Assembly: GCA_015272395.1 (NCBI GenBank)
Contig: JACYLQ010000011.1
Span: 62,001 to 126,000 of the forward strand
Reading direction: 5' to 3'
Length of the DNA: 64,000 bases
Origin: Calothrix sp. C42_A2020_038
GTDB lineage: Bacteria > Cyanobacteriota > Cyanobacteriia > Cyanobacteriales > Nostocaceae
The stretch's first letter is position 1; each line of letters begins with the position of its first letter. Below the pieces are notes generated by a model, which had not been told where the DNA came from, searched no databases, and saw only the letters and a program-made list of their open reading frames with translations. Below, piece by piece: positions 1 through 64,000 of this stretch. Both the position numbers and the translations under genes were made by a program.

Positions 1-28
1 AAGTTCTGGCTCTTAACTCCTAACTTTA

Positions 29-742
29 TTAGGCTTCACTCATTTTCAAATCGCGCAAGGCGTTAATATCAACTCGGATTGATGGTCCCATTGTTGAAGA
101 GACATACAAACTTCGCCAGTAACGACCTTTGGCGCCGCTTGGGCGGTTACGGTCAACAGTTTCTTGCAACGCCTTCAAGTTTACCAATAAATCATCAGGT
201 GTAAACGAGACCTTACCAAACATAACATGAACAATACCAGTTTTGTCTGCTCGGAATTCTAATTTACCTGCTTTAAATTCAGAAATCGCACTTGCTAAGT
301 CAAAAGTAACAGTACCACCTTTAGGCGATGGCATCAACCCACGCGGACCGAGTAATTTACCAAGTTTAGCAACTTGGGGCATGACATCAGGTGTTGCAAT
401 CAACTTATCGAAATCCATCATACCTTTCTGGATTTCATCAATTAGTTCTTCTGAACCAACAATATCGGCACCTGCATTGTTGGCTTCTGTAACTTTTTCA
501 CCTCGTGCAATGACTGCCACTCGAACTTCGTTACCTGTTCCTTTAGGCAGTGCTACGGTTGTCCGTAATTGTTGGTCAGAATATTTTGGGTCAATTCCTA
601 AACGGATATGAGCTTCTGCTGCTTCAGGAAATTTTGCTGTTGCGGTTTCTTTTAGCAGCGACAAAGCATCTAATGGAGCGTAATCTTTATCTTCAACTAG
701 AGCAAGCAAGGCTTGCATTCGACGTGATACTTTCTTTGCCAT
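29..742 (-). CDS. rplA: 50S ribosomal protein L1
   Basis: L1 of the large ribosomal subunit; it forms the mobile L1 stalk near the E site and in many bacteria represses its own operon by binding the mRNA. The 237-residue length is usual for the family, and the internal motif [16 protein letters not shown] is the L1 signature. A clear ribosome binding site (AGGAG) lies just before the ATG. It is the last gene visible of the secE-nusG-rplK-rplA cluster, 148 bp after rplK; rplJ and rplL would normally follow before position 1 but lie outside the window. Confidence 0.98.
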
Positions 743-864
743 TTTTATCTCCTGGGGTCAATTACGAAGCTTTGCCTCTCCCCCAATACAATTTACTCAA
801 GTCAAAAGTGAAAACTTCAAAACCAAAAAGTTACTCGACAGTTATAAAAGTTATAAATCTTATT

Positions 865-889
865 AACTCATAACTCATAACTCATAACT
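865..889. repeat. Short 'ataactc' tandem repeat between rplK and rplA
   Basis: Three to four copies of a 9-bp unit (aactcataa) stand between rplK and rplA. The same unit appears in the psaA-psaB spacer and elsewhere in the window. Such short tandem repeats between genes are typical of Nostocales; no function is evident. Confidence 0.6.
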
Positions 890-890
890 T

Positions 891-1316
891 TTAATCAACT
901 ATCGCCACACCCATATTTTTTGCAGTACCTGCAATAATTTTCATTGCAGCTTCAACATCGTTAGCGTTAAGGTCAGGTAGCTTAGTTTGAGCAATTTCAC
1001 GTAACTGGTTTGTAGTAATCGAACCAACTTTCTTCTTGTTAGGTTCGTTCGAGCCAGTTTCGATTTTAGCTGCCTTTTTAATTAAAACTGAAGCCGGAGG
1101 AGTTTTAAGAATAAACGTAAAACTTCGGTCTTCAAACACAGAAATTTCTACAGGGATAACCATCCCAGCTTGATCAGCTGTTTTGGCATTATATTCCTTG
1201 CAAAACATCATGATATTAACACCGTGCTGACCTAGCGCGGGACCGACAGGCGGTGCTGGGTTGGCTTTACCTGCGTTTAGTGCCAACTTAATAACCGCTA
1301 CAACTTTCTTCGCCAT
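891..1316 (-). CDS. rplK: 50S ribosomal protein L11
   Basis: L11 of the GTPase-associated centre of the 50S subunit, which binds 23S rRNA and takes part in elongation-factor and stringent-response function. The N-terminal stretch [20 protein letters not shown] is the L11 hallmark, and 141 residues is the standard length. It begins 5 bp after the nusG stop codon, so translation is probably coupled. Confidence 0.98.
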
Positions 1317-1321
1317 TTGTT

Positions 1322-1963
1322 TTAGCTCTGTTTCTCAACCTGATTGAATTCTAATTCGACTGGTGTATCCCGTCCAAAAATCGAAAGCAAGGCTTTCAGT
1401 TTACTCCGTTCTGGGCTAACTTCAATAACCTCACCTTCAAAATCTTTAAATGGACCAGAAAGCACAATTATTTTATCACCCGTAGCCATATCAATTTTGA
1501 CGACAGCTTCTTGTTCGGTAGCTTGCTTGAAGATACGTTCAACTTCAGAATTACTTAACGGTACGGGTTTTACGTGACCACGGCTTTTACCTGTTCCCCG
1601 TTTTTGCTCTGCTCCCACGAAGTTAATTACGTGGGTAGTGTTGCGTACCACCTGCCAGACATCATCATCCATTATCATCCTCACTAGTACATAGCCAGGG
1701 AAGACTTTTTCTTCAGTTTGATGACGACTACCATCTTTACGAATTTTGACGGCTGGCGTGTGCGGAATTTCTACCTGGAGTATCTTATCAGCTACATCAA
1801 AAGTTTGAATACGCTGCTCCAAATTTGTTTTAACACGTTTTTCACACCCCGACGCCACTTGCACTGCATACCAGCGAGAGGATTTCTGAGAAGAGGTGCC
1901 GTCAGTTCCTTCTTCTGAGTGCAAAGCTTGTTCGTTGTGACCTTCATCTGTTGCAAAAGTCAT
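1322..1963 (-). CDS. nusG: Transcription termination/antitermination protein NusG
   Basis: NusG binds RNA polymerase, suppresses pausing and links transcription to translation or Rho. The protein has an acidic, poorly conserved N-terminal extension of about 35 residues, then the NGN domain ([20 protein letters not shown]) and a C-terminal KOW domain ([18 protein letters not shown]). I chose the ATG at 1963 because it overlaps the secE stop codon in an ATGA arrangement, a usual sign of translational coupling. The reading frame is open upstream to 1987, but that part lies inside secE. Confidence 0.97.
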
Positions 1964-2184
1964 CCAAATACCTGTTGTGCTGCCCACGTAAAGAGTCTAT
2001 CAACTAAAAATATTAATGATGCGGAAAGCGTGACCATCAACAATACTGCGGCTGATTCACTAATCACTTGTTTGCGACTAGGCCAGACGACTTTCTCAAA
2101 TTCTTCTTTTATACCTTCAAAGAATTTACTCACGCTTAATCCACTTGAAGTCTCTGTGATTTCGGCTTCATTTTTCTTGTCCAC
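1960..2184 (-). CDS. secE: Preprotein translocase subunit SecE
   Basis: Small essential subunit of the SecYEG translocon. The 74 residues contain the SecE amphipathic helix (FFEGIKEEFEKVVWPSRKQV) followed by a single membrane span. The short one-span form is standard for cyanobacteria. Its stop codon overlaps the nusG start by 4 bp, and tRNA-Trp lies about 200 bp upstream on the same strand, the usual order. Confidence 0.97.
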   Translation of the reverse strand: MDKKNEAEITETSSGLSVSKFFEGIKEEFEKVVWPSRKQVISESAAVLLMVTLSASLIFLVDRLFTWAAQQVFG

Positions 2185-2380
2185 GATTCACCTCCCACAT
2201 ATTCAGTAACTTACAATTTCTGATCATTTTTTAATCGATATTCATAGTCCTAGCCCCTTACCTAAATAACTCGAAGCAAGAACTGGAAATAATAAAAATT
2301 TTACCCAAAATATTCAAATCTTGCTGCTAAGGCTACAAGTTAATTGAAGTTTCTGGATTTTAATACATTGTACTGAAAAC

Positions 2381-2452
2381 GCGCCCTGGAGGACTTGAAC
2401 CCCCGACATCAGGTTTTGGAGACCTGCGTTCTACCAACTGAACTAAGAGCGC
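2381..2452 (-). tRNA. trnW: tRNA-Trp (anticodon CCA)
   Basis: On the minus strand a full cloverleaf can be read: a 7-bp acceptor stem (GCGCTCT with AGGGCGC, one T-G pair), an anticodon loop CTCCAAA giving anticodon CCA, and the T loop TTCAAGT. The terminal CCA is not encoded. Its location upstream of secE is conserved in many bacteria. Confidence 0.96.
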
Positions 2453-2547
2453 TCATTTTTGTCTCGAATTCAGTTATTGCGCTGAACTTTCACTATTATA
2501 ACGCAATTTGGCATTTCTTAAAAAAAAATTGTCGAGGGTACAAGGGG

Positions 2548-2562
2548 GCGGCTATAAGCCGC
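2548..2562. terminator. Hairpin downstream of rplS
   Basis: A 6-bp G/C stem with a 3-base loop (GCGGCT-ATA-AGCCGC) lies 30 bp past the rplS stop. On the minus strand a run of nine T follows, but about 20 bases further on, so it is an imperfect intrinsic terminator. Confidence 0.4.
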
Positions 2563-2591
2563 TGTAACAAGCCTTTAGCCATAGGTTTGTG

Positions 2592-2954
2592 TTACAAAGT
2601 CCGGTCAAATCGTTGTTTAATGCGGGTTGCCTTACCAACGCGATCCCGTAAGTAGTAAAGTTTTGCACGGCGAACTTTACCGCGACGAATAATTTTAATA
2701 CTGTCGATACGAGGGGAGTGAAGCAAGAAAACTCGTTCAACTCCAACGCCTTGAAATACACGACGTACTGTAATCGTTTCGTTAATTCCACCATTACGCT
2801 TGGCAATTACTACACCTTCGTAAGGTTGAACACGGAACTTATCGCCTTCTTTGATTTTGACACCAACTTTAACTGTGTCACCAACATATATGTCGGGTAG
2901 ATTGGATTTTAGCTGCTCCGCTTCAATTGAGCGGATAATTTCTTGAGCATTCAT
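2592..2954 (-). CDS. rplS: 50S ribosomal protein L19
   Basis: L19 sits at the interface between the 30S and 50S subunits. The 120-residue protein contains the typical core ([20 protein letters not shown]) and the family's C-terminal basic part ([20 protein letters not shown]). It is transcribed towards tRNA-Trp and secE, a common cyanobacterial arrangement. Confidence 0.97.
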
Positions 2955-3160
2955 TGTTTTACAAAAAACTCACAATCAATAATAATAAATCGATAGACAG
3001 TTTTTAGTCTAGTTTTTTGACTAAGACAGAATTAATATCCTAGCTCAACACTGTGACTTTTGTATAGAGGCACCTTTTGTAATCAACAGAGCATAAGCCT
3101 GAAAGTAATCATGCTATGTTGCTTCATCTTTGTAAAAACGTGATTTAATCACGTCTCCAT

Positions 3161-3194
3161 TAAAAAAACCCTGCAAATTCTATTGCAGAGTTTT
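3161..3194 (-). terminator. Intrinsic terminator after tRNA-fMet
   Basis: Read on the minus strand, directly behind the tRNA: a stem CTCTGCAA / TTTGCAGG with a short loop, followed by seven T. This is a canonical Rho-independent terminator. Confidence 0.75.
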
Positions 3195-3199
3195 CAGTT

Positions 3200-3276
<77 letters not shown>

Positions 3277-3318
3277 TCGTCTTTATATACTATAAACTCA
3301 AAACCCTAAATTTGGCAA

Positions 3319-4266
3319 CTACAAAAATGATAATTCTCCAATAACTTCCAAGCGCTTGTACTGACCGATATTGATAAACTTATCCGCCATTGCTTGTGCG
3401 GTACTAGGAGAAATCCAACCCATTTGCTGAAGTAGATGAATTGCAGCAGCATTTCTTGCCCGTTTGGCGCCATCGATCACTTTAATTGCCAACCCCATGC
3501 CTTCGCCTAGCCTGCCAATACACTGTACTCCTTCAGCTCCCGATTTGCTAACAAGCTCACCTGGTGTCAGATGCATTAATTCAGTATCAAATTCACCTTC
3601 TCCAGCTACCATTGTTGGATGATGGGTCATCGCCCTAACAATTCTTTCCATATCGACGCTACTACGTTCGGCAAGCTTAGCGTACAAATGCGCCATTTGC
3701 GCCAACTGTAATAAATACGTTGGTACTCCACAATCATCGTGAACGCTAATGAACTCATCGGCAGGCATACGTAGCAATTCCGCAACTTTAGTAATAATCA
3801 GTTGTTGTACGGGATGCTTTCGCTCCAAATAGCTGTTTAAAGGATAGTGACGCTGCTGGCAAACAGCTAGCATCCCAGCATGTTTACCTGAGCAATTGTA
3901 CTCTAAGCGACTTTTCTTTCCCTCTGGAATTGGGCATTGTAGTGCAGACGATTCAAGATCCGCTCGCCAGAGAATATTAAATACTTGCCGCACGTGTTCA
4001 ATACAGCCTTTGTGTGAACTAGTAATAATAGCCAAATCTTTATCACTCAGGTCATAACTTTCAAGAGTTCCTGTGCTAGTAACGCACAGTGCTTGAAATG
4101 GCTTGAGTGCCGAGCGAACAAAAGTCGCAGTTTCCGCGTTTCCTGCAACTGACAAAACTCTTCCGCGCTCATCTGACACCACAGCTTGAACTGTATGTCG
4201 AGATTCGATAATACCTTCACGCAGCAACCTGACTTCCAATGCTGCGGCTTGAGTTCTTTTTCCCAT
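3319..4266 (-). CDS. Asparaginase II family protein
   Basis: Belongs to the asparaginase II family (the thermolabile Rhizobium type, unrelated to E. coli AnsA/AnsB), expected to hydrolyse L-asparagine to aspartate and ammonia. Supporting stretches are FVRSALKPFQAL near residue 50, SSHKGCIEHV near residue 100, EYNCSGKHAGML near residue 140 and HDDCGVPTYLL near residue 190, which hold the family's conserved Ser, Lys and Cys residues. 315 residues is close to the usual length. No signal peptide is visible, so it is probably cytoplasmic. Substrate is inferred from the family only. Confidence 0.88.
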   Translation of the reverse strand: MGKRTQAAALEVRLLREGIIESRHTVQAVVSDERGRVLSVAGNAETATFVRSALKPFQALCVTSTGTLESYDLSDKDLAIITSSHKGCIEHVRQVFNILWRADLESSALQCPIPEGKKSRLEYNCSGKHAGMLAVCQQRHYPLNSYLERKHPVQQLIITKVAELLRMPADEFISVHDDCGVPTYLLQLAQMAHLYAKLAERSSVDMERIVRAMTHHPTMVAGEGEFDTELMHLTPGELVSKSGAEGVQCIGRLGEGMGLAIKVIDGAKRARNAAAIHLLQQMGWISPSTAQAMADKFINIGQYKRLEVIGELSFL

Positions 4267-4341
4267 TGCTGCGTTACGCTATTTTTATGATTTATGAGTT
4301 ACGGCACAATGCTTCTTTATAAGTCTTTTGACTCGTGCCTT

Positions 4342-4839
4342 TTATAAAATCTGCCAAACTATACTACCAGCAATGTACAATACAGCCAACAAGGCGAAGG
4401 TTAGTTGCAGGCGCCTTAGAATCGGTTGAATTTGATACGTGACTATCAAACGGTCGCGCGCTAATATTTCCTCTGGTTTTGTCCATGTTTGACCGTCGTA
4501 CCATCCCGATTCTTCATAAAATATAACCGGACTGAACAAACGGTCGCGCACATACAACCATCCTAAATACAAACGTACTAAAATAAGTACAACACCGATA
4601 CTAGCTCCGGCAGCAGCACCGAGAAGGAACTGAGCAATGTACTTATTTGGAGGAAAACTTGCAGCAGATAGAGGTCCAGCAATTAACCAGGACAAACCAT
4701 AAATCCAAGCAATTCTGATTGCGTACTCACGTACAGAGGCGGTACAGTCGCGAAACAACCAAGCTGATTTTAACTCTTCATATTCGTTAACAGGTTGTTG
4801 TTCGACTGGAACTGGACATGAAACCGAAGACCTAGTCAT
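4342..4839 (-). CDS. CGLD27/DUF1230-like membrane protein
   Basis: Conserved protein of cyanobacteria and plastids (CGLD27, 'conserved in the green lineage and diatoms'); its biochemical role is not established. The 165 residues contain an N-terminal soluble part (EYEELKSAWLFRD), two membrane segments around residues 45-90, a conserved FYEESGWYDGQTW block and a C-terminal membrane segment. It ends close to rsfS (20 bp), suggesting co-transcription. Assignment is by recalled family pattern. Confidence 0.75.
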   Translation of the reverse strand: MTRSSVSCPVPVEQQPVNEYEELKSAWLFRDCTASVREYAIRIAWIYGLSWLIAGPLSAASFPPNKYIAQFLLGAAAGASIGVVLILVRLYLGWLYVRDRLFSPVIFYEESGWYDGQTWTKPEEILARDRLIVTYQIQPILRRLQLTFALLAVLYIAGSIVWQIL

Positions 4840-4859
4840 GGCTGACTCCCGCTGCCACT

Positions 4860-5294
4860 TTACTCGTTCGTAAACTCAATTCGTTCTGCATGACCCCAAA
4901 AAGCTTCCAGATTATAAAATTCGCGTTCTTTTGGCATCATAACGTGAACGATAACATCGCCGTAATCATACAGCACCCAATTTCCTTCCACCTTCCCTTC
5001 TATCCGTAGAGGAGAGCGTTGCAGTTCCTGTTCAATTTTATCTTCAACTGCATCCGCAATTGCTCTAACCTGAACTCGCGAATAACCAGTTGCGACTACA
5101 AAATAGTCAGCCAGATAAGATACATTTGCTACTTTCAATAGCACAATGTCTCCTGCTTTGCGATCGGACGCGGCTTCTGCTGCTTTTACTGCTAGTTTTG
5201 AACTGGCATCATCGTTACTGAATTGGTTGTCATCAAACGGACTACTTGTCACTGCTGTCAAACGTGATGGGAAGTTTTCTTGATAATTCGACAT
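4860..5294 (-). CDS. rsfS: Ribosomal silencing factor RsfS
   Basis: RsfS (Iojap/DUF143 family) binds L14 and blocks subunit joining under starvation. The protein has a variable N-terminal stretch of about 35 residues, then the core with DYFVVATGYSRVQVRAIADA and the signature YDYGDVIVHVMMPKEREFY. The gene lies downstream of yqeK on the same strand, a linkage also found in other bacteria, and upstream of the CGLD27-like gene. Confidence 0.93.
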   Translation of the reverse strand: MSNYQENFPSRLTAVTSSPFDDNQFSNDDASSKLAVKAAEAASDRKAGDIVLLKVANVSYLADYFVVATGYSRVQVRAIADAVEDKIEQELQRSPLRIEGKVEGNWVLYDYGDVIVHVMMPKEREFYNLEAFWGHAERIEFTNE

Positions 5295-5419
5295 TAAAGT
5301 TTGCTCAATTTTATTTACTCTATGTTTGAATTTTCCTTTACAATTACTTAGAATTGACTGACTAAAACGCGATTACATCGCTGAATGGTTTTTTTGAATA
5401 CTAACAAAAAAATGAGTGT

Positions 5420-6010
5420 CTATGTTGACTTGGCTCCAATTGATTGTCTCGATTTTGTCAAAAACCAATTTCTAGTTGTAATGACTCTTGGATGAATCAC
5501 ACAATGTCGTTCAATTAGATGGTTGATCGTATGGTTACATGTTAACCATATTGCCTTTTCCAAACTGGTACTCGCTTCTGAACGCAAAATTTGCAGTTCA
5601 TCCGTATCCCCACGTCCAGGTTCAAGGCTATCTGCCAAAAAAACAACGCAGCACAAACGGCTCATTGCAGGTCTACCTAGAGTATGATTCGCAATAGCTT
5701 GTAATATTTCTGGATCTGTAACCCCAAAAGTGTCGCGAGCGATAATGGCGCCGACATCAGCATGTAACAAGTGAGGGTTGCTCTCCAACACCTCATCGAC
5801 CTCTATTCCAGAAGTACGCGCCATTTGTAAAAGTCGTTTGCCAGGGAAATATTTAGCCAGGTCATGCATTATGGCGGATGCGGCAGCTTTCTCGCAGTTG
5901 AGATTATGCAGCAAAGCTAGACTAACTGACATCTGCTCAACCCTAAGAATATGCTCAATTCTATTAGACGGAACATTTTTTGCTAGCCAAGCTAGGACTT
6001 GTTCACGCAT
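5420..6010 (-). CDS. yqeK: HD-domain hydrolase, YqeK-like (symmetrical Ap4A hydrolase)
   Basis: YqeK family HD-domain phosphohydrolase; characterised members cleave diadenosine tetraphosphate into two ADP. The metal-binding motif IMHDLAKYF is near residue 50, followed by NPHLLHADVGA and IANHTLGR, the further histidines of the family. 196 residues is usual. It stands upstream of rsfS on the same strand, consistent with the common pairing of the two genes. Confidence 0.88.
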   Translation of the reverse strand: MREQVLAWLAKNVPSNRIEHILRVEQMSVSLALLHNLNCEKAAASAIMHDLAKYFPGKRLLQMARTSGIEVDEVLESNPHLLHADVGAIIARDTFGVTDPEILQAIANHTLGRPAMSRLCCVVFLADSLEPGRGDTDELQILRSEASTSLEKAIWLTCNHTINHLIERHCVIHPRVITTRNWFLTKSRQSIGAKST

Positions 6011-6203
6011 AATGGCAATATTCCAACTTTCAAACCCAACTTTTATGTACTAGATATGGTCTTGTAAGCAAAAGTATGCTTCTTGCAACTATGATAACTC
6101 TATTTTGGCTTTAGACGAAGGTCTCTTTAGACAGCAATGAATAACTCAACTACGTTATTCTAGATATACATTAAAGATTACTGCTAGGTACAGGAGAACT
6201 TGC

Positions 6204-6695
6204 ATGAGTTGGCGCGGCTCGACAACTGTCAAGGATCGAATTTTCGCTTGTTTGCCTTATTTGCTTCCTCTGGTTGAAGTAGTAATATATGGCGGTCCCT
6301 TATTTTTACAGTTTCCGCCTTTGCAATTAATATTCCAGCCCTTGATTATATTCTCTGGATTTTATTATGCAATCGCTAGAAGCTTCCCACTCGGGTTAGG
6401 CGGGTTGATTATATTTTTTGCATTATTTATGTTAGTGGTGCGAAATGAGCGACTGCCTCATTTTATACGTTTTAATACCATGCAGGCGATTTTATTAGAT
6501 ATTGTAGTTATTTTATGCAGCATATTACTTCAACTGATAGGCATAACAGGTAATAGCTTTGCTATCCAAACTTTAGCTACAACTATATTTCTAGGTATCG
6601 TTGCTGCATCTGTGTATTCGATTGTGCAATCTCTGTTCGGGCGTTACGCAGAAATTCCAGCAATTTCAGATGCAGTTTATATGCAAGTGCGTTAA
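6204..6695 (+). CDS. Tic20 family protein
   Basis: Homologue of the plastid inner-envelope import component Tic20; in cyanobacteria the role is unknown. The 163 residues begin with KDRIFACLPYLLPLVEVVIYGG, typical of the family, and contain four hydrophobic segments (about residues 15-35, 45-85, 95-120, 128-150), matching the four-span Tic20 topology. Transcribed alone, divergently from yqeK. A ribosome binding site (CAGGAG) precedes the ATG. Confidence 0.88.
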   Translation: MSWRGSTTVKDRIFACLPYLLPLVEVVIYGGPLFLQFPPLQLIFQPLIIFSGFYYAIARSFPLGLGGLIIFFALFMLVVRNERLPHFIRFNTMQAILLDIVVILCSILLQLIGITGNSFAIQTLATTIFLGIVAASVYSIVQSLFGRYAEIPAISDAVYMQVR

Positions 6696-6722
6696 CAAAT
6701 ACGCCTCATAATCAAAAATTAA

Positions 6723-7496
6723 TCAGCGCGCCACTATCGTATTCTCCAAACGACCAATTCCTTCTATTTCTATACGAACCCGATCCCCTAGTTGCAGGGA
6801 GCCAACTCCGAGTGGTGTACCCGTTAGCACAACATCCCCTGGTAACAATGTCATAACTTGACTGATATATGACACCAGATAATCTGGCGGAAACACCATT
6901 TGGTCAATACATGTTGATTGTACAGGTTTAATATCATCATTCAAAAAGGTCTGTAGGCGGGCACCAGGGTTTATTTCGCGTACAATCCAAGGCCCAAGAG
7001 GACAAAATGTGTCAAAACTTTTTGCTCGTGTCCATTGCCCATCTTTCGATTGTAAATCCCGCGCGGTTACATCATTTGCAATTGTATAACCCCAAATTTT
7101 AGCTTGGGCTTCTTCAGGTGTACAACAAACTGTTTTATCACCAATTACCAGTGCCAATTCACCCTCATAATCTACACGTTGCGATTGAGGGGGGTACATA
7201 ATATGTTCCTCTGAGGCAATTATTGTAGTTGATGGCTTTATGAATATAAGCGGCTCTGGTGGCACTTTTGTACCCATCTCCGCTGCATGATCTGCATAGT
7301 TTTTACCGACCGCTACAATCTTAGAAGGCGCACAGGGAGCCAGAATTTGGTAACTTTCCGGCGCCAATTTTATATCCGTCGGTTGTCCTTGCATCCAAGG
7401 TGGGGCATCAAGTAAAAGGACATCTAGGGATAACTGGAGCAGTCCGTAATAAACCTGCCCTTCTTGGTTCTGAACTCGCACGTAGCGCTGTGCCAT
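6723..7496 (-). CDS. Fumarylacetoacetate hydrolase family protein
   Basis: Metal-dependent C-C bond hydrolase/decarboxylase fold of the FAH superfamily; substrate unknown. Motifs visible are VAVGKNYADHAAEMG, DYEGELALVIGD with the metal-binding acidic residues, IANDVTARDLQ and TGTPLGVG near the end. I chose the ATG at 7496 because a ribosome binding site (AAGGA) lies about ten bases before it; the open frame extends to a TTG at 7565. Members of this family act on acylpyruvates or oxaloacetate, but nothing here decides between them. Confidence 0.9.
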   Translation of the reverse strand: MAQRYVRVQNQEGQVYYGLLQLSLDVLLLDAPPWMQGQPTDIKLAPESYQILAPCAPSKIVAVGKNYADHAAEMGTKVPPEPLIFIKPSTTIIASEEHIMYPPQSQRVDYEGELALVIGDKTVCCTPEEAQAKIWGYTIANDVTARDLQSKDGQWTRAKSFDTFCPLGPWIVREINPGARLQTFLNDDIKPVQSTCIDQMVFPPDYLVSYISQVMTLLPGDVVLTGTPLGVGSLQLGDRVRIEIEGIGRLENTIVAR

Positions 7497-7818
7497 AACT
7501 AAATATCCTTGCTTCTCACGAGAGATTTGTAAAGGCAAACAGCAGTTTGCTTCTCGCCGATTCAAGCAGAATGCTTTCTGCTAACTCTATGTAAGAGTAG
7601 CACGTCAGCTTTACCCATAGGGATAAAGCAAACTAAGGCTGCTAATAGCTTTTTGTTCAAATCAAAAAGCTCAAAATTTGAGAAAAAGTTGATATGATAA
7701 AAGTTCCTTGCTGCTTCTTGATATTCATGCCATGAGCGTAATGTGCTTGATTATAACTTACAGTCTCATCAGGAATTGAACAGCGCAGCCATTTTGTCCA
7801 CAAGGAGACTATTTAAAA

Positions 7819-8151
7819 ATGCAGACCATTTACGAAACAATGTACATCCTTCGTCCTGACCTTGGAGACGAACAAGTAGAGCAAAATGTAAGTAAGTATG
7901 AAAGTTTACTTAAAGAACAAGGTGCAGAAGATATTGAGATTCAGAATCGTGGGAAACGTCGTCTCGCGTATGAGATTGGCAAGCACCGCGATGGTATATA
8001 CATACAAATGAACTACACGAAAGGTGGAAAAGCAATTGCCCCTCTTGAACGCTCAATGCGCTTAAGCGAAGAAGTAATCCGTTATCTCACAATTAAGCAA
8101 GAGGTTAAACCTTTAGTACCATCCACAGAAAGTCTGGAAGAAGCTGTTTAG
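7819..8151 (+). CDS. rpsF: 30S ribosomal protein S6
   Basis: S6 binds S18 on the platform of the small subunit. 110 residues with the family start ([17 protein letters not shown]) and the RNA-binding stretch [20 protein letters not shown] good ribosome binding site (AAGGAG) precedes the ATG. rpsR and ssb, its partners in many bacteria, are not adjacent; in cyanobacteria rpsF commonly stands alone. Confidence 0.97.
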
Positions 8152-8170
8152 ACTCGCTCCGAAGTGGAGT

Positions 8171-8184
8171 TATCACTGGTGATA
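8171..8184. terminator. Small hairpin after rpsF
   Basis: TATCAC-TG-GTGATA, 20 bp past the rpsF stop. There is no clear T-run, so a terminator or mRNA-end stabilising role is only suggested. Confidence 0.3.
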
Positions 8185-8334
8185 GTGGGATCAAAGTTAA
8201 AGTTTAGTTTCTAGCAATCCATCTCTTACTCAGCACTTTATACATATGCTACATTAACAGTTACTTGTCATCACTAGGGTGACGCAGTTATACCTTAAAG
8301 TGGTAAAAACTTTTAATGGGAGCGTAAACTCACT

Positions 8335-8895
8335 GTGAGCCAACCTGATAACTCCACAATCCAAGCTCTCTCTACGGAAGTATCGAAGCTGCGTCAAGAT
8401 TTGCAGCTTCGTGACCAGCTTGTGCAGCAATTGTCACAAGAACTGTTTCGGCTGGTAAAAGGCAACAAAAACTTCATGCCTGATCCGGAATTATCTGAGC
8501 GTCATCAATCTCAAGTTCAAGCCCTGCGAGAACAGTTACAAGCTGTTGAGCAGCAAGTAACATTCTACCAAGAGCAAATTACATCACGTGATACAGAAAT
8601 TTACCAACTGCGACAAACAGTTCAGGAACTGACAGATCGTAGTCGGATGCTAGAGCAGGTTGTGCAAGAACTACCTCAAATTTACCGGAGAAAATTTGAA
8701 GAACGGATGGCACCAGTACGTGAAAAAGTTGCTACACTGCAACGTGAAAACCGCCAATTACAAGCAGAACTGCAAAGCGTTAGTTACCGTTTAGCTCTGA
8801 AAACCCGCACTGCAACCCATAGTGGTATAGATTTGCCAAATTTTCCGCGTTTGTCATCTCCCCCTGGAAATATGTCTACAGTCCCGAACTTATAA
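8335..8895 (+). CDS. Conserved hypothetical coiled-coil protein
   Basis: Not assignable to a named family. The 186 residues start at GTG; from residue 10 to about 155 they are almost entirely heptad-rich coiled coil with many Gln, Glu and Leu (for example QQLSQELFRLVKG and REQLQAVEQQVTFYQEQ), followed by a Pro/Ser-rich tail. No membrane segment or signal peptide. It follows rpsF by 183 bp on the same strand. A structural or scaffolding role is possible but not shown. Confidence 0.75.
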   Translation: MSQPDNSTIQALSTEVSKLRQDLQLRDQLVQQLSQELFRLVKGNKNFMPDPELSERHQSQVQALREQLQAVEQQVTFYQEQITSRDTEIYQLRQTVQELTDRSRMLEQVVQELPQIYRRKFEERMAPVREKVATLQRENRQLQAELQSVSYRLALKTRTATHSGIDLPNFPRLSSPPGNMSTVPNL

Positions 8896-9150
8896 ATTAT
8901 CTGTTGATGGAGTACTGTTTTAAAGGCAAGACTTGAAACAAAACTTGAGAATAATTTTAGTTGACTGTAAATGGCTAACTTGTTTGTGGGTGACTTTTGC
9001 AGTCACCGTCACTATTCGTAAAATAAGCAGACAGTAATAATTAAATAGTTATAAACGCTTCTATAGGAAGGAAGAATTAATTTCTTTGCCTAACTTAGCT
9101 CTAGTTCGGCAATTTAATTTACATATCACCTGTATAGCAACTCAAGCAAG

Positions 9151-9213
9151 CCGTAGGTTATGGTCATTTGCTACCTGCAAGCTAAACTGACACAGAACAA
9201 GACCATACTACGG
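9151..9213. other. Long imperfect inverted repeat in a gene-free stretch
   Basis: The 490-bp stretch 8896-9386 has no gene. It holds two arms, CCGTAGGTTATGGTC (9151-9165) and GACCATACTACGG (9201-9213), which pair over 13 bp with a 2-base bulge around a 35-base loop. A second small hairpin (TAAACC/GGTTTA) lies near 9290. These could be an untranslated RNA or the ends of transcripts; nothing matches a known RNA family that I recognise. Confidence 0.4.
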
Positions 9214-9386
9214 TGCCTGAAATTGAGCTAGCCAAAAATGTATTGCTCAACACTTGCCTAGAAGTAAAATCTCGGTAAGAATAACTTAAACCATCTAAGG
9301 TTTAGGTACACAAGACTTTGCTTCGACTGCCGTAACCAGAGTTTAGGCTTCGGTAGCAGTAAAACTTGGCAATAAAACTGTATTTT

Positions 9387-9755
9387 CTAAAGGGTTGCTG
9401 CGAAAGCTTCCTTTTGCTGCTCGTTGTTATTTACAGTAAGTATTGCATCTTCATAGGTGTTGTAAATCTCAAACACTGAATCAAGTTGGGTAAGTTCTAA
9501 AACCAGCCTTACAGGAGTTTGAACATTACAAAGAACTAAGCGGCAACCATTCTGACGTGCAGTTTTGAGACCATTTACCAATGGCACTAGTCCTGAACTA
9601 TCCATAAAATTCACATCCGCTAAGTCTATTACCCAAAGCTGATTCGGGTTTGGAGTAATTTGATTCATTTTTTCATTCAAATTGACACCTGTCTGCGAGT
9701 CAATACGTTCGCTAGGCTTGAACAAAACTACTTGAGATTTTGATGAGATTGTCAT
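9387..9755 (-). CDS. STAS-domain protein (anti-sigma factor antagonist-like)
   Basis: Single STAS domain, the fold of SpoIIAA-type antagonists that bind anti-sigma factors and are switched by Ser phosphorylation. The key loop is visible: VNFMDSSGLVPLVNGL, with the phosphorylatable Ser in DSSG. The ATG at 9755 gives the usual length for the family (122 residues); the frame is open to a GTG at 9809, but those residues do not look like STAS. No kinase or phosphatase partner lies nearby. A second STAS protein is at 29545. Confidence 0.85.
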   Translation of the reverse strand: MTISSKSQVVLFKPSERIDSQTGVNLNEKMNQITPNPNQLWVIDLADVNFMDSSGLVPLVNGLKTARQNGCRLVLCNVQTPVRLVLELTQLDSVFEIYNTYEDAILTVNNNEQQKEAFAATL

Positions 9756-9809
9756 GGATTTAATTGGGTAGTTGAAACACGTAACAAAAGCAGAAAATGA
9801 CATAAACAC

Positions 9810-10359
9810 TATTCCCGTCGCAACCGTAAAATTAATACCTTACTCAGAAATTCTGAGCTTGGCTGCTATGCGGTTTGAACGAATAAGGTCAGTATTCATG
9901 CCGTATAAATTGTATTAACCTCCCCCAATATACGCATAAGGCACTCCTAAATTCGGTAGTATTCGTATCTTTTACGAAATATTTATAATTTTCTAGTATT
10001 TTTATAAAGTTTTTATAAATAATTTATAAAATGTTTACGTGAAAATGCTTTTATATATACCGCATAAGTAGTTATAATTTAAAGTTTAGTTAAATTAATC
10101 ACAGCAACAATGAGAATCTATTTACATAAACTTGATATCAGGAAGATTTTGACTAATTAAATAATTGTGTACTGAGAATAAATAGTTACTTTATTATTTA
10201 AGAGTGACTTGAATTAATATTTCAATACTTAGTAATTAATAATACATATAAAATTAAGTATTTAGTCTTGGTGTCCCTATCCCAAGCTTGATTGACACTT
10301 GATGTTAAAAACAGTCAAGATATGAATAAAGTAAAAAAATGTAAAGAAAACGGTGGTAA
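9810..10359. other. AT-rich intergenic region, divergent promoters expected
   Basis: The stretch lies between the divergent STAS and DedA genes. It is very AT-rich around 9960-10260, with repeated 'tttttataaa' words near 9990-10030. I see no gene or RNA here; promoters for both flanking genes must lie inside, but no -35/-10 pair stands out. Confidence 0.4.
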
Positions 10360-10989
10360 ATGTCGTTGGAATTCGTTTCGCTAGAAAATATCCAGGAGAT
10401 TGCCCATCAATATGGTTACTGGGCGATTTTTGTGGGGATCTTATTGGAAAACTTAGGTATTCCAATTCCAGGAGAGACTGTAACGTTAGTTGGAGGTTTT
10501 TTAGCAGGTAGCAACGAACTTAACTACTGGTTTGTGTTAGCCGATGCAATTACAGGCGCCATTATTGGTGGAATTTGCGGTTACTGGGTTGGACGAGTAG
10601 GTGGTTGGCCATTATTGGTTCAGTTCGGTAGCTTATTGCGAATTTCCGAGGTCAGAATTTTAGGTATTAGAGACAAATTCAGCGAAAACAGTGCTAAAGC
10701 GGTATTTTTTGGCAGATTTTTTGCTTTATTGCGAATTTTCTCGGCGCCTCTAGCTGGTATAGTTGGTATGCCATTTGGCAAATTCTTTTTGGTCAATATT
10801 GCAGGAGCAGGTGTTTGGGGAAGCGTAATGGTAACGCTAGCATTCTTTGCTGGCAGAGTTGTTTCGCTAGAGGAATTAGTGGCTTGGGTAAGTCAATTTG
10901 CGCTTTTAGCACTATTGATTTTAGCTGGCTTTATATTTATCCCTTTATGGCTTGAATCTCGGCAAGAAAAAGTTGGAAGTGGGGAATAG
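10360..10989 (+). CDS. DedA family membrane protein
   Basis: DedA/VTT-superfamily integral membrane protein; bacterial members act in lipid-carrier or phospholipid flipping and envelope homeostasis. The signature ENLGIPIPGETVTLVGG is near residue 30, followed by GGICGYWVGRVGG and GRFFALLRIFSAPLAG, which contains the conserved F/R...R...AG pattern. Several hydrophobic segments span the 209 residues. It runs convergently to argG, separated by a palindrome. Confidence 0.9.
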   Translation: MSLEFVSLENIQEIAHQYGYWAIFVGILLENLGIPIPGETVTLVGGFLAGSNELNYWFVLADAITGAIIGGICGYWVGRVGGWPLLVQFGSLLRISEVRILGIRDKFSENSAKAVFFGRFFALLRIFSAPLAGIVGMPFGKFFLVNIAGAGVWGSVMVTLAFFAGRVVSLEELVAWVSQFALLALLILAGFIFIPLWLESRQEKVGSGE

Positions 10990-11007
10990 GAATTATAGGA
11001 CACCTCC

Positions 11008-11036
11008 GTACAGACGCGATTTAATCGCGTCTGTAC
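11008..11036. repeat. Dispersed palindrome, 'gtacagacgcgat' family
   Basis: Perfect 13-bp arms (GTACAGACGCGAT and ATCGCGTCTGTAC) around a 3-base loop between the convergent DedA and argG genes. A nearly identical copy is at 41751 and partial copies are near 48966 and 49107. It is likely a dispersed cyanobacterial repeat that may serve as a bidirectional terminator. Confidence 0.8.
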
Positions 11037-11064
11037 TAACTCGGTAACTTTTAACTTCTAGCCC

Positions 11065-12264
11065 TTATTTCCCGTTCTGTGACCAAACACGGGTAGGTAG
11101 TCCCCAAACGTAGATAAAGCCTTCAGCAGCTTTATGATCAAACTGGTCTTCTGAACTGTATGTAGCTAGGTCTGGAGTGTATAGACTATTTTCAGAGTGG
11201 CGCCCAACAATTGTGGCGTTACCCTTAAACAACTTCAAGCGTACTGTACCGGATACCCGCTCTTGAGTTTTTTGAATAAAAGCATCAAGTGCGACTTTTA
11301 ACGGACTATACCACAAGCCGTTGTAGACTATTTGTGTGTAGGTCTGCTCAATTCCTCTCTTATATTGGGTAACATCAGCAGTTAAAGTTAAGCTTTCCAA
11401 GTCGCGGTGAGCATTAATTAATACCACCATTGCAGGAGACTCGTAAATTTCCCGTGATTTGATACCAACAAGACGGTTTTCAATCATATCGATCCGCCCG
11501 ATACCGTGGTTGCCGGCAACTAAGTTGAGCGCTTCAATTAACTCAACTGGGTTTTTTGGTTGACCGTTAATGCTAGTTGGAACGCCTTTTGTAAATCCAA
11601 TTTCGATATATTCTGGCTCATTGGGAGTATCACTTATTGCCTTGGTCATTTCATAGATTTCTTCAGGAGGTTCGATTGCTGGGTCTTCTAACACACCAGC
11701 TTCAATGCTCCGACCAAGTAAGTTTTTGTCAATACTATAAGGGGAAGATTTTTTCACTGGTGCAGGAATACCGAAACGTTCCCCATAAGCTATTGTCTCC
11801 TCACGGCTCATTCCCCACTCGCGCGCTGGTGCCAAGATTTTTAAATTTGGATTCAAAGCAGCTGTAGAGACATCAAAACGTACTTGGTCGTTGCCTTTAC
11901 CCGTACAACCATGTGCAATTGCGTCTGCACCATACTGTTGGGCAACTTCAACAAGTAATTTAGCAATCAGCGGACGTGCGAGAGCAGTTCCTAGAGGATA
12001 ACGATTTTCATATAGTGCATTTGCTTGAATTGCACTAAAAGCATAGTCTTTGATAAAACTATCCTTAACATCTACCACTAATGATTCGCTTGCACCCGAT
12101 TTTAATGCTTTTTCGCGAATTGGTTCCAACTCTTCGCCTTGTCCTAAATCAGCAGCAAGAGTTATAACCTCTTCTACACCCCACTCTTGTTTAAGGTAGG
12201 GAATACATACCGAAGTATCTACCCCACCTGAATACGCTAGTACAACCTTCTTTGCGCGACCCAT
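11065..12264 (-). CDS. argG: Argininosuccinate synthase
   Basis: Condenses citrulline and aspartate with ATP to argininosuccinate, the penultimate step of arginine synthesis. The nucleotide-binding loop [13 protein letters not shown] is at the start, followed by [15 protein letters not shown] and [15 protein letters not shown], all characteristic. About 400 residues is standard. I chose the ATG at 12264 because GGAG lies 6 bases before it; an upstream TTG at 12276 would add four residues. No other arginine gene is nearby, as is usual in cyanobacteria. Confidence 0.97.
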
Positions 12265-12362
12265 TCGTTTCTCCAATTGGTAAAAATACCGAGTCCATAT
12301 TATCCAATGATTTAGCCAATAAGGGATAGTAGATATTGAATAGTAGGTAACAAGGGACGATT

Positions 12363-13415
12363 ATGGGTAAGTACGATAAAATTTTCCTCTCAGATGAGGT
12401 ATCTCAAGAGCTACTGAGTCCAGAAGAAGCTGTCGCAGCCATTGCTGTAGTGACCGCAGCAGCAGACTTAACCCTTGAAAATGTTGATATCGAAACACTG
12501 ATTGATACTCTCTGGGGTTTCGAGGTATTCGAGGAATACGACGATAACGAACTTTCAGAAATTATTAGTAAATTAATTTCAGTTGCGGAAACAGAAGGAC
12601 TAGGTGCGCTGTTTAATGCTGCAAGCGAGTCTCTTACCGAAGACCTTATTCTTGATGGGTTTGCAGCGGGAGTCAGCGTTTTAGTATCGGAAGATGAAAT
12701 TGCTGTTCCCAAGACAAAAATGCCTTTGCTCAAGCAGTTACAATCGGTTCTAGAAGTCGAAGAGGAAGAAGCCAATGAAGTAATAGAAGAAGTTTTAACT
12801 GCATTTGAAGAAATTGATGAAGACTTCTCAGATGATGAAACAATCACTGCTGATTTCGATGAAGATATTTACGAATCTCCCGAAGGCAACTTTGCTGTAC
12901 CAATCCCAGTCACCCCAGAAACCGGTGGTAAAATACAAAGCCAAGAAGGAACAGTAGGCTTTTCTGATGATTTTGGAACTCTATTGAGGATCGACTACTA
13001 CTCTATTCCCCCTGAACAACTCGAAGAAATTGAATTAGTTGGTGAGCAACAATATTTTCAGTCGGTGTTATTAGATAGATATATTCCCCAGGCAATTGTA
13101 GCTAATTTACCATTAGCTACAATTGAATATACTGAATACCTTTCAGATGAAATGCAAGGCGCCTACTTTGCTTTAGTAAATATGCCTGGTGGCTCAACAA
13201 TATCTAAGCAAGAAAACAATGGTCATCCTCAAAGATTGGATGCATATCGTGGATTGATCGCTTTTCAACAAGATGACTTCATATACATTGTCAGTAGTCA
13301 ACGTAGTTTCTTCGATGGTGAAACTCCAGACTCTATCGAAATTGAAGCTCAGACAATGAAAGCGAATATCCTTGCTTTTATCGATACAATCGAATTTAAC
13401 GACCGTTCTTCGTAA
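12363..13415 (+). CDS. Acidic protein with TerB-like N-terminal region
   Basis: Function not recognised. The first 130 residues are helical and resemble a TerB fold (LSPEEAVAAIAVVTAAADL, with a later GVSVLVSEDEIAV); TerB domains bind divalent metals. Residues 130-180 are an extremely acidic linker rich in Glu and Asp. The C-terminal 170 residues form a separate, apparently globular domain (TLLRIDYYSIPPEQLEE, YFALVNMPGGSTISK, DDFIYIVSSQRSF) that I cannot name. No signal peptide. It is divergent from argG. It is one of three TerB-like proteins in the window. Confidence 0.7.
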   Translation: MGKYDKIFLSDEVSQELLSPEEAVAAIAVVTAAADLTLENVDIETLIDTLWGFEVFEEYDDNELSEIISKLISVAETEGLGALFNAASESLTEDLILDGFAAGVSVLVSEDEIAVPKTKMPLLKQLQSVLEVEEEEANEVIEEVLTAFEEIDEDFSDDETITADFDEDIYESPEGNFAVPIPVTPETGGKIQSQEGTVGFSDDFGTLLRIDYYSIPPEQLEEIELVGEQQYFQSVLLDRYIPQAIVANLPLATIEYTEYLSDEMQGAYFALVNMPGGSTISKQENNGHPQRLDAYRGLIAFQQDDFIYIVSSQRSFFDGETPDSIEIEAQTMKANILAFIDTIEFNDRSS

Positions 13416-13464
13416 GCATTTTAATGCCTACCCGTTCAGACTCAAGCAAATTCAGAAATGTAAA

Positions 13465-13511
13465 GTCTTTGGGGGAAAGCTATTCATTAGCGCTTATTAC
13501 CCCCTAAAGAC
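13465..13511 (+). terminator. Stem-loop after the acidic TerB-like gene
   Basis: Arms GTCTTTGGGGG and CCCCCTAAAGAC pair over 11 bp with one bulge, 50 bp past the stop codon. No T-run follows. It may be a terminator or a protective 3' hairpin. The rest of the 420-bp stretch up to sodB shows no gene. Confidence 0.5.
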
Positions 13512-13836
13512 AACCACATAAAATATCTGCTTTGTTTGTATAAGTGTTTCAAATATATACCATAGAGCAAAATAGGTAATTTTGTTCAATATCTAAATAT
13601 TTTTCATGCCAAAGACGCATTCTAAAATTTTATTTTTATGCCAGGTTGGTTTTATGAACCTTGAATATCCAAATATTGGTGCCTTTGAGCGCTTACACTA
13701 GGACATTTACTTGTAAAATCAGGATATTAAGTTTTATAACAAGCGCGTCAAGTACGTTAGTGACTTACGCCTTGTCAATCCTAGAGTTAGCCTAACAACT
13801 CAATCATCAAAAACTGTAAAGAGAGGATTTCACAAA

Positions 13837-14439
13837 ATGGCATTTGAACAGCCCCCACTTCCCTTCGCTAAGGATGCGCTCGAGCCATATGGTATGAAAG
13901 CCGAAACCTTTGAATATCACTACGGCAAGCATCACAAAGCTTATGTAGATAACCTTAACAAGTTGACCGAAGGTACTGACTTAGCCAACAAGTCACTCGA
14001 AGAGGTAATTAAAATTTCATTCCAAGACCCCTCGAAAGCTGGAATTTTTAACAATGCAGCCCAAGTTTGGAACCATACATTCTTCTGGAACAGCTTAAAA
14101 CCCGCTGGTGGTGGCACCCCAACAGGTGAATTAGCGGCAAGGATTGAGAAAGACTTTGGCAGCTACGATAAGTTTGCTGAAGAATTCTCAAATGCTGCTG
14201 CAACCCAGTTTGGTAGTGGCTGGGCTTGGTTAATTGACGATGGTGGTAAACTTTCGGTTATGAAAACCCCTAACGCTGAAAACCCTCTTGCACATGGTAA
14301 GAAAGCGTTATTAACTCTTGATGTTTGGGAACATGCGTATTATATTGACTTTAAGAACGCTCGCCCAGCATTTATCAAGAACTTCCTTGAAAAGTTGGTT
14401 AACTGGGACTTTGTAGCTCAAAATTTAGCAACAGCTTAA
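13837..14439 (+). CDS. sodB: Iron superoxide dismutase
   Basis: Converts superoxide to oxygen and hydrogen peroxide in the cytoplasm. The 200 residues contain the Fe/Mn-SOD metal ligands: His in FEYHYGKHHKAYVDNLN, His in QVWNHTFFWNSL, and Asp and His in LDVWEHAYYIDFKN. The N-terminal FEQPPLPFAKDALEPYGM, absence of a signal peptide and AATQFGSGWAWL favour the iron type over the membrane-anchored MnSOD of Nostocales. A ribosome binding site (AGAGAGGA) precedes the ATG. Confidence 0.95.
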   Translation: MAFEQPPLPFAKDALEPYGMKAETFEYHYGKHHKAYVDNLNKLTEGTDLANKSLEEVIKISFQDPSKAGIFNNAAQVWNHTFFWNSLKPAGGGTPTGELAARIEKDFGSYDKFAEEFSNAAATQFGSGWAWLIDDGGKLSVMKTPNAENPLAHGKKALLTLDVWEHAYYIDFKNARPAFIKNFLEKLVNWDFVAQNLATA

Positions 14440-14540
14440 CAAAAATAGGGGATAGGGGTTAGGGTTGTTTGGGAAGAGCTTATTTCTTGTTATTTCGATA
14501 ACTCTAAACCCTATTCTCTAAATTCTATTTTTCAAAACTA

Positions 14541-14747
14541 ATGAACAGTAACGATATTGCCCAGTATATTGAAGCAACAAACGGCGCCTCTAAGCCTTGG
14601 TTATTGGTTCAACTACGACTAAAAAAACTTCAAGAACGTCGGGCAGAAATTTCCCACGAAGAATACATTAAAGAACTTGAAGATATTCATCAAGACCTTA
14701 TGAAACTTGGTGAGTGGTGGCATGGTCGTGAACACGAATTATTTTAG
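14541..14747 (+). CDS. Small conserved hypothetical protein (68 residues)
   Basis: Function unknown. The short protein is charged and helical (QLRLKKLQERRAEIS, KELEDIHQDLMKLGEWWHGRE). It has no membrane segment or Cys motif. It sits between sodB and purM on the same strand, 102 bp after sodB and 62 bp before purM. Coding is supported by its even composition and placement; I believe similar small proteins occur in other Nostocales but cannot check this here. Confidence 0.65.
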   Translation: MNSNDIAQYIEATNGASKPWLLVQLRLKKLQERRAEISHEEYIKELEDIHQDLMKLGEWWHGREHELF

Positions 14748-14808
14748 CTGCAATATTCAACTGATGGTACCCTAGTATTTTGGTGGGTTGATCATGGTGC
14801 TTTGACGA

Positions 14809-15834
14809 ATGGATTATCGTTCTGCTGGCGTTGATGTTGAAGAAGGTCGGGCTTTCGTAAATCAAATACGCGATTTAGTTCATAGTACGTTTAGACCTGA
14901 AGTTTTAGGTGGCTTGGGTGGTTTTGGTGGTTGTTTTCAACTACCTTCCGGTTATCAGGAACCTGTACTAGTATCGGGAACCGATGGTGTAGGTACAAAG
15001 TTAAAAATTGCTCATACTCTCAACCGTCATGATACGGTTGGCATTGATTTGGTAGCAATGTGTGTAAACGATGTACTTACATCTGGCGCCGAACCTTTGT
15101 TTTTTCTGGATTATGTTGCCACAGGAAAGCTGGAACGTGAACAATTAACGCAGGTTGTAGCTGGTATCGCTTCCGGATGTAAACAAGCTGGTTGTGCGCT
15201 GCTTGGGGGTGAAACTGCGGAAATGCCAGGATTTTACCAAGCAGGCGAATATGATTTAGCTGGTTTCTGTGTCGGAATTGTAGAGAAAAGCCTTTTGCTT
15301 GATACTTCACAAGTGCAAATTGGGGATATTGCGGTTGCACTTCCAAGCACAGGCGTTCACAGTAATGGTTATAGCTTAGTACGAAAAATTATTAGCGATA
15401 AAGGTTTGACTTGGAATGATCAACCCGAACTGCTTAATGGTAAAACTTTAGGCGAAACTTTTCTTACGCCCACACAAATCTATGTTCAGCCAATACTAGG
15501 AGCGCGCGCACAAGGAATAGAAATTCACGGAATGGCACATATTACAGGTGGTGGCTTACCAGAAAATCTACCCCGCTGTCTGGGTGAAGGTCAAGCAATA
15601 AGAATTGAACCGCATTGGAATATACCTCCTGTTTTTAAATGGTTAGCTCAAACCGGAGATGTAAGCCTCCAAGTAATGTATAACACTTTTAATATGGGAG
15701 TCGGGTTTGTAGTACTCGTGAGAGCAACGCAAGTAGAACAAACAATTAGTTATTTTACTTCACAAAATATTACAGCGTTTGCAATTGGAGAGGTCATTTC
15801 TGGTTCTGGTGAATTAATCGGTATACCTGCTTAA
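14809..15834 (+). CDS. purM: Phosphoribosylformylglycinamidine cyclo-ligase
   Basis: AIR synthetase, fifth step of de novo purine synthesis: ATP-dependent ring closure of FGAM. The 341 residues begin with [13 protein letters not shown] and include [36 protein letters not shown] and [13 protein letters not shown], all typical for PurM. It is followed by an intrinsic terminator, so it ends its transcription unit. Confidence 0.97.
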
Positions 15835-15853
15835 TTAAAGTAAATTTTATACA

Positions 15854-15893
15854 AAATAGTTTTGCAAGCTTTTCAACTGCGAAACTATTTTTT
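15854..15893 (+). terminator. Intrinsic terminator of purM
   Basis: Arms AAATAGTTTTGCA and TGCGAAACTATTT (one wobble pair) around an 11-base loop, followed directly by TTTT, 20 bp past the purM stop. The remaining stretch to 16486 (about 600 bp) shows no gene, only AT-rich sequence. Confidence 0.75.
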
Positions 15894-16486
15894 GAGTAAT
15901 TTAGCTTAACTAAAGTAACTCTAATAATCTTTTCTAATTCAATATGATGGGTAATAAAAACAAATCACAAAAAGCGTAAAAGCTTACTCTTCAGGTTAAA
16001 AAAAAGGTATGTGTAACAATCCATGCATCATTTGTAAAATCCGTATGTTGTAGATATGCGTATAATCGAAGCGTCTCTGGGGGATATAATTTTTCACAAC
16101 TCATCTAGGACTGCTATAAACCACTCAAATTAATAATATAGATTATTGTTAATCAGTGTTTTGTTGTAGATATTGTCATATTTATAAAGTCGTTGTCGAT
16201 TTCACGTAGCATATTCATTGAATTTATTCAGTAATTACCACTACCTGTAGATTTAACGGAGTACCAATAGATCGAATTTTCACTTTCGTTGATATGACCA
16301 ATCGAAAATACTCATGACTGTAGTCTTTTAAATTTGCTAACGTAGTCTTAACATATTGAAAAAAATTGCCACAGATGGTTACAAAACCACTACCAACACT
16401 ATTAAATAGTGCTTAGAGTGACAGTAAGTAGACATGGTGCGTCTAAGAGTAAAAATAAATACTATTTGACTTAAATAGAAAAAGCT

Positions 16487-17173
16487 ATGACTGTAAATTT
16501 TGCTTGTACCGTTGCATCAAAAGAGCTTTTAAAGAGAGTGTTTCAAAACGTCAACGCTCAAAGCTGTCCTCTGTCTTATAACTTTCACATGCACACGGTT
16601 TATTCGGATGGTAAATTGCAGCCAAGCGTATTGATGGAGCAGGCAATAGCATATGGACTGAAGGGACTGGCGATTACTGACCATCATACGATTGGAGGTT
16701 ATGAAGCTGCCCAATTATGGCTGGAAGATTGGAGATGGAAGAACCAAGGTTCACAAATCCCCCATCTGTGGAGTGGTGTGGAAATTAACGCGAATTTACT
16801 TGGCGCCGAGGTTCATATTCTGGGTTACGGGTTTGATATTAAACACCCATACATGAAACCATATATTCAGCGGCAGTGTGTTACGGGTGAGGACTACGAA
16901 GCGAAAAATGTTATTGCTGCAATCCATGAAGCTGATGGACTCGCAGTGCTTGCACATCCAGCACGTTATCGAAGGACTTTATTTGAGCTTATTCCAGAAG
17001 CTGCTAGGTTTGGAATTGACGGTGTAGAAGCTTTTTATGCTTACAACAACCCTAAACCTTGGAAACCCAGCACCATTGAAACGGAACAAGTGCAAAAACT
17101 CGCGGGTGAATACGGGTTATATACTACTTGCGGTACTGATACACACGGTTTGAGTTTATTGCAGCGCTTGTAA
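16487..17173 (+). CDS. PHP-domain phosphoesterase
   Basis: Member of the PHP family of metal-dependent phosphoesterases. Visible metal-ligand motifs are FHMHTVYSDG near residue 33, AITDHHTIGG near residue 62, EVHILGYGF, AHPARYRR and CGTDTHG near the end. This TrpH-like layout fits nucleoside 3',5'-bisphosphate or oligonucleotide hydrolysis, but the substrate is not shown. 228 residues is slightly short for the family. The gene follows a 650-bp gene-free stretch and precedes the DUF2993 gene on the same strand. Confidence 0.85.
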   Translation: MTVNFACTVASKELLKRVFQNVNAQSCPLSYNFHMHTVYSDGKLQPSVLMEQAIAYGLKGLAITDHHTIGGYEAAQLWLEDWRWKNQGSQIPHLWSGVEINANLLGAEVHILGYGFDIKHPYMKPYIQRQCVTGEDYEAKNVIAAIHEADGLAVLAHPARYRRTLFELIPEAARFGIDGVEAFYAYNNPKPWKPSTIETEQVQKLAGEYGLYTTCGTDTHGLSLLQRL

Positions 17174-17292
17174 TTTTGTATTATGAACTTGACTTGATCT
17201 CCTGGTTACTTTAGCCAGGGGTTTAATTTACGCTTGCTGTATTGTTCATAATTTGTTACAAAAATACATGGAAGTATAAATACTAAACGCAA

Positions 17293-18087
17293 ATGTTCGG
17301 CCGACTAACTGGTATAACAGATCAAAAAGGTACTGACTGGGGAGAGCGGATGCTTAACACAGTTGCAAGTCAGACTATTCGCCATTTGTTTACCAAAAGC
17401 GAGTCAGTCGAAGTTTCAGTGCGTTGCTTCCCAAGTAGCAAGCTGTTGCAAGGTACTATTGACAGCTTTAAAATGAGCGGACGAGGTTTATTGATTCGTC
17501 GAGATTTCGCAGTTGAGGAAATGTCATTTGAGACTGATGCGGTTGCGATTGATTTTAGTTCTGTGTTGAGTGGAAAGCTGCAACTCAAGCAACCGACGCA
17601 GGCTATTGCACAGGTTATTTTGTCGGAAACAGGGATAAACAAAGCTTTTGGCGCGGAACTTGTAAGAAAGCATTTAGATAATCTTTCGTTGCCACAGTTA
17701 ATGGAATTATCGGGAGGAAAGCCAGTTTCATTTATAGAAATTCAGGTGGAACTTTTACCCAAAAATCGTTTGAAAATCATTGCAAAAGCTGATATTAACG
17801 ATGGTGAACCGATACCTATTACCATGACTGTTACTGTTGGCATTGAAAAACGGCGCCGTATTTCGTTTCAAAATCCAGAAATTGAGCTTGATTTTATACC
17901 AGAGAATCAAATAGAAGAGTCACAAGCTTTTGGTTTGGCATTGGCCGAAATTTTAGATAATATGGTAGATTTAGACCGCTTTGACTTAGATGGAGTGAAG
18001 ATGCGGTTAAATCGTCTAGAAACAGAAGAAAAAAAACTTATTTTCAGTGGTTATGCGGAAATTGAGCATATACCTCGGACTGGCTGA
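17293..18087 (+). CDS. DUF2993 (LmeA-like) protein
   Basis: DUF2993 family, widespread in cyanobacteria and actinobacteria; the mycobacterial relative LmeA binds phospholipid and acts in lipomannan synthesis, while the cyanobacterial role is unknown. The 264 residues show VEVSVRCFPSSKLLQGTIDSF with the family's L.G.ID pattern, then alternating strands expected for a lipid-binding barrel. No cleavable signal is obvious. The gene is convergent with the UDP-glucose dehydrogenase gene. Confidence 0.82.
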   Translation: MFGRLTGITDQKGTDWGERMLNTVASQTIRHLFTKSESVEVSVRCFPSSKLLQGTIDSFKMSGRGLLIRRDFAVEEMSFETDAVAIDFSSVLSGKLQLKQPTQAIAQVILSETGINKAFGAELVRKHLDNLSLPQLMELSGGKPVSFIEIQVELLPKNRLKIIAKADINDGEPIPITMTVTVGIEKRRRISFQNPEIELDFIPENQIEESQAFGLALAEILDNMVDLDRFDLDGVKMRLNRLETEEKKLIFSGYAEIEHIPRTG

Positions 18088-18100
18088 TTTTAAATTCATC

Positions 18101-18138
18101 GATTTTGGATTTTAGGTTTGAATCTAAAATCCAAAATC
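18101..18138. terminator. Bidirectional hairpin between convergent genes
   Basis: Perfect 15-bp arms (GATTTTGGATTTTAG and CTAAAATCCAAAATC) around an 8-base loop, continued by two more 'aaaatct' direct repeats to about 18150. It lies between convergent genes and probably ends both transcripts; the word also forms a simple dispersed repeat. Confidence 0.7.
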
Positions 18139-18151
18139 TAAAATCTAAAAT

Positions 18152-19537
18152 CTATCTTCCAACACCAATGTATTGGAAACCAGCTTTAGACATTTCTTGA
18201 GGGTCGAGGTAGTTACGACCATCGATAATAACAGCGTGACTCATCAAATTCGACATTTTGGAGTAATCTAGAGTTTTAAACTGTTGCCATTCAGTTACTA
18301 GTACTAAAGCATCACAACCGTCAGCAAGACGTTCAGCGTCTGTTTCAACTAGTACACCTGTAAGTCCGTGACGCATTCCAGTCTGGGAAATAATCGGGTC
18401 ATATGCTTTGACTTTTGCACCAAGACGGTTAAGTTGTTCAATCAAGTTGAGAGCAGGTGCATCACGTAAATCATCGGTATCAGGCTTAAAGGTTAGACCT
18501 AATAACCCGATGGTTTTGCCTTTGAGAATTTTTAAGGCTTGTTGGAGCTTCTCTAGAGCAATTAAGCGTTGACGTTCATTAACGCTTACAGCAGCTTTGA
18601 GTAGTTGAGCTTCATAACCGTAGTCATCGGCTGTGTGAATTAGTGCAGAGACATCTTTGGGGAAACATGAACCACCCCAACCGATACCAGCGTTGAGGAA
18701 TTTGCTACCGATACGTGAATCTAAACCAATACCTCTAGCAACTTGAGTTACATCGGCGCCAACACGGTCACAAATATTTGCAACTTCATTAATAAAGCTA
18801 ATTTTAGTTGCTAAGAAGGCATTAGCAGCATATTTAATCATTTCTGCCGAACTAAGGTCAGTCGTCAGAACTGGTACAGGTGATAATGATTTATCTTCGG
18901 CAAACTCACGCTCAACAATAGGAGCATAAAGCTGTTTCATTAACATGATTGCTCTTTGACTGTTGCTACCAAGTACAATTCGGTCAGGGTTAAAGGTGTC
19001 ATATACAGCAGAACCTTCACGCAGGAATTCAGGATTGCTTACAACATCGAAGTCTGCAACTTCGGGTAATCTTTCTGCTGGGGCGCCACCTGCTGTGACT
19101 AATTGTTTTTGGCGTTCAGCAAGACCATCAAGAACAATCATTCGCACCCAGTCGCCAGAACCGATGGGTACTGTAGATTTATTGACAATAACTTTATAAC
19201 CACCATTCAAATTGGCGCCAATGCTACGGGCAACAGCTTCAACATAACGGGTATCACTTTCACCAGTAGGTAGTGGTGGTGTACCAACTGCAATAAATAA
19301 AACTTCACCGTGGGCAACCCCAGCAGCAATATCAGTACTAAACTCAATTTTTCCTGATTGAATCGCGGTCTGCATTATATCTGAAAGTCCTGGTTCAAAA
19401 ATTGGAGACTGACCAGCTTTCATAATTTTGACTTTTTCTTCGTTGTTGTCGATACAGATGACATCATGCCCAATATGCGCTAAACAAGCACCTGTAACCA
19501 ATCCAACATAACCAGTACCAATCACACAAACACGCAT
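18152..19537 (-). CDS. UDP-glucose 6-dehydrogenase
   Basis: Oxidises UDP-glucose to UDP-glucuronate with two NAD+. The N-terminal Rossmann motif CVIGTGYVGLVTGACLA, the central AEMIKYAANAFLATKISF and the catalytic-cysteine loop GWGGSCFPKDVSAL are all present, and 461 residues is normal. Immediately upstream on the same strand lies UDP-glucuronate decarboxylase, which uses its product, so the pair makes UDP-xylose for exopolysaccharide or glycan synthesis. Confidence 0.95.
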   Translation of the reverse strand: MRVCVIGTGYVGLVTGACLAHIGHDVICIDNNEEKVKIMKAGQSPIFEPGLSDIMQTAIQSGKIEFSTDIAAGVAHGEVLFIAVGTPPLPTGESDTRYVEAVARSIGANLNGGYKVIVNKSTVPIGSGDWVRMIVLDGLAERQKQLVTAGGAPAERLPEVADFDVVSNPEFLREGSAVYDTFNPDRIVLGSNSQRAIMLMKQLYAPIVEREFAEDKSLSPVPVLTTDLSSAEMIKYAANAFLATKISFINEVANICDRVGADVTQVARGIGLDSRIGSKFLNAGIGWGGSCFPKDVSALIHTADDYGYEAQLLKAAVSVNERQRLIALEKLQQALKILKGKTIGLLGLTFKPDTDDLRDAPALNLIEQLNRLGAKVKAYDPIISQTGMRHGLTGVLVETDAERLADGCDALVLVTEWQQFKTLDYSKMSNLMSHAVIIDGRNYLDPQEMSKAGFQYIGVGR

Positions 19538-19654
19538 TTTCGTTCAATTCCTCATTTTCTAGGGTTAATATTTGAAAAGATGGAAACTGCCTTTATTAAC
19601 AAGGCAGTTTGATTATTAAATCTGTACACTTTTAACAGCGCACAACTGAAACTA

Positions 19655-20617
19655 CTAACCGTGACTGTTGACTAAAACTGAATCAACATTCTTGTTCATG
19701 CGTTTACGGAAGTCTTCTACTGTCAGTTTTAACCCTTCAGCAAGAGGAACAGTAGGTTCCCAATTCAATAAAGTCTTAGCTTTAGTAATATCTGGACGGC
19801 GCCGACGTGGGTCATCAGAAGGTAAAGGTTCAAAGTTAATTTCCGCACCTGGATTAACCATGTCTCTAACTGCTTCTGCAAGTTGTAAAATAGTATACTC
19901 GCCGGGATTACCGATATTGACCGGACCAACATAGTCACTATTCATTAATCGAATAAACCCTTCGATTAAATCCGAAACGTAACAGAAGCTACGAGTCTGA
20001 GAACCATCTCCATATACAGTTAAGGGTTTACCTTGCAATGCTTGGACAACAAAGTTACTAACAACGCGACCGTCATTTTCAAGCATTCTTGGACCGTATG
20101 TATTGAAAATGCGAACTACTCGCACATCAACTTTATTCTGACGGTAATAATCAAACGTTAAAGTCTCAGCAATACGCTTACCTTCGTCATAACAAGCGCG
20201 TAGACCAATTGGATTAACATTACCCCGGTAATCTTCACTTTGTGGATGTACATCAGGGTCTCCATAAACTTCACTAGTCGAAGCTAAGAAAAATCTTGCC
20301 TTCACGCGCTTTGCCAATCCCAGCATATTTAAAGTTCCCATGACATTAGTTTTTACTGTTTTCACGGGATTGTACTGATAATGTACTGGAGATGCAGGGC
20401 AGGCCAAGTGGTAAATTTGGTCTACTTCCAACCGAATTGGTTCTGTGATGTCGTGACGAATGAGTTCAAAATTGGGACTATCCAACCATTGTACGATGTT
20501 ACGCTTGTTACCAGTGTAAAAATTATCTAAACAAATGACTTCATGTCCTGCTGTCATAAGTCGATCGATTAGATGGGAACCAAGAAACCCAGCTCCGCCC
20601 GTCACCAAAATTCTCAT
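19655..20617 (-). CDS. UDP-glucuronate decarboxylase (UDP-xylose synthase)
   Basis: Extended short-chain dehydrogenase that converts UDP-glucuronate to UDP-xylose. Motifs: NAD-binding [10 protein letters not shown] at the start, the catalytic Tyr and Lys in [11 protein letters not shown], and the UXS-type segment [18 protein letters not shown]. 320 residues is the soluble bacterial form without a membrane anchor. The gene precedes UDP-glucose dehydrogenase by 117 bp, forming a two-step pathway. Confidence 0.92.
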
Positions 20618-20985
20618 ACTTTTCCTATGGTTAGAGATATTTTCAATTGCTACTGCGCTTGTATCTAGGGTACCCAGTACCTACTCAAAAATTCATCACC
20701 AACAAACTTTGTCAGTAATTTTTCGCCCTAATATCTAAATTTTATTTCTCAAGTTACCTTTATAGGTGTTTATTCGCTTTTGCGTAAATGCCATTAGAAA
20801 AATAACAAATATGCTCAAGTAAAATAACGTACACTTCAAGACTTTACAAAATCTTCAAAATCACTTAACTTTTATCACTATATTCCGAAGCTGCAATAAA
20901 TTGGTGCCAAAAAGTGGTTGACAATAGAGTTCTACTCTTATAGAGATAGGATAAACATTTTATTTTGATACTAATACGATACCTT
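20618..20985. other. Intergenic region without a gene
   Basis: 368 bp between two minus-strand genes. It contains a plus-strand TTGACA (20918-20923) followed about 15 bases later by TATAGAG, a promoter-like pair pointing into the antisense side of the antiporter gene. The promoter of the UDP-xylose synthase gene should also be here. Confidence 0.3.
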
Positions 20986-23118
20986 TTACACAATTGCTGT
21001 AGTATTGGCGACTCCAGCAGGAAGTGCATCTAGTTGACCACGTTGAGGTTCTCCAAGCATAACTATCGAGCATGTCAATTGGCGTGCTAACTGTGTTGTG
21101 ACATCGCTTATTACTAAACCGCCTGGAATAGTTTGATTACGTACAAAAGGTAATACAACTAGGTCATATAGTCGTGCAGCTTGAAGAATAGCTTGTGCGA
21201 CATTTTCATGGGCTATAATTTGAATTTCGGGTGTATTGGAAACTGCTAATTTAGATACTAATAATCCTAACTGTGAGCGTAAAGCTGCTATTTTGCTAGA
21301 ACTTGTCCGACGTTCACATACATTTAAAACAGTTACTTGTGCCTGATTTGCCTCTGCCAAGATATGGGCGAATTGTACAGGTTGCAAAACAGATGCCATT
21401 AAATTTTCCACTGGTACAAGAATACGCTGGATTTTTCTCGGTGATTCTACCAGTCTTGTTACGGCAACAGGGCAATGCGAAGCCCAAAGTACGCTATCTA
21501 TAACGTTTCCAAAAAGTTTTGCTCTTATACCAGTGCGTTTTCCCCATCCCATTACTATTAAGTTGGCTTTTTGCTCACGCGCAGCCCTACTTATTCCTTG
21601 TGCAAAAGCATCATCAATACGTAGTAATGGAGCAGACTCTACATTCAGAGCTTTTGAGAGAGCATTTGCTTTTGCTAACAATCTTTCACTACGTTGTAGC
21701 GATGCTTCCAACCTTGGTGCGTCCATATGCGCGGCAGCTGTTGCGATTGCAAGGGGAATTATCTTTCCCCTTGCTTGTTGTGCCAGCAATGCAGCCATTT
21801 CAATCAAATATTGCTGAGTATGCGGATTATATACAGGAACTACAATTGTAAAAGGATCATTACTTTGACTTGTAGATGGACAAACTGGTGAAAAAGCTGC
21901 CTGCACTTTTGTTGCCGATGTATCCAAACCAGGTGCAACACGACTTGTAATCAATGGTCCAACTGTTGAAGTTACGAGCATTAAAATAATTACACTATTA
22001 AAAACTTCTTGAGAAACTAAACCTACTCGATAACCAACAAGTGTTGCAGCTAATGTTGCACCGACTTGAGGTATAGATAATGACCACATTGTGATTGTTT
22101 CTCGCCAGTTATATTGGTATAACAATTTTGCTAGCATCGCTGCAACAAATTTGCTACTGATCAAACCTGCAATGATAAAAGCTGTTAGTTGTAAAGCATT
22201 TGTATTTCTAGCAAATCTGGGTAAATCTACCAACAAACCTAAGTCTACGAAAAAAATTGGAATAAATAAAACACTACCAACGAACACTACTTTTTCTTTA
22301 ACCGGGCCATCTGCTAAAGTTTCATTAACTGCCAAACCAGCCAAAAAAGCTCCAACTATTTTTTCTACACCGATCAATTGCGCGCCTACCGAAGCAAGAA
22401 AAACTACCAATAGCACAAATAAAAACTGATTACCCTCATCTTCTCCAGAGCGTCGAAAAAACTCTTTCCCAGCCCAATCAAATCCGACTAAAACGACCGT
22501 TGAGTAAATTGTTAACCAACCGATTAAAGTAATTAAGTTAAAAGCATTTAATTGGCTAGTATGAACTGCGATACATACAGCAAGTAATAATAGCGCACTA
22601 ATATCAGCAAAAACAGTGGCGCCGATCGTGACTGTAACCGCTTCATTTTCAGCTACACCTAAATGATTAATAATCGGATAAGCAAGTACAGTATGAGAAG
22701 CGAACAATGAACCTATTAATATTGCAGCATTCCAGTCAAATCCAAAAATTCTTCCGACCATAGTACCGACCACAAGCGGTACACCAAATGTGAAGCTACC
22801 AAAACCTAATGAACGATTTGCAGTGTGGCGAAATTGTTTGATATCAATCTCAAGTCCAGCAACGAACATTAAGTAAACTAATCCGATTTCCGATAGCAAG
22901 TCCATTATTTGCAATTTGCTTTGCAACAAATTCCAACCATGTGGACCTAAAACTATCCCAGCCAAAAGCAACCCTACTACTCCCGGTAGTCGCAGTCGTT
23001 CAAATACAATTGGTACGACCAAAATGACTAACAGTAAGATCGCAAAAGGAACAATTGGTTCCTTGCCGAGACCTTGAGATGTTGGTACAAGTGCAAGTAC
23101 TTGGGATATTAGTTCCAT
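20986..23118 (-). CDS. Cation/proton antiporter with two C-terminal Usp domains
   Basis: The first 400 residues form a CPA2-type monovalent cation/proton exchanger with about 12 membrane spans (for example LPGVVGLLLAGIVLGPHGW and the acidic membrane motif AGLEIDIKQF). Residues from about 430 to the end carry two universal-stress-protein-like domains (TIVVPVYNPHTQQYL, NLIVMGWGKRTG, then RILVPVENL), probably cytoplasmic nucleotide-binding regulators. Cyanobacterial NhaS-type antiporters have similar architecture. I chose the ATG at 23118; the frame is open to 23157. Ion specificity (Na+ or K+) cannot be read. Confidence 0.88.
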   Translation of the reverse strand: MELISQVLALVPTSQGLGKEPIVPFAILLLVILVVPIVFERLRLPGVVGLLLAGIVLGPHGWNLLQSKLQIMDLLSEIGLVYLMFVAGLEIDIKQFRHTANRSLGFGSFTFGVPLVVGTMVGRIFGFDWNAAILIGSLFASHTVLAYPIINHLGVAENEAVTVTIGATVFADISALLLLAVCIAVHTSQLNAFNLITLIGWLTIYSTVVLVGFDWAGKEFFRRSGEDEGNQFLFVLLVVFLASVGAQLIGVEKIVGAFLAGLAVNETLADGPVKEKVVFVGSVLFIPIFFVDLGLLVDLPRFARNTNALQLTAFIIAGLISSKFVAAMLAKLLYQYNWRETITMWSLSIPQVGATLAATLVGYRVGLVSQEVFNSVIILMLVTSTVGPLITSRVAPGLDTSATKVQAAFSPVCPSTSQSNDPFTIVVPVYNPHTQQYLIEMAALLAQQARGKIIPLAIATAAAHMDAPRLEASLQRSERLLAKANALSKALNVESAPLLRIDDAFAQGISRAAREQKANLIVMGWGKRTGIRAKLFGNVIDSVLWASHCPVAVTRLVESPRKIQRILVPVENLMASVLQPVQFAHILAEANQAQVTVLNVCERRTSSSKIAALRSQLGLLVSKLAVSNTPEIQIIAHENVAQAILQAARLYDLVVLPFVRNQTIPGGLVISDVTTQLARQLTCSIVMLGEPQRGQLDALPAGVANTTAIV

Positions 23119-23266
23119 AGGTAGGGAATATTGCAAGTCAGGGGTAAGAAGGCACAAGCATTTGCAACAACTTATAATTGATACTTGATAACAAGAACAT
23201 TGTTGCTTTGAACTCTTTTATATCAAAAAACGAAAATTTTAATAACAATATGCTATTTTCGGCTAC

Positions 23267-23920
23267 CTATGGGTGAATTTGGCTCAGTATATATCGTAAA
23301 CGGTCGTAATCATCTTTGAGCAGTATGCTCAAAGTTCGCCCAGCTTGAATTAACCATTCGCGGTCAGCTTTGCGTAGTTGGTAAACTTCGCGGATTGCTG
23401 CTGCTACCAAAGACTCTATTGGTGCGCCACTTACTGTTAGCAAAGTTCGCAAAAAATCTAGTTCCTCAGTAAATCTGACTATCGCATCAGATTCGCATCG
23501 GTAAACTGCTTGATGAATTTGCGGTGGGCGAGGTGGTAAATATTGATATACCATACTACCTGAAGAATCTTGCTTTGGCTGTTCAAAACCGACAATAGCC
23601 GCACGAAACTCAGTTTTCAGCATCGCGAAGATCTGGGGTTGTTCCTCACGTAAATCAGCAAGCGACATCCCTAAAGCGCGCGCTCGATGGACAGAATCTA
23701 TTGGCATTGTAGTCGCATAATAAACAACCGCATACACTTGATTACCTGATTCTTCATCTTGTGATTTCACCCAACTACCAAACGGAGGCATTGAGGGAAA
23801 ACTTAAGTCATCAGGCTCTAGACACTGAGCCAAAAATTCTGTTGTTGTTGTTTCAATCACTTCTGCTATGTGATTGGGATTTCGGTTACTACGGTTAAAT
23901 TGCGGTAGGGGAAGGCGCAT
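23267..23920 (-). CDS. HAS-barrel-like conserved cyanobacterial protein
   Basis: Conserved protein of unknown role. Its first 110 residues (FGSWVKSQDEESGNQVYAVVYY, with ALGMSLADLREEQP) resemble the HAS-barrel found at the N-terminus of HerA-type ATPases, but no ATPase domain follows. The rest is helical and ends with a basic, Arg-rich region. It lies on the same strand as the antiporter, ndhS and rodA, with gaps over 100 bp. The HAS-barrel call is from memory of the family's appearance. Confidence 0.6.
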   Translation of the reverse strand: MRLPLPQFNRSNRNPNHIAEVIETTTTEFLAQCLEPDDLSFPSMPPFGSWVKSQDEESGNQVYAVVYYATTMPIDSVHRARALGMSLADLREEQPQIFAMLKTEFRAAIVGFEQPKQDSSGSMVYQYLPPRPPQIHQAVYRCESDAIVRFTEELDFLRTLLTVSGAPIESLVAAAIREVYQLRKADREWLIQAGRTLSILLKDDYDRLRYILSQIHP

Positions 23921-24086
23921 AGTTTAGTTAAGAGTGAGGAGTCAGGAGTTAGGAGTTGTACACACACTTTGCATATCGCGTCTTTACAGGGGTTGTGAGT
24001 TATGAACGATTACACTTCATACTTCTAAGTTAATACAGATGTTTTTGTTTCTCGCATTTAAACTTCCAACTCCGCTCCTCCTAACT

Positions 24087-24284
24087 CTATTTGGCTTTTT
24101 TACGCCCTGCGGTAGTTTCAACAGCTTCTAGTTCCGATAAACGAAAAGTAATTAACTTATCCCAGTTACCACCCTCGAACAAGACAGCAACTTTACCGTC
24201 GCTCACACGTTGAACTAGTCCTTCAGAGCGATAGTAGGTATCTGCGGGGTTTTTGACGCGAACGGTTGCTCCAGGCAGAATCAT
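24087..24284 (-). CDS. ndhS: NAD(P)H dehydrogenase subunit NdhS
   Basis: Ferredoxin-docking subunit of the photosynthetic NDH-1 complex, with an SH3-like fold related to plant CRR31. The 65 residues match the expected pattern ([38 protein letters not shown]) and the basic C-terminus (GRKKAK) typical of the subunit. It acts on the cytoplasmic side of the thylakoid membrane in cyclic electron flow. The gene is single, as for other small ndh genes. Confidence 0.85.
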
Positions 24285-24439
24285 AGTTTTTTACTCTAAT
24301 TGTGTTTCCTTTATATAGCTTAATGCTTATTAGAGAGATAGGGTGTAGCACTTAAACTTTTAGGTGCGTGACGCTACTAAATTTCAACGGCTTAGTTTTA
24401 AAATTTGTGGCAAATTTTTGGCAACGTCACCTACCCTAC

Positions 24440-25753
24440 CTAACTCCAATACTTCTTCCGATGTCGATAATTCGCTACTGACTCAACAAGTCCTAAAGCG
24501 ATGAAATTTGTCACCATTGCGGAACGTCCATAACTCATCCAAGGTAAAGGTATACCCGCAACAGGTGCCAACCCAACGTTCATACCAACGTTTACTATTA
24601 CCTGGAAGACTATCATCGATAAAACGCCAATTGCGAGCAATGAACCAAAATTGTCTTTGGCTGTTTGAGCAATATGTAGTAAGCGTAGGCAAACAAAAGC
24701 AAAAACGGATAGTAGTATCAAGCAGCCAATAAAGCCAAACTCTTCACCTACTGCTGAAAACACAAAGTCCGTGTGTTGTTCCGGTACGAAATTAAGTTGT
24801 GTCATTGGGCCTTTGTTTAATCCCCATCCGAACCACTCACCGGCGCCAATCGCAATTCTTGATTGGTGTTGGTGATAACCAGTCGTTAACAGGTTTTGAT
24901 CGGGATTGAGAAACGATGTCAGGCGGTTTTTTTGATAATCTTTTAAAACGTGATTCCAAAGAAGAATTCCGATTTCCCCACCTAGCATGTTAAGTGCCCA
25001 GGCACCGATCGTACCAGCACCAAGTCGTCTCCAAGGTAAAGTATGCCATCCAACAATACCCATTAACACTGACCAAACTAATCCAAGTGGACCAAAAATC
25101 AAATCTTTGGAGAAGGCAATTGTAAAGGGCCACTGAATACTAAATAAAATCGCGGCAATAATCGGCGAAATCATTAAAATCAGCCAACCGGGATTTGCGT
25201 TTGCCCAGTACAACATTCCTAAGACAATCGCTCCGAATACTAACGACGTTGCCAAGTCTGGCTGGATGAAAACCAATGCCCAAGGAATTGCTGTGAATGC
25301 CAGCACACGGAAAACACTGGTTAAACTGGATGCAGTAGTTTTATGTAAAAGTGCTGCCAAAGTAACAATAATTGCGATTTTGGCAAATTCTGATGGCTGT
25401 ACTGGTACACCAAAAATATTTATCCACCTTTGTGCGCCTTTAGAACTTTTACCAATAATCATCACTGCCACAAGACTAATATTGGCAAAAGTATATATAG
25501 CCCAATGATACTGAAGTAAATTTTCGTAGCGTACACGGGCAAGAATAAGTGCAATGCCGGCGCCAATTATAGATATCAACCAGTGCCACCACCAGTCAAT
25601 CAGACCTTGGCTTAATTCGGTACTGCGAATCATCACACCACCGAAAAAGCTGATGCCAACTATCACAAAAAATAGTAGCCAGTCGATTTGCTGCCACGGT
25701 TTAATCCAATACTTCCAACGTGATTGGGAGCGTGAATATTTTTTTAATAACAT
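24440..25753 (-). CDS. rodA: Rod shape-determining protein RodA (SEDS glycosyltransferase)
   Basis: SEDS-family peptidoglycan polymerase of the elongation machinery. The 437 residues contain about ten membrane spans and the family motifs IQPDLATSLVFGAIVLGMLY, FVPEQHTDFVFSAVGEEFGF and GIPLPWMSYGRSAMVTNF. The RodA call over FtsW rests on overall pattern and on the lack of division genes nearby. It lies 100 bp downstream of mrp. Confidence 0.92.
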   Translation of the reverse strand: MLLKKYSRSQSRWKYWIKPWQQIDWLLFFVIVGISFFGGVMIRSTELSQGLIDWWWHWLISIIGAGIALILARVRYENLLQYHWAIYTFANISLVAVMIIGKSSKGAQRWINIFGVPVQPSEFAKIAIIVTLAALLHKTTASSLTSVFRVLAFTAIPWALVFIQPDLATSLVFGAIVLGMLYWANANPGWLILMISPIIAAILFSIQWPFTIAFSKDLIFGPLGLVWSVLMGIVGWHTLPWRRLGAGTIGAWALNMLGGEIGILLWNHVLKDYQKNRLTSFLNPDQNLLTTGYHQHQSRIAIGAGEWFGWGLNKGPMTQLNFVPEQHTDFVFSAVGEEFGFIGCLILLSVFAFVCLRLLHIAQTAKDNFGSLLAIGVLSMIVFQVIVNVGMNVGLAPVAGIPLPWMSYGRSAMVTNFIALGLVESVANYRHRKKYWS

Positions 25754-25852
25754 TGTGCGATTTTAGACTTTAGCTTCTATAGATTTTAAATTTAGTCACC
25801 ACTAAAAATCTGTATTCTCAGGTATCACCTGAGAAACAGAAAAAAAATATTT

Positions 25853-26923
25853 TTATGCCAAAGCTGCAACTGATACTCTTCCTGCTATGGCTAGTGCAAT
25901 CGAACGCAGCGCTTTCGCACTTGCCGAATCAGGATCTGCCGCAACAATTGGCACACCGTTATCTCCACCAACCCGCGTTGAAATCTCTAGCGGTACACAG
26001 CCAAGTAGTGGTATTCCCAACTCCTCTGAAGTTTTTGAGCCACCACCAGAACCGAAAATATCATACTGTTTTTCAGGCATATCAGGTGGAATAAAGTAGC
26101 TCATGTTCTCTACTATACCTAAGACAGGTACGTTCATCTGTTGAAACATTCTTAACCCTTTACGCGAATCTAACAACGCTACTGTTTGCGGCGTTGTCAC
26201 TATTACGGCACCTGCCATTGGCACTGCTTGTGTCAAAGTTAACTGTGCATCACCAGTACCAGGGGGCATATCAACTATTAAATAATCAAGTTCACCCCAC
26301 TCAACTTGATATAAAAATTTACGAATTATTCCGTTCAGCATTGGTCCACGCCAAATCACGGGCTGGTCTTGATCAATTAGAAAACCCATCGATACTAACT
26401 TAACACCATGATTAAAAGCAGGTTCCAATATTTCACCATTTTCGTCCGGACGAACCATTAGAGGTGTGTCTGACAAACCAAGCATTGTTGGGTCATTTGG
26501 CCCATAAATATCAGCGTCGAGTAAACCCACTTTTGCTCCGGTAGCAGCTAAAGCGACAGCAACGTTGACAGCTACAGTGCTTTTACCAACCCCACCTTTA
26601 CCGCTCGAAATCGCAATAATATTTTTTACGCCTTTTATACCAGTACGGTCTGGTAAATCCTTTTGTTTAGGTGTTTCCGCAGTCACTTCAACAGCCACAT
26701 CTGTAACACCAGGTAGCTTTTTAACAGCTTTTTGGCAGTCCTCGACAATAAACTCACGTAATGGGCAGGCAGGTGTCGTCAACACTAAGGTAAAGCTAAC
26801 TTTACCAGCGTTGATCTCGACGTTGCGAATCATATTCAGTTCCACCAAACTTTTGCGGAGTTCTGGATCTTGCACTGGTCGCAACACGGATAGAACTGAT
26901 TGAGTATCAAGGACATTATTCAT
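25853..26923 (-). CDS. mrp: Mrp/NBP35-family iron-sulfur cluster carrier ATPase
   Basis: P-loop ATPase thought to carry and hand over Fe-S clusters. The N-terminal 95 residues are a MIP18/DUF59 domain (SVLRPVQDPELRKSLVELN), followed by the Walker A motif ISSGKGGVGKSTVAVNVAVA and VDMPPGTGDAQLTL. The usual CxxC near the C-terminus is not evident, which is common among cyanobacterial Mrp. I chose the ATG at 26923 because a purine-rich site precedes it; the open frame runs to 26947. Confidence 0.92.
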   Translation of the reverse strand: MNNVLDTQSVLSVLRPVQDPELRKSLVELNMIRNVEINAGKVSFTLVLTTPACPLREFIVEDCQKAVKKLPGVTDVAVEVTAETPKQKDLPDRTGIKGVKNIIAISSGKGGVGKSTVAVNVAVALAATGAKVGLLDADIYGPNDPTMLGLSDTPLMVRPDENGEILEPAFNHGVKLVSMGFLIDQDQPVIWRGPMLNGIIRKFLYQVEWGELDYLIVDMPPGTGDAQLTLTQAVPMAGAVIVTTPQTVALLDSRKGLRMFQQMNVPVLGIVENMSYFIPPDMPEKQYDIFGSGGGSKTSEELGIPLLGCVPLEISTRVGGDNGVPIVAADPDSASAKALRSIALAIAGRVSVAALA

Positions 26924-27080
26924 AGTTGTTTCCACCCTTACTGCCAAAAAATTTACAAACTTTATATCTTCCTAATATCGGATTTTAACTGGCAGTGGGG
27001 GATAGGGGATAGGGAATAGCTAAGAGAGAAGAATTACTTGATAGCCAATCAATGTGCCAAAAAGCCCAATACCCCATCAG

Positions 27081-27602
27081 CTAAAAATCAAAACAGTCTT
27101 TTAGCGGTTTTCTTTTCCTTGATACCGCTTTTAATGCTGTTCCTTCAACTGCTTCAACTAACGCGCGTGCGACACGGTCAGCATAGGGACGCGATAAAGA
27201 CCAGATTAAGGGAGATAACCATCCACGCAATGTTACAGAATATGACAAACAAGTGCCACATACTGTTGATTCTACTTTATAAGTTATGCGTTCCTCAATC
27301 CCAGGAAGCGCCAAAACTCTGATACTCAATAATTCTCTTGGATTGACTCTTTCAACAAAAATGCGGATTGGTATTGGTGATAAGCGCGTTACTGCTTGAT
27401 ATATCAATCCTGGTTTCGGTACTAATCCATAGGGGACATTAGTACTCTTGAGAAGTGGATGCCAAGAAACATCCGCTAAATCAACTACTTTTTGCCATAA
27501 TTCATCAACTGAAGCCGAACTAATTTCTCGATACGTGCGCACCAAAGAAACACATATTCGACGACTTTTGCGGTGGATAAATTTTGATAACCAACCTTGC
27601 AT
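27081..27602 (-). CDS. SRPBCC-family protein (polyketide cyclase/START-like)
   Basis: Small soluble helix-grip protein that could bind a hydrophobic ligand; target unknown. Residues 15-140 show the pattern (REISSASVDELWQKVVDLAD, GLVPKPGLIYQAVTRL, ERITYKVESTVCGTCLSYSV), and the C-terminus is basic. I chose the ATG at 27602 because AGGAGG lies nine bases before it; a TTG at 27611 would add three residues. It stands alone between mrp and a gene-free region. Confidence 0.7.
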   Translation of the reverse strand: MQGWLSKFIHRKSRRICVSLVRTYREISSASVDELWQKVVDLADVSWHPLLKSTNVPYGLVPKPGLIYQAVTRLSPIPIRIFVERVNPRELLSIRVLALPGIEERITYKVESTVCGTCLSYSVTLRGWLSPLIWSLSRPYADRVARALVEAVEGTALKAVSRKRKPLKDCFDF

Positions 27603-28288
27603 TTTATTCAACCCTCCTTGCTACACGCTACTTGGTGATGGCATGTCGGCAATCTTAGTAAACTTCTTTATCAGAATCTCTCAAAATTACCGTACTTCTT
27701 GCAAGCCTTTTTGTATCAATATTTTGCGATTACAAACTCTGAATCGATATAAACTTAAACTCAAAGACTGATTATCGTTACATACATATAGCGCTTGCAG
27801 TGTAATATCTTCCTCCTTTGGGAATATGAACTAGTATTTGGAAGTTTGAAGTTTTGATAATAAAGCTTGTCTCTCAGTAAAAAGTATGTATTAAAAATGG
27901 CTTTTCTGCTTATAAACCTGTAAAAATAAATCTTAGAGGTTCGGTCTTTGGCAACGTCAGTCGCTACGAAAGTAGTTTTGATTTTTTGTGTATTTTTATG
28001 TATTTTGTGTGGGTAGCCTTAATTCACTGAAAGACTTACCTGAAGAAAGTTTTGCTATTGTGGTCAAGATGTAAAACAAGTCTTAAAATAACAAATCGTA
28101 TACAAGTAGATACACAAATTGAGAGAGAATAACTTTAACTATGCCGACTGAGTGTGTCAACGCTTGGAGATATCACGTGTCCGGCTTGTGGGAGTAGCTA
28201 AATTCTACGCTGACAACGCATTTGCTGCACCTACCTTATAGGTTAATAACCTTATTTTTGTCAAAGAGTGAAAATTTTCATTTAGGTT
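27603..28288. other. Gene-free region upstream of hemF
   Basis: About 690 bp without a recognisable gene. It is AT-rich apart from a short reading frame of 18 codons at 28141-28197 preceded by GAGAGAG. The hemF promoter must lie here. No riboswitch consensus is recognised. Confidence 0.4.
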
Positions 28289-29356
28289 TTGAGACTTATG
28301 TTGACAAACTCGCATTCTCCTGCCGTCCAAACTTCTCCATCAAAGTTTTTACCCCCTGATAACGCCAAAGAGCGAGTTAGTGCTTTCATGCGTCAATTAC
28401 AAGACGAAATCGCTACTGGTTTGGAAGCAATCGATGGTGTTGGCAAGTTTCAAGAAGATAGCTGGGAGCGCTCAGAAGGTGGTGGTGGACGTTCGCGCGT
28501 TTTGCGTGAAGGGGCAATCTTTGAACAAGCTGGTGTCAATTTTTCTGAGGTCTGGGGTGACCATCTTCCACCATCGATTCTCACTCAACGTCCTGAAGCT
28601 GCTGGTCATCGTTTCTATGCTACTGGCACTTCGATGGTGTTGCACCCCCGTAACCCTTTTGTCCCTACAGTTCATTTAAACTATCGCTACTTTGAAGCCG
28701 GACCTGTTTGGTGGTTCGGTGGTGGCGCCGATCTAACTCCTTACTACCCTTTCCCAGAAGACGCGAGTCATTTTCATAAAACTTTTAAACAAGCTTGTGA
28801 TAAACATCATTCAGAGTATTACCCAGTATTTAAGCGTTGGTGTGATGAATATTTTTATTTAAAACATCGAGAAGAAACACGGGGTGTTGGTGGCTTGTTC
28901 TTTGACTATCAAGATGGTAGGGGCGCTTTATATCGCGGTCCTTACACAGATACTGCTGCCGCAACTTACAGTCAACAAGTTGGTGAACCTAAACAGCGTA
29001 CTTGGGAAGAATTATTCTCGTTTGTTAATGATTGTGGTCGCGCTTTTTTACCTGCTTATTTACCTATTGTCGAACGGCGCCACAAGCTTGAATACAACGA
29101 ACATCAGCGTAATTTTCAACTTTATCGTCGTGGTCGGTACGTTGAATTTAATTTGGTATACGACAGAGGTACTATTTTTGGCTTACAAACAAACGGACGT
29201 ACAGAGTCAATATTAATGTCGTTACCTCCTTTAGTACGTTGGGAATACGGTTATAAACCTGAGCCAAATTCTCCTGAAGCCGAACTGTACAATACTTTTC
29301 TTAAACCTCAAGATTGGGTAAATTGGAAGCCTAACCATAATGTAAACAAATCTTAA
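28289..29356 (+). CDS. hemF: Oxygen-dependent coproporphyrinogen III oxidase
   Basis: Converts coproporphyrinogen III to protoporphyrinogen IX using oxygen, for haem and chlorophyll synthesis. Diagnostic segments are [20 protein letters not shown] near residue 65, [24 protein letters not shown] and [20 protein letters not shown]. 355 residues is the cyanobacterial length with its extended N-terminus. The start has a short, weak upstream site. It is followed by a likely terminator. Confidence 0.97.
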
Positions 29357-29430
29357 GGTTACGGGAGTGCAAAGTATCAGAAGTATTACGGAAGAGTAAC
29401 ATTCCTTTTTATTCCCTTGTAGCAGATAAA

Positions 29431-29469
29431 GCCCACAGCGTAGCCATTTAAGCTTGGTGTGGGTATTTC
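29431..29469 (+). terminator. Probable hemF terminator
   Basis: Arms CCCACA (29432-29437) and TGTGGG (29458-29463) around a 20-base loop that can itself partly pair, followed by TATTTCTT, about 75 bp past the stop. Confidence 0.5.
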
Positions 29470-29544
29470 TTCTCTGAAAAAGACTGGATGGTATCGAGAT
29501 AAAAGGTTATAAAAAATACTAGATTAGTTTTATTTCGTATTGCC

Positions 29545-29934
29545 ATGGGAGAGACAAGCGTGATTCATATCGAGCAAAAAGTTTATAGTATTCAAGATGG
29601 CAATGATGTAATTGTGCTGACGCCAGCGGGTCGTCTGGATATTACTACAGCTTGGCAGTTTCGCCTCAAATTACAAGAGTGTATCTCCAAACTGAGCCGT
29701 CATGTTGTTGTCAACCTGGGTCAGGTCAACTTTATCGATAGTTCGGGTTTAACTTCTTTAGTAGCTGGAATGCGTGATGCGGATAAAGTTAAAGGCAGTT
29801 TCCGTATTTGTAACGTTCACCCAGAAGCTAAACTTGTTTTTGAGGTAACGATGATGGATACAGTTTTTGAAATATTTGAAACCGAAGAAGATGCGTTAGA
29901 AGGCGTACCTCGTAGTCTGGCTCCCCAGAGTTAA
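29545..29934 (+). CDS. STAS-domain anti-sigma factor antagonist-like protein
   Basis: Second single-STAS protein of the window. The 129 residues carry the phosphorylation loop VNFIDSSGLTSLVAGM with the conserved Ser, and LTPAGRLDITTAWQFR at the N-terminus. It probably works in a partner-switching cascade with a Ser/Thr kinase and a PP2C phosphatase encoded elsewhere. It is convergent with the CpcT-like gene and shares about 45% by eye with the protein at 9387 in the loop region. Confidence 0.88.
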   Translation: MGETSVIHIEQKVYSIQDGNDVIVLTPAGRLDITTAWQFRLKLQECISKLSRHVVVNLGQVNFIDSSGLTSLVAGMRDADKVKGSFRICNVHPEAKLVFEVTMMDTVFEIFETEEDALEGVPRSLAPQS

Positions 29935-29990
29935 AAGTGCTGAGTGCGAAGTAATTGATTACAACTTTGCGCCTTCCAACTCCGCGCCGA

Positions 29991-30596
29991 CTAACTAACG
30001 CTAAAATTCTTTCTCTTGGTGTAGCAAAATGGCCCCAAAATTGCTCCCCAAGTAGTTCTTCCTGTTTCTGGCTCAATTCCTTTATCGTAAATTTTTAACT
30101 GTTCTTGAGTAAGTTCAAAACCTAGTGACACTTGTACAGTGTTACCAAGGTAAGTAAAAGTGCATTTAGCTTCGGGTGGTGGTACTGCAGAAAATTCGTA
30201 GCGGTTATTTTCCAATTCTCTAAATGACACATTCAGGACGCAACCAGGCAGCAAATCTAATTGGTCAGGCGCCAGATCATTTAACTTAGTTGGGTTAGTA
30301 CCTCCACCAGCTAGCGTAGCTGGATTTAAGGGCATGTAGTATTGAACTTGTATTGGTGCTTCTGGATTGTCTGTTGCACTTAATCGCATGATTCGCTGTC
30401 GGTAAGGCTGATCAAGACTTACAACGCTTGCCTGTTCTGCGAATATTGTAATACTGTCTTCGCTAAAAACAGGTACAGGAACTTGCCAGAGGTGTAAATG
30501 GACATACCAGGCTGGATCTGCCAGTGCTTGTTCACGATTATCAAATTCACCACTAAGGTAGTTGGCAAGCGCTAGTAACTGTGGCGGAAAGGACAT
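29991..30596 (-). CDS. CpcT/CpeT-family chromophore lyase
   Basis: Family that attaches phycocyanobilin or phycoerythrobilin to the Cys-153-type site of phycobiliprotein beta subunits. The 201 residues contain LALANYLSGEFDNREQALAD at the start, then IMRLS, the segment LPGCVLNVSFRELENNRYEF and WGAILGPFCYTKRKNF at the end, all typical. Whether it is CpcT (phycocyanin) or a paralogue cannot be decided, and no phycobiliprotein gene is near. thf1 follows divergently. Confidence 0.85.
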   Translation of the reverse strand: MSFPPQLLALANYLSGEFDNREQALADPAWYVHLHLWQVPVPVFSEDSITIFAEQASVVSLDQPYRQRIMRLSATDNPEAPIQVQYYMPLNPATLAGGGTNPTKLNDLAPDQLDLLPGCVLNVSFRELENNRYEFSAVPPPEAKCTFTYLGNTVQVSLGFELTQEQLKIYDKGIEPETGRTTWGAILGPFCYTKRKNFSVS

Positions 30597-30846
30597 TTTA
30601 GTAATGGTAGTTTATGCAATATTTTTACAAAATAGTCACATCAGCTTGAAAGTACATTAGTCAAATATTTCAAGCGTCTGAGAACTACTACAGCTATAAT
30701 TATAGAGATGTAGGATACAAAAGCCTTGTTTATGCACGATGCAATAAGGGTAATATTTTTACTAATAGCATCTAAAATGTTATTGATTGACCAACTCGTA
30801 CTCAATCACGAGAAAATACACATAAATCGCTCTAAAAAATATTTTT

Positions 30847-31536
30847 GTGAATAACGTCCGTACTGTCTCTGATACCAAGCGAACTTTTTACTCCCTTCAC
30901 ACACGCCCCGTAAACACAATTTACCGACGGGTTGTGGAAGAATTAATGGTGGAAATGCACCTGCTATCAGTTAATGTTGATTTCACTTACAGTTCAATCT
31001 ATGCCTTGGGTGTTGTCACAGCCTTTGACCGCTTTATGCAAGGTTATCAGCCTGAAGGCGATAAAGCTTCAATTTTTAATGCTCTTTGTCAGGCAGTTGA
31101 AGCAAATTATGAACACTATCGTCACGACGCTGAAAAACTTTTAAATATCGCTAAGAGTCTGCCTGTTCAAGACTTGGTCGCATGGCTTAGTCAAACAAAT
31201 CGGCTATATCATGACGAACAATTGCAGGCTGAACTTGATGCCATCGCTAACAATCCCAAGTTTAAATACAGTCGATTGTTCGCTATTGGTATATTCTCGC
31301 TATTAGAGGCATCTGACTCAGAGATAGTTAAAGATGAAAAGCGACGAACCGAAGCTCTTAATTCGATTGCTAAAGGTTTAAAAATTTCTGATGACAAGCT
31401 AAATAAGGACTTGGAATTGTACCGCTCTAACTTGGATAAAATGTCACAAGCAATGGCCGTGATGAGTGATATGCTGCAAGCCGACCGCAAAAAACGTGAA
31501 GAACGTGCTAAGAGTAAGCCGCAGCAAATAAGTTAA
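30847..31536 (+). CDS. thf1: Photosystem II biogenesis protein Thf1/Psb29
   Basis: Thylakoid formation protein 1 (Psb29), needed for PSII assembly and FtsH stability. 229 residues starting at GTG with the typical N-terminus TVSDTKRTFYSLHTRPVNT and the mostly helical core EELMVEMHLLSVNVDFTY. The C-terminal region is a charged helix (ADRKKREERAKSK). The GTG start agrees with the conserved beginning of the family. Confidence 0.93.
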   Translation: MNNVRTVSDTKRTFYSLHTRPVNTIYRRVVEELMVEMHLLSVNVDFTYSSIYALGVVTAFDRFMQGYQPEGDKASIFNALCQAVEANYEHYRHDAEKLLNIAKSLPVQDLVAWLSQTNRLYHDEQLQAELDAIANNPKFKYSRLFAIGIFSLLEASDSEIVKDEKRRTEALNSIAKGLKISDDKLNKDLELYRSNLDKMSQAMAVMSDMLQADRKKREERAKSKPQQIS

Positions 31537-31657
31537 TGAGTTAGTCGGTGCGGAGTTAGGAATTAGCAGTTAAATCGAAGATTGATCGCTTCAGCGACAT
31601 TGCGCTCATAAATTCAGTACTCTCAACCCCTAACTTCCAACCCCTAACTCCTGACTT

Positions 31658-32026
31658 TTAGTAAGGAATGATTCGGTAAATAATGTTGCTAACAACTGCT
31701 AGGGCAAAGGCGCCCATTATTGCGCTCCAAATGCCGTAGCGTAAACGGAAGCCCTGGACAAAATAAGCAGCCAAACAGAAACAGATGACTGCGATCACGA
31801 AGGTGAAAAAATCAGGAAATAAGTTAAACGTCAAAGCATTAGGTATTCTAAATACAAAGCTAAGAGTTGGTTTAACGAGCGCTGTTATGATGCCAAGTAC
31901 AGCAGCAGAAACAAAAGTTTTGTCTGGAGAGTCAATTTCGACTCCGATTGGAAGTTTACTAATAACAAAAAAGCTAGCTGCTGTTACTAGCCAAGCAACT
32001 AAAAGCGATGTAATATTCATTGCCAC
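31658..32026 (-). CDS. Small four-span membrane protein, phage-holin-4-like
   Basis: Matches the 'phage holin family' (DUF360-like) membrane proteins common on bacterial chromosomes, despite the name not phage-derived. The 122 residues form four membrane segments (about 5-25, 38-58, 68-93, 98-120) separated by short loops, with the conserved GIITALVKPTLSFV pattern. Function unknown. It is convergent with thf1 and downstream of ExbD. Confidence 0.8.
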   Translation of the reverse strand: MAMNITSLLVAWLVTAASFFVISKLPIGVEIDSPDKTFVSAAVLGIITALVKPTLSFVFRIPNALTFNLFPDFFTFVIAVICFCLAAYFVQGFRLRYGIWSAIMGAFALAVVSNIIYRIIPY

Positions 32027-32341
32027 GACCCCTGAAACGTTAACGGCGATTGGCTTTTTTTATGATGTCAAATCTGCCAAAGGAATCATCCCACGGCAAG
32101 TTTGCCCTGTTTAGTACTAGAAATGAATCAAGTCTGAAAGTTATTATTTGTAAATTTGCTTAATTATTCCGCTATTAGAGAACTATTTTAAATATTTTTA
32201 TTTTATTGTCGCAATTTTTATAGCTAGTGCTTATATTTTTCTTATATTTTTAAAGGCACAACTTCATGTTGTGCCCATCAAAAAGTATCTAAAAAAAAAT
32301 AGCTAAATAAGAACGAGTAGATTAACCTGACTCGCATATTG

Positions 32342-33046
32342 CTAATTTGACTTTTGTGGAGTCGCATTACTTGCTCCAGGCGCCTGTTGAGGTGCTGGAG
32401 TAACTCCGGGATTAGGATTTTGGGTGCCTTGCCCAGGTGGTAAAGCTCCATTTGGAACAGGAATTGGAGGAGCTTGATCTATTGTTGGTAAGTTAGGGTT
32501 AAAGTTGTCTTGTGGGTTTGATGGTACTACTGTATTTGGTATAACCTGATTTGGAAGTGAACCAGGAGAAGGTGTAGCTGATTGCTCTCCACCACCAGGA
32601 ATTACTCCCAAAGAAACACGGTCTCCACCAACTTGTCTTAGTGTATCTAAGGTTTCAATTACATCGTTGTAACTTGCTGACCGTGCGGCATTCAACACCA
32701 AAGGTTTTGTTGGATTTTGCTTGACAAAAGTTTCTAAATATGAGCGTAATTGCTCTTTGGGGATTAAAGTTTGTGTGGGTTTACTAATGTCATAAATCTG
32801 ACCAAGACCGTCAACATGTAATACCAGTCTTTGCCCTTCAGCTGGGGCACCAGGTGGAGGAGTTCCAGGGATTGTTGTTCCTGAATTGGCTTTAGCTAGA
32901 TCAAGGTTAATGCCTCGAATTGCCTCCTGCCGAGAAAATTGCAGTGCTGCCAAAAGAAAAAATGTCAGGATACAAAAGATAACGTCAATCAAAGGAATGA
33001 GTTGAACTTGAACATCATCGTTGGAATTATTGGCTTTAATTTTCAT
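32342..33046 (-). CDS. ExbD/TolR-family biopolymer transport protein
   Basis: Proton-channel partner of ExbB/TolQ. The N-terminal anchor QLIPLIDVIFCILTFFLLAAL contains the conserved membrane Asp used for proton conduction, and the periplasmic domain (residues 60-150) ends in a long Pro/Gly/Asn/Gln-rich tail of about 80 residues that is unusual for ExbD. The ExbB-like gene lies immediately upstream (50 bp) on the same strand. No TonB is near, so the energised target is unknown. Confidence 0.9.
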   Translation of the reverse strand: MKIKANNSNDDVQVQLIPLIDVIFCILTFFLLAALQFSRQEAIRGINLDLAKANSGTTIPGTPPPGAPAEGQRLVLHVDGLGQIYDISKPTQTLIPKEQLRSYLETFVKQNPTKPLVLNAARSASYNDVIETLDTLRQVGGDRVSLGVIPGGGEQSATPSPGSLPNQVIPNTVVPSNPQDNFNPNLPTIDQAPPIPVPNGALPPGQGTQNPNPGVTPAPQQAPGASNATPQKSN

Positions 33047-33095
33047 GACTGACTCCGTATCTTGTATCTTTTTGACTCAAAGTAATTACAAGTAA

Positions 33096-33902
33096 CTAAA
33101 TATTCTCTGAATCAATTGGTTTAGATTCTGCTGGAGCTTCGTAAGGCTCACCAAACTTATTCTTACCTCGACGACGCGGAGAACTAACCCCTGAATTTTT
33201 TGTTTCAGGCGCCAGTACAGTTGGAGCTTCGCTGTCTACTACATTAATATCAGTTGGAGGAGACTGTCGGTACAAAAGTTCTAATTCGTTACCAGCTTTA
33301 CGAAAAACTTGAACTTGATTAAAGATAAATGCCTGGAACAAACGGTAAAACACCAAACTTGTAATGGCAACTACCATTCCCGTTGCTGTACTAATTAATG
33401 ATTCTCCAATACCAGTAGTCACCCCTGCTGTTGCTTCAGTTCCTAAATCTCCGATTTTGATCGCGCGTAATGACTGAATTAATCCCCAAACTGTACCAAA
33501 CAAACCTAGAAGTGGCGCCAGTGCAATCACAGCTTCCAAAAGCTTCTCACCACGTCGCATTCCAGTTAATTCATCTTCTGCAGTTGCTTCTAACGCTAAT
33601 CGAAAACTTTCTGGGTCATTTTTTGACAAACTCAAAGGAGCATACAAAAATCTTCCTATTGGCTGATCAGTAGCACGTTGGGCAATATCACGAGCTAATC
33701 CCCAATTCTCGCGTGCTGCTTCAAGAACACGCTCAACAATCAGACCCTCTCGGTTTAACATACGGAGCCAAAACCATAACCGCTCAAAAATTACGCTCAG
33801 TGCCAAAATTGACAAAGCGAGCAGTGGGTACATCGCAGGCCCACCTCTTCTAAATTCAGCTACTATATCCACAGTCCTAACTTTCCTCTTTAAATTTGAC
33901 AA
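33096..33902 (-). CDS. MotA/TolQ/ExbB-family proton channel protein
   Basis: Three-span membrane protein that with ExbD couples proton flow to outer-membrane or envelope processes. The family motif LAPLLGLFGTVWGLIQSLRA lies in the middle, with GIGESLISTATGMVVAI in the third span. The C-terminal cytoplasmic tail is rich in charged residues (PRRRGKNKFGEPYE). It precedes the ExbD-like gene, forming a two-gene operon. Confidence 0.92.
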   Translation of the reverse strand: MSNLKRKVRTVDIVAEFRRGGPAMYPLLALSILALSVIFERLWFWLRMLNREGLIVERVLEAARENWGLARDIAQRATDQPIGRFLYAPLSLSKNDPESFRLALEATAEDELTGMRRGEKLLEAVIALAPLLGLFGTVWGLIQSLRAIKIGDLGTEATAGVTTGIGESLISTATGMVVAITSLVFYRLFQAFIFNQVQVFRKAGNELELLYRQSPPTDINVVDSEAPTVLAPETKNSGVSSPRRRGKNKFGEPYEAPAESKPIDSENI

Positions 33903-34094
33903 GTAAGCTATCGGGAAATAATGTTATGTTGCCTAAGCTACCAAGAAACTTCAAGCCTCACGCTGATTACTGCTGGATGTTAGCAATTACGGCAACAAGC
34001 TTTTCGCATCTTCCATAAAATTTTAGGACGGTTATTCCCACAGGAAGTTTAGGGCAATATGAGTCAAAATTAAAGGTAAAATGAGGTTCAAAAC

Positions 34095-34427
34095 ATGAAA
34101 TTTTCTATTCAAGCAGTTTATGCCTGGTATCGCGGTTTGATTCGCAACCCGAAATATCGCTGGTGGGTAATTTTGGGAACATTATTATACTTTGTCAGTC
34201 CATTTGATATCGCTCCAGACATTTTACCTATTGCTGGACAAATCGATGATGTCCTAGTTTTAACTTTATTAGTCTCAGAACTTTCTCAACTCATGATCGA
34301 AGGCTTTAAGACACGTAAAGGTTATACTGATACCCAAACGACAAACCCAGGCCAAAATTCCACTGAAGGCGCCACACAAAACCAACAGCCTGATACCATT
34401 GATGTAGATGCTGTCACAGTCGAGTAA
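34095..34427 (+). CDS. DUF1232/YkvA-family protein
   Basis: Short protein with the DUF1232 core: KYRWWVILGTLLYFVSPFDI, then APDILPIAGQIDDVLVL, a motif repeated in the family (the conserved P.D..P........D). It has one or two membrane segments and an acidic, Gln/Thr-rich C-terminal tail. Biological role unknown. It is divergent from the ExbB gene and followed by a strong terminator. Confidence 0.82.
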   Translation: MKFSIQAVYAWYRGLIRNPKYRWWVILGTLLYFVSPFDIAPDILPIAGQIDDVLVLTLLVSELSQLMIEGFKTRKGYTDTQTTNPGQNSTEGATQNQQPDTIDVDAVTVE

Positions 34428-34463
34428 TCACTCCAAAGTCAAAATAACTGAGTACTCAACCAA

Positions 34464-34509
34464 CCCTTTCTTAATTAACCTCTTTAAGAAAGGGATATTT
34501 TTATTTTTA
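34464..34509 (+). terminator. Strong intrinsic terminator after the DUF1232 gene
   Basis: Perfect 10-bp stem CCCTTTCTTA / TAAGAAAGGG with an 11-base loop, followed by ATATTTTTATTTTTA. A textbook Rho-independent terminator. Confidence 0.9.
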
Positions 34510-34545
34510 TACTAAATCATCAAACTATTAAAGTAACTTATAGTT

Positions 34546-35376
34546 ATGGTTCGACGAGTAATTGGTTTGTTACCTGCGGGTGGACAAGCAACACGTATTT
34601 CACCACTACCACTGAGTAAAGAGTTATATCCTGTAGGTTTTCAAACTAACCCAACTGCGAATCAAACTAATTATCAAAATCAGCAGCAGCAGCACTTACG
34701 TCCGAAAGTTGTGTCGCATTACTTGCTTGAAAAGATGCATCTGGCAGGAATTGAGACAGCGTATTTTATTTTGCGACCCGGAAAATGGGACATTCCTGCC
34801 TATTTTGGCGATGGTGCAATGGTATCAATGAACTTAGGATATTTGGTTATGGGTTTACCTTACGGTGTTCCTTTTACACTTGACCAAGCCTACCCATTTG
34901 TTCAAGATGCAATTGTTGCCTTAGGTTTTCCTGATATTTTGTTTGAACCTGCGGATGGATTCATAAGCATTTTAGCGCGTCAAGCCACTACAGGCGCCGA
35001 TGTTGTTTTGGGATTATTCCCTACTGACCAACCTCAAAAAGCTGGTATGGTAGATTTTGATAATCGGGGTAGAGTAAATTTAGTCATCGAAAAACCTCTG
35101 CAATCGAATCTAAGATATATGTGGGCAATTGCTGTATGGGCGCCGACATTCACCATTTTTTTACACCAGTACGTATCGAAATTAAAAGAAATAAATGACT
35201 TTTCATACCCACCCGAATTACCAATAGGTAATGTCATACAAGCATCTATTGAATGCGGGATGCACGTTGAAGCAGAAGTATTTGAAAATGGTGCTTATTT
35301 AGACATAGGTACACCGAGTGATTTGCTCTTAGCGGTGCAACAGTTATCAAATCAAGCTTACAATCGTAACTCGTAA
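34546..35376 (+). CDS. Sugar-1-phosphate nucleotidyltransferase family protein
   Basis: Related to glucose-1-phosphate nucleotidyl-transferases. The start GLLPAGGQATRISPLPLSKE replaces the usual GxGTRL loop by GQATRIS, so the nucleotide-binding motif is altered but recognisable, and DVVLGLFPTD plus YLDIGTPSDLLLAV near the end correspond to the sugar- and metal-binding regions. 276 residues is normal. A Gln-rich insert (residues 38-50) is unusual. Specific sugar unknown. Confidence 0.8.
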   Translation: MVRRVIGLLPAGGQATRISPLPLSKELYPVGFQTNPTANQTNYQNQQQQHLRPKVVSHYLLEKMHLAGIETAYFILRPGKWDIPAYFGDGAMVSMNLGYLVMGLPYGVPFTLDQAYPFVQDAIVALGFPDILFEPADGFISILARQATTGADVVLGLFPTDQPQKAGMVDFDNRGRVNLVIEKPLQSNLRYMWAIAVWAPTFTIFLHQYVSKLKEINDFSYPPELPIGNVIQASIECGMHVEAEVFENGAYLDIGTPSDLLLAVQQLSNQAYNRNS

Positions 35377-35403
35377 TTATTAATGATAATGATTATTACA
35401 AGT

Positions 35404-36459
35404 TTATTCTTGATAGCCTAGACGGTGGCGCCCCTGCCAAAACAGTTCTTGTACTTGTTGGGTATAAGGTAGTAGTAACTGTTTATTTTCAGGAGTGACG
35501 CGACTCAAAATTTCATCAGTCAAAACTTGCCACCATTTTTCTGTTAGCTCCCATTTGATATTGACACCTTCAACGACCATAGCGCATAAGGGTAAAAGTT
35601 CTTGTTGAATCGGAGCAATACTTGCTTCCAACAAGCACAGCCAAAGGTAAGCTTGAAACATATTTAAATCACGAATGCATGAGTGAGCAACATCTGAGTC
35701 ACGTAAAAAACCGCGATGGCTGCGATATTCGGGTAATAACTCTAAAAATCGATTATATACAGCTTGAGCAATTGATGGCGCCGCTGGAAGCATTTCTTCG
35801 ACTAGACGAAATTCAGCAGATGAAAGTTCATGTTTTACACCTGCAACACAAACTCTTTGCCAAGGTATTGCGACTTGTTCTTCCACAAATTTAAGATAAG
35901 GACCCAGCAAAACTCTCTCAGTTGGTTTCAGCTTTTTAATAATTAGTTTATTTGTAAAGTTGAGTTGCGTGGTCATAAACCCTAAAGAACGCCAGTCTTT
36001 TGAGGCAATGTGTTGCTCTTGAAAAACGAGCAGTGTCGGCTCAAGAGCATATGCAAGCTCTTGTATAGTAGGCATTCCATAAGCTGTAAGCCATTGCTTT
36101 GTTAATGCTTCGTCTTCGCTCGGCGACTGCTTTTGATAAACTTCGATTAACTTTTTGTAGACGCGAAAAGCAAATTGAGTAATCCGACGCGCTTCACTCA
36201 AGTCAAAAATATTGGGTATATAAGCATATAGGCTTTTTGTTTGTACCCATGCCATCTGGCAGTTAGCGTTTAATACGGTGTCTTTCAACTTTGTTGCCGT
36301 TAACGCACGACCTTGCGAAGAAGCATTTTCGAGAAGCTCGCTATCCGATGAAAAGTTTTCTAAAGAGGTGGAAGGTAAGTCAAGTGCGTAACGCTGTGCC
36401 CAAAGGTCAAGCAAACGTTCAACTGACGGAGTTTTCACAACTTGAACTGTTTTAAACAT
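35404..36459 (-). CDS. Conserved hypothetical protein, all helical
   Basis: Not recognised. 351 residues, predicted soluble and mostly helical, without signal peptide or membrane segment. Conserved-looking blocks are MAWVQTKSLYAYIPNIFDLS, EARRITQFAFRVYKKL, and a C-terminal HRLGYQE. No catalytic motif can be pointed to. It is convergent with the nucleotidyltransferase gene (gap 27 bp) and is the last gene before the 1.85-kb gene-free region. Confidence 0.65.
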   Translation of the reverse strand: MFKTVQVVKTPSVERLLDLWAQRYALDLPSTSLENFSSDSELLENASSQGRALTATKLKDTVLNANCQMAWVQTKSLYAYIPNIFDLSEARRITQFAFRVYKKLIEVYQKQSPSEDEALTKQWLTAYGMPTIQELAYALEPTLLVFQEQHIASKDWRSLGFMTTQLNFTNKLIIKKLKPTERVLLGPYLKFVEEQVAIPWQRVCVAGVKHELSSAEFRLVEEMLPAAPSIAQAVYNRFLELLPEYRSHRGFLRDSDVAHSCIRDLNMFQAYLWLCLLEASIAPIQQELLPLCAMVVEGVNIKWELTEKWWQVLTDEILSRVTPENKQLLLPYTQQVQELFWQGRHRLGYQE

Positions 36460-38329
36460 AAATTTCTTTTCTTAGACTGCTTCTACACTACTGCTGTAAT
36501 TCAGGGACTAAGTGTCAATGTATCCTAAAACTTATACACATTAAAGTCAGTTAAATTACTTATTAATCTTCATAGAATTTTTATAAATATAATGTTTTTA
36601 TGATGTTTTTTATAAATTTCATAATCGTAAGACTTGAGACACACCATGTTCAAAATGTAATCATACGTATTAATACTAATCAGTTTTAAGTTTTAGTTTA
36701 CACAACATTAAACTATCTAGTAAATAGTACTCCTCAAAGAGGTCATTTTTAGTGAACGTTAGTTATAATTTTTATAGTCGTTATTACCTAAGTACAATAT
36801 TTGCTACAATAGTAATAATTGTTGCGTGGTAATTAAGTATGGTGACGGATGCTGATATTCACAAGTAGCTTAATAATATAAGTTAAGTTGCTTGAAAATA
36901 ATATACATCTTAGGATATATACAGATTATTTTGGAGTACAGCAAAAATAGTCGTGAGTTATCTGTAAAACATTTCAGCGTCATTCATGATACTGAGCTAT
37001 TTTTGATGCATCATTCAAGATATTCCCGAATGTTCATAAGAGCTTTAAAATAAAGCTTCATTATTTCACTAATTCTTGCTAAGTAATTGTATATTTTAAT
37101 AAGTCAATATATATACATTGCTGATATTGTAGTAATATGAGTGAAAACGAACTTACATCAGGTTTGTGGTATTTTTTCTAGTATGCAGTTATTTTGTATA
37201 ATGATTTACAGATACCATATCTATTTAAGTAAAAATAATAGCATGGGCTAAATAGTTAAATTTAGGTAACTCTTGTGTTAAGTACTTTTGCAATTGTCTA
37301 TTACACAAATGTTTAGCAACTCATTAAATCGAATTAAATAATTGTAGCTACTGGTAAAGTCAGTATATGAAAAGCAACATGAGATTTTCCATCTAAATAG
37401 CTTGCTTCTGATCAAAATACTGTTATACATCTTATGAATCGCTAAATTTTTTGTACGTATTTATCATCGAAAATTATGTAGTTCTTGCCAGTCCATACAT
37501 TGCGATATCTACCTTCGTATGAACATGTGTAATTATTATTTCCAATAGTAAGGAAATAAAATAATTGTATTAATGATTACAGACTACTTAGAAAATGATT
37601 GAACTTGTTAGTATTGATTGATTATCAATTCTATCATTTCCATTTTAATAAGTGGTTGGGTTTGTGAATTTTTGTTTATTGTCAAAAATCTTACTTCACT
37701 ACTAGTTATTTATGCTTTTTTGTTTAAGTCAAATATATTGATTTTTTTGTACCTTACGGAATAGCGTAGTCATGATCATAAGTTGATTTTTTTGTTAACT
37801 ATGTTGCTTAAGCATCAGTACAATGCATAAATTCTGAAAATCATATTGCAAATTGTGAAAAAAGGTTATAAATTATGATTAATATGTAGTCAAATAATAT
37901 GTCAAGTAAATTAAGCCTCTTCTGAATTAAACCAAGTAAAATTACTTGAGTCTAAATTTTCTGGATAAAATGAACTTATATATTTGTTCATTGAACAAAA
38001 TATCCAGGCTATAGGGATAAGCGGTTGAATCTTGTTTAATAGGGGTAGGTGGGATTTTATATTAATTCGAGCAATTACTAAATGTAATAGCTCGGATTAA
38101 TAGTTATTGGATTTATGTCAGTGCGAAGCGTAAGGTAATAAAATTTCAGGCAACAAACCGTTATTTAAATAATGGTTTGATGAAATATCATTTCTAATTT
38201 TAGATGCGAATAAAATAGTTTATTATCCTGTGAAACATGGTTAAAACATGATTTTTAAAATTAGGATAGTAAATAGAATAAAAGGCGCTTCTACCAAAAC
38301 CATCACAATAAAATTGGAGCTTTCTGGCG
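36460..38329. other. Large gene-free AT-rich region (about 1.87 kb)
   Basis: No reading frame of any credible length on either strand, no tRNA, no GGCGCC site, and strong A+T richness throughout. The few open frames are under 20 codons. Near its right end lies a hairpin (38061-38101) and then the invertase gene. It could carry small RNA genes, an unusually long 5' regulatory region, or decayed DNA. Confidence 0.5.
38061..38101. other. 18-bp imperfect hairpin in the gene-free region
   Basis: Arms ATTAATTCGAGCAATTAC and GTAATAGCTCGGATTAAT pair over 18 bp with two mismatches around a 5-base loop. No T-run follows on either strand. It could be the end of a small RNA, a protein-binding palindrome or a relic of a small mobile repeat. 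Confidence 0.5.
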
Positions 38330-39784
38330 ATGCAACTTGAGGACTTGATAACAACAGTAAAAGGTAATGAAATCGATAACGAAGCTTGGGAAGCTTTGGA
38401 AAAATCTATTGTTTACTATCAAGGGCGCCCAGTCGGGACGGTAGCTGCTTACGATGATTCGACAGAAGCACTTAATTATGACCAAGTATTTGTACGTGAT
38501 TTTGTGTCATCTGCTCTTATTTTTCTGATTAAGGGTAGAACCGACATTGTTCGTAATTTCTTGGAAGAAACTCTGAATTTGCAACCCAAAGAACGAGAAC
38601 TTGATGCTTACAAACCAGCGCGCGGATTAATGCCCGCTAGTTTTAAAGTCGTATCAATAGATGGACAAGAATATCTTGATGCTGACTTTGGTGAACATGC
38701 GATCGCAAGAGTCACACCTGTTGACTCCTGTTTGTGGTGGATTATCCTGTTGCGCGCGTATGTAGTAGCAACCAAAGATTTTTGTTTTGCTTATCAACCC
38801 GAATTTCAGAATGGGATTAAGTTGATTGTAGAACTATGCTTGGCAAACCGTTTTGACATGTATCCGACCCTATTGGTGCCAGATGGCGCCTGTATGATTG
38901 ACCGTCGGATGGGAATTTACGGGCATCCTTTAGAAATCCAAGCTTTATTCTATGCTGCCCTGCGTGCAGCGCGCGAACTATTAGTATGTGAGTATAACGA
39001 AAATATTGTTGCTGCTATAGATAACCGTTTACCATTATTGTGCGCTCATATTCGCCAGCACTACTGGATTGACATTAACCGTCTTAATGCTATTTACCGT
39101 TTCAAGGGTGAAGAGTATGGTAAGGCGGCAGTAAATTTATTTAATATTTATACTGATTCGCTTCCTTATTATGAATTGGATAAATGGCTACCAATAAATG
39201 GTGGTTATTTAGCGGGTAACGTTGGACCATCACAACTTGATACGCGATTCTTCTCACTCGGTAACTTGATGGCAATTATTTCCGAACTAGCTACCGAAGA
39301 TCAATCGCAAGCAATTATGAATTTAATCGAAGAACGCTGGGATAATTTAATTGGAGACATGCCAATGAAAATCTGTTTCCCAGCTTTGGAAGGCGAAGAA
39401 TACCGAATTGTTACAGGATGCGACCCTAAAAATATTCCTTGGTCGTATCACAATGCTGGCAGTTGGCCTGTTTTACTGTGGATGCTTGCTGCTGCTGCTG
39501 TCAAAACCAATCGTATTGACCTGGCTAAAAAAGCAATTGCTGTTGCCCAACCACGTCTTAAGCAAGATGAATGGGTGGAATATTACGATGGTAAGAAGGG
39601 ACGATTAATTGGTAAACAAGCTCGGAAATATCAAACTTGGACTATTGCCGGCTTTTTACTGGCGAAAGAACTCATCAACAATCCTCAACAGTTACCCTTA
39701 GTTAGTTTTGAAGAACTACCTCAAGAACTGGTATCGCGTGCTTGTGAATTTGAAATTGGTAGTGTTGATGTAACCCGCTACTAA
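38330..39784 (+). CDS. Alkaline/neutral invertase (GH100)
   Basis: Cytoplasmic invertase that splits sucrose to glucose and fructose, family GH100. Typical segments: [20 protein letters not shown] (with the catalytic Asp region), [27 protein letters not shown] and [20 protein letters not shown]. 484 residues fits cyanobacterial InvA/InvB. In heterocystous cyanobacteria such enzymes use the sucrose delivered to heterocysts. Preceded by the large gene-free region, suggesting complex control. Confidence 0.93.
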
Positions 39785-39901
39785 GATTTCCAATTTTTGA
39801 TTTTGATGTTCTATTATCCTTAGAATCCTGCTTTCTTTCGGAAAGTGGGATTCTTACTTTTAACAGATAATGAGTGTATTACTATATGAATAATAATATA
39901 C

Positions 39902-41257
39902 GTGTATACAATGACTTCATCGCGTCAAATTGCTTTTATTGCCCTACGTGATGTCCACAAAGGCGCCTTTGTTGACGTTGCTCTCGACCGTGCATTAAAA
40001 AAATTTAACTCAATTAATTTACCCGATAATGAACGTCGGCTAATCACTGAATTAGTTTACGGATGCGTTCGGCGCCAAAGAAGTCTTGATGCAGTACTAG
40101 ACAAGATTGGTAAGAAAAAAGCACACCAACAGCCAAAAGATTTGCGTTCTATTCTACACGTAGGTTTGTACCAATTAATCTACCAAGATCGTATACCAGC
40201 ATCTGCCGCAGTTAATACAACTGTAGAACTTGCAAAAGATAACGGTTTCCCACAACTTGCGGGGGTCGTTAACGGGATGCTACGTCACTATTTACGTTTG
40301 GGAGAAGGTCAAAAACAGAAGGAGGAAAAGCAAAAGCAAGAATTAGGAATTTTACATAGCTTTCCTGATTGGATAATTGAAGTATGGGTCAAACAGTTTG
40401 GTATCGAAGAAACTGAAAAATTGTGCGAATGGATGAACCGAACACCAACAATTGATTTACGGGTTAATCTACTTCGTACCTCAGTCCAAGAAGTTGAGCA
40501 AGCGTTTGACATTGCTGGTATTGAATATCAGCGACTTCAGTATTTACCTCAAGCTTTACGTTTAACGGGTAATAGTGGCGCTATTCAAAACTTACCTGGC
40601 TACCATCAAGGTTGGTGGACTGTTCAAGATAGCAGCGCCCAACTTGTTGGACATTTGCTTGACCCGCAACCAGAAGAGGTAATAATTGATGCTTGTGCTG
40701 CACCGGGTGGCAAGACAACGCATATAGCCGAACTGATGCAAGATAAAGGTAAAATCTGGGCCTGTGACCGTACTGCCTCCAGGCTTCGTAAACTTGAAGA
40801 AAATGCTCATCGCTTACAATTAAAGTCAATTCAAATATGTACTGGAGACAGTCGAAACCTTCCCCAGTTCATAAATACTGCTGATCGGGTTTTACTCGAC
40901 GCCCCTTGTTCTGGGTTAGGTACTTTGCACCGCCATGCAGATGCTCGATGGCGCCAAACTCCTCAAAGTGTTGAAGAATTATCAACACTTCAACGTGAAT
41001 TGCTATCACACACAGCAAAGTATGTAAAACCAGGTGGAATATTAGTTTATGCTACCTGCACATTACATCCACTTGAAAATGAAGTAGTAGTAGAGTCGTT
41101 TCTAGCTGCAAACAATAATTGGGAAATAGAGATACCTCATATCAACCCTATAGTACAAAATTATGTCTCATTAAAAGGCTGGTTAAAAGTCTTGCCCCAT
41201 CAACATAATATGGATGGCTTTTTTATGGTGCGCTTAAGAAAATCCAATCATTCTTAG
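39902..41257 (+). CDS. rsmB: 16S rRNA m5C967 methyltransferase RsmB
   Basis: Methylates C967 of 16S rRNA from AdoMet. The N-terminal 150 residues form the NusB-like RNA-binding domain (ELVYGCVRRQRSLDAVLDKI), and the C-terminal part is the NOL1/NOP2/Sun methyltransferase with DACAAPGGKTTHIAELM, the LLDAPCSGLGTL Cys motif and YATCTLHPLENE, whose Cys is the catalytic one. 451 residues is usual. Start is the ATG after an alternative upstream GTG. Confidence 0.95.
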   Translation: MYTMTSSRQIAFIALRDVHKGAFVDVALDRALKKFNSINLPDNERRLITELVYGCVRRQRSLDAVLDKIGKKKAHQQPKDLRSILHVGLYQLIYQDRIPASAAVNTTVELAKDNGFPQLAGVVNGMLRHYLRLGEGQKQKEEKQKQELGILHSFPDWIIEVWVKQFGIEETEKLCEWMNRTPTIDLRVNLLRTSVQEVEQAFDIAGIEYQRLQYLPQALRLTGNSGAIQNLPGYHQGWWTVQDSSAQLVGHLLDPQPEEVIIDACAAPGGKTTHIAELMQDKGKIWACDRTASRLRKLEENAHRLQLKSIQICTGDSRNLPQFINTADRVLLDAPCSGLGTLHRHADARWRQTPQSVEELSTLQRELLSHTAKYVKPGGILVYATCTLHPLENEVVVESFLAANNNWEIEIPHINPIVQNYVSLKGWLKVLPHQHNMDGFFMVRLRKSNHS

Positions 41258-41318
41258 CAAATGCTCTAGGCTATTGTTATGATTCCATCAAGGAAAATAC
41301 ACTGATAGGAGCCTGTAT

Positions 41319-41741
41319 ATGATAGCCGATTCAAGTGTGAAAAAAAAAGTAAAAATACTGGTTGGAGCAGCATGGATTGACGGCATAATTCAACCTGAAG
41401 AACGTCAGTACTTACATAAAATCGCTCAGGACAACGATTTAGCAGATGACCCAGATATCAAACCATACTTGTATGAATTATTGTCAGTAAAGCCAACGGA
41501 GTTCTACAATTGGGTACATGAGTATTTGGGAGAAAACCCAAGTCATGAAGACTGTCAAAACTTGATTCAGGATATCAGCGGGTTAATATACAGTGATGGT
41601 GAAGTTGCTACCGAAGAAGCAAAATTACTAAACAAACTTTTAAAGTTGTCTGACGAGAGTGACTCAGGTCAACCTCTAGCAGATACTATCCTTAAACAAA
41701 TTCAAAAATTGTACCGTCGTTGGGTAGAAGTGCAGAATTAG
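41319..41741 (+). CDS. TerB-family protein
   Basis: A stand-alone TerB domain (helical, metal-binding). Residues 8-115 show the paired pattern ILVGAAWIDGIIQPEERQYL and GLIYSDGEVATEEAKLLNKL, which match the two halves of the fold with their acidic positions. It does not imply tellurite resistance, since no ter gene is nearby. The gene follows rsmB by 62 bp and is preceded by GGAG. Confidence 0.85.
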   Translation: MIADSSVKKKVKILVGAAWIDGIIQPEERQYLHKIAQDNDLADDPDIKPYLYELLSVKPTEFYNWVHEYLGENPSHEDCQNLIQDISGLIYSDGEVATEEAKLLNKLLKLSDESDSGQPLADTILKQIQKLYRRWVEVQN

Positions 41742-41750
41742 TTAGGAGTT

Positions 41751-41778
41751 GTATAGACGCGATTAATCGCGTCTGTAC
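41751..41778. repeat. Dispersed palindrome, second copy
   Basis: GTATAGACGCGAT / ATCGCGTCTGTAC, nearly identical to the palindrome at 11008, again between convergent genes (TerB-like and psb35). Confidence 0.75.
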
Positions 41779-41782
41779 TATG

Positions 41783-42007
41783 TTAAGCTTTTGGTTCTCC
41801 GATTCCTGGAGTTTCTTCTTTCTCAACTTTAGGTACAATACTGGGGCGTTCCTTGTCTTCCCAACCAACAGGACGTTTTGAGTTGTACCAAGCAATTGAA
41901 CCAATAGTTGTAGCTGCAATAAAGCCGATTACATATACAGCAACCGAAGCGAAGGGAAAACTAGGTTCTTGAGTTGCGGCGCCTGCTGCTTGCATGAACA
42001 AGTACAT
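41783..42007 (-). CDS. Psb35-like photosystem II assembly protein
   Basis: 74 residues with a single membrane span (FASVAVYVIGFIAATTIGSI) followed by a conserved AWYNSKRPVGWEDKERPSIV stretch, the hallmark of the Psb35 (Ssl2148-like) family, which is linked to PSII and high-light proteins in Synechocystis. The C-terminus is acidic. I chose the ATG at 42007 because AGGA lies ten bases before it. Assignment is by recalled family sequence, not search. Confidence 0.65.
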   Translation of the reverse strand: MYLFMQAAGAATQEPSFPFASVAVYVIGFIAATTIGSIAWYNSKRPVGWEDKERPSIVPKVEKEETPGIGEPKA

Positions 42008-42151
42008 AAATATTTTTTCCTATTTGTATATAGTGTTACTTATGAAATTAGAAAAATAAATCTTTAACTACATCTCTCAGTCGGGAGAAGAAAGATTTAC
42101 TCTAGAACGATATTTAAAGTTCTTAAGGAAGACAACTTTTTATAAATAACT

Positions 42152-42186
42152 AAGATTCCCGATTTCTCTGAGAAATCGGGAATCTT
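42152..42186 (-). terminator. Perfect 16-bp hairpin after the PBP gene
   Basis: Arms AAGATTCCCGATTTCT and AGAAATCGGGAATCTT pair perfectly around a 3-base loop, 26 bp past the stop of the penicillin-binding protein gene. The lack of a T-run leaves the mode of action open; it also resembles dispersed repeats of Nostocales. Confidence 0.6.
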
Positions 42187-42211
42187 GTAAAACCATTACT
42201 AATGGCACTTT

Positions 42212-44800
42212 TTATTCATCAGCACCGCTAGATGGTCGCAAACGTTCACGCCAAGAAGGTGTACTAGGCGCTTCGGAACTGCTAGCACCTGAAGAAGAAC
42301 CTGAACTTCTCGAACGCGAAGGTCTAGAACTACCACTGCTACCCGACTCAGAGACGCGACGACGTGATCTCGATGGTGAAGACGAAGATGAAGATGAACC
42401 AGATGGCGAGTCTGAGTCAGCGGAACGGAAACGTCGGCGCCGTGGACGCGACTCAGAAGACGTATCAGAAGTACTACTGGGGGATGTTGATTCATCGCTT
42501 CGATTACGCCTTCTTCTACTACGACCCGATGTATCTACTTCTTCTTGCTGCGAGAAGCTTTGATAAGACCTTCGCCGCCTTCTCAATGGTTGTTCGCTAT
42601 TGTGACTGTTGCTGTCGTCCGAACTGACCTGGCTGGAACGTCGTCTTCTCGACTGCCTAGAAGCATCATCCCCTGGGCTATCGTCTTTTCTCCTATCTTT
42701 TTCAGAAAACGCCCGGTTAACTATTCGTCTGGCTTTAATTGGTTCCGCTTTGATACTGGCTTTACGACCTTCGAGCTTGGGACGTTCTGGGAATTTTTCA
42801 ACAGGCATTCCCTTCACAACTTCTTTCATAAACTCATGCCAAGTGTAAGCAGCACTGGCACTACTTCCATAAGTAGCTCTATTGTTATCGTTACCTAACC
42901 AAACTCCGGTTACAACTTGTGGAATAAAACCAATAAACCACAAATCACGAGCTTCGTCAGTTGTTCCAGTTTTACCAGCAACCGGACGGTCGTTTAGTTG
43001 TGCTGGTCTACCTGTACCAGATGTTACAACACTGCGTAACATCCAAGTCGTAATATTAGCGCTATCAGAGTCAAGCGCACGAACTGGAGTAAAGTTTGCT
43101 TTCCAAATTTCTTCACCACGACGGTTAAGGATACGGGTAATACCGTGAACTTCATTGTGAATACCTTGGGTCGCAAAACTACCATAAGCGCTTGTTAGCT
43201 CAAGTAAATTAACTTCAGATGAACCAAGTGCCAAAGAATATATTGGTTGGAGTTGAGATTTAATCCCCATTTTTTTGGCAAGTTCGATAGTGGGTTTAAA
43301 CCCAACTTTCATCAAAACCCTGACTGCGACGATATTAATTGACTTAGTTAAGGCTGTTCGCATATCGAGCGAACCCCGGAAACCTTCATCAAAGTTTTTT
43401 GGTTCGTAACCATCTACCACTAAAGGCGTATCTTGAAAGATATCATATGGACTCATTCCACTAGCAATTGCGGTTGCATAAACAAATCCCTTGAAAGTGG
43501 AACCAGGTTGTCGCTGTGCCTGAGTAACACGGTTAAATTGATATTTACCAAAATCTTTACCACCCACCATTGCCTTAATTTCTCCGCTGCGGGGGTCAAT
43601 TGCTACCAGTGCAGCTTGTTTAAAGTTTTCCCAACGTCCCTGGTTTCGTAAAGTTTTTGCTACTGCCTTATCTGCAGCTACTTGCCAAGTTGGGTTAAGA
43701 GTTGTTTCAACTGTTAACCCACCCGCTTCTATCACTTCAGGGGAGACATACTTGGGCAACTCTTTCTGAATAAAACTAGTAAAATATGGTGCTTGAACTT
43801 CCAAGCGTTTTGGTAAGCTAGATTTTACTGTCAGTTCTTCCTCTAAAGCTTCTTGTCTTTCAGCGGCTGAAATTATGCCATCTTCAAACATCCGTTGCAA
43901 CACCAAATTGCGACGCTGTTTTGCGGCTTCGGGGTTTTTGTCAGGAGCATATATACTAGGAGCAGGTGCCAAACCTGCTATAGTTGCCATTTCTGCCAAA
44001 GTTAACTCTGAGACTGGCTTACTAAAATATACCCAGGAAGCATCGGCAACACCATAGGCGCCAGAGCCAAGGTAAACAAGATTCAAGTACCGTTCCAAAA
44101 TCTTGTCTTTACTGAGTTCTCGTTCCATTTTTTGCGCCAGACGAACCTCTTTAACCTTACGCAAAAAAGTTTTTTCTTGCTTCAGGAAAAGAATACGTGC
44201 TAGCTGTTGAGTAATAGTACTACCACCTTCGACAACATTTTGTGAGCGTAAATTATTGACTGTTGCACGGGCAATACCTTGAATATCAATACCGTTATGT
44301 TTATCAAAGCGTCGGTCTTCTGAAGCAATAAAAGCTTTTCTGAGTTGATCTGGAATTTCACTCAAAGGTAGCTGTTCGCGCGTTGCTGGACCAGACTGTT
44401 GCAAAATTGTTCCATCACTAGCTTTAATCGTCAGTGTTTGCTCGCGCACTAAACTGTTAAGTTCTGAGGTTGGAGGTAAATTTCGGTCAATTGATGCAAT
44501 AGTGTTACTCACTGCGATTGCGCTACCACCCAAACCTAAACAAGCTAAAAACCAATAGCGACGGTACAGCGGTTTTGGATGTCCTGGCAGCTTGGCATTT
44601 ATCGTAGATGATACTCTTCCGATTTTAGAAAGCAACTGCCCACCTTTTGCAGGCTTCGCCGGCTTTGAATCTGAAGTTGTTAATTCATTGTTAGGTTCCT
44701 CATTTTGGAGTTGGATGTCGCCCGGTGGCGACCCAGTATTATCTGTATGCGCTTTACTCAAGTTCGTTGATTTATCTTTGAACCAAGAGGTAAACTTCAC
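42212..44800 (-). CDS. Class A penicillin-binding protein with Arg/Ser-rich tail
   Basis: Bifunctional peptidoglycan synthase (PBP1A type). Residues 1-80 are cytoplasmic, a membrane anchor lies at about 83-105, the GT51 transglycosylase domain follows (SEDRRFDKHNGIDIQGIARA, EGGSTITQQLARILFLKQE), and the transpeptidase domain contains QPGSTFKGF (SxxK), KSINIVA (SxN) and AGKTGTTDEARD (KTG). The last about 170 residues form a disordered tail of Arg-Ser-rich blocks (RSRRRRNR, SRPRRRRFRS, SGSSSSSSSPSRSRRR) on the periplasmic side, longer than usual. Confidence 0.95.
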   Translation of the reverse strand: MKFTSWFKDKSTNLSKAHTDNTGSPPGDIQLQNEEPNNELTTSDSKPAKPAKGGQLLSKIGRVSSTINAKLPGHPKPLYRRYWFLACLGLGGSAIAVSNTIASIDRNLPPTSELNSLVREQTLTIKASDGTILQQSGPATREQLPLSEIPDQLRKAFIASEDRRFDKHNGIDIQGIARATVNNLRSQNVVEGGSTITQQLARILFLKQEKTFLRKVKEVRLAQKMERELSKDKILERYLNLVYLGSGAYGVADASWVYFSKPVSELTLAEMATIAGLAPAPSIYAPDKNPEAAKQRRNLVLQRMFEDGIISAAERQEALEEELTVKSSLPKRLEVQAPYFTSFIQKELPKYVSPEVIEAGGLTVETTLNPTWQVAADKAVAKTLRNQGRWENFKQAALVAIDPRSGEIKAMVGGKDFGKYQFNRVTQAQRQPGSTFKGFVYATAIASGMSPYDIFQDTPLVVDGYEPKNFDEGFRGSLDMRTALTKSINIVAVRVLMKVGFKPTIELAKKMGIKSQLQPIYSLALGSSEVNLLELTSAYGSFATQGIHNEVHGITRILNRRGEEIWKANFTPVRALDSDSANITTWMLRSVVTSGTGRPAQLNDRPVAGKTGTTDEARDLWFIGFIPQVVTGVWLGNDNNRATYGSSASAAYTWHEFMKEVVKGMPVEKFPERPKLEGRKASIKAEPIKARRIVNRAFSEKDRRKDDSPGDDASRQSRRRRSSQVSSDDSNSHNSEQPLRRRRRSYQSFSQQEEVDTSGRSRRRRNRSDESTSPSSTSDTSSESRPRRRRFRSADSDSPSGSSSSSSSPSRSRRRVSESGSSGSSRPSRSRSSGSSSGASSSEAPSTPSWRERLRPSSGADE

Positions 44801-44997
44801 GACGTCAGTTCCTCATACCAAGCAGTTGCTAATTAACTACCAATTAAAACTTTGAATCGAACCACCACTTTTGCGTTAGTATAACATTTCATCAATGTTT
44901 AAATATATTTACTACTAGTCAATCATCTAACGCAGGATTTTTTCAATTCAATTTAGTAAAATAAAATACATAGTTTTTTACTAATTTCTGAAATCAA

Positions 44998-45504
44998 GTG
45001 TCAGCAAATAAGTGTAACTTGTCTAATATTACAGCCATTGCTCTGGGAAGCAACCTTGGTGACAGTCATGCAATTTTAGAAGCTGCGATTGACGTGCTAG
45101 CACAAATGCCAGCAACGAGAGTGCTTTCCAAATCAAGTTGGTACTTTACAAAAGCTGTAGGACCGCCACAGCCTGATTATTTGAACGGTTGCGCTCTATT
45201 GCAAGTGGAAATGATACCAGAATTTCTATTGGAAATATTGTTAAAAATTGAAAATAATTTTGGGCGCCTTCGTAACCAGCGCTGGGGTCCTCGAACGCTT
45301 GACTTAGATATATTGTTATACGAAAACCGAATCATTGAAACACCGAAATTACAAATTCCTCATCCACGGATGCGTGAGCGTGCTTTTGTGTTAGTACCGC
45401 TTGCAGAAATTGCTCCAGATTGGATAGAACCAGTTTCAGGTTTAGCGATTAAGGAGCTTCTTAAAGATGTAGACTGTTCTGATGTACACAAGGAAGGCTA
45501 TTAA
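44998..45504 (+). CDS. folK: 2-amino-4-hydroxy-6-hydroxymethyldihydropteridine pyrophosphokinase
   Basis: HPPK, transfers pyrophosphate to the pterin alcohol in folate synthesis. 168 residues starting at GTG with AIALGSNLGDS at the N-terminus and the signature WGPRTLDLDILLYE, plus IPHPRMRERAFVLVPLAEIA. Cyanobacterial folK is usually separate from folB and folP, as here. A Nudix gene follows by 87 bp on the same strand. Confidence 0.95.
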   Translation: MSANKCNLSNITAIALGSNLGDSHAILEAAIDVLAQMPATRVLSKSSWYFTKAVGPPQPDYLNGCALLQVEMIPEFLLEILLKIENNFGRLRNQRWGPRTLDLDILLYENRIIETPKLQIPHPRMRERAFVLVPLAEIAPDWIEPVSGLAIKELLKDVDCSDVHKEGY

Positions 45505-45591
45505 TCTTACTTAGCCTTAATCGTAAATGAGTATGTAAGATACACTTATTTTTGGGTACATCTGTATATTGTTAAATAATTATCAACAACT

Positions 45592-46140
45592 ATGCCAATA
45601 GGTACTGAATTACCACAACTGCTAAAACAGCGTTTATTCTACAAAGGACGTAAATTTAATTTTGAAGTTAATCGCTTGCGTTTGCCAAATCAAGCCGAAG
45701 GTGAATGGGAATGCATTCGTCATCCAGGAGGCGCCTTGGCAGTTCCTGTAACATCTGATGGTAAATTAGTACTTGTAAGGCAATATCGTTTTGCCGTTGG
45801 CGGCAGAATCTTAGAATTTCCGGCTGGTACCATTGAAGTTGACGAAGACCCGTTAGAAACGGTTAAGCGTGAAATTGAGGAAGAGACAGGATACCGCGCA
45901 AGCCAATGGCAAAAACTCGGCGAATTTTTTCTTGCTCCTGGTTACTCAGATGAAATTATTTATGCATTTCTTGCGACTAATTTAGAAAAACTTGATAAAC
46001 CACCTACACAAGACGAAGACGAGGATATTGAGACATTGCTTTGGACTCCTGAACAGCTAGAAAAGGCTATTTTGCAAGGTGAACCTGTCGATGCCAAGTC
46101 TATTTCTAGCTTTTTGTTGGCACGTCAATTTTTAAGTTAA
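45592..46140 (+). CDS. Nudix hydrolase, ADP-ribose pyrophosphatase-like
   Basis: Contains a full Nudix box, starting GTIEVDEDPLETVKREIEEE and ending TGY, preceded by LVLVRQYRFAVGGRILEFPA, a pattern typical of ADP-ribose pyrophosphatases (NudF-like). 182 residues. Probably hydrolyses ADP-ribose or related nucleotides in the cytoplasm. It overlaps the 3' end of aroE by 4 bp (convergent genes). Confidence 0.9.
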   Translation: MPIGTELPQLLKQRLFYKGRKFNFEVNRLRLPNQAEGEWECIRHPGGALAVPVTSDGKLVLVRQYRFAVGGRILEFPAGTIEVDEDPLETVKREIEEETGYRASQWQKLGEFFLAPGYSDEIIYAFLATNLEKLDKPPTQDEDEDIETLLWTPEQLEKAILQGEPVDAKSISSFLLARQFLS

Positions 46141-47033
46141 AAGTTATGAGTTTTAACTCCTAACTCAAGATGTTCTATCAAAGCTTGACGCATAATATCT
46201 ACTGGTACGATATCTCGTTCTAGCCAAATTTTTAATGCAGCAGCTCCTTGTTGAACAAGCATTTCTAGGCCATTTATCGTTACTGCTTGTGATTGTTGGG
46301 CAAGTTTTAGAAATTTTGTTGGGTTGGGATTGTAAGTCAAATCATAGGCAATGGCACCACTTGGCAATTCTTTGACTTCCTCGCTAGTTAGAGGCGCCTC
46401 ATTAATATGAGGATACATGCCAATTGGTGTTGTATTTACAAGTAAATTTGCCTGTGGAATATATTTGGGTAATTTATCCCAATGATGTACGTGTAAGTGC
46501 GAAAAAAGTGCGGAATTACTCCAACTTTCGTGAAAAGCAACTAATTTATTTAGATTACGACCAATTACGTGAATTTGGGCACATCCAAGCTGCGCGCAAC
46601 CTGCAATCACTGCGCGCGCGGCTCCACCATTGCCTAAAATCACAGCTGTTGTTTGGCTCCAATCTTGATTACATATAGATAACAACGGAGCAATAAACCC
46701 TTCAACATCAGTGTTTGTACCAATCCATTTATCATCTTTACGAACAACTGTATTAACTGCCCCTACTGCTTGAGCAAGACTCGACACCTCTGAAATTAAA
46801 GGAATAATTGCCTGTTTGTGAGGAATGGTAACACTAAAACCGACTACTCCAATTGCGGCAAAACCATCTATTGCCACTTGTAGATTATGTGGTGCGATGG
46901 GAAATGGAAGGTAAACATAATCAACACCCATCTCAGCAATGGCTGCATTATGCATTCGAGGGGATAGGGAGTGTTCTACGGGATATCCGATTACACCCAG
47001 AAGCTTGGTAGTTCCTGTAATTCTTGTAATCAA
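46137..47033 (-). CDS. aroE: Shikimate dehydrogenase
   Basis: NADPH-dependent reduction of 3-dehydroshikimate, fourth common step to aromatic amino acids. Motifs: GYPVEHSLSPRMHNAAI at the start, SVTIPHKQAIIPLI (catalytic Lys), AVILGNGGAARAVIAGCA for NADP and MLVQQGAAALKIWL near the end. 298 residues is normal. Its last codons overlap the Nudix gene by 4 bp. Confidence 0.95.
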   Translation of the reverse strand: MITRITGTTKLLGVIGYPVEHSLSPRMHNAAIAEMGVDYVYLPFPIAPHNLQVAIDGFAAIGVVGFSVTIPHKQAIIPLISEVSSLAQAVGAVNTVVRKDDKWIGTNTDVEGFIAPLLSICNQDWSQTTAVILGNGGAARAVIAGCAQLGCAQIHVIGRNLNKLVAFHESWSNSALFSHLHVHHWDKLPKYIPQANLLVNTTPIGMYPHINEAPLTSEEVKELPSGAIAYDLTYNPNPTKFLKLAQQSQAVTINGLEMLVQQGAAALKIWLERDIVPVDIMRQALIEHLELGVKTHNF

Positions 47034-47341
47034 TGTTTGTAATCCTAGCTTTCGGATTTATGCTGTCAGCTAATATTAACAAATCTTATTACCATAAATA
47101 TAACTACTTTATCTACATAAATTCATACAACTGTAAATTTATGTATTCATTTAATTTGTGATTTTAGGACTCTTGATAGCATTAGATAAATTCTGATTTG
47201 TTTGTCAAAAACAGAATTTACCAGTTCCTATTTACTTAAATTAAACAAGTATATGCTTTAGCTAACACTCAAGTTAAATGTGTTACACAGCTTTACAAAG
47301 TTGCTAGTTTTAAATTTAACAAGATATAAGGAATTGTAGTA

Positions 47342-47503
47342 ATGCTTTATACAGTAGAACCAGGTGATACTTTGTTAAAAATAACAGAGAAGTTCTATGG
47401 AAATCGTATTTTTTGGCAATTAATTATTGATGCGAATCCAGATTTAATTGTACTAATACCGGGAATCCGAATGTTGATACCTTTACAAAATGCTTATCAC
47501 TGA
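47342..47503 (+). CDS. LysM-domain micro-protein (53 residues)
   Basis: A short frame of 53 codons (ATG to TGA) that is little more than one LysM domain: LYTVEPGDTLLKITEKFYG at the N-terminus, then NRIFWQLIIDANPDL and IPGIRMLIPL. These match the LysM pattern (YxVxxGDTLxxIAxKFYG...WxxIxxANP...IxxGxxLxIP) throughout. No signal peptide. AAGGAA lies about eight bases before the ATG. Expected to bind glycan or to associate with other proteins; it is shorter than typical gene-calling cut-offs. The stretch 47034-47341 upstream (308 bp) has no gene. Confidence 0.8.
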   Translation: MLYTVEPGDTLLKITEKFYGNRIFWQLIIDANPDLIVLIPGIRMLIPLQNAYH

Positions 47504-47521
47504 TGTGGGTTACGGCATTTA

Positions 47522-47825
47522 TCAAGAAGCTTCATTTAGAAACGGCAAGATAATTTGAGTCAATGTTTCTGCACTGGCAAGGTGAAAATCTTCAATAGGC
47601 GCCGAGCATACTTTGTTTTGACCAAATTGTTGATCATAGGTTTCGAGCAAGTTACAAGAGTAACGCGCGAGTTGAGCGTTACTCTTGTAAGCAACAGATT
47701 CGCTTGATATCCTGGTCTTTCATGAACTTTATCCAGTTATCAACTTGCTGATTTGAATAGTCAGGTTTTGCTGCACCGTACACAATATTTTCTTGTTCAT
47801 CAGCAGCGTAAAATTTATGGAGCAT
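47522..47825 (-). pseudogene. Broken dual-specificity phosphatase-like gene
   Basis: On the minus strand the frame starting at 47825 reads LHKFYAADEQENIVYGAAKP...VDNWIKFMKDQDIKRICCLQ and hits a stop; the adjacent frame (+1) continues QLARYSCNLLETYDQQFG and PIEDFHLASAETLTQIILPF before a second stop. Together these match the start of cyanobacterial dual-specificity phosphatase-like proteins, whose catalytic HCxxGxGR Cys-loop would follow but is missing. So the gene is frameshifted and truncated. A perfect 15-bp inverted repeat lies exactly at the frameshift. Confidence 0.75.
47653..47691. repeat. Perfect inverted repeat at the pseudogene frameshift
   Basis: Arms TTACAAGAGTAACGC and GCGTTACTCTTGTAA (15 bp, perfect) around a 9-base spacer. 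It creates the stop codon and shifts the frame of the phosphatase remnant. Confidence 0.9.
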
Positions 47826-47908
47826 CCAATTTCGGCAGAGGGTTTTTTTAAGACCACCTATGATGGTAGGCTTTGTAGCGCTAAATTATTATGTTTCTTC
47901 CAAAAAAT

Positions 47909-48958
<1,050 letters not shown>

Positions 48959-49106
48959 TTAGGAGCATAGACGCGATTAAATCATGTCTCTGCGGAGTTA
49001 TGAGTCATGAATTTACTATTATAGATTTTTCTTTGGCATCAAATCGCTTGTACCGCTTTTTTATTTCTCAAAACTCAAGATTTTTAGTTTTTAACTCTGC
49101 GCCTCC

Positions 49107-49163
49107 GTACAGACGCGATTAAATAGCCCTGCGGGCATAGCCTGGGTGCCGAAGCGTCTCTAC
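49107..49163. repeat. MITE-like dispersed repeat
   Basis: Inverted ends GTACAGACGC and GCGTCTCTAC (one mismatch) enclose a GC-rich core (AGCCCTGCGGGCATAGCC). Related words occur at 11008, 41751, 48966 and 58439. The whole 48947-49190 spacer also holds 'taactcctaactcc' tandem repeats. Probably a small non-autonomous dispersed repeat. Confidence 0.55.
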
Positions 49164-49190
49164 TCCTAACTTCTAACTCCTAACTTCTAA

Positions 49191-49877
49191 CTATATATAT
49201 GGAGTAATATCCTCGCCACAATCATCAGCTAAGTAAGAAAGCGCACGGAAGCGTAAACCAACTAGCTGTTCGTAAAGAGGATTTAGTTTACATAAGGGAG
49301 GAATATGAACTATTTTGCGTTTGAATAAAGTGACATCACGTTCAAAAGGACATTGAGAGGGAATCATTTTACACAAAAAACGCGCGACTCTGGGGTCGTG
49401 AATTTCAAGCTTGTCAAGCCAATCACGGAGAGGACGAAGTGCATCTGGTTGTTGTCGAGCAGGAGTGATAACAACTTGTGATACTGATGGCTTGATTTCT
49501 TCTGGATGTTCAAGAGTGTAGCGTAAAGCATCGAGTATATTTTCTGGTTCACCCAAAGCTTTGCACAACTCGTGAAGCATGTAATCTTCGCTTTTGGTGT
49601 ACATACCATCTGCGATTGCGACCATAACCGCTGTTCTCAGAAAGTTTTCTGCAACAGGTGTACCTTTTCCCAGTATCTGAGCTAACTCCTCCGGTGAAAT
49701 ATCTTCTAAAGACTCAATTTTTAGACCAGGCGCCAGTTCATTTTGGGTAATGCTAGCAATCATCTGCTGTTCTTGGTCATCAAAATCACCATCTGCCCAA
49801 GCAATAGCCAGCAACCCCCGCAACCATGCAGAAATCTGTTCGCTGCTATAAGGGTATTTACCTACACTTGTCTTCAT
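49191..49877 (-). CDS. TerB domain plus Mo-dependent nitrogenase C-terminal domain
   Basis: Two domains. Residues 10-125 are TerB-like (LLAIAWADGDFDDQEQQMIA, VMVAIADGMYTKSEDYMLHE). Residues 145-228 match the 'Mo-dependent nitrogenase C-terminal' family (LRDWLDKLEIHDPRVARFLC, CPFERDVTLF, HIPPLCKLNPLYEQLVGLRF, CGEDITPYI). The latter is common in diazotrophic cyanobacteria but its role is not established. It is not itself a nitrogenase subunit, and no nif gene is nearby. Confidence 0.82.
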   Translation of the reverse strand: MKTSVGKYPYSSEQISAWLRGLLAIAWADGDFDDQEQQMIASITQNELAPGLKIESLEDISPEELAQILGKGTPVAENFLRTAVMVAIADGMYTKSEDYMLHELCKALGEPENILDALRYTLEHPEEIKPSVSQVVITPARQQPDALRPLRDWLDKLEIHDPRVARFLCKMIPSQCPFERDVTLFKRKIVHIPPLCKLNPLYEQLVGLRFRALSYLADDCGEDITPYI

Positions 49878-50262
49878 AAACTCACATTTTAAGTTCTTCA
49901 GTCCAATGTTAGCCTGCGTTGGTTAAAGAATTGGTTCATCATTACTTACTAACTTCAAAATAAATGTACTTGAACTAATATACATAAATTTTTAAACTTT
50001 TCAATTTGAGATCTGATTCTGAAATCTAGTTGCGTTAAAGTGTTGAAAACTTTTTGTAACTATTGTTGAATTTTAAATTACTTATACATCTAATTTATCT
50101 GGAAATTGAATAATAGTAGTGTATTTAAGTGAACAGTATGTTAGCTTATTATTTGGTAATCTTTTGCAAGTAGACTTAATTGTAAGATTAGTTTTCCTGG
50201 CACCTGCAAAGAATTGAAAACTGCATCGAAATATAGTACTAAGTATATTAAAGGTATAAGTA
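49878..50262. other. Intergenic region without a gene
   Basis: 385 AT-rich bp between divergent genes; promoters for the TerB-nitrogenase-associated gene and the ligase gene must lie here. No structure stands out. Confidence 0.35.
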
Positions 50263-51363
50263 ATGTTCTATTTTGGTATTGAACACGAGGTTGCGTTTAT
50301 TAACCGTATGGGAAATTTCGTTGATTTTTCGTGTGCAAAGTTTGCTGATTTCAATCATATAATCGAAGCATTACCTGAGTATACTAGTGATTATTTACAC
50401 TTGCACATGGGGGATGCGGGGATTAGAAAGAAAAGGTGGTATATTGAAGGGTTTGAGCGTTTTGCGGAGTCAGGAGAATTTGTGGAATGCGTTCCGAAAG
50501 GAATTGAAATACGCACAACAATTCACCCTAGCATTCAAGAAGCGATATATGAGCTAAATAAAAGTTTTTCTCTATTGTGCAATGTTGCAGCATCGTTTGA
50601 ACTTTTCCCTGTGTTAATTAGTTACAACCCATACCAATCAAAATACGAACCGCAACCACCTTTAAATGATTATGAACTCAGCGAGTTGCAGGCATATCCA
50701 GATGAGCAGACGGTTAACATCTATATGGTTTCATATGGGCCTGACCTAAATATTTCGATGGCTGATTTACCAGTCGAACGTGTCATTGATATTGGTCAAA
50801 AGTTAACTTATTACAGTCCTTATATTGTTCCTTTTAGTTATAGTTCTCCTTTTTATCAAGGTAAGTTATGGGAAGGGTTATCAGTAAGAACATTTATTCG
50901 CACAGGAAAGCGCGCGGCAACACGGGTATTTGTTGCAGAAGAGGAACAATTAATTTCAAGCGTACCTGCACTTACTAAAATCGCGCGTTTGCCAGCAGAG
51001 GTTGGTCGAATTGAATTTAAAGCTTGCGATAGCTGTGATGATTTTAGTATTTATGCTGGCATATTAGCCTTGTTGAAAGGTTTGGTCTTGGATACAACTT
51101 TGCCAGGTCGAGCGATTATTCCCGATGCTGCATTACATCAACTTTCCGCACAAGAAGCATTTGATAATGAGGAGATTTTTGGCACTGCAACCCAAGTTAT
51201 TCAAGCTGCCGAACTTGCGCTTTGTGATGACCCGGATATCGAATTTTTGGCGCCGCTAAAAAACCTTTTGTACAAGCGTGAGACTCCAGCACATCAGCTG
51301 GTTCGAGCTTATAACACTTTAGGTTCAATTGAACAAGCGCTAATGCAAACGTATAGGCATTGA
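50263..51363 (+). CDS. Glutamate-cysteine ligase family (GCS2) protein
   Basis: Carboxylate-amine ligase-like fold of the GCS2 family. The start FYFGIEHEVAFINRMGNFVD has the family's IE(x)E pattern, and RIEFKACDSCDDFSIYAGIL resembles the active-site block R.E.R..D. 366 residues. It is not the usual cyanobacterial GshA, whose start differs, so it may make another gamma-glutamyl or related compound. It lies alone, divergent from the nitrogenase-associated gene and convergent with psaB. Confidence 0.75.
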   Translation: MFYFGIEHEVAFINRMGNFVDFSCAKFADFNHIIEALPEYTSDYLHLHMGDAGIRKKRWYIEGFERFAESGEFVECVPKGIEIRTTIHPSIQEAIYELNKSFSLLCNVAASFELFPVLISYNPYQSKYEPQPPLNDYELSELQAYPDEQTVNIYMVSYGPDLNISMADLPVERVIDIGQKLTYYSPYIVPFSYSSPFYQGKLWEGLSVRTFIRTGKRAATRVFVAEEEQLISSVPALTKIARLPAEVGRIEFKACDSCDDFSIYAGILALLKGLVLDTTLPGRAIIPDAALHQLSAQEAFDNEEIFGTATQVIQAAELALCDDPDIEFLAPLKNLLYKRETPAHQLVRAYNTLGSIEQALMQTYRH

Positions 51364-51444
51364 CACTCCTCTGGCTGATTTGGTTTTTTTGTGTCAGATA
51401 CATCAAACAACTCTCGCGATCAAAAGCTATACAAGAGTACAAGA

Positions 51445-51473
51445 AAATCCCCTGCCACATGGGTAGGGGATTT
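51445..51473. terminator. Hairpin after psaB
   Basis: Arms AAATCCCCT and AGGGGATTT around an 11-base loop, 34 bp past the psaB stop, followed on the minus strand by TCTTGT. It lies between convergent genes and probably ends both transcripts. Confidence 0.7.
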
Positions 51474-51506
51474 CTATTACTTACCTAACAACTGTGAAGT
51501 TTGGAA

Positions 51507-53732
51507 TTAACCGAACTTACCAGCTGTTGAGGCTATGAGGAATGCTGCGTAAGTGACGAAGTAGCCAACTGTGAAATGTGCTAAACCGACTAAGCGAGCT
51601 TGAACGATGGAGAGTGCAACGGGCTTGTCTTTCCAACGAATTAAATTCGCAAGAGGAGTGCGCTCGTGTGCCCAAACTAAGGTTTCAATCAATTCTTGCC
51701 AGTAACCACGCCACGATATCAGGAACATGAAACCAGTTGCCCAGATGAGGTGTCCGAAGAGGAACATCCACGCCCAAACTGACAGGTTGTTCATACCGTA
51801 TGGGTTGTAACCGTTGATTAACTGCGCGGAGTTCGCCCAGAGGTAATCACGGAACCAGCCCATTAAATAAGTGGAGTTTTCGTTGAACTGAGCAACGTTA
51901 CCTTGCCAAATACCTAGATGTTTCCAGTGCCAGTAGAAAGTTACCCAACCAATGGTGTTTAACATCCAGAACATTGCTAGGTAGAAAGAGTCCCAACCAG
52001 AAATGTCACAAGTACCACCACGACCTGGACCGTCGCAAGGGAATGCATAACCGAAGTCCTTTTTATCGGGCATTAACTTAGAACCACGAGCATCCAAAGC
52101 ACCTTTGACAAGAATCAGTACGGTGGTGTGGATAGCTAACGCAAAGGCATGGTGTACTAAGAAATCGCCAGGACCGATGGTTAAGAACAGAGAATTTGTA
52201 CCATTGTTAATTGCATCCAACCAACCAGGCAACCAAACGTTAGCGTAGTTGGGGTAAGCTGTGTAGGCAACACTGTCAGGATTGGAAAGTAAAGTTTCCA
52301 TTCCGTACAGAACTTTACCGTGAGCCGCTTGGATAAATTGAGCAAATACTGGCTCAATTAAGATTTGTTTCTCAGGAGTACCGAAAGCAACAACTACGTC
52401 GTTGTGTACATACAAGCTGAGGGTGTGGAAGCCTAAGAAAAGGGATACCCAGCTTAAGTGCGAGATAATCGCTTCTTTATGCTTCAATACACGGTCAAGA
52501 ACGTTGCCCTTGTTTTGTTCGGGGTCGTAGTCACGAACCCAGAAGATAGCAGCGTGAGCAAAGGCGCCTACCATCAAGAATCCAGCGATGTACTGGTGGT
52601 GTGTATACAATGCTGCCTGTGTAGTGTAGTCCTTAGCGATGAATGCGTAAGGAGGCAGAGAGTACATGTGTTGTGCAACCAACGATGTGATGGTGCCAAG
52701 AGCTGCAAGAGCCAGTGAAAGTTGGAAGTGCAGTGAGTTGTTGATGGTATCGTACAAACCTTGGTGAGGCAGGTTGAACTGACCTTCGGTTTTGCTACCA
52801 AAGAAATTCTTAGCGTTAAGCATTTCTTTGATGCTATGACCGATACCAAAGTTGGTGCGGTACATGTGACCAGCAACGATGAATAATACTGCAATCGCCA
52901 AGTGGTGGTGTGCCATATCAGTCAACCACAGCGATTCTGTTTGAGGGTGGAAACCGCCCAAGAAGGTTAGAATTGCTGTACCCGAACCAGTCGAGGTACC
53001 AAACAAGTGATTCGCAGTATCTGGGTTTTGCGCGTATACGCCCCAGTTTCCTGTAAAGAAGGGTGTTAAACCTGCGGGGTGAGGCAATGTAGTTAGGAAG
53101 TTATCCCAACCTACGTGTTGTCCACGGGATTCAGGAATTGCAACGTGTACCAAGTGACCAGTCCAAGCCAAGGAACTGACACCGAACAAACCTGCCAAGT
53201 GGTGGTTTAAGCGGGGTTCTGCACTCTTGAACCAAGAAAGACTAGGACGGAATTTGGGTTGCAAATGTAACCAACCAGCGAACAAAAACACTGCTGCCAA
53301 CAGGAGTAAGAACACTGCACCTGTGTACAAGTCGTTGTTAGTACGTATCCCGATGGTGTACCACCAGTGATAAACACCAGAGTAAGCAATGTTTACTGGG
53401 TTCGAGGCGCCACCTTGGGTGAAAGCCTCTATAGCAGGTTTACCGAAGTGAGGATCCCAAATCGCGTGAGCAATCGGGCGAATGTGGAGAGGGTCTTTAA
53501 TCCACTGTTCAAAGTTGCCTTGCCAAGCTACGTGGAAATTGAGGCTAGATGCCCACAGGAAAATGATTGCCAGGTGACCGAAGTGAGTTGCGAAAATCTT
53601 TTGGTAAAGATTTTCTTCCGTCATACCGTCATGGCTTTCAAAATCATTTCCGGTAGCCAACGCATACCAAATCCGACGAGTAGTCGGGTCTTGTGCGAGG
53701 TCTTGGCTAAATTTTGGAAATTTTGTTGCCAT
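51507..53732 (-). CDS. psaB: Photosystem I core protein PsaB (P700 apoprotein A2)
   Basis: One half of the PSI reaction-centre heterodimer; binds P700, A0, A1 and, with PsaA, the FX iron-sulfur cluster through [10 protein letters not shown] near residue 560. 741 residues and eleven membrane spans are as expected; the start [19 protein letters not shown] and end [12 protein letters not shown] are typical. It is the second gene of the psaA-psaB operon, 148 bp after psaA, with direct repeats in the spacer. Confidence 0.99.
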
Positions 53733-53780
53733 AGGTTTTGATAAATCCTCTAACCTTTAGCCGTCATATGATTGATACTT

Positions 53781-53876
53781 AGGAGTTATGAGTTGTGAGT
53801 TATGAGTTATGAGTTGAAAATACATAATTTCTGCGTTTTAACTCCTAACTCCTAACTCCTCACTCATAACTTTGTT
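53781..53876. repeat. Short tandem repeats in the psaA-psaB spacer
   Basis: One side holds several 'gagttatgagtt' units, the other 'actcctaactcc' units followed by 'actcataac'. The two sets are inverted with respect to each other, so the mRNA between psaA and psaB could fold into a long, slippery hairpin. Typical Nostocales repeat words. Confidence 0.7.
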
Positions 53877-53880
53877 GGCG

Positions 53881-56139
53881 TTAGCCTACTGAAAGGATAT
53901 GCGCGTGGAAGAATGCCCAGGTTGTGGCTATACCTCCGAGAAGGTAATGTGCTACACCTACTGCACGACCTTGAATGATGCTTAAAGCACGTGGCTGAAT
54001 AGAAGGTGCTACCTTCAGTTTATTATGTGCCCAAACAATTGATTCAATTAGTTCTTGCCAGTAGCCGCGACCACTGAACAGGAACATCAAACTGAATGCC
54101 CAAACAAAGTGGGCGCCTAAGAACATCAAACCGTAAGCAGACAAAGCGCTACCGTAGGAATTGATAACTTGTGCAGCTTGTGCCCACAAGAAGTCACGCA
54201 ACCAACCGTTGATTGTAATAGCACTTTGAGCGAAGTTACCACCGGTAATATGGGAAACTAAGCCATCTGAGTCAACAGTTCCCCAGACATCCGACTGCAT
54301 TTTCCAAGAGAAGTGGAAGATTGCAATTGAAATAGTGTTGTACATCCAGAACAGTCCGAGGAACACGTGGTCCCAACCAGACACTTGACATGTACCACCA
54401 CGACCTGGACCATCGCAAGGGAAGCGGAAGCCTAAGTTCGCTTTATCTGGAATTAAACGTGAACTGCGAGCGAATAATACGCCTTTAAGCAGAATCAGTA
54501 CAGTTACGTGAATCTGGAATGCGTGGATATGGTGAATCATGAAATCCGCCGTACCCAAAGCAATAGGCATCATTGCCACTTTGCCACCAACTGCGACAAT
54601 ACCACCACCGAAGGCATGACTGACAACTTGTAATGCATTTGGTGCAGTACTACCAGGCGCCACAGTGTGTAAATTTTGTATCCACTGAGCAAATACTGGC
54701 TGTAACTGGATTGCAGTATCGGAGAACATATCTTGAGGACGACCCAACGCGCGCATTGTGTCGTTGTGGATATAAAGTCCAAAGCTATGGAAGCCAAGGA
54801 ACATACATACCCAGTTGAGGTGGGAAATAATTGCATCGCGATGACGAATCACCCGATCCAATACGTTGTTTTGATTAACAACGGGATCGTAATCCCGCAC
54901 CATGAAGATTGCTGCGTGTGCCGCACCACCGACAATCAAGAAGGCGCCAATCCACATGTGGTGAGTGAAGATACACAGTTGGGTAGCGTAGTCAGTTGCC
55001 AAATAGGGGTACGGAGGCATCGCGTACATGTGGTGCGCGACGATGATAGTCAGTGAACCCAAGAAAGCAAGGTTGGTTGCTAATTGAGCGTGCCAAGAGG
55101 TGGTCAAATTTTCATAAAGACCCTTGTGCCCTTCACCAGTGAAAGGACCCTTGTGGTTCTCAAGAATCTCTTTGATACTGTGACCAATACCCCAGTTAGT
55201 ACGGTATTGGTGACCAGCAACGATGAAGAGAACTGCGATCGCCAAGTGATGGTGTGCGATATCAGTCATCCACAAACCGCCAGTTACGGGATTCAAACCG
55301 CCTTTGAACGTCAAGAAATCAGCGTACTGACCCCAGTTCAACGTCCAGAACGGAGTTAAGCCGTTAGCAAAGCTGGGGAACAACTCAATTAACAAATCTT
55401 TGTTGAGGATGAACTCGTGAGGTAAAGGTACATCTTTCAATGCTACCCCTGCATCCAACAACTTGTTAATTGGGTTTGATACGTGAATCAAGTGACCTGC
55501 CCAACCCAAAGAACCACAGCCTAGTAGTACTGCTAAGTGGTGATTGAGCATCGATTCGACGTTTTGGAACCATTCCAATTTAGGCGCTCGCTTGTGGTAG
55601 TGGAACCAGCCTGCAAAAAGGAACAAGCCAGCTAAAACTAAGCCACCAATCGCTGTGCAATAAAGCTGGAAGGAGTTTGTAATACCCCAACCACGCCAAA
55701 CTTGGAACAAACCAGAAGTGATTTGGATACCGTGGAAACCGCCGCCAACATCACCGTTTAAAATGTCTTGTCCAACAATTGGCCATACGACCTGAGCGCT
55801 AGGCTTAACGTTGAGAGGGTCGCTTAACCAAGCCTCGTAGTTGGAGAACTTGGCGCCGTGGAATATCATCCCGCTTAACCACAGTGTTACAACAGCCAAG
55901 TGGCCGAAGTGTGCTGCGAAAACTTTACGGGAAATGTCTTCTAAATCGCTTGTATGTGTATCAAAGTCATGGGCGAGCGCGTGAAGGTTCCAAATCCAGG
56001 TAGTGGTTTTTGGGCCTTTAGCTAGAGTTCTGTCAAAGTGTCCAGGCTGTCCCCATCTTTCAAATGAAGTTGGTACTGGATCGTTATCAACAATAACTCT
56101 TGCTTTTTTCTCCTCTCGCTCTGGAGGACTAATTGTCAT
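53881..56139 (-). CDS. psaA: Photosystem I core protein PsaA (P700 apoprotein A1)
   Basis: First half of the PSI core; binds P700 and shares the FX cluster through [10 protein letters not shown] near residue 575. 752 residues with the usual start ([20 protein letters not shown]) and the chlorophyll-binding HxxxH motifs throughout. A strong ribosome binding site (AGGAGG) precedes the ATG. The gene heads the psaA-psaB operon. Confidence 0.99.
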
Positions 56140-56699
56140 TCGACCTCCTCTCTATAAAGGGATTGAGGAATTATAAACACCACACTTTGTCTTGATAGCT
56201 AAGTTGTAGCTTAGTCGCATCCTAACTTAGGTTAACTAAAATTTGGGGCTAACCAAATTTGGATTGCGAGATGACTCTGTGTGGAGAGTGGTTTCAGTTG
56301 AATTATAAAGTCCATTACCCCATATTGTTAGAGCCATGTTAACAATAATTCAAAATCCCTCAAATTCTCGTAGATTCTGCTTTCCAAGTAATATCACTGG
56401 CTCAAATGTCAATACTTTCTACATTTATTTTACAAACAGAAACAATTTGTAAAAATTATCGTTTTGAACCTTAATATGATAAAGTCACTTACCTCGTTTA
56501 ATAAATACAGAACAATTCTAAAATCTCTATCATTGCGATTTGGCGTCACTAATTATACTGAAATCAACCAATGCAATAGGAGTAAGGAACTTGTTCTCCG
56601 TTGCCTAATTCCTAACCTCTAATCCAAATTTAACCTCCGGCTCATGCTATGCAGGGACTAATTGAGCCAAAATAATTTGTTGAGTTCTTTAAGCAATGG
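56140..56699. other. psaA upstream region
   Basis: 560 bp without a gene between divergent psaA and the lipoprotein gene. It should contain the light-regulated psaA promoters. AT-rich; a palindromic-looking 'aagttgtagcttagtcgcatcctaactt' lies near 56200-56230. No clear -35/-10 pair is recognised by eye. Confidence 0.4.
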
Positions 56700-58418
56700 A
56701 TGCTAGGCATGAACCCTTGGCTAATGAAGTCACCTTTCCAGCCCCTGAGAATGCAACATCAAATAGTTGTAATTGTTGTCAAAGCAATAAAATATCTCTT
56801 TGTACTGCTGCTGGTAGTAAGTTTAACTAGCTGCAGTGGCAAAGCTGTTAGTCAAGAACCATTAACACCCACTACGCGCAAAGATAGCCCGCAGCTAACA
56901 AATCAGATCTCGGAAGTTTCACCTCCATCGATTATTCCTGAACTTCGTCACAGCTTGGATATCTACCAACCGCAAGTTACAATTATTACTCCTAAATCAG
57001 ATGAAGTATTGCCGCAAGACACGGTAGAAGTTCGGCTTCAGGTGAAAGATTTACCAATATTTAAAGATTCACAGTTTAATCTTGGCTCTCACCTTGAAGT
57101 CATTTTAGACAACCAAACAGGTATAGAAGTTTATGACTTGAATCAGCCATTAACCTTAGCAAATTTAACTCCCGGTACACATACACTGCGTGTTTTTGCT
57201 GAACGTCCCTGGTATGAAAGCTTTAAAAACGAAGGTGCTTACGCCCAAACTACATTTCACGTCTTTACCAAAACTGACACAAATAACCCAGATGTATCTC
57301 TACCGATATTAACTTACAACCGCCCAAGTGGTGATTATGGCGCCGAACCAATCCTTCTAGATTTTTATTTAACGAATGCACCATTACAGTTAAATGGCAG
57401 AGATATATCAAAAAATGAAATTGGTGATTGGCGGATTCGCTGCACAATTAACGATGAAAGTTTTATACTCGACCGCTGGGAGTCAATTTATCTCAAAGGC
57501 TTTAAGCCTGGTAAAAATTGGATAAAACTCGAATTTTTGGATGGGAAAGGCGAGGTAATTAAGAATGTCTTCAACAGTACAGTGAGAAGTATTACCTACG
57601 AACCCAAAGGTCAAGATACTCTTTCTCGCCTTGTCCGAGGTGAATTTTCCATTGACCAAATACGTAGTATCGTAGATTCTAGCTATGTGACAAAACCAAT
57701 CCCAAAACCTACACCTAGTGTCCAGCCAACTCTAGAACCGACTATACAACCAACGCCTGAAATCAAAGAACCATTACCTGAGTCCACTTCAGAGCCACAA
57801 CTTCAAGTAGTACCAGAACCAGCAAAACCAAATAGTGGTTTCTTTAAACGTCGGGTTATTAAAGCACCTATACCTGAACCAAGTGTAGAACCAACACCCA
57901 GCGAAACTCCTAATTTACCTGAAGTAATCACCACACCAGTTTCCGAAGTTCAAAATACACCTATTACGGCGCCTGAAGTTGAAAAACCAGATATTAGGAA
58001 AGTAGCACCAACACCTCTACCAACACCTGTACCTGAAACCAAGGTGCCTGAAGTTGAAAAACCATTAGTTGAGTCTCCAAAACCTGAAACATCACCAGTT
58101 CCATCAAAAAAATCAGTACAACCATCAAAAATTGAATTGGGTAAATACTTCCAGCGTCGCGAGTCTCCAAAACCAACACCCGAAACGACATTAAACGAAG
58201 AAGTATCTAAAGATGTTGCACTACCTACACCATCACCCGATATATCTCCGGTGCCTGAAACAATATTAAAGGAAGAAGTATCTAAAGATGGTGTATTACC
58301 TGCACCGTCACCTGATATATCTCCGGTGCCTGAAACGATATTAAAGGAAGAAGTATCTAAAGATGGTGCATTAACTACACCATCATCCGATGTTTCTCCT
58401 ACTGAGATACCAAATTAA
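56700..58418 (+). CDS. Proline-rich repeat lipoprotein of unknown function
   Basis: Residues 30-45 form a lipoprotein signal ending in the lipobox LTSC (Cys at about 45). An ATG at 56751 would give a more typical signal of 27 residues and may be the true start. Residues 90-320 appear globular (QVTIITPKSDEVLPQDTVEV, WIKLEFLDGKGEVIKNVFN), possibly immunoglobulin-like. From about residue 330 the chain is a long Pro/Glu/Thr-rich linker with three near-identical 25-residue repeats at the end (EEVSKDG...SPDISPVPETILK). Probably a periplasmic or cell-wall-spanning protein. Confidence 0.7.
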   Translation: MLGMNPWLMKSPFQPLRMQHQIVVIVVKAIKYLFVLLLVVSLTSCSGKAVSQEPLTPTTRKDSPQLTNQISEVSPPSIIPELRHSLDIYQPQVTIITPKSDEVLPQDTVEVRLQVKDLPIFKDSQFNLGSHLEVILDNQTGIEVYDLNQPLTLANLTPGTHTLRVFAERPWYESFKNEGAYAQTTFHVFTKTDTNNPDVSLPILTYNRPSGDYGAEPILLDFYLTNAPLQLNGRDISKNEIGDWRIRCTINDESFILDRWESIYLKGFKPGKNWIKLEFLDGKGEVIKNVFNSTVRSITYEPKGQDTLSRLVRGEFSIDQIRSIVDSSYVTKPIPKPTPSVQPTLEPTIQPTPEIKEPLPESTSEPQLQVVPEPAKPNSGFFKRRVIKAPIPEPSVEPTPSETPNLPEVITTPVSEVQNTPITAPEVEKPDIRKVAPTPLPTPVPETKVPEVEKPLVESPKPETSPVPSKKSVQPSKIELGKYFQRRESPKPTPETTLNEEVSKDVALPTPSPDISPVPETILKEEVSKDGVLPAPSPDISPVPETILKEEVSKDGALTTPSSDVSPTEIPN

Positions 58419-58438
58419 TTTTGATTACCTGATGTTCC

Positions 58439-58466
58439 GTAGAGACGTTACATGTAACGTCTCTAC
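58439..58466. repeat. Perfect 28-bp palindrome
   Basis: Arms GTAGAGACGTTACA and TGTAACGTCTCTAC join without a loop; the whole 28 bp is self-complementary. It is a dispersed Nostocales-type repeat and lies between the lipoprotein and thioredoxin-NHL genes, where it may terminate the former. Confidence 0.85.
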
Positions 58467-58498
58467 ATGCATATTATTATTTATTTATAACTTTTATT

Positions 58499-60007
58499 AT
58501 GGTTCGTGTACGGGCGCCAGAGCTACCACAAAATAATCCTTGGCTAAATACAGAGCAACCGTTGTCACTGAAAAAACTCAAGGGTCGAATTGTAATTTTA
58601 GATTTTTGGACTTACTGCTGTATCAACTGTTTACATATACTACCAGATTTAAAATATCTTGAACGAAAATATAAAGATAGCCTTACAGTTATTGGTGTAC
58701 ATTCTGCCAAATTTGACCATGAAAAAGATATCGAAAACATCCGTCAAGCTATTTTGCGTTACGATATCGAACACCCTGTTTTGGTAGACAGCGATTTTCA
58801 AGTGTGGCAACAATATGTAGCGCGCGCTTATCCTACCTTCGTGGTTATTGACCCTGAAGGATATGTTATTGCTTCTTTAATGGGAGAAGGAAAACGTGAT
58901 GTTTTAGAAAAGTTGATACAACAAATAATTCTCCAGCATCAAAACAAAGGTACAATCAGCCTTCAAGAACTAGATGTAATTTTAGAAAAACAAAAACAAC
59001 CATTAATTACACCATTAGCTTTTCCCGGTAAAGTTTTAGCAACAACTTCCTGTTTATTTATAGCAGACACAGGACATCATCGTATTGTTGTTACGACTTT
59101 AGAGGGTAATGTTTTACACCTAATTGGAACTGGAAAATCAGGACTGAAAGATGGTAATTTTACAACTGCTGAATTTTCGGCGCCGCAGGGAATGGTATTT
59201 GATAATCAAAATCAAATTCTCTATGTTGCCGATACCGAAAATCACACATTACGCAAAGTAGACTTACAACAGCAACTTGTAAAAACAATAGCAGGAACTG
59301 GTATACAAAACCGAAATCTAAATCTAACTCAAGGTAATAGTTTAGATACTCCTTTAAACTCTCCTTGGGATTTAGTCAAGTATGAAAATCAAGTTTACAT
59401 AGCAATGGCAGGTTCGCACCAAATTTGGATGATGGATTTAGAAAGCAGTATTATTAAAAATTATGCAGGTACTGGCGCCGAAGCTTGTTTTGATGGTGAG
59501 TTAGAAATAGCAGTATTTGCTCAACCAAGTGGTATTACAGTAAACAATAAACAACTATACGTAGCTGATAGTGAAAGTAGTTCAATTCGTTGTATTGGCT
59601 TAGAAACTGGGAAAGTCACTACAATTTGTGGAAGTGGTGACTTATATGGATTTGGTGATCAAGACGGTATTGGTGAAGGTGTTAGATTACAACATTGTCT
59701 TGGTATAGAATACGCCCAAGATAATCTTTGGGTAGCTGACACTTATAACCATAAAATCAAGTTAGTTAATCCCACAACACGAGAATGTAAAACTGTATTC
59801 GGTAATGGCGCCACTGGGTTGCAAGATAGTATAGATAGCGTGAAATTTTCTGAACCTTCAGGATTAAGCATTTCAGGTTCAAACTTATACATAGCTGATA
59901 CTAATAATCATGTCATTAAACATGTTAATTTAAACACTCTTAAAGTAACAACTCTAAAAATATCAGGTTTATGTGCGCCATACTTTTGTATTCCGGGTAG
60001 TATTTGA
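58499..60007 (+). CDS. Thioredoxin-like protein with NHL repeats (NHLRC2-like)
   Basis: The first 150 residues are a thioredoxin-fold (TlpA-like) domain with the unusual active site CCINC in ILDFWTYCCINCLHILPDL; residues 165-500 are an NHL beta-propeller (repeated pattern such as LYVADTENHTLRKVD, LWVADTYNHKIKLV, LYIADTNNHVIKHV). This matches the NHLRC2 architecture found from bacteria to humans. No signal peptide, so cytoplasmic. Substrate unknown. Confidence 0.9.
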   Translation: MVRVRAPELPQNNPWLNTEQPLSLKKLKGRIVILDFWTYCCINCLHILPDLKYLERKYKDSLTVIGVHSAKFDHEKDIENIRQAILRYDIEHPVLVDSDFQVWQQYVARAYPTFVVIDPEGYVIASLMGEGKRDVLEKLIQQIILQHQNKGTISLQELDVILEKQKQPLITPLAFPGKVLATTSCLFIADTGHHRIVVTTLEGNVLHLIGTGKSGLKDGNFTTAEFSAPQGMVFDNQNQILYVADTENHTLRKVDLQQQLVKTIAGTGIQNRNLNLTQGNSLDTPLNSPWDLVKYENQVYIAMAGSHQIWMMDLESSIIKNYAGTGAEACFDGELEIAVFAQPSGITVNNKQLYVADSESSSIRCIGLETGKVTTICGSGDLYGFGDQDGIGEGVRLQHCLGIEYAQDNLWVADTYNHKIKLVNPTTRECKTVFGNGATGLQDSIDSVKFSEPSGLSISGSNLYIADTNNHVIKHVNLNTLKVTTLKISGLCAPYFCIPGSI

Positions 60008-60078
60008 ATGCATCATACACATTAAAATAGCTAATTAGTTATAATTAATACATAAATATTTTGATCGAGGTACTAATC

Positions 60079-60531
60079 ATGTTAGATTTTAATCGTTCTA
60101 ATCGGGTTGTTTGTGAAAATATGGGAGAAGTAAGAGTCAAAGTTAAGCTAATAAATGCAGTTGATGAAATCTTAGTTAATCGAGGTTTATTGAATCCGAA
60201 TCAATTACGAACATATGAAACTGAAGCACTTGTAGATACTGGTGCTGTACGTACTGTTTTACCAAGACAAATTGTAGAACAACTAGGTCTCAAAATTAGA
60301 GGGCACCAAACAGCCCAATATGCAGATGGTAGAGAAGAAACAATTGGCTTAACTGAACCTGTTATTATTCAGTTAGAAGGACGTGAAACCACTGAGGTGA
60401 CATTAGTCGCAGGTAATGAAGTTTTAATTGGTCAAACTGTTTTGGAAACATTAGATTTACTTGTAGACTGTAAAAATCAATGTCTGATTCCAAATCCAAA
60501 ACACCCTGATTATTCAGTGTTAAGAATTTAA
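60079..60531 (+). CDS. Clan AA aspartic protease (retroviral-type)
   Basis: Small single-domain retropepsin-like protease of bacteria. The catalytic motif is EALVDTGAVRTVLP (D-T-G-A). It ends with LDLLVDCKNQCLIPNPKHPD, typical of the bacterial family. 150 residues; such enzymes act as dimers. I chose the ATG at 60079 because GAGG lies before it; the frame is open to 60061. It follows the thioredoxin-NHL gene on the same strand. Confidence 0.82.
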   Translation: MLDFNRSNRVVCENMGEVRVKVKLINAVDEILVNRGLLNPNQLRTYETEALVDTGAVRTVLPRQIVEQLGLKIRGHQTAQYADGREETIGLTEPVIIQLEGRETTEVTLVAGNEVLIGQTVLETLDLLVDCKNQCLIPNPKHPDYSVLRI

Positions 60532-60982
60532 ACTATGAATATAATTTGGCGTTTGTAAATAAATAAGAACACCAATGATACTAATAGGTAAAAATCAACG
60601 AGATCGCTTGGCTAACTGTACGCGGTCAAAGCTATAGAAAAATTAATCTGCTTGTTCCATAATTTGAATTTCGGATTGGAATAATCTTAATTAGCAAGAG
60701 TAAATAAGACTTAATTAGAACTGAGTGTTACTGACATTTACTGACATTTACTAACATTTATAAATATTGAGAGAACCTCTAAGTATCTAAATATTTATTA
60801 GTCATTGACATTGCTCACGAATTAAAGGAAAGGTAAACAATACTTTAAAAAACAGTACTAGGCTCTGTTTAATATCACCCATGCGTATCAACGATAAATA
60901 TTGTTACTGGAGATATTGTATAATCCCCAATTAAAGATTATCCATTTTTAGCCATGAGAAAAAATTCACTGAGGATAATAAT
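60532..60982. other. Intergenic region with a small tandem repeat
   Basis: 450 bp without a gene. It contains three copies of a 10-bp unit (ttactgacat, last copy with one change) at 60728-60757. The promoter of the interrupted amidohydrolase gene should lie near its end. Confidence 0.5.
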
Positions 60983-61044
60983 GTGAAACGCCAACCACAG
61001 AAATACCATAGGCTATTGATTATTTTTGTCTGTACAGTATTTAT
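60983..61044 (+). pseudogene. 5' fragment (signal peptide) of the interrupted amidohydrolase gene
   Basis: A GTG at 60983, with GAGG eight bases upstream, begins KRQPQKYHRLLIIFVCTVF, the basic and hydrophobic start of a signal peptide. The frame breaks exactly at the insertion-sequence end. Joining it across the element to 62747 restores IAFAGQVALAQKNYRWG, completing a signal peptide with an ALA cleavage site, in the same frame as the amidohydrolase. Confidence 0.85.
61040..61044. repeat. Target-site duplication, left copy (TTTAT)
   Basis: The 5 bp TTTAT directly left of the element are repeated directly right of it at 62744-62748. Confidence 0.9.
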
Positions 61045-62743
61045 CCCACATTCCGCACCCCAGGCGCCACATGCAATAAATCAGTACTGGAAAACTATAA
61101 AGTACATTTGATAATTATGAATTTAATGAGAATTTATATTATTAATACTGGTTTTGATGTATTAATCAATTTTTACATGGTAAAATTTCAACACAATATT
61201 ATGAAGGAAAAAATTACTTTAAGTTATGTGTTGCACTAACTATAAACTAATTAAGTGTAATTTAAACAAATTTAACAAGAGTATAATAGTTTCACTTAAA
61301 CAGATAATGATTGGATGGCGCCTTTGCATCATTGATAGTTGTTTGCAGCTTGGGGCGCAAAATGTTAGTTCAAGCGTCGAAGCAACGATATTTAATTAAC
61401 AATAATGTTTTTAATGTTTTTTAGAATGCGCTACACTTATGCTCGTTCCTATTAAGTAGTATTATTAATATTAATATTTTTTTACTATCCACGTAAGTGC
61501 CAGAACATTAAAAATTACACAATCCAATATTCTAATCAAGCGGAGGCACGGTATCTAAAACTGCACCGACGCAAGGTAAACGGCGCCTCAAAGACACCTA
61601 AAAATGTGAAAATATAAATAAATACTTTACTAAATACCTACTGTATGTCTAATTTTAAAGATATTGAAGTTCAAAATCTTGACCATTTAGGTATAGTTGC
61701 GGGAATAATTGATTCAATTGGATTAGTAGAAATAATTAATAATTTATTAGGAACCGATGTTTCAGAAAAAATCAGTTCTGGACATGTAGTAAAAGCTATG
61801 ATTTTAAATGGGCTTGGTTTTGTTTCTAGCCCACTCTATATGTTTTCAAAATTTTTTGAAACGAAACCGTGTGAGCATTTAATAGGAGAAGGAATTAAAG
61901 CTGAGTATTTAAACGATGATAAATTGGGAAGAACATTAGATAAATTATTTGACCAAGGGCTAACAGAAACTTTTCTAGCTATAGCTTTGAATGCAATTGA
62001 AAAATTCTCAGTATCACTAATGATTCTATGATTTCTGAATATAAAGCACAGCAATCTTGTGAGAGAGGATTTGGATTTCTCAAAGACCCTTTATTCTTCA
62101 CTGATAGTGTTTTCTTAAAAAATCCCAAAAGGGTAGAAGCTTTAGCTTTTATTATGGCTTTATGTTTACTTGTTTATACTCTTGCACAGCGACAATTGCG
62201 ACTAGCTTTAAGCCATGTAAAATCTACTATAAAAAACCAGCTAGGTAAACCAACAACTTCTCCAACAATGCGTTGGGTATTTCAATGCTTTCAATCCATT
62301 CATATTCTTGTACTTAATGATGAAAAACAAATATCCAATTTAACCGAGGATAGGCTATTCATACTCAGCCTTTTACCAGAAAATTGCCGACAATATTATT
62401 ATTGTTAAATTAATGCACTAATTTAATATAAATTATTTTTACAAAGAGCGGGTTCCTCATTGTTCTCGCTCTTAATCAACATATTTTTAAATTATCTTTA
62501 TATCTCAACAAGATTAATAAAATTAAAAATCACTAGGGTTTATATAAGATTTAATTATTTAACTAGTATTCATGTCTCTTCAAATTTTTATGAAACCTTA
62601 TTGTTAATTATTGAGAATGGATTAGTCCTAGCAAAAACACGAATATTTACCTTTTACGGAGATTCAAAGTATTATTTAATTCTGTTTTGCTTTCTTTAGC
62701 TCAGTAAAACCCTCATGTGGCGCCTAGGGGTGCGGAATGTGGG
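61045..62743. mobile_element. Insertion sequence, transposase internally deleted (IS1634-like)
   Basis: Boundaries are sharp: terminal inverted repeats of 29/30 bp (61045-61073 and 62714-62743; outer part CCCACATTCCGCACCCC, inner part AGGCGCCACATG, one base indel) and 5-bp TTTAT duplications. Inside lies a transposase gene of the DUF4277/IS1634 type in two fragments. The element is 1699 bp. The left 570 bp (61074-61644) and right 300 bp (62409-62713) hold no recognised gene; a small C-terminal-like frame ends at about 61617. Confidence 0.85.
61645..62408 (+). pseudogene. IS1634-family (DUF4277) transposase, internal deletion
   Basis: The first piece (61645-62031, 128 residues) is the DUF4277 N-terminal domain (LDHLGIVAGIIDSIGLVEII, FSKFFETKPCEHLIGEGI). 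The second (62028-62408, 126 residues) is the C-terminal end (YKAQQSCERGFGFLKDPLFF, ALAFIMALCLLVYTLAQRQL). The pieces lie in different frames and about half of the usual length, including the DDE catalytic core, is missing. The transposase cannot be active, so the element can move only in trans. Confidence 0.85.
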
Positions 62744-64000
62744 TTTATTGCCTTTGCGGGTCAGGTAGCCCTCGCTCAGAAAAATTACCGCTGGGGCAAT
62801 CAATCCAGACAAAAAGTAGAGTTGATTGTAGGTGGTGATTTTGTTATCACCATGAATGAAGCACAACCTGTAATTGAGAATGGTGCAATTGCGATCAAGG
62901 ACGGCAAAATTGTAGCAGTAGATACACAAGACAAAATTATGGCAGCTTACAGATCTGCCAGAAGGATACCAGGTGAGGGTATGGTACTGATGCCCGGTCT
63001 TGTTAATGGTCACTCTCATTCAGCAATGGTGTTGTTTCGCGGTCTTGCGGACGACTTGAAGTTAGAAGATTGGTTGCAAAATTATATATTTCCCGCAGAA
63101 GGACGGTTTGTTAACGAGAATTTCATCCGCGTTGGTGAAGAACTTGCTTGCTGGGAGATGATTCGTAGTGGAACCACGACATTCGTTGATATGTACTTCA
63201 AGCCAGATGTTGCCGCGAAAGTGGTTGATAAATGCGGCTTGCGGGCTTTGATTGCACCTTCGTCTATAGATTTTCCCAGTCCTGGTTTTCAAGGATGGGA
63301 TGATGCGTTTGCCTCGGCAGTAGATTTCGTGAAACGCTGGAAAGGAAAACACCCACGAATTATACCAGGCCTAGCTCCACACGCTCCCTATACTGTCTCG
63401 CCAGAGCATCTGACACAGGCAATTCAAGCTGCACGTCAATACGATGTGCCATTGACAATTCACCTTGCAGAGACACAAACCGAAGTCAAAGACATCCAGC
63501 AGCGTTATAATGCAACCCCAGTGCAACACCTGGAAAATCTGGGTTTTCTCGATCCGCGCGTCTTTGCTGCCCATGTAGTATGGCCTAACGAAAGTGAAAT
63601 CGCTCTAATGGCGAAACGTGGTGTCGGTGTCATCCATAATCCTGAATCAAATTTGAAATTAGCTTCTGGCTTTGCACCACTTCCGGCAATGGTGAAGGCG
63701 GGAATTCAGGTTGGTTTAGGTACAGATGGCGCCGCATCGAACAATGATTTGGATATGTGGGAAGCTATCCGTCTTACTGCACTTATCCATAAAGGAACAA
63801 CACTCGACCCAACCACTTTACCTGCCAAGACAGTTTTACAAATGGCAACTTTGGGAGGCGCTGAAGCGCTAGGGTTGGCGGATAAAATTGGTGCTATTAA
63901 GGTGGGACTCCAAGCAGATGTAATTCAAGTAGACCTTACAGAAGCACACCTTACCCCTCTTTACGATGTCATTTCCCATCTTGTTTATGCAGGGAAAGCT
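62717..64000 (+). CDS. TRZ/ATZ-family amidohydrolase (MTA/SAH deaminase-like), 5' end cut off, 3' end beyond window
   Basis: The frame from 62747 reads a periplasmic-type N-terminus and then ELIVGGDFVITMNE, the metal-ligand motif GHSHSAMVLFRGLADD, HLAETQTEVKDI and GTDGAASNNDLDMWEA, all features of 5-methylthioadenosine/S-adenosylhomocysteine deaminases (MtaD-like). A GTG at 62717, inside the right inverted repeat, could restart translation. The original start and half of the signal peptide lie on the far side of the insertion sequence. The gene continues past the window end. Confidence 0.88.
   Translation, partial: MAPRGAECGFIAFAGQVALAQKNYRWGNQSRQKVELIVGGDFVITMNEAQPVIENGAIAIKDGKIVAVDTQDKIMAAYRSARRIPGEGMVLMPGLVNGHSHSAMVLFRGLADDLKLEDWLQNYIFPAEGRFVNENFIRVGEELACWEMIRSGTTTFVDMYFKPDVAAKVVDKCGLRALIAPSSIDFPSPGFQGWDDAFASAVDFVKRWKGKHPRIIPGLAPHAPYTVSPEHLTQAIQAARQYDVPLTIHLAETQTEVKDIQQRYNATPVQHLENLGFLDPRVFAAHVVWPNESEIALMAKRGVGVIHNPESNLKLASGFAPLPAMVKAGIQVGLGTDGAASNNDLDMWEAIRLTALIHKGTTLDPTTLPAKTVLQMATLGGAEALGLADKIGAIKVGLQADVIQVDLTEAHLTPLYDVISHLVYAGKA
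62744..62748. repeat. Target-site duplication, right copy (TTTAT)
   Basis: Direct repeat of the 5 bp left of the element at 61040-61044; the duplicated bases also code for part of the signal peptide. Confidence 0.9.

What the first reader, a model, noticed from the sequence alone, without database searches (positions are those of the whole stretch)
60983..64000. Insertion sequence disrupts the signal peptide of an exported amidohydrolase
The element from 61045 to 62743 has 29/30 bp terminal inverted repeats and TTTAT duplications. Removing it with one TTTAT copy fuses the frame beginning at the GTG of 60983 with the amidohydrolase frame, giving a basic start, a hydrophobic core and an ALA cleavage site, followed by the mature enzyme. 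So an enzyme of the normally cytoplasmic MTA/SAH-deaminase family was apparently exported and has been cut precisely in its export signal. A GTG inside the right repeat offers a restart that would keep most of the hydrophobic stretch, so the protein may now be mislocalised rather than lost.
Basis: partly seen in the sequence, partly recalled or inferred. Interest (0 to 1): 0.75.

Follow-up and report, generated by a model that had tools for sequence, protein, structure and literature searches.

The report
Jumping element splits exported enzyme's signal
In a cyanobacterium a crippled transposable element has landed in the part of a gene that tells the cell to export the enzyme, so an enzyme that relatives appear to send out of the cytoplasm is probably no longer exported here; the event itself is ordinary, but the exported enzyme group deserves a look.

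Summary
Window 61045-62743 is a 1,699-bp element with 29/30-nt inverted ends and a TTTAT duplication, inside the signal-peptide codons of an amidohydrolase gene. The vacant site exists in four relatives examined; 28 of 28 readable Nostocaceae copies (29 loci, one cut) have a signal-like start. The element is an IS1634-family deletion derivative: about 890 bp is missing against a relative's copy, and no transposase match in the own assembly passes the family cut-off. New: the gene was gained laterally (dS 0.26 against 2.3 for AtzE), and non-cyanobacterial members lie near nucleoside-salvage genes in 36 of 65 loci, suggesting a periplasmic purine-nucleoside deaminase. Ordinary insertion; modest interest.

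The parts
60909..60982 (+). 5' flank of the amidohydrolase shared with G018, with a GAGG ribosome-site-like stretch before the GTG
   Evidence: blastn match to L045 from 60909; start contexts printed
60983..61044 (+). Signal-peptide coding part of the amidohydrolase (basic start and most of the hydrophobic core), GTG start
   Evidence: joined frame and relatives' frames
61040..61044 (.). Left copy of target duplication TTTAT
61045..62743 (+). IS1634-family element, internally deleted, non-autonomous
   Evidence: inverted ends; transposase remnants; about 889 bp missing against the G001 copy
61045..61073 (+). Left terminal inverted repeat, 29 nt
61645..62031 (+). Transposase N-terminal remnant (DUF4277; NF033559 positions 2-131)
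62028..62408 (+). Transposase C-terminal remnant (NF033559 positions 375-480), in another reading frame
62714..62743 (+). Right terminal inverted repeat, 30 nt; holds the GTG of 62717
62717..62719 (+). Possible restart GTG, no ribosome-site-like stretch before it
62744..62748 (.). Right copy of target duplication TTTAT
62749..64000 (+). Rest of the amidohydrolase (end of signal peptide, cleavage-site-like ALA, mature enzyme); its stop lies outside the window at 64141
60983..61111 (+). Present product of the original start: 42 codons and the stop at 61109-61111 inside the element

Best explanation
A laterally acquired gene for an exported amidohydrolase (MTA/SAH-deaminase-like, most likely a periplasmic purine-nucleoside deaminase) has been interrupted by a non-autonomous, internally deleted IS1634-family element that landed inside the signal-peptide codons with a 5-bp target duplication. 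The original start now makes only a 42-residue peptide that ends in the element. Any enzyme still made must start inside or after the element without a proper export signal, so export is lost; the enzyme is either not made or stays in the cytoplasm. Shown: the element, its ends, the duplication, the deletion, the vacant sites, the conserved signal-like start, the signs of lateral gain. Inferred: the substrate, actual export in relatives, the loss of export here, the recency.
For: Ends and duplication; vacant sites in four relatives; signal-like start in 28 of 28 readable Nostocaceae copies out of 29 loci; transposase in two pieces, profile positions 2-131 and 375-480 of 483; the G001 copy is 2,269 bp between its ends and has 889 bp that are absent here; no IS1634 transposase match over the curated cut-off in the own assembly. 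Lateral gain: G000-G018 dS 0.255 for this gene against 2.291 for AtzE, while four congeners (G002-G005) give AtzE dS 0.80-0.89; G000 groups with G018 (89/89) away from congeners G002 and G003 in a 23-row tree; congeners have the flanking genes without it. One copy in the genome, the other hit being a 39% homologue. Function: nucleoside-salvage genes near 36 of 65 non-cyanobacterial loci.
Against: No expression, localisation or read data. The enzyme frame shows no decay: 15 synonymous and 1 non-synonymous change fall on the G000 side by strict polarisation, which fits a recent insertion but also a product still in use. The restart protein passes the threshold of my loose signal heuristic (mean 1.81, threshold 1.6), so weak export is not excluded. 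Promoter-like pairs are more frequent here than in shuffles (22 against 12.0, sd 3.6). None of 24 cyanobacterial loci has the nucleoside-salvage neighbours, so the function rests on distant relatives. The G001 yardstick copy has its own transposase in two frames, so it is not an intact reference.
Confidence: 0.85

Rival explanations
1. The enzyme is still made from the GTG of 62717 with a promoter in the element and works in the cytoplasm: relocation instead of loss.
For: Frame open from 62717 for 474 codons; it holds the whole enzyme core; strong constraint on the enzyme frame (1 non-synonymous of 16 polarised changes on this side); promoter-like pairs exceed the shuffles (22 against 12.0, sd 3.6) and one lies at 62646-62675 before the GTG.
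Against: No ribosome-site-like stretch before 62717. Each promoter-like pair matches only 9 of 12 consensus bases. Constraint is equally explained by a recent insertion.
Confidence: 0.2
2. Assembly artefact: the element was joined to the gene wrongly.
For: Other copies of the element sit at contig ends (last 51-55 bp of C6, first 55 bp of C11), so the assembly does break at this repeat.
Against: This copy lies inside a 138-kb contig, differs from the C42 copy (93%), and has a perfect 5-bp duplication that a misjoin would not be expected to make.
Confidence: 0.04
3. The upstream GTG frame is a chance frame and the enzyme always began near the present GTG of 62717, in the cytoplasm.
For: More distant homologues have no room for a leader before the enzyme core.
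Against: Relatives have the uninterrupted signal-like start at the same place, DNA included; the 62717 GTG belongs to the element.
Confidence: 0.01

Closest known systems
IS1634 family insertion sequences (NF033559, DUF4277 transposases)
   Same: Both transposase ends match the family profile; inverted ends; short AT-rich target duplication. PMC4549789 (passages seen) has cyanobacterial members in its transposase tree and gives 6-base sequences, called inverted repeats in the legend, for three copies.
   Different: Profile positions about 132-374 are missing and the two remnants are in different frames, so it is a non-autonomous derivative.
MTA/SAH deaminases of the TRZ/ATZ amidohydrolase group (PDB 4f0r; PRK09045)
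   Same: Whole enzyme aligns, E 9.8e-110 to 4f0r; PRK09045 500 bits over the length.
   Different: Below the PRK09045 curated cut-off of 540 bits; relatives carry a signal-like start; substrate not tested.
Scavenging of extracellular DNA and nucleosides in marine bacteria (PMC8289736, search listing and start of abstract only)
   Same: In proteobacterial relatives the gene lies near NupC, phosphopentomutase or thymidine phosphorylase genes.
   Different: I did not read whether that paper treats this enzyme; the cyanobacterial loci lack these neighbours.

Membership tests
IS1634 family | Transposase of the family | tested here: met
   Two remnants match NF033559 at 2.9e-24 and 1.5e-26 (85.9 and 93.5 bits, each under the 100-bit cut-off meant for a whole protein); DUF4277 154 bits over its cut-off of 25.4
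IS1634 family | Complete transposase able to move the element | tested here: not met
   Positions about 132-374 missing; 889 bp absent against the G001 copy
IS1634 family | Terminal inverted repeats and short target duplication | tested here: met
   29/30 nt and TTTAT
Amidohydrolase superfamily, TRZ/ATZ group | Amidohydro_1 domain over cut-off | tested here: met
   233 bits against 25
MTA/SAH deaminase | Equivalog-level match | tested here: not met
   Full-length frame: best NCBIfam PRK09045 500.3 bits under 540; the 5'-deoxyadenosine and MTA/SAH deaminase equivalogs score 368 and 304, under 522 and 779
MTA/SAH deaminase | Deaminase activity on MTA, SAH or adenosine | not testable with these tools
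   No assay; inferred from the alignment to 4f0r and neighbours
Sec-exported protein | Basic start, hydrophobic core, cleavage-like site in the uninterrupted gene | tested here: met
   Hydrophobic mean 3.23, charge +4 for the joined start; 28 of 28 readable relatives; own heuristic, not a trained predictor
Sec-exported protein | Export signal intact in this genome | tested here: not met
   Cut by the element; restart 1.81 and charge 0
Sec-exported protein | Protein found outside the cytoplasm | not testable with these tools
   No localisation data

The most novel reading that the evidence does not exclude
A little-described clade of MTA/SAH-deaminase-like amidohydrolases is exported (Sec signal or lipoprotein) and works as a periplasmic purine-nucleoside deaminase in nucleoside scavenging; in Nostocaceae it travels as a lone gene between genera, and in this strain an element has turned it back into a cytoplasmic enzyme.
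Probability: 0.3. Interest if true: 0.5.

Novelty: new member of a known kind. Interest (0 to 1): 0.33.

Why it matters
Insertions that cut export signals are a simple way in which a protein can lose or change its place in the cell; this one is clean enough (vacant sites, enzyme frame undecayed) to test loss against relocation. The by-product is of more general use: a deaminase clade with export signals in cyanobacteria and proteobacteria, with a testable role in taking nucleosides from the surroundings.

Tried and rejected
Operon with AbgT-AtzG-AtzE: the genes after the amidohydrolase (AbgT-family transporter, AtzG-like, AtzE-like) suggested a pathway, but in congeners G001-G004 and G006 they stand near the NHL gene without the amidohydrolase, and in the 16-kb regions of 8 relatives with the gene none of the three was found (E up to 1e-8). 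Rejected as a functional link.

A conserved cyanobacterial neighbourhood: weak. In nine genomes one small gene lies just upstream in three (L047, L048, L051) and one further gene is shared by two (L047, L048); the other neighbours are unshared.

Plasmid carriage: 50 plasmid records match, all under 60% identity (15 listed, 35.9-42.7%), so no close copy.

First version of the homologue control gave 0 of 22; for two (L027, L041) the alignment ran across a stop, so I redid it: 1 of 22 passes, L035 at exactly the threshold and with the enzyme's own first strand; in 20 of 22 a metal-binding-type motif was found, and these have only 61-79 residues from the upstream stop to it, against 109-156 in 8 exported ones.

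Papers: seven searches. Searches returned 0 papers; one search listed 15 of 34 and one search listed 2, and no listed title or abstract start named an exported clade of this enzyme. Only passages of PMC4549789 were seen. This says nothing about papers outside the held library.

The element's leader (element bases about 28-599) matched only copies in the own genome in the listing, but that search scored two candidates per genome and its list is cut, so this is no proof of absence.

Full report
What is there. The window lies in a 6.53-Mb, 50-contig genome (G000:C31:62001-126000). Its genus group in the held set includes G003, whose contig length (947,126) equals that of Dulcicalothrix desertica PCC 7102, so it is a cyanobacterium near that organism. 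At 61045-62743 stands a 1,699-bp element with ends of 29 and 30 nt that differ by one extra base, flanked by TTTAT on both sides.

The site is vacant in relatives. One search prints these four sites: 34 of 35 left and 31 of 35 right flank bases agree with G018.

The element. The two open frames match the start (positions 2-131) and the end (375-480) of the IS1634 transposase profile. The copy in G001, with both ends, is 2,269 bp long (L259 1400-3668) and has 889 bp where this one has none; its leader is shorter and its own transposase is in two frames, so it too is not an intact element. No place in the own assembly passes the family cut-off; three partial matches were found, two of them this element. 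Other copies in the genome: C42 (left 708 bases, 93%), the end of C6 and the start of C11, the last two at contig ends, so an intact copy lost in assembly gaps is not excluded. The middle of the protein, where the first catalytic residues of such transposases lie (recalled, not tested), is gone, so the element could only be moved by another copy. Whether the deletion came before or after the insertion is open. Of 217 genomes of the family, 150 have a match to the element's DNA (two candidates scored per genome).

The gene. Pfam Amidohydro_1 at 233 bits; nearest curated family PRK09045, 500 bits for the full frame, under its cut-off of 540; nearest solved structure 4f0r, an MTA/SAH deaminase. 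The genome has one copy; the other hit is a 39% homologue. Of 217 family genomes, 30 hold a close copy, own one included, at E up to 1e-100. Of the 29 others, one is cut by a contig end and 28 of 28 have a signal-like start. Of 80 loci from named genomes (the best 80 of 250 found; 15 are cyanobacterial and overlap with the 29), 2 are cut, 77 of 78 pass and 1 fails (L079); without the cyanobacterial ones 62 of 63 pass, and 17 carry a lipobox by the pattern used. Control: 22 more distant homologues (31-39% identical) give 0 of 22 and 1 of 22 in the corrected (L035, at exactly the threshold). The heuristic takes the best start among ATG, GTG and TTG and is generous to both sets. In four loci (L060, L075, L244, L251) it chose a start inside the core; the longer start is visible for L060 and L075.

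What the insertion does. The original GTG has GAGG upstream, shared with G018, and now reads 42 codons to a stop at 61109 in the element. The next start in the enzyme frame is the GTG of 62717, in the right repeat; its upstream bases are AGTAAAACCCTCAT. It leaves a hydrophobic stretch with a best 12-residue mean of 1.81 and net charge 0, against 3.23 and +4. Promoter-like pairs are more frequent between 60700 and 63000 than in dinucleotide-preserving shuffles (22 against 12.0, sd 3.6), each at 9 of 12 matches; this leaves transcription out of the element possible. I take loss of export as most likely; loss of the protein and cytoplasmic relocation cannot be told apart from sequence.

Where the gene came from. 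In congeners the NHL/thioredoxin-like gene of 58499-60004 and the AbgT gene lie 0.4 to 2.7 kb apart (matches in G001, G002, G003, G004 and G006) against 4.4 kb here; in G005 they lie on different contigs. No blastn match (E up to 1e-4) is found in the seven congener loci between window bases 60547 and 64257. The gene is 92% identical to G018 at DNA level with dS 0.255, while AtzE of the same two genomes has dS 2.29 (near saturation); against four congeners AtzE dS is 0.80-0.89 and this gene's is 1.17 and 1.02 (G002, G003). In a 23-row tree G000 joins G018 with 89/89 support, under the 95/80 star, inside a well-supported group that leaves out G002 and G003. So the gene was very probably moved between genera as a stretch little larger than itself. 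AtzE is the only yardstick gene used. Strict polarisation with three outgroups gives 15 synonymous and 1 non-synonymous change on the G000 side, 8 and 9 on the G018 side. Whether the element came in before or after the gene reached this genome is not shown; relatives of the element elsewhere in the genome favour after.

What the enzyme does. In 65 non-cyanobacterial loci with up to 4 kb on each side, phosphopentomutase occurs in 22, a NupC-type nucleoside transporter in 16, thymidine phosphorylase in 14, a phosphoribosyltransferase in 11, a xanthine/uracil-type permease in 7; at least one in 36. The five were picked after clustering the neighbours of the same loci, where other recurrent neighbours also appear: a 138-residue protein without Pfam match (13 loci), TonB-type receptor (11), PhyH (11), DUF985 cupin (8). 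The homologue control (22 loci, shorter 1.5-kb flanks, 89 kb) has one such gene, the 24 cyanobacterial loci (283 kb, with overlaps) none. The 65 loci are related to each other, so these are not 36 independent cases. The simplest reading is deamination of purine nucleosides outside the cytoplasm. This is inference.

Literature. PMC4549789 (passages) reports an IS1634 member rising from one to three copies in an Acidiphilium culture, and shows cyanobacterial members. Searches on the exported enzyme listed nothing direct. Verdict: a correct and well-described finding, an ordinary insertion of a crippled element, with an exported enzyme clade as the more interesting by-product.

Noticed in passing
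L066-L133 (loci without the cyanobacterial ones): Relatives of the amidohydrolase stand near phosphopentomutase, NupC-type, thymidine phosphorylase, phosphoribosyltransferase or purine-type permease genes in 36 of 65 loci.
   Followed up: partly
L053 8359-11656 (window numbering 64359-67656): AbgT-family transporter, AtzG-like and AtzE-like genes follow the amidohydrolase and are kept near each other in congeners without it.
   Followed up: partly
G000 C6 end (L011) and C11 start (L012): Two contigs end inside copies of the same element (last 51-55 and first 55 bases), so the assembly breaks at this repeat; the two may be one truncated copy.
   Followed up: partly
G000 C42:48375-49139 (L010 4381-5140): Truncated copy of the element, left 708 bases at 93% with about 52 extra bases, 2.4 kb from a phosphoketolase-like gene (name recalled); by eye, a gene with the same start stands beside the amidohydrolase in congener G002.
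   Followed up: no
window 61073-61643: Element leader of about 570 bp before the transposase remnant; matches seen only in copies of the own genome (one search is a capped listing).
   Followed up: no
L047 6145-6708, L048 5987-6535, L051 6728-7291: In three relatives a related small gene with a signal-like start stands just upstream of the amidohydrolase.
   Followed up: no
L053 11846-13117: Protein with an AMIN domain and a Beta-lactamase2 domain, under the curated cut-offs of all 25 beta-lactamase families shown (of 88 matched).
   Followed up: no
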